A stretch of 12,359 nt of DNA, from positions 1 through 12,359 of the forward strand of contig DHOU01000023.1 of NCBI GenBank assembly GCA_002409745.1. The letters run 5' to 3'. The position numbers and the translations under genes are program-made. The stretch comes from Bacteroidales bacterium UBA5382 (lineage in GTDB: Bacteria > Bacteroidota > Bacteroidia > Bacteroidales > Dysgonomonadaceae). The notes below the pieces were generated by a model, which was given only the letters and a program-made list of their open reading frames with translations, was not told the origin of the DNA and ran no database searches. This document shows, piece by piece, positions 1 through 12,359 of the stretch (its first letter is position 1; each line of letters starts with the position of its first letter).

Positions 1-340
1 GGGTATGGTCGGGAGTAGCCACCATGACGGCATCGATGGATTTACCCATTTCCTCGAACATGACCCGCCAGTCCTTATAGCGTTTGGCTTTAGGGAAATC
101 GTTGAATGTCTTGGAGGCGTATCTCCAATCCACATCGCATAAGGCGATGATGTTTTCGGTTTTCATGTTTGCCAGGTTGCGGCGCCCCATCCCCCCGATA
201 CCGATACCGGCAATGTTCAGTTTATCACTCGGGGAGGTATACCCCCGTGCCTTTCCCAATATCGTGTTGGGAACAATGGTAAGACCGGCAGCCCCTAAAG
301 CCGCCGTCTTTAAAAAGTTTCTACGTGAATACGTTGTCAT
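1..340 (-). CDS. Gfo/Idh/MocA-family oxidoreductase, Tat-exported, N-terminal part (gene continues beyond the left edge)
   Basis: Reading leftward from the ATG at 338-340, an open frame of 113 codons runs off the window. Residues 5-11 (SRRNFLK) form a twin-arginine signal, followed by a hydrophobic stretch (about 12-27), so the protein is probably exported folded by the Tat system. Next comes a Rossmann fold: the glycine-rich loop GIGIGGMG at 45-52, the CDVD turn at 68-71 that usually contacts the nucleotide ribose, and VATPDHT at 107-113, typical of the family. Such Tat-exported family members are common in Bacteroidota and usually act on sugars or polyols with NAD(P). The catalytic and substrate-binding C-terminal part lies outside the window, so the substrate is unknown. 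The gene is divergent from a LacI-type regulator and has its own promoter overlapped by a palindromic operator candidate. Confidence 0.88.
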   Translation of the reverse strand, partial: MTTYSRRNFLKTAALGAAGLTIVPNTILGKARGYTSPSDKLNIAGIGIGGMGRRNLANMKTENIIALCDVDWRYASKTFNDFPKAKRYKDWRVMFEEMGKSIDAVMVATPDHT

Positions 341-468
341 AGGGTTTAAATATAAAATTACTTTGAAAATGATTCCTTTTATGTTATTACGGTTGATTCT
401 TTGTGCCTAAAATTGTTATCCTGATCCCATGTTTTACTGTAATAATAATTATGGACAATGAACGAATG

Positions 469-500
469 CAAATGTAGAGGATATTTATTTTATGCGCAAA
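469..500 (-). promoter_or_regulatory. Predicted Bacteroides-type promoter of the Gfo/Idh oxidoreductase gene
   Basis: On the minus strand TTTG (500 to 497) is followed after 20 nt by TACATTTG (476 to 469). These match the -33 and -7 elements of Bacteroides housekeeping promoters (TTTG and TAnnTTTG). Transcription would start near 462, giving a leader of about 120 nt before the ATG at 340. The -33 box lies inside the palindrome at 493-510. Confidence 0.6.
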
Positions 501-510
501 CGTTTTCGCA
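493..510. promoter_or_regulatory. LacI-family operator candidate between the divergent genes
   Basis: TGCGCAAACGTTTTCGCA is an 18-bp palindrome with 8 of 9 base pairs matching around a central CG. This is the form expected for LacI/GalR-family operators, where a hinge-helix leucine inserts at the central CpG. It covers the -33 box of the leftward oxidoreductase promoter and lies about 40 bp upstream of the -33 box of the regulator gene. Simple repression of the oxidoreductase is the likeliest reading. Confidence 0.6.
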
Positions 511-550
511 AATATTTATAGTTAATAAACATTAAAGTCTCGCCGCGGTG

Positions 551-580
551 TTTGTCGTTGTGTTTAATTATTTATATTTG
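551..580 (+). promoter_or_regulatory. Predicted promoter of the LacI-family regulator gene
   Basis: TTTG at 551-554 and TATATTTG at 573-580 are separated by 18 nt and match the Bacteroides -33/-7 consensus. The start site would lie near 587, leaving a very short leader before the ATG at 599. That fits the absence of a Shine-Dalgarno sequence there. Confidence 0.5.
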
Positions 581-598
581 TTTGTTTATTAGATTATT

Positions 599-1618
599 AT
601 GCAACACAAAATAAATATAGTAGATATTGCACAAAAAGCAGGGCTATCAATTACAACTGTATCAAGAGTTTTGAATGGTCAGGCAGATAAATACCGAATT
701 AGTAAAAAAACCCAAGAGAAGATTCAATTCATCGCAAATGAGTTGAATTATGTTCCGAATGAATTCGCTCGAAACTTAAGAACCGGTAAAAGTAAAACGA
801 TTGCGCTGATTATTCCTTCTCTGAAAAATCCGTTTTTTGCTGAAATAGCCAGCGTGATTAATTCGGAGGTCAGGAAGTATGATTATATCACACTCATCGG
901 AGATAGTGACGATGATATCGAAATTGAGAAAACCGAGATATCTCAATTTACATCGAAGAATATCGATGGGATGATTATCGTTCCTTGCGGAAAGGAGTGG
1001 GAGCATTTGGTGAAAATACAGCAAGACGGATTGCCCTTGGTTTGTATCGATAGATATTTTGAAGGCTCCCCGATATCATTTGTTTCTTCCAATAACTATG
1101 AAGGTGCGTATGCGGCATCGAAATACTTGATAGAGCAGGGACATAGATCTATCGGGTGTATTCAGGGAATAAAGTACTCTACGCCGAATATCCAACGTGT
1201 AAAAGGATTCGAGCAGGCGATGTCTGATTTCGGAATTGACTCTTATACTGTAACAGGGGATGATTTTAGTGAACAAAACGGATACTTGGAGACAAAATTA
1301 CTCCTCCAACAAAAAGAAAAACCTACTGCGATATTTGCTTTCAGCAATACGATAGCCATGGGGTGTTTAAAGGCCTTAAGGGAAGAGGGTGTCGATTTGC
1401 CCGAAAACATATCGTTGATAACTTTTGATGATAATCCTTACCTAAACTACATTGATCCGCCTCTTACTTGTGTGGCGCAACCCATTGAGGATATCTGCAA
1501 GATTGCCGTGAAAATTTTATTCTCGACTATTTTGGAAAATGACAAAACGTCAAAAAACATCTTCTTAAAAACTGAACTGAAAATAAAAGGATCTGTGAAA
1601 AATATATTTCAACAATGA
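599..1618 (+). CDS. LacI/GalR-family transcriptional regulator
   Basis: The 339-residue protein has the usual length and layout of the family. An N-terminal helix-turn-helix lies at about residues 7-27 (VDIAQKAGLSITTVSRVLNG), then the NYVPN turn (50-54) and a hinge helix with Leu60 in ARNLRTGKS. From about residue 67 a periplasmic-binding-protein-like sensor domain runs to the end (ALIIPSLKNPFFAEI; GCIQGIKYS; SLITFDDNPYLNYIDPPLT). It should bind DNA as a dimer and respond to a sugar or related ligand, which cannot be read from the sequence. The ATG at 599 is the natural start because the helix-turn-helix follows at once. The divergent gene is a Gfo/Idh oxidoreductase, and a CG-centred palindrome lies between them, so local control of that gene is likely. 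No terminator hairpin was seen after the stop. Confidence 0.95.
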   Translation: MQHKINIVDIAQKAGLSITTVSRVLNGQADKYRISKKTQEKIQFIANELNYVPNEFARNLRTGKSKTIALIIPSLKNPFFAEIASVINSEVRKYDYITLIGDSDDDIEIEKTEISQFTSKNIDGMIIVPCGKEWEHLVKIQQDGLPLVCIDRYFEGSPISFVSSNNYEGAYAASKYLIEQGHRSIGCIQGIKYSTPNIQRVKGFEQAMSDFGIDSYTVTGDDFSEQNGYLETKLLLQQKEKPTAIFAFSNTIAMGCLKALREEGVDLPENISLITFDDNPYLNYIDPPLTCVAQPIEDICKIAVKILFSTILENDKTSKNIFLKTELKIKGSVKNIFQQ

Positions 1619-1647
1619 CTTTGCCCGAGTTTTTATATATGAATTTT

Positions 1648-1896
1648 TTATAAGTCAATAATCATATTCGCCGGTATAATGCGATGTATATGGACGATAT
1701 GATTGTTTGTTGTGTAAATAATAGCCATCTTTTTGTAATTGAGACGGCGAACATTATTTCCGTATGCTTGAAAAAACGAAGACGTTTGTGTAGCATAACT
1801 TTCAGCCGTTTTGGGCATTTTGTAAGTGTACATGATGACATCGGACAAACGTTGCATATCGATATATGCATCCTTTGAGTATTTTATCCGATACAT
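1648..1896 (-). CDS. RelE/ParE-family toxin of a type II toxin-antitoxin module (short variant)
   Basis: The 82-residue protein starts with MYRIKYSKDAYIDMQRLSDVI, the opening strand and helix of RelE/ParE toxins. It ends with RRLNYKKMAIIYT followed by VHIHRIIPANMI, the basic core and final strands typical of a Bacteroidota branch annotated as RelE/ParE toxins. Family members I recall are nearer 95-100 residues. Here YKMPKT (residues 26-31) seems to join directly to AESYATQT, so some 15-20 residues of the second helix may be missing. That is from memory, not an alignment. The gene starts 3 nt after the stop of the upstream small gene, a normal antitoxin-first arrangement. Its target, ribosome or gyrase, cannot be told. 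The shortened middle leaves activity in doubt. Confidence 0.65.
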   Translation of the reverse strand: MYRIKYSKDAYIDMQRLSDVIMYTYKMPKTAESYATQTSSFFQAYGNNVRRLNYKKMAIIYTTNNHIVHIHRIIPANMIIDL

Positions 1897-1899
1897 TTT

Positions 1900-2190
1900 T
1901 CAGCGAATACTGATTTTCGTTCCGTAATGTTTCGACATTCGCTCTTCTACCATTTCCCAGACCTCATCGTCGGAGTAGGTCTTACCATCTATTAATTCAG
2001 ACATAGATAAACTGGTCGAAACCCTGTTTTGGGCGCTTTCGGTACGATATTCTTCCGAAGGTTCTTTTAGTTGCTCTGTTTCCTCTTGAGGATATTCGAA
2101 CGTCACTTCTTTTTTGCCTTTTAGGTCGTTTAGGATGCAGCGGCCTTCCGGTGTTGAAATATCAATATATGCTATTACTTTGTTGTTCAT
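1900..2190 (-). CDS. Predicted cognate antitoxin of the RelE/ParE module
   Basis: The 96-residue protein sits immediately upstream of the toxin gene on the same strand. Its N-terminus (VIAYIDISTPEGRCILNDLKG, about 5-25) looks like a small alpha/beta segment. The middle (about 30-60) is charged and probably disordered (EETEQLKEPSEEYRTES). The C-terminus (SDDEVWEMVEERMSKHYG, about 73-90) looks helical. Similar small proteins ending in a helix plus HYG accompany this toxin type in Bacteroidota, as far as I recall. Antitoxins of such modules normally neutralise the toxin and often repress the operon. I see no clear helix-turn-helix or ribbon-helix-helix, so the DNA-binding part is uncertain. The call rests mainly on position, size and the toxin beside it. 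Confidence 0.55.
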   Translation of the reverse strand: MNNKVIAYIDISTPEGRCILNDLKGKKEVTFEYPQEETEQLKEPSEEYRTESAQNRVSTSLSMSELIDGKTYSDDEVWEMVEERMSKHYGTKISIR

Positions 2191-2208
2191 ATTCTATATT
2201 TAAGTCCT

Positions 2209-2272
2209 CTCCGAAAATGACTGTTACACGGAGAAACACAGAGACGCTACGGAGTTCTCTGAATTTTCGGAG
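2209..2272. repeat. 10-bp perfect inverted repeat with internal CGGAG repeats, in the antitoxin leader
   Basis: CTCCGAAAAT (2209-2218) and ATTTTCGGAG (2263-2272) are exact reverse complements separated by 44 nt. Between them lie further short repeats of the type ACGGAG/ACAGAG (2228-2254). The element sits between the antitoxin start (2190) and a -7-like box at 2297-2304. It would therefore be in the operon's 5' leader or act as an operator. It may equally be a small dispersed repeat. Confidence 0.5.
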
Positions 2273-2280
2273 TGCATTCA

Positions 2281-2307
2281 TATTTTATATCAATGACAAA
2301 GATAGTT
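2281..2307. repeat. 27-bp direct repeat, left copy, containing a minus-strand -7 box
   Basis: This stretch matches 2897-2923 at 25 of 27 positions, in the same orientation. On the minus strand it contains TATCTTTG (2304 to 2297), an exact TAnnTTTG -7 element that could drive the toxin-antitoxin operon from about 100 nt upstream of its first ATG. No convincing -33 box is seen at the right distance. Confidence 0.5.
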
Positions 2308-2548
2308 GTTTTTTCAAAGAAAAGAGAGTGTAAATATTATTTATATCGGGGGTTCCAAGTTCCATTTCTATAATCCGTATTTTTTAAATTCTTCATGGAT
2401 AAAAGGAATTCCTGTAAAAGGTATTATGGGTTGGAATTTTTTGTAATTTCATCGGGTATGAGTTTTTATTTTTTTGTTTTCAATATAAAAATAAGAGAAA
2501 TCTCATACATGGCAAAGCGTTTCGGATTTAAAGGTTACCCGTTATCCG

Positions 2549-2800
2549 CCACTTTTCGCCATCAGCAGAACGCTTGCCTTTACCGGCGTTTCGCTTGGCA
2601 CTGCGAGCATGACACTTGGTCAGGTCAGCGGCTCACTTGGCACAATCAGGAGGACACTCTGTCAGGACAAGAGGGCGCTTGGCGCAATCAGCGCGACACT
2701 CGGTCGGGACAGAAAGGCGTTCGACGCAACCAGCGCGACACTTGGCCTGGGAAGGAGTTCACCGGACGCCGGCAACGCCCCGCTCGAGCCGGCCAAAAGG
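2549..2800. repeat. GC-rich block of six degenerate 42-bp tandem repeats
   Basis: Six consecutive 42-bp units begin at 2549, 2591, 2633, 2675, 2717 and 2759. The middle units share CTTGGC near their start, CAATCAGC or a close form, GACACT, then GGTCGGGACAG-like ends; the outer units are more diverged. In the frame of 2609 each unit gives 14 residues such as ALGAISATLGRDRK. The block is much richer in GC than the AT-rich DNA on both sides. Open frames exist in two plus-strand phases (2395-2967 and from about 2495 to 2974), because a 42-bp unit without a stop keeps the phase open when repeated. Neither has a convincing start or a recognisable domain, so I record a repeat and not a gene. A small repetitive protein cannot be excluded. 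Confidence 0.7.
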
Positions 2801-2896
2801 CCAAATATAATATTCAATGGAATCCGTCAAGCCGATACCATAGACATATTGAGTGGCTTCATAGATATTCTTGTCACCCAACTTGCGAAAGATATT

Positions 2897-2923
2897 TATT
2901 TTATATTAATGACAAAGACAGTT
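2897..2923. repeat. 27-bp direct repeat, right copy
   Basis: This copy differs from 2281-2307 at two positions only. One difference changes the minus-strand box from TATCTTTG to TGTCTTTG, so the possible -7 element is weakened here. The two copies bracket the AT-rich stretch and the 42-bp repeat block. Confidence 0.5.
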
Positions 2924-2937
2924 CCGCTGCTTTTGTT

Positions 2938-2945
2938 TATTTTTG
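2938..2945 (+). promoter_or_regulatory. Possible -7 element of the ddh promoter
   Basis: TATTTTTG fits TAnnTTTG exactly and would place the start of transcription near 2952, about 20 nt before the ddh ATG. No TTTG is found about 20 nt upstream, so this is a half match only. Confidence 0.35.
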
Positions 2946-2970
2946 TACTTCAAAAAACAATAAATAAACA

Positions 2971-3873
2971 ATGAAGAACGGAAAAATAAGAGCAGCCGTT
3001 GTCGGCTACGGAAATATAGGTAAATATGTATTGGATACGCTGGAAAGCGCTTCCGATTTTGAGGTGGCCGGCATGGTGCGTCGCAAGGTGTCGGATATTC
3101 CCGATGAATTACGAAGATATAAAGTCGTAACATCCGTTTCGGAACTCGGGCAAGTGGATGTGGCTATTTTATGTACGCCGACCCGCAGCGTAGAGACTTA
3201 TGCGAAAGACTGTCTTCAACGAGGCATTCATACGGTAGATAGTTTCGATATACATTCGAAAATTTTGGATTTGAAGACTTCGTTCGATGAAATCGCCAAG
3301 CAACATCAATCGGTGTCTATCATTTCCGCCGGATGGGATCCGGGAAGCGATTCGATCGTGCGCACCCTGATGGAGGCGATGGCGCCCAAAGGAATTACGT
3401 ATACCAATTTCGGCCCCGGAATGAGTATGGGGCATACCGTTGCCGTAAAAGCTATCGGTGGCGTGAAAGCAGCTCTTTCCATGACGATTCCCGCCGGAAC
3501 GGGCATACACCGCCGGATGGTCTACATCGAACTCGAACAGGGCGCCGATTTCGATTCGGTGGCGAATGCGATTAAAGCGGATGATTATTTCGCTCATGAT
3601 GAGACGCACGTCTTTCAAGTGCAAGATGTGGAAGCGCTGAAAGATATGGGGCACGGGGTGTCGATGGAGCGTAAAGGCGTCTCGGGCAATACCCAAAACC
3701 AATTATTCCATTATGAGATGCGTATTAATAATCCGGCGCTCACAGCCCAAATGCTTGTCTGTGGCGCAAGGGCCACTTTTAAGCAGCAGCCCGGCGCCTA
3801 TACGCTTATCGAAGTTCCGGTAATTGACTTTTTACCGGGCGATAAAGACGAATGGATCAAAAAATTAGTATAG
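2971..3873 (+). CDS. ddh: meso-Diaminopimelate D-dehydrogenase
   Basis: The 300-residue protein catalyses NADPH-dependent reductive amination of L-2-amino-6-oxopimelate (tetrahydrodipicolinate) to meso-diaminopimelate (EC 1.4.1.16). This is the one-step branch to the lysine and peptidoglycan precursor. The N-terminal Rossmann fold shows [11 protein letters not shown] with the dinucleotide loop at residues 12-17, and ILCTPTRS at 67-73. Family signatures follow: [15 protein letters not shown] (119-133), [13 protein letters not shown] (147-159) and [15 protein letters not shown] (236-250). The length matches Bacteroidota members of the family. The ATG at 2971 is the first in frame and lies four codons before the first beta strand. 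The following lgt gene has its own predicted promoter, so ddh may be transcribed alone. The family also includes amino-acid-dehydrogenase variants with wider specificity, but the motifs fit Ddh. Confidence 0.93.
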
Positions 3874-3888
3874 CTCTTAAAAAAAAGT

Positions 3889-3896
3889 TATCTTTG
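3889..3896 (+). promoter_or_regulatory. Predicted -7 element of the lgt promoter
   Basis: TATCTTTG matches TAnnTTTG exactly. It lies 16 bp after the ddh stop and 24 bp before the lgt ATG, with a weak TTAG at 3865-3868 in the -33 position. Transcription would begin near 3903. Confidence 0.5.
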
Positions 3897-3920
3897 TAAC
3901 CCATAAAAATATAAACAAAT

Positions 3921-4814
3921 ATGCTTCTTTCTGTTACTTGGAATGTAGACCCCGCCATTTTTACGATTCCGTTTATCGATCGTGAGATACGCTGGTATGG
4001 ATTGTTGTGGGTCATCGGCCTTATTGTTGCCGTGGTCATGGTCGGGAAAATCTTCAAGCACGAGAAGTTGCCTGAAAAATGGTTCGACTCACTCTTTATT
4101 TATATGATGGTGGGTATTATCGTCGGAGCGCGATTGGGGCACTGCTTGTTTTATGAACCGGAATATTACCTCGCCAATCCGGTGGAGATATTGAAAATAT
4201 GGAAAGGCGGCCTTGCCAGTCACGGCGGCGTCATCGGCATCATTATCGCCGTATGGCTTTACTCCCGCAATGTAACCAAAGAAAGCATGTTGTGGACATT
4301 CGACCGGGTGATGGTGCCTACCGGCTTTACAGCCGCCTGCATCCGCCTCGGGAACCTGATGAACCACGAGATATACGGCGGCCCCACCGATTTGCCCTGG
4401 GGCTTTCGTTTTATCGATAATTTGCATGAATGGATGCTGGGAGCGGAACCGGTTTATACGGCTGCTTCGCATCCTACACAGATATATGAAGCCCTCATTT
4501 ATTTCCTTGTTTTCGGTATTACGGTATGGCTCTATTGGAAGACCGATGCTAGAAACCGGCGCGGGCTGATTACCGGTGTCGGCATTTCCATCATCTTTAT
4601 TGCCCGTTTCCTTATCGAGTACGTAAAGAATGTACAGGTGGAATCGGAAATAGCGATGCGTGAGAGTACCGGGTTGATTCTCGGACAGTGGTTGAGTATT
4701 CCGTTTATTATATGGGGAGTATGGATGATCGTAAGGGCGTTGAAGAATCCTCCCTCTCCGGATGTCGTACCTGTTGCTGCTAAAAAAACGGCAAAGCGTA
4801 AATCTTCCAAATAG
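3921..4814 (+). CDS. lgt: Prolipoprotein diacylglyceryl transferase
   Basis: This 297-residue inner-membrane enzyme transfers the diacylglyceryl group of phosphatidylglycerol to the lipobox cysteine of prolipoproteins, the first step of lipoprotein maturation. About seven hydrophobic segments are visible. Diagnostic motifs are present: RWYGLLWVIG (24-33), GARLGHCLFYEP (69-80), the catalytic-region LASHGGVIGI (98-107), the Lgt signature RLGNLMNHEIYG (142-153) containing the conserved Arg and Asn, and HPTQIYEAL (184-192). The C-terminus is short and basic (AAKKTAKRKSSK), as often in this enzyme. The ATG at 3921 is chosen because the first conserved segment follows it and a -7 box precedes it. 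The next gene, a flavodiiron protein, begins 44 bp after the stop with no obvious promoter, so the two may be cotranscribed although unrelated in function. Confidence 0.97.
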   Translation: MLLSVTWNVDPAIFTIPFIDREIRWYGLLWVIGLIVAVVMVGKIFKHEKLPEKWFDSLFIYMMVGIIVGARLGHCLFYEPEYYLANPVEILKIWKGGLASHGGVIGIIIAVWLYSRNVTKESMLWTFDRVMVPTGFTAACIRLGNLMNHEIYGGPTDLPWGFRFIDNLHEWMLGAEPVYTAASHPTQIYEALIYFLVFGITVWLYWKTDARNRRGLITGVGISIIFIARFLIEYVKNVQVESEIAMRESTGLILGQWLSIPFIIWGVWMIVRALKNPPSPDVVPVAAKKTAKRKSSK

Positions 4815-4858
4815 AAATTTAAAATAATCGATAGTGAAATATTGTAATTATAAAAATT

Positions 4859-6079
4859 ATGTATACACCATTTGAAATAAAAAAGGATATTTTTTATGTG
4901 GGAGTAAATGACCGCACAAAGTATCAGTTCGAAAATCATTTTCTGTTGCCGAAGGGCGTAGCTTACAATTCCTATATTTTAAAGGATGAAAAAACCGTTC
5001 TTTTCGATACGGTTGATATTAGTTATTCCGATGTGTTTTTACACAAAATAAAATCGGTTTTGGGAGATAAACCGATCGACTATTTGGTCATAAACCACAT
5101 GGAGCCCGATCATTCGGGAGCCATCGAATGGCTGGTAAGCAAGTTTCCCGATATTAAGATCGTTGGAAATTCCCGAACGGAAGATATGTTGAAAGGATTT
5201 TACGGCATTACGGATAATGTTATCGTTGTAAAGGACAAGGAAGAACTTTCGATAGGGGAAAAGACGTTGCGTTTTTATCTTACGCCCATGGTTCACTGGC
5301 CTGAAACGATGATTACGTATGTGCCCGAGTTGCATGCGATTTTCTCGGGCGATGCATTCGGCGCATTCGGTGCGCTTAATGGCGGAATCCTCGACACGCA
5401 AATCGATCCGGAAAGATATCACGGAGAAATGATTCGTTATTATGCCAGTGTGGTAGGAAAGTACGGATCACCCGTGCAAAAGGCTTTGGAGAAGTTGTCC
5501 GAAATCGAAATCGAGGCTATTTGCTCAACTCACGGACCGGTTTGGGTCAATCGGAAAAATATCGAAAACGTGTTGGCTCTATATGATAAGCTCAGCAAAT
5601 ATGAGGCCGATGAAGGATTGGTCATCGCTTACGGGAGCATGTACGGCAATACCGAACAGCTTGCCGAAATCATTGCCGACTCGGCCGCGCGCCATGGCGT
5701 GAAAGACATCGTCATGCATAATGTGTCGAAGAGTTCCGAATCGCATATTCTGCGCGACATATTTAAGTATAAAGGCCTCATTGTCGGGTCTCCTACCTAC
5801 AACAGCAAATTGTATCCCGGTGTGGAAAGCTTGCTTTCGGCATTGGAAAACCGTCAAATGAAAAACCGGATATTCGGTTATTTCAGTGTCTATGCATGGG
5901 CAAACGGCGCTAAAAAAGAATTGAAGGCATTTTCGGAGAAAATGGATTTCGAGTTGATCGGAGAGCCTTTCGACATGAAGCAGTCGCTCAATCCCGAAGC
6001 CATCGAAAAGGCTTGGGAGTTAGGCCGACTAATGGCCGAGAGATTGTTATCGGAAAAAGCCGTGTACATTGACAATTAG
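4859..6079 (+). CDS. FprA-family A-type flavodiiron protein
   Basis: The 406-residue cytoplasmic protein has the two-domain layout of class A flavodiiron enzymes, which reduce oxygen to water or nitric oxide to nitrous oxide in anaerobes. The N-terminal metallo-beta-lactamase-like domain (about 1-245) carries the full set of diiron ligands: His80, Glu82, Asp84 and His85 in NHMEPDHSG, His146 in MVHWPE, Asp165 in SGDAFGAFG and His225 in STHGPVW. The flavodoxin domain (about 254-400) shows the FMN phosphate loop YGSMYGNTEQ (258-267) and GSPTYNSKLYPGV. There is no rubredoxin extension, so electrons must come from a separate rubredoxin or reductase. Oxygen or NO preference cannot be read from sequence. 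Its stop codon lies in the first unit of the heptamer repeat array that leads into nagB. Confidence 0.95.
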   Translation: MYTPFEIKKDIFYVGVNDRTKYQFENHFLLPKGVAYNSYILKDEKTVLFDTVDISYSDVFLHKIKSVLGDKPIDYLVINHMEPDHSGAIEWLVSKFPDIKIVGNSRTEDMLKGFYGITDNVIVVKDKEELSIGEKTLRFYLTPMVHWPETMITYVPELHAIFSGDAFGAFGALNGGILDTQIDPERYHGEMIRYYASVVGKYGSPVQKALEKLSEIEIEAICSTHGPVWVNRKNIENVLALYDKLSKYEADEGLVIAYGSMYGNTEQLAEIIADSAARHGVKDIVMHNVSKSSESHILRDIFKYKGLIVGSPTYNSKLYPGVESLLSALENRQMKNRIFGYFSVYAWANGAKKELKAFSEKMDFELIGEPFDMKQSLNPEAIEKAWELGRLMAERLLSEKAVYIDN

Positions 6080-6163
6080 TAATTCGTAATTTGTAATCAG
6101 TAATTTGTAATCAGTAATTTGTAATTTGTAATTCGTAATTTGTAATTAGTAATTCGTTATTAT
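6073..6163. repeat. 7-bp tandem repeat array (consensus TAATTTG) spanning the fprA-nagB junction
   Basis: Eleven back-to-back 7-bp units of the form TAATTTG, TAATTCG, TAATCAG or TAATTAG run from 6080 to 6156. They are preceded by CAATTAG (6073-6079), which holds the fprA stop codon, and followed by a diverged TTATTAT (6157-6163) that runs into the nagB ATG. The array fills the whole intergenic space. Each unit contains TTG or TTTG and starts with TA, resembling parts of the Bacteroides -33 and -7 elements, but none is an exact TAnnTTTG. Changes in copy number would alter the leader of nagB by multiples of 7 bp and would leave both proteins intact. Confidence 0.85.
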
Positions 6164-6971
6164 GAGACTTATCATTCAACCTGATGCCGAAAATCTCGCA
6201 TTATGGGCGGCAAATTATATTGCTGCAAAAATAAGAAAAGCGAACCCATCTTCGGAAAAGCCTTTTAAACTGGGATTACCCACCGGCTCGTCGCCTCTGG
6301 GTACCTATCGGGCATTGATACAACTGTATAAAGCCGGAAAGGTTTCGTTCGAGAATGTCATTACTTTTAATATGGACGAATATGTGGGGCTGCCCGATGA
6401 GCATCCGCAGAGCTACCACACCTTTATGTGGCAGAACTTTTTCCATCATATCGATATAAAAAAAGAAAATGTACATATCCTCAATGGAATGGCTGACGAC
6501 TTGGAGGCCGAATGCGAGGCGTATGAACAAGCTATCAAGGATGCCGGAGGAATCGATTTGTTTTTAGGAGGTATCGGCCCCGACGGACACATCGCCTTTA
6601 ATGAGCCGGGCTCGTCCCTTACTTCCCGTACCCGTGTGAAAACCCTGACGACCGATACGATTATCGCCAATTCACGCTTCTTTGACAATGATGTCAATCA
6701 AGTACCCAAGACGGCTTTGACGGTTGGGGTAGGGACGGTACTCGATTCGAAAGAAGTGCTGATCCTTGTCAACGGACATCATAAGGCCCGCGCACTTTAT
6801 CATGCCGTGGAAGGAGCCATTACCCAAATGTGGACGATCAGTGCCCTGCAACTCCATCGCAAAGGTATCATCGTATGTGACTATGATGCCTGCGCCGAAC
6901 TGAAAGTGGGCACTTATAAATATTTTCTGGATATCGAGCATGAACATCTCGATCCCGAGTCGTTGCTGTAG
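6162..6971 (+). CDS. nagB: Glucosamine-6-phosphate deaminase
   Basis: The 269-residue enzyme converts glucosamine 6-phosphate to fructose 6-phosphate and ammonia, the last step of amino-sugar catabolism. It aligns almost without gaps with the E. coli enzyme as I remember it. Visible motifs are the phosphate-binding [13 protein letters not shown] (37-49), FNMDEYVGL (69-77) with the catalytic Asp72, [17 protein letters not shown] (136-152) with Asp141, His143 and Glu148, and [22 protein letters not shown]. The length and numbering match the hexameric NagB type and not the longer NagB-like fusions seen in some Bacteroidota. The ATG at 6162 is fixed by MRLI, which begins the enzyme in E. coli too. 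The gene has no visible conventional promoter. A 7-bp repeat array lies directly in front of it. Confidence 0.97.
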
Positions 6972-7023
6972 TCCAGGCCTGCACCTGAGATGACTTCCTG
7001 CCTGCCGCAACGTTAAATGAGTA

Positions 7024-7035
7024 TTGAAATTTCAA
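7024..7035. promoter_or_regulatory. 12-bp perfect palindrome upstream of the DUF1538 gene
   Basis: TTGAAATTTCAA is a perfect palindrome ending 13 bp before the ATG at 7049. It may be a regulator site or part of the leader. The ribosome binding site AAGGA at 7040-7044 lies between it and the ATG. No TAnnTTTG box is seen in the 77-bp gap after nagB. Confidence 0.35.
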
Positions 7036-7048
7036 ATGTAAGGATATT

Positions 7049-8566
7049 ATGCACCCCGTATTAGAAAAGTTTAAAGAAATATTCATTTCTGTAATACCTA
7101 TTGTTGCTATTGTCTTGTTGTTGCATTTTACTATTGCACCACTCGAACAAGTCGTGTTGGCAAAGTTTTTAATAGGTGCGCTTTTCATATTATTGGGTAT
7201 GCCTATTTTCCTGATAGGTGTGGATATAAGCATTACGCCGATCGGCGAGAGAATAAGCAGCAGCCTGCTGAGCATTAGCCGGCTGTGGAAGATTCTGCTG
7301 GGCGGCTTGGTTATCGGGTTTCTTGTAACCGTAGCCGAACCCGATTTGCATATATTGGGACGTCAGGTTACGGAGGTGACCGCCGGCGGCATCAATTCCG
7401 GTTTATTGGTGATGCTTGTGTCTATGGGCGTCGGACTGTTAGTGGCGGTGGCATTGGTACGTGTATTGAAAATCATACCGCTGAATAAATTGATGACGAT
7501 TATCTATATTATCATCTTTATTTTAGCCTTCTTTTCCGATTCGGAGTTTTTAGCGATCGCTTTCGATGCGGCCGGATCCACTACCGGATCTATTTCCGTA
7601 CCGTTCCTTCTGGCTTTGTCCGTAGGCGCATCTAATCTTACCCGTAGTAAAGGGAATGAGGAGACCGATAGTTTCGGAATGTTGGGTATTGCTTCCACCG
7701 GAGCTATTATTGCCGTATTGTTGCAAGGCGCCTTTAGCAATACCGGCTTGACGGGAACACTCGATTTAGACGCAAGCGTCGGCGAAAACGCCTTTGCCAG
7801 TGTATTGTCGCAAGTGGTTACGGTGTCATTCGAATCGTTTTTAAGTTTGGCGCCGGTGTTGGTACTCTTTTTTGTTGTCAATTTTTTACGATTAAAGGAA
7901 TCGAAGAAGACGATCCGGACGATTATAATCGGGACGGTGTATACATATGTGGGCTTAGTGTTGTTTCTTACCGGTGTGAATGGGGGGTTTATCGATGCCA
8001 GCCGCCAAGTGGGCTTCCAACTTGCTTCCCTGGAAATGGAGTGGGTATTAGTCTTAATGGGAGTGGTATTCGGTATTGTAACGATTCCCGCAGAACCTTC
8101 GGTACACGTGCTTACCAACCAAATCGAGAATGAAACGGCCGGGGCGATAAAAGGCAATACCGTATTAGTGGCGTTGAGTCTCGGTGTGGGGCTTGCCGTT
8201 GGGCTTTCGATGTTACGCATTCTTATTCCGGGGTTGCAATTGTGGCATATTTTGTTACCGGGAATGATATTGGTCATCTTCTTGTCTTATTTTATTTCCG
8301 ATATCTTTGTGGGTATCGCTTACGATTCGGGCGGGGTGGCAGCCGGAACAATGACGGCTACCTTTTTATTGCCTTACGCTCAGGGAGCCGCGGAATATAT
8401 GCCCAATGCGAATGTGGTTACCGACGGTTTCGGCGTGATTGCCATTGTAGCCCTGATACCATTATTAACAGTTGAATTATTAGGATTTATATATAAACTA
8501 ACTATAAGACGGCAGAATAAAAAAGCTGCCAAACAAATACAAACCATAGGGGAAAGTGATTTATGA
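7049..8566 (+). CDS. DUF1538 family membrane protein with two fused copies (putative cation transporter)
   Basis: The 505-residue protein is very hydrophobic, with roughly a dozen membrane segments and almost no soluble part. It is an internal duplication: AEPDLHIL (96-103) recurs as AEPSVHVL (348-355), FDAAGSTTG (172-180) as YDSGGVAAG (425-433), and DSFGMLGIAS (207-216) as DGFGVIAIVA (459-468). The offset is constant at 252-253 residues. This matches the DUF1538 family, often annotated only as such. I recall reports of paired DUF1538 proteins (UmpA/UmpB) acting as Na+/H+ antiporters in Halomonas, so cation transport is a reasonable guess and is not shown here. A good AAGGA ribosome binding site precedes the ATG. 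The stop overlaps the start of a PII-like gene by 4 bp (ATGA), so the two are translationally coupled. Confidence 0.88.
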   Translation: MHPVLEKFKEIFISVIPIVAIVLLLHFTIAPLEQVVLAKFLIGALFILLGMPIFLIGVDISITPIGERISSSLLSISRLWKILLGGLVIGFLVTVAEPDLHILGRQVTEVTAGGINSGLLVMLVSMGVGLLVAVALVRVLKIIPLNKLMTIIYIIIFILAFFSDSEFLAIAFDAAGSTTGSISVPFLLALSVGASNLTRSKGNEETDSFGMLGIASTGAIIAVLLQGAFSNTGLTGTLDLDASVGENAFASVLSQVVTVSFESFLSLAPVLVLFFVVNFLRLKESKKTIRTIIIGTVYTYVGLVLFLTGVNGGFIDASRQVGFQLASLEMEWVLVLMGVVFGIVTIPAEPSVHVLTNQIENETAGAIKGNTVLVALSLGVGLAVGLSMLRILIPGLQLWHILLPGMILVIFLSYFISDIFVGIAYDSGGVAAGTMTATFLLPYAQGAAEYMPNANVVTDGFGVIAIVALIPLLTVELLGFIYKLTIRRQNKKAAKQIQTIGESDL

Positions 8567-9585
8567 TTAATTATTCGGAGTTATCGTCTCATGATGATAC
8601 CTACTGCATATTAGGTATTATCGTTAACCGCGGCCAGGGTAAAAAAATATTTCAGTTTGCCCGCAGGATAGGATTCTCAAAGGCCAATTGTTTGTTGGGA
8701 GAAGGCAGAAGCAGCCGGTCGAACCGAATCCTCGAATTTTTGGCGCTGGATGAAGTTGACAAAGAAGTAATCCTTCTGGGCGTGAAGTCTCAGCAAGGAC
8801 AAGAGATGTTGTCGAAACTGGAGAAAGAGTTCAATTTCGACAAGCCTAATAAAGGCATCGCCTTTATGATGCCGGTGAGTTATCCGGGCACACTCGACCG
8901 GGAATATGTCCCCGAAAGCCCTTACGTGAACGTGATGATTATCCTCAATGAGAACGTGGCCGACGATTTCGGCAACTTTGTACAAGAGCACGGATTCTCG
9001 GGCTTGACGATGATCAAGGCGCGGGGGGCGGCTTCTATCATCCATCCGTTGATGGGAATACAGGTGGAGTCGGCAAAAGTAGTGGCTATGATGATCGTGC
9101 CCCGCAGTAAGATGGAGCATTTGATTTATTTGGTATCGCAACGCTTTAACCTGGCCACCGAAAACACCGGCGTGCTGGCTGTGCAGCCTATCAGCCGCCT
9201 GGTGGGGATTGTGCAGGACGAAAAGGATGATTTATCCATGAATCCCTCCGCACCCGAACCGATCATCAAACAGATGGTGGTGGCCCTTGTGCCGCATGGC
9301 AGCGCCGAAGAGTATTTGCATAATGTCAAGAAATTGGGCGTGTCGGGAAGTACCATTATTCATTCGCGGCTGGCCAATCTGTCGCCCAACAGCGAGGGGC
9401 TTCTCCCCATTGGAATCGATGCGGAGGAAGATATGGTCATAACGCTCGCAAGCCATGAATTGGCGTCGAAAATACGCCATGAGTTATCGCGGCAAACTTT
9501 CGAAAACCAGGTGGAAAAGCCTTACGCTTTTTCATTTCCGGTAATCCGCACCGAAGGCATCCGTGCTGAAGGATTCGGCGAGTAG
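8563..9585 (+). CDS. Protein with three tandem PII-like (GlnB-like) domains
   Basis: The 340-residue soluble protein shows three consecutive segments with the same plan. Each opens with a hydrophobic strand (YCILGIIVN, about 14-22; YVNVMIILN, 121-129; IKQMVVALV, 235-243). Then follows a G-[FV]-S turn and strand (GFSKANCLLGEG 37-48; GFSGLTMIKARG 144-155; GVSGSTIIHSR 259-269). A strand-helix-strand ends each unit (KEVILLGVKS to KGIAFMMPV; AKVVAMMIVP to TGVLAVQPI; EDMVITLASHE to YAFSFPVI). This is the ferredoxin-like PII fold order. The loops in the T-loop position are short and lack the YRG motif and modified tyrosine of GlnB/GlnK. Canonical PII subunits are about 112 residues and trimeric, so one chain here could mimic a trimer. 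The ATGA overlap with the DUF1538 gene suggests it regulates that transporter. Its ligand is unknown. Confidence 0.8.
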   Translation: MINYSELSSHDDTYCILGIIVNRGQGKKIFQFARRIGFSKANCLLGEGRSSRSNRILEFLALDEVDKEVILLGVKSQQGQEMLSKLEKEFNFDKPNKGIAFMMPVSYPGTLDREYVPESPYVNVMIILNENVADDFGNFVQEHGFSGLTMIKARGAASIIHPLMGIQVESAKVVAMMIVPRSKMEHLIYLVSQRFNLATENTGVLAVQPISRLVGIVQDEKDDLSMNPSAPEPIIKQMVVALVPHGSAEEYLHNVKKLGVSGSTIIHSRLANLSPNSEGLLPIGIDAEEDMVITLASHELASKIRHELSRQTFENQVEKPYAFSFPVIRTEGIRAEGFGE

Positions 9586-9626
9586 GCCTTTCTTACCGGG
9601 GGGATCGCTTGAAGCGACGGCCTTGG

Positions 9627-10166
9627 TTAATCACTGAATTTCGAATGATCTTTATAATACCCGGTAGTAAATCTACTGGGTTTTTTATTGATAATAAGCG
9701 TGGAGGGAATCTTGCGGAACTCATCGGCATTTATCCGGAGCATTTCGTTCCAGGATGGGTAGCTGATAAGCATAAAACTGTAATGCGTATACAGGCTATC
9801 GCGATTGCTCCTGTTGCCGATAATTTTGATGCGGTTCGAAAACTTCTCTTGTAAATCTTTATACATATCCGACAATAAAGGCGAAGTGTACAGGAGCTCA
9901 TGCACATCATCGATGTCAATGGTTACCTGCTGGTTGTTGATCATCAAGCGGCGGGCATAACGCAATAGAAACTGATCGGCTTCGGAGCGTATGACGATGA
10001 GCGTATGTGTAATATCGGTGAAACTGCGGTTGACGAAAATGCCCACACTGCATTGGCTACGTTCCACGAAATAGCGTGTTTTGTCTTTCATCAGCATACT
10101 CGGATAAAAGACGATGCGGCTTCGGAACAAGCGGTTGGCCAGAGCCCGTTGAGCCAGCGGATATTT
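9627..10166 (-). pseudogene. Detached C-terminal part of the cation:proton antiporter gene, out of frame
   Basis: After a one-base shift relative to the upstream frame, reading continues from about 10140 as LANRLFRSRIVFYPS and then about 160 residues to the stop at 9627-9629. Segments such as KDKTRYFVE, CSVGIFVNRSF, HTLIVIRSEADQFLLRYARR and INADEFRKIPSTLIINK look like a second universal-stress-protein-like domain of the same antiporter. The phase is blocked upstream by a stop at 10167-10169, so the shift must lie between 10094 and 10166. GGGCTCTGG on the minus strand (10147 to 10139) is the likeliest point, with one base missing. A start at the TTG at 10130 is formally possible, but it lies in the middle of the domain. 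Corrected, the full protein would have about 779 residues from the ATG at 11965. Confidence 0.75.
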
Positions 10167-11965
10167 TTAAAGATCGATGCTTCCTTGAAAGGCGGCTCTT
10201 CGGATAATGACAGTCCGCCACCGATAAGAAGAAAATCGTATTGTTTTTCGTTGACAAACCGCACCACATCGGCTTCGAGATCGTCGGTGACGCCGTATTC
10301 GGTATGGATGGGGATATTTAAGTGCTCGGCTTGGGAAAGGACCGGACGGAAATTTTCTTCATAGAAATTCTCTTCATACATAGGGTTCACATTCGAGCCG
10401 ACTGTAAAATGGAATACCGTCACATCCAGGAAATTGCGCATGCTTTCGAAAACGGTCTTTGCCACATTGAGCATCAACTTGCCATTGTAGGCATTTCCCA
10501 AGGCGATGGCCGTACGGAAAGTGCCTTCGACTTGGCGCGGCGTGAGATGCGTGTGGGGATGCCGATTGGGAAAAAGGCGGTTGATAATGCCCAGGCTCGG
10601 CGAGGTCATAAAGGTGGTCACCAGAGCCATAATCACCATCATGGCAAACACTTCGGGTGTGAGTATGCCCAAGTCGTACCCGATATTGATTACCACCAGT
10701 TCCATGAGTCCCCGGGTGTTCATGAGCGCCCCCACAATTAGGCTCTCGCGCCAACTCTGGCGCCCTACGTAACGGGCGGCGAGCGAGCTTCCGATAAATT
10801 TTCCCATCACCGCCACTAAAATAATCCATCCGGTCACGATCCAGAGTCCGGGCTCATTGAGAAGCCCAATTTTCGTTCTTAATCCCGTATATACAAAAAA
10901 CAAAGGAAGCAATAAAACCGTTGCCACATCTTCGACCTTCTCGACAAAGACGTGGCGGAACGATTTGTTATCGGGCATGATGGCGCCGGCCATGAATGCG
11001 CCGAACAAAGCGTGTATGCCAATGGTTTCGGTGGAAAAAGCCGATGCGACAAGCACCAGGAAAAAAATGGCTACGACCGATTTATTCAGATTTTCTTTGG
11101 TGTTGTGCAATTCGCCGATGCGGTTCAGGAAAGGTTTGACGACCTTTATCATCACAATAACGTATAGTACCGCGAAGAGCACGGTGTAAAGCGAACTACC
11201 CACCGATCCGGCCTTGACAATGGCGATGACTACGGCCAGCACGCACCACGCCGTGATGTCGTCCACCGCCGCGCAGGTAAGCACAATGGTGCCGAGTTTG
11301 GTTTTATTGAGACCCTTTTCCTGTACGATACGCGCCAGAACCGGAAAAGCGGTGATACTCATCGAAATGCCCAAAAACAGGGCGAACGAAAGAAAAGGCA
11401 CGTTAAGGGGGGCAAAGCTTTCGTAAAGGAAATACGCCAGCCCCATGCCCAGGGCAAAAGGGAAGATAATACTGGCATGACTGATAACGATGGCTTCGTG
11501 GACTTTGGTTTTCAGCACTTTCAGGTCGAGCTCCATTCCCACGACAAACATAAAGAGAATCAGCCCCATGTTACTAAGCATTTTCAGGTTGTTGAACGAA
11601 TGTTCGGGGAAGAGGGTGGTATAGAATTCGGGAAAATAGGCGCCGATGAGCGAAGGCCCCAACACAATTCCCGCGATAATCTCACCGATGACGGTAGGTT
11701 GTCCTATTTTATTTGCTAACCAGCCGAAAAGGCGTGCAACAAGTATTATGGCGAGTATTTGAGCCAACAGGATAGCGAGTGGTTCCGAGTAATTGAGCAC
11801 GATAGTGTGCAGGAATTCTTGCCATTGTGTCCGGTCTGTGTGTGGAAGAATTACGTTGCGGTCGGTTTCCAGCAGCGAGCCTTTGGTCGCAATCCAATAC
11901 ATGAATAAAGCGCCTCCTCCTATTATTGTGCTATAAAATAGTATGTTACGAGTTCTTTTTTGCAT
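10091..11965 (-). CDS. CPA2-family cation:proton antiporter, truncated by a frameshift
   Basis: From the ATG at 11965 the frame encodes 624 residues. About 13 membrane segments fill residues 8-465, the monovalent cation:proton antiporter-2 transport domain. Signatures are QPTVIGEIIAGIVLGPSL (89-106), ILFMFVVGMELD (136-147), CAAVDDITAWCVL (231-243) with the transport aspartates and NTRGLMELV (416-424). A cytoplasmic universal-stress-protein-like segment follows, with DFLLIGGG at 577-584. The last 15-16 residues before the stop at 10091-10093 are out of frame; the true C-terminus continues in another phase to 9627. The frame is also open up to a TTG at 12022, but that TTG is part of a predicted -7 box. 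The ATG at 11965, preceded by GAAAGGA, is therefore the better start. It runs convergently to the PII-like gene. The transported ion (Na+ or K+) is not evident. Confidence 0.9.
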   Translation of the reverse strand: MQKRTRNILFYSTIIGGGALFMYWIATKGSLLETDRNVILPHTDRTQWQEFLHTIVLNYSEPLAILLAQILAIILVARLFGWLANKIGQPTVIGEIIAGIVLGPSLIGAYFPEFYTTLFPEHSFNNLKMLSNMGLILFMFVVGMELDLKVLKTKVHEAIVISHASIIFPFALGMGLAYFLYESFAPLNVPFLSFALFLGISMSITAFPVLARIVQEKGLNKTKLGTIVLTCAAVDDITAWCVLAVVIAIVKAGSVGSSLYTVLFAVLYVIVMIKVVKPFLNRIGELHNTKENLNKSVVAIFFLVLVASAFSTETIGIHALFGAFMAGAIMPDNKSFRHVFVEKVEDVATVLLLPLFFVYTGLRTKIGLLNEPGLWIVTGWIILVAVMGKFIGSSLAARYVGRQSWRESLIVGALMNTRGLMELVVINIGYDLGILTPEVFAMMVIMALVTTFMTSPSLGIINRLFPNRHPHTHLTPRQVEGTFRTAIALGNAYNGKLMLNVAKTVFESMRNFLDVTVFHFTVGSNVNPMYEENFYEENFRPVLSQAEHLNIPIHTEYGVTDDLEADVVRFVNEKQYDFLLIGGGLSLSEEPPFKEASIFKNIRWLNGLWPTACSEAASSFIRVC

Positions 11966-12019
11966 GTAGTCCTTTCTTTGTGAAACGGATTCAGAAGTGT
12001 TCTCTGACCAAAATTTATG

Positions 12020-12027
12020 CAAAGGTA
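12020..12027 (-). promoter_or_regulatory. Predicted -7 element of the antiporter promoter
   Basis: TACCTTTG on the minus strand (12027 to 12020) matches TAnnTTTG. Transcription from about 12013 would give a leader of about 48 nt before the ATG at 11965. The -33 position holds no clear TTTG. Confidence 0.45.
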
Positions 12028-12081
12028 AAGAATTAACTTTAGTATAGGCGTTTTTTTACTGAAAAGTTAGCTGTTGATGGG

Positions 12082-12112
12082 GGCTTTCGCTTATGTCAAA
12101 CGATAGAAAGCC
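12082..12112. other. Hairpin with a 7-bp stem in the antiporter upstream region
   Basis: GGCTTTC (12082-12088) and GAAAGCC (12106-12112) are exact reverse complements separated by 17 nt. No T-tract follows on the plus strand, so a terminator is unlikely. The structure may belong to a leader RNA or to an element that starts here. Confidence 0.3.
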
Positions 12113-12228
12113 GTGACGGGCAAGGTTAACTCCTGGAGGGTGTGTCGGGATATATCCGAATTTTTTGAACTTGCCAAAGCCGGTGCGGAACTTTTAAATC
12201 GATATTTTCTTGTTTTATGAGGAAGATA

Positions 12229-12260
12229 TTGTTACTTTAATTTTACAGGTTATCTTTTTG
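12229..12260 (+). promoter_or_regulatory. Possible promoter for a rightward gene beyond the window
   Basis: TTG at 12229-12231 and TATCTTT at 12251-12257 are 19 nt apart, close to the Bacteroides -33/-7 pattern, although the final G comes two bases late. No rightward start codon with a long frame is visible before the window ends. Confidence 0.3.
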
Positions 12261-12359
12261 TTAAGAAATGTGCGCTTTTTCGCCAAAGCTCTAATGTCAT
12301 GACAGAAAAATATTCCCGATATTATAAAAACAATAATTAATGCGAATCAGTATTTAAAA

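Follow-up and report, generated by a model that had tools for sequence, protein, structure and literature searches.

A DUF1538 membrane protein with a PII-like partner of three units: a candidate sensor-controlled cation transporter from a Bacteroidales genome

Introduction

PII proteins are archetypal metabolic sensors and, to our knowledge, only few transporters have a dedicated PII partner. Linkage of the transporter gene to that of a PII-like protein is a family trait of the SbtA-SbtB and AmtB-GlnK systems. In AmtB-GlnK, a PII homotrimer with canonical ATP and 2-oxoglutarate residues sits on a trimeric ammonium channel, and sequestration of GlnK by AmtB is an established mode of PII action. 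The canonical ATP-binding residues of PII proteins are a lysine in the B-loop and arginines in the C-loop. In SbtA-SbtB, a bicarbonate transporter is combined with a PII-like regulator. PMC13249358 describes SbtB as a homotrimer and SbtA as a trimeric assembly, and PMC13249358 and PMC10117731 present the SbtB T-loop as the contact to the transporter and place nucleotides in the inter-subunit clefts.

The only characterized DUF1538 pair in the open-licence literature searched is UmpAB from Halomonas zhaodongensis. According to PMC5484666, it catalyses Na+(Li+,K+)/H+ antiport as a heterodimer of two homologous DUF1538 subunits, and it is active in E. coli with no PII gene described. PII is not mentioned in that main text, and the main texts of PMC13255231, PMC5996927 and PMC6055358 likewise contain no link between DUF1538 and PII; in the main text of PMC7221264, "PII" occurs solely as letters within a sequence motif, without a link to DUF1538. 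Nor was a report on DUF1538 together with "P-II family nitrogen regulator" found in the open-licence literature searched, a report elsewhere being possible.

Here we analyze a two-gene unit in a 12,359-nucleotide stretch of contig DHOU01000023.1 (assembly GCA_002409745.1, Bacteroidales bacterium UBA5382), hereafter the window. A sequence-only reading of this DNA had proposed that an internally duplicated DUF1538 transporter and a triple PII-like protein may form a self-contained cation transport system in which the latter is a pseudo-trimeric sensor gating the former.

Results and Discussion

Layout of the two-gene unit

Both genes have the ORF positions given by the sequence-only reading (Table 1), and the ATGA by which they were said to overlap is present in the sequence. 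From this four-base overlap, translational coupling of gene 1 and gene 2 can fairly be inferred. Terminator-like sites number seven on both strands between positions 6900 and 9750, against a mean of 3.4 (SD 2.0) in shuffled sequences.

Table 1. Coordinates of the features of the DUF1538/PII-like unit in the window.
Feature	Position	Strand	Evidence
Gene 1: one-chain two-repeat DUF1538 (UmpAB-like) membrane protein, 505 aa	7049..8566	+	PF07556, 405 bits
DUF1538 repeat 1	7100..7732	+	PF07556, 208.4 bits
AEPD motif, repeat 1, residues 96-99	7334..7345	+	E97, P98, D99 invariant; helix break of the model at 95/98
DAAGSTTG motif, repeat 1, residues 173-180	7565..7588	+	D173, G176, T178, T179, G180 invariant; helix break at 177/183
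DUF1538 repeat 2	7859..8491	+	PF07556, 209.2 bits
AEP motif, repeat 2, residues 348-350	8090..8098	+	A348, E349, P350 invariant; helix break at 348/350
DSGGVAAG motif, repeat 2, residues 426-433	8324..8347	+	D426, G428, G429, V430, A431, G433 invariant; helix break at 431/434
ATGA shared by gene 1 stop and gene 2 start	8563..8566	+	Read from the sequence
Gene 2: three-unit PII-like protein, 340 aa	8563..9585	+	Three HMM matches; AlphaFold pLDDT 77.3, pTM 0.82
PII-like unit 1, A type (first unit of two-unit relatives)	8605..8880	+	A-HMM, 64.9 bits
PII-like unit 2, second place; sequence typing ambiguous	8932..9213	+	
PII-like unit 3, diverged extra unit, closest to B (second-unit) type	9271..9564	+	B, 40.2 bits
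Possible terminator hairpin 3′ of gene 2, nine pairs then T run	9659..9681	+	Consensus match alone

Protein 1 is a distant one-chain relative of UmpAB

The PF07556 match of protein 1 (E 6.9e-122, in two stretches) far exceeds the curated cut-off of 22.6 bits and places it in DUF1538. Over an alignment of 210 residues its halves are 29% identical (E 1.2e-27), and three motifs recur from repeat to repeat at an offset of 252-253 residues (AEP, 96/348; D[AS][AG]G, 173/426; FG[MV], 209/461), which bears out the proposed internal duplication with a constant offset. Scores with the NCBI equivalogs stay well under their cut-offs, at 140.3 bits against 490 for UmpA (NF041627) and 123.1 bits against 500 for UmpB (NF041628). 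Judged by these matches, protein 1 is a distant relative of UmpAB with two UmpAB-type halves in one chain: it shares the Pfam family and the two homologous halves, whereas UmpAB is encoded by two genes. The sequence-only interpretation is supported in part: a cation transport system fits the antiport described for UmpAB in PMC5484666, though protein 1 lies far below the UmpA and UmpB cut-offs.

AlphaFold gave a confident all-helical model of protein 1 (pLDDT 89.8, pTM 0.89), for which structure comparison found no close solved structure. In each repeat, the acidic motifs (E97-P98-D99 and D173; E349-P350 and D426) are invariant among 27 aligned DUF1538 proteins and sit at or beside helix breaks of the model. 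Acidic residues at helix breaks are a frequent look of ion-binding sites and are usual for ion-coupled secondary carriers; we infer from the model that those of protein 1 may likewise be ion-binding sites.

Protein 2 carries three unlike PII-like units

An HMM trained on ten PII units, all taken from relatives and none from the window, found three units in protein 2, at residues 15-106, 124-217 and 237-334 (58, 38 and 41 bits), as the sequence-only reading had it. Pfam P-II (PF00543) calls the middle unit (30.1 bits, cut-off 25) and leaves units 1 and 3 uncalled. Units 1 and 2 match each other in direct BLASTP (E 5e-6); pairwise BLASTP of unit 3 gave no match with unit 1 or unit 2 (E 0.84 and 0.61), and hhalign aligned unit 3 with a B-type PII profile (96.6%, E 6.9e-10), one of whose 12 rows is unit 2 of the window. 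Typing was done with A and B HMMs (122 rows) built without the window protein, together with an HMM of the C type, the fused C-terminal unit described below. Unit 1 scores 64.9 bits with A, 31.6 with B and 30.3 with C; unit 3 scores 28.5, 40.2 and 30.1 bits, respectively. For unit 2, A leads B in the window (42.1 vs. 38.2 bits), while in the five homologues of the window protein B leads by 1.6 to 4.1 bits. By this typing, unit 1 is of A type and unit 3 leans to B.

In the AlphaFold model of protein 2, all three units show the strand-helix order of PII proteins and defined inter-unit packing, and GlnK structures match the middle unit. The ferredoxin-like PII fold, the lack of which would have spoken against the sequence-only reading, is thus predicted for the second protein. 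PII proteins are homotrimers of single-domain subunits, whereas protein 2 has three non-identical units in one chain; the pTM of 0.82 suggests that it may be a pseudo-trimer. The canonical ATP-binding residues are replaced: the B-type profile reads GkGiaf where four solved PII proteins have GDG[KR][IF]F, and it is devoid of their basic C-loop residues. The corresponding sequences of the window units are NKGIAF, NTGVLA and EKPYAF. When unit 2 of the window is aligned with 11 single-unit relatives, ten columns do not vary; T, R-G, K and G are among these.

DUF1538 and PII-like genes are linked across phyla

Upon scanning GTDB with a DUF1538 alignment, at least 570 stretches encoding a relative were obtained, and the best 80 were kept. 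In 78 of the best 80 loci, PII-like units lie 3′ of DUF1538 in the same orientation; the two misses (L051 and L081) both end at a contig edge. All 78 contain exactly two units, encoded by one double-domain ORF (66 loci) or by two ORFs (12 loci), and no further PII units of the same kind were found in the 873,922 bases of the best-80 loci.

We also used three phylum samples chosen independently of similarity to the pair, the phyla being inferred from the centre locus. Among the 395 genomes sampled from the window's phylum, 13 have DUF1538 over the cut-off, and PII adjoins it in all 13, the window's own counted. The phylum of the Treponema locus has DUF1538 in 83 of 296 genomes, with PII adjacent or fused in 74 of the 76 positives examined; the automatic count was 73, and G713, in which a 436-aa PII ORF with a first unit missed by the HMM overlaps the end of DUF1538, was added by reading. 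For the phylum of the Lachnospiraceae locus the figures are 84 of 249 genomes over the cut-off and PII in 30/30 examined loci (the best 30 of the 84, one per genome). PII is absent beside DUF1538 in G741, at both of its copies (L187 and L222), and in G755 (L188). Two genomes, G352 and G276, were dropped as positives, their PF07556 match being under the cut-off; no PII adjoins there. Three others (G765, G942 and G872), with split UmpA, UmpB and one PII gene, came from a PII search and were excluded from these counts. In G684 (L223), two tandem DUF1538 genes flank a single PII gene, which leaves one copy with PII upstream only.

Nine plasmid records contain DUF1538, and PII adjoins it in all three that were read. 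Two alphaproteobacterial plasmids, from Chelativorans and Methylocystis, carry UmpA, UmpB and one PII gene, which NCBI labels "P-II family nitrogen regulator", and a Paraclostridium plasmid carries fused DUF1538 with a two-unit PII. One of the two UmpA-UmpB-PII plasmids is conjugative and the other mobilizable; at 273 bases, the UmpA piece annotated in Chelativorans is short and perhaps truncated.

As 13 carrier genomes hold 1 to 6 P-II matches each, chance adjacency would be about one in a thousand per locus. Conserved flanking genes were not found, no Pfam family occurring in more than six of the 104 neighbours scanned, and the unit therefore consists of transporter and PII only. The two genes thus show the conserved linkage typical of PII-controlled transporter systems, and the adjacency that would have counted against the sequence-only reading had it been peculiar to this genome extends far beyond it. 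That reading also proposed, as a check, to look in Bacteroidota for a PII-like gene conserved downstream and about 340 residues long. Put in this way, the check fails: a PII-like gene is indeed conserved, but a full-length three-unit orthologue was found in one of 393 genomes of the order and in one of 61 relatives, in both cases the window's own. Altogether, the linkage suggests that transporter and PII-like unit make up a widespread sensor-controlled ion transporter of several bacterial phyla.

Natural fusions of DUF1538 and PII

Beyond adjacency, the two families are joined in one chain. Locus L185 (G721, Treponema-phylum sample) encodes, 3′ of a double PII gene, a DUF1538-DUF1538-PII protein of 614 aa in one frame. 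A protein search with its C-terminal part gave 33 clusters, its own included, and in every one of them a single chain holds both DUF1538 and PII: 31 are DUF-DUF-PII, one is DUF-PII (P0046) and one is PII-PII-DUF-DUF-PII (P0018, 837 aa; one cluster, one contig, protein level). We accepted the L185 fusion, as its two domains share the reading frame of one ORF and 32 further clusters are alike. Two apparent fusions, in L033 and L157, were dismissed, the PII ORFs there being out of frame with DUF1538 and merely open upstream. Natural fusion provides strong evidence that DUF1538 and PII proteins work together. As P0018 has PII at both chain ends, both ends of the double DUF1538 would face the PII side, presumably the cytoplasm.

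Unit number and origin of the three-unit forms

Relatives have mostly two PII units, either in one double-domain protein or in two genes, some have one, and three are rare. The unusual pairing of two-fold and three-fold symmetry, on which the sequence-only reading laid weight, is accordingly a weaker argument than it was made. In a search of limited sensitivity among 5.8 billion proteins, close relatives of the window's three-unit chain form six clusters, its own included, and a profile search for further three-unit relatives added only two-unit proteins. A second three-unit form (364-392 aa), located 3′ of a longer DUF1538 (623-734 aa), is present in ten Treponema-phylum genomes and in G147 of the window's phylum.

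A DUF1538 tree was built from 57 rows, leaving out L031, L032 and L039, which have no two-repeat ORF. The window's DUF1538 belongs to a firm clade of 14 rows (SH-aLRT 100) that includes ten fusion rows and three two-unit rows; its position beside the fusion clade has a branch support of 0. The clade of long DUF1538 proteins with three units lies elsewhere in the tree. Grouping all three-unit rows as one clade was rejected (p-AU 6.7e-7; this grouping was picked with the tree already in view), and the topology requires two changes for the three-unit trait. On this phylogeny, three PII units per transporter therefore evolved at least twice. When third units of the window type are compared with the fused C-terminal unit, P0003 and P0004 alone score higher with C than with B.

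Mode of action

By analogy, the best-supported reading is that the window pair works like SbtA-SbtB or AmtB-GlnK while being a member of neither. It shares with SbtA-SbtB a membrane transporter provided with a dedicated PII-like partner, and differs in having three different units per chain and a two-repeat DUF1538 instead of a homotrimer and a trimeric transporter; from AmtB-GlnK it differs in that the canonical residues of GlnK are replaced in its PII-like units. Split UmpA and UmpB with one PII gene, as on the Methylocystis rosea plasmid, where NCBI labels them DUF1538 and P-II family nitrogen regulator, show the same gene pair in the same order, with an unfused transporter and one PII unit against three in the window.

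We regard it as probable that the pair is an UmpAB-like cation/H+ antiporter with a docked PII-like control body that gates transport. Directly supported in this reading are the pairing, the one-chain fusion, the predicted PII fold, the repeat architecture and the acidic motifs. In the part that we infer, both UmpAB-kind subunits, joined in protein 1, would exchange Na+ or K+ for H+, and the dedicated PII-like body would dock on the cytoplasmic face of the transporter. The three unlike units of protein 2 most likely fold as a single-chain counterpart of the PII homotrimer; by analogy with SbtB, the three clefts between them would then differ from one another. These non-equivalent clefts would bind small ligands, which would change the PII loops, whereupon the transporter would open or close; adenine nucleotides, c-di-AMP included, are the likeliest and first candidates. 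A simple obligatory gate is counted against by the activity of UmpAB in E. coli without a described PII and by the few DUF1538 copies that have no PII neighbour.

The same observations bear on the alternative that the transporter needs the PII-like units as an obligate subunit for its structure or assembly, and that they are not a ligand-responsive gate. The near-universal adjacency, the fusion of PII to the transporter chain, the replaced phosphate-binding residues and the divergence of unit 3 would all suit such a subunit. Yet some DUF1538 copies have no PII, and UmpAB works in E. coli with none described in the main text of PMC5484666. The ten invariant columns are what would be expected of a kept binding site, though equally of a kept fold. 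We consider a purely structural role unlikely. A somewhat smaller probability is given to the same control scheme acting on a species other than Na+, K+ or H+: DUF1538 subfamilies may vary in substrate, protein 1 is a distant UmpAB relative (140 bits against 490) and a single pair of the family has been tested in the literature searched, but the conserved acidic motifs at helix breaks of both repeats are, as a rule, those of ion-coupled carriers.

Very improbable, in our view, is that the PII-like protein reports the state of the transporter to other targets in the cell, as a membrane sequestration switch of the AmtB type, without gating. Sequestration by AmtB is established for GlnK, but in the fused forms one unit is tied to the membrane.

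PII-controlled transporters are already known; DUF1538 as such a transporter, the natural fusions and the covalent three-unit forms appear to be new, as we have not found them reported. We tentatively extend the gated-antiporter reading, with rather less than even confidence, to a large class of sensor-controlled ion transporters, hitherto undescribed, that would span several phyla. Some of its lineages would have turned the PII homotrimer into a fixed hetero-trimer of three unlike units, contained in one chain (as in the window), spread across two (PII-PII and DUF1538-PII) or wholly joined (PII-PII-DUF1538-DUF1538-PII); the three clefts might then sense different things, in a three-fold body on a two-fold transporter. 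What is at stake is a whole transporter family that is nearly always accompanied by PII, and frequent in the Lachnospiraceae-locus and Treponema-locus phyla. The linkage offers a testable function for the DUF1538-linked genes that NCBI names as nitrogen regulators, and the fused and three-unit forms are ready single-chain constructs for studying PII sensing with unlike sites and PII action on a transporter.

Other features of the window and its genome

A second gene of the cation/H+ antiporter type lies near the DUF1538 pair, a 643-aa Na_H_Exchanger ORF (PF00999) at 10091-12022 on the reverse strand. A 167-aa ORF that has no Pfam match (9627-10130, reverse strand) overlaps its 3′ end by 40 bases, and a frameshift may have split a single cation exchanger gene into these two ORFs. 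The genome of the window has another P-II match (G000:C24:63808-64101), which contains one internal TGA. Two adjacent small ORFs of 82 and 96 aa (1648-1896 and 1900-2190, reverse strand) gave no convincing match in Pfam; their layout and their general likeness to such proteins make them a possible toxin-antitoxin pair. Short tandem repeats of 21/42 bases occur at 2634-2742 within two long overlapping ORFs (2395-2967 and 2609-2974), and no convincing family was found for the former ORF. Between the ODP/flavodoxin gene and a gene of the glucosamine-6-phosphate isomerase type, positions 6074-6154 consist of 11.6 copies of the 7-base repeat AATTTGT.
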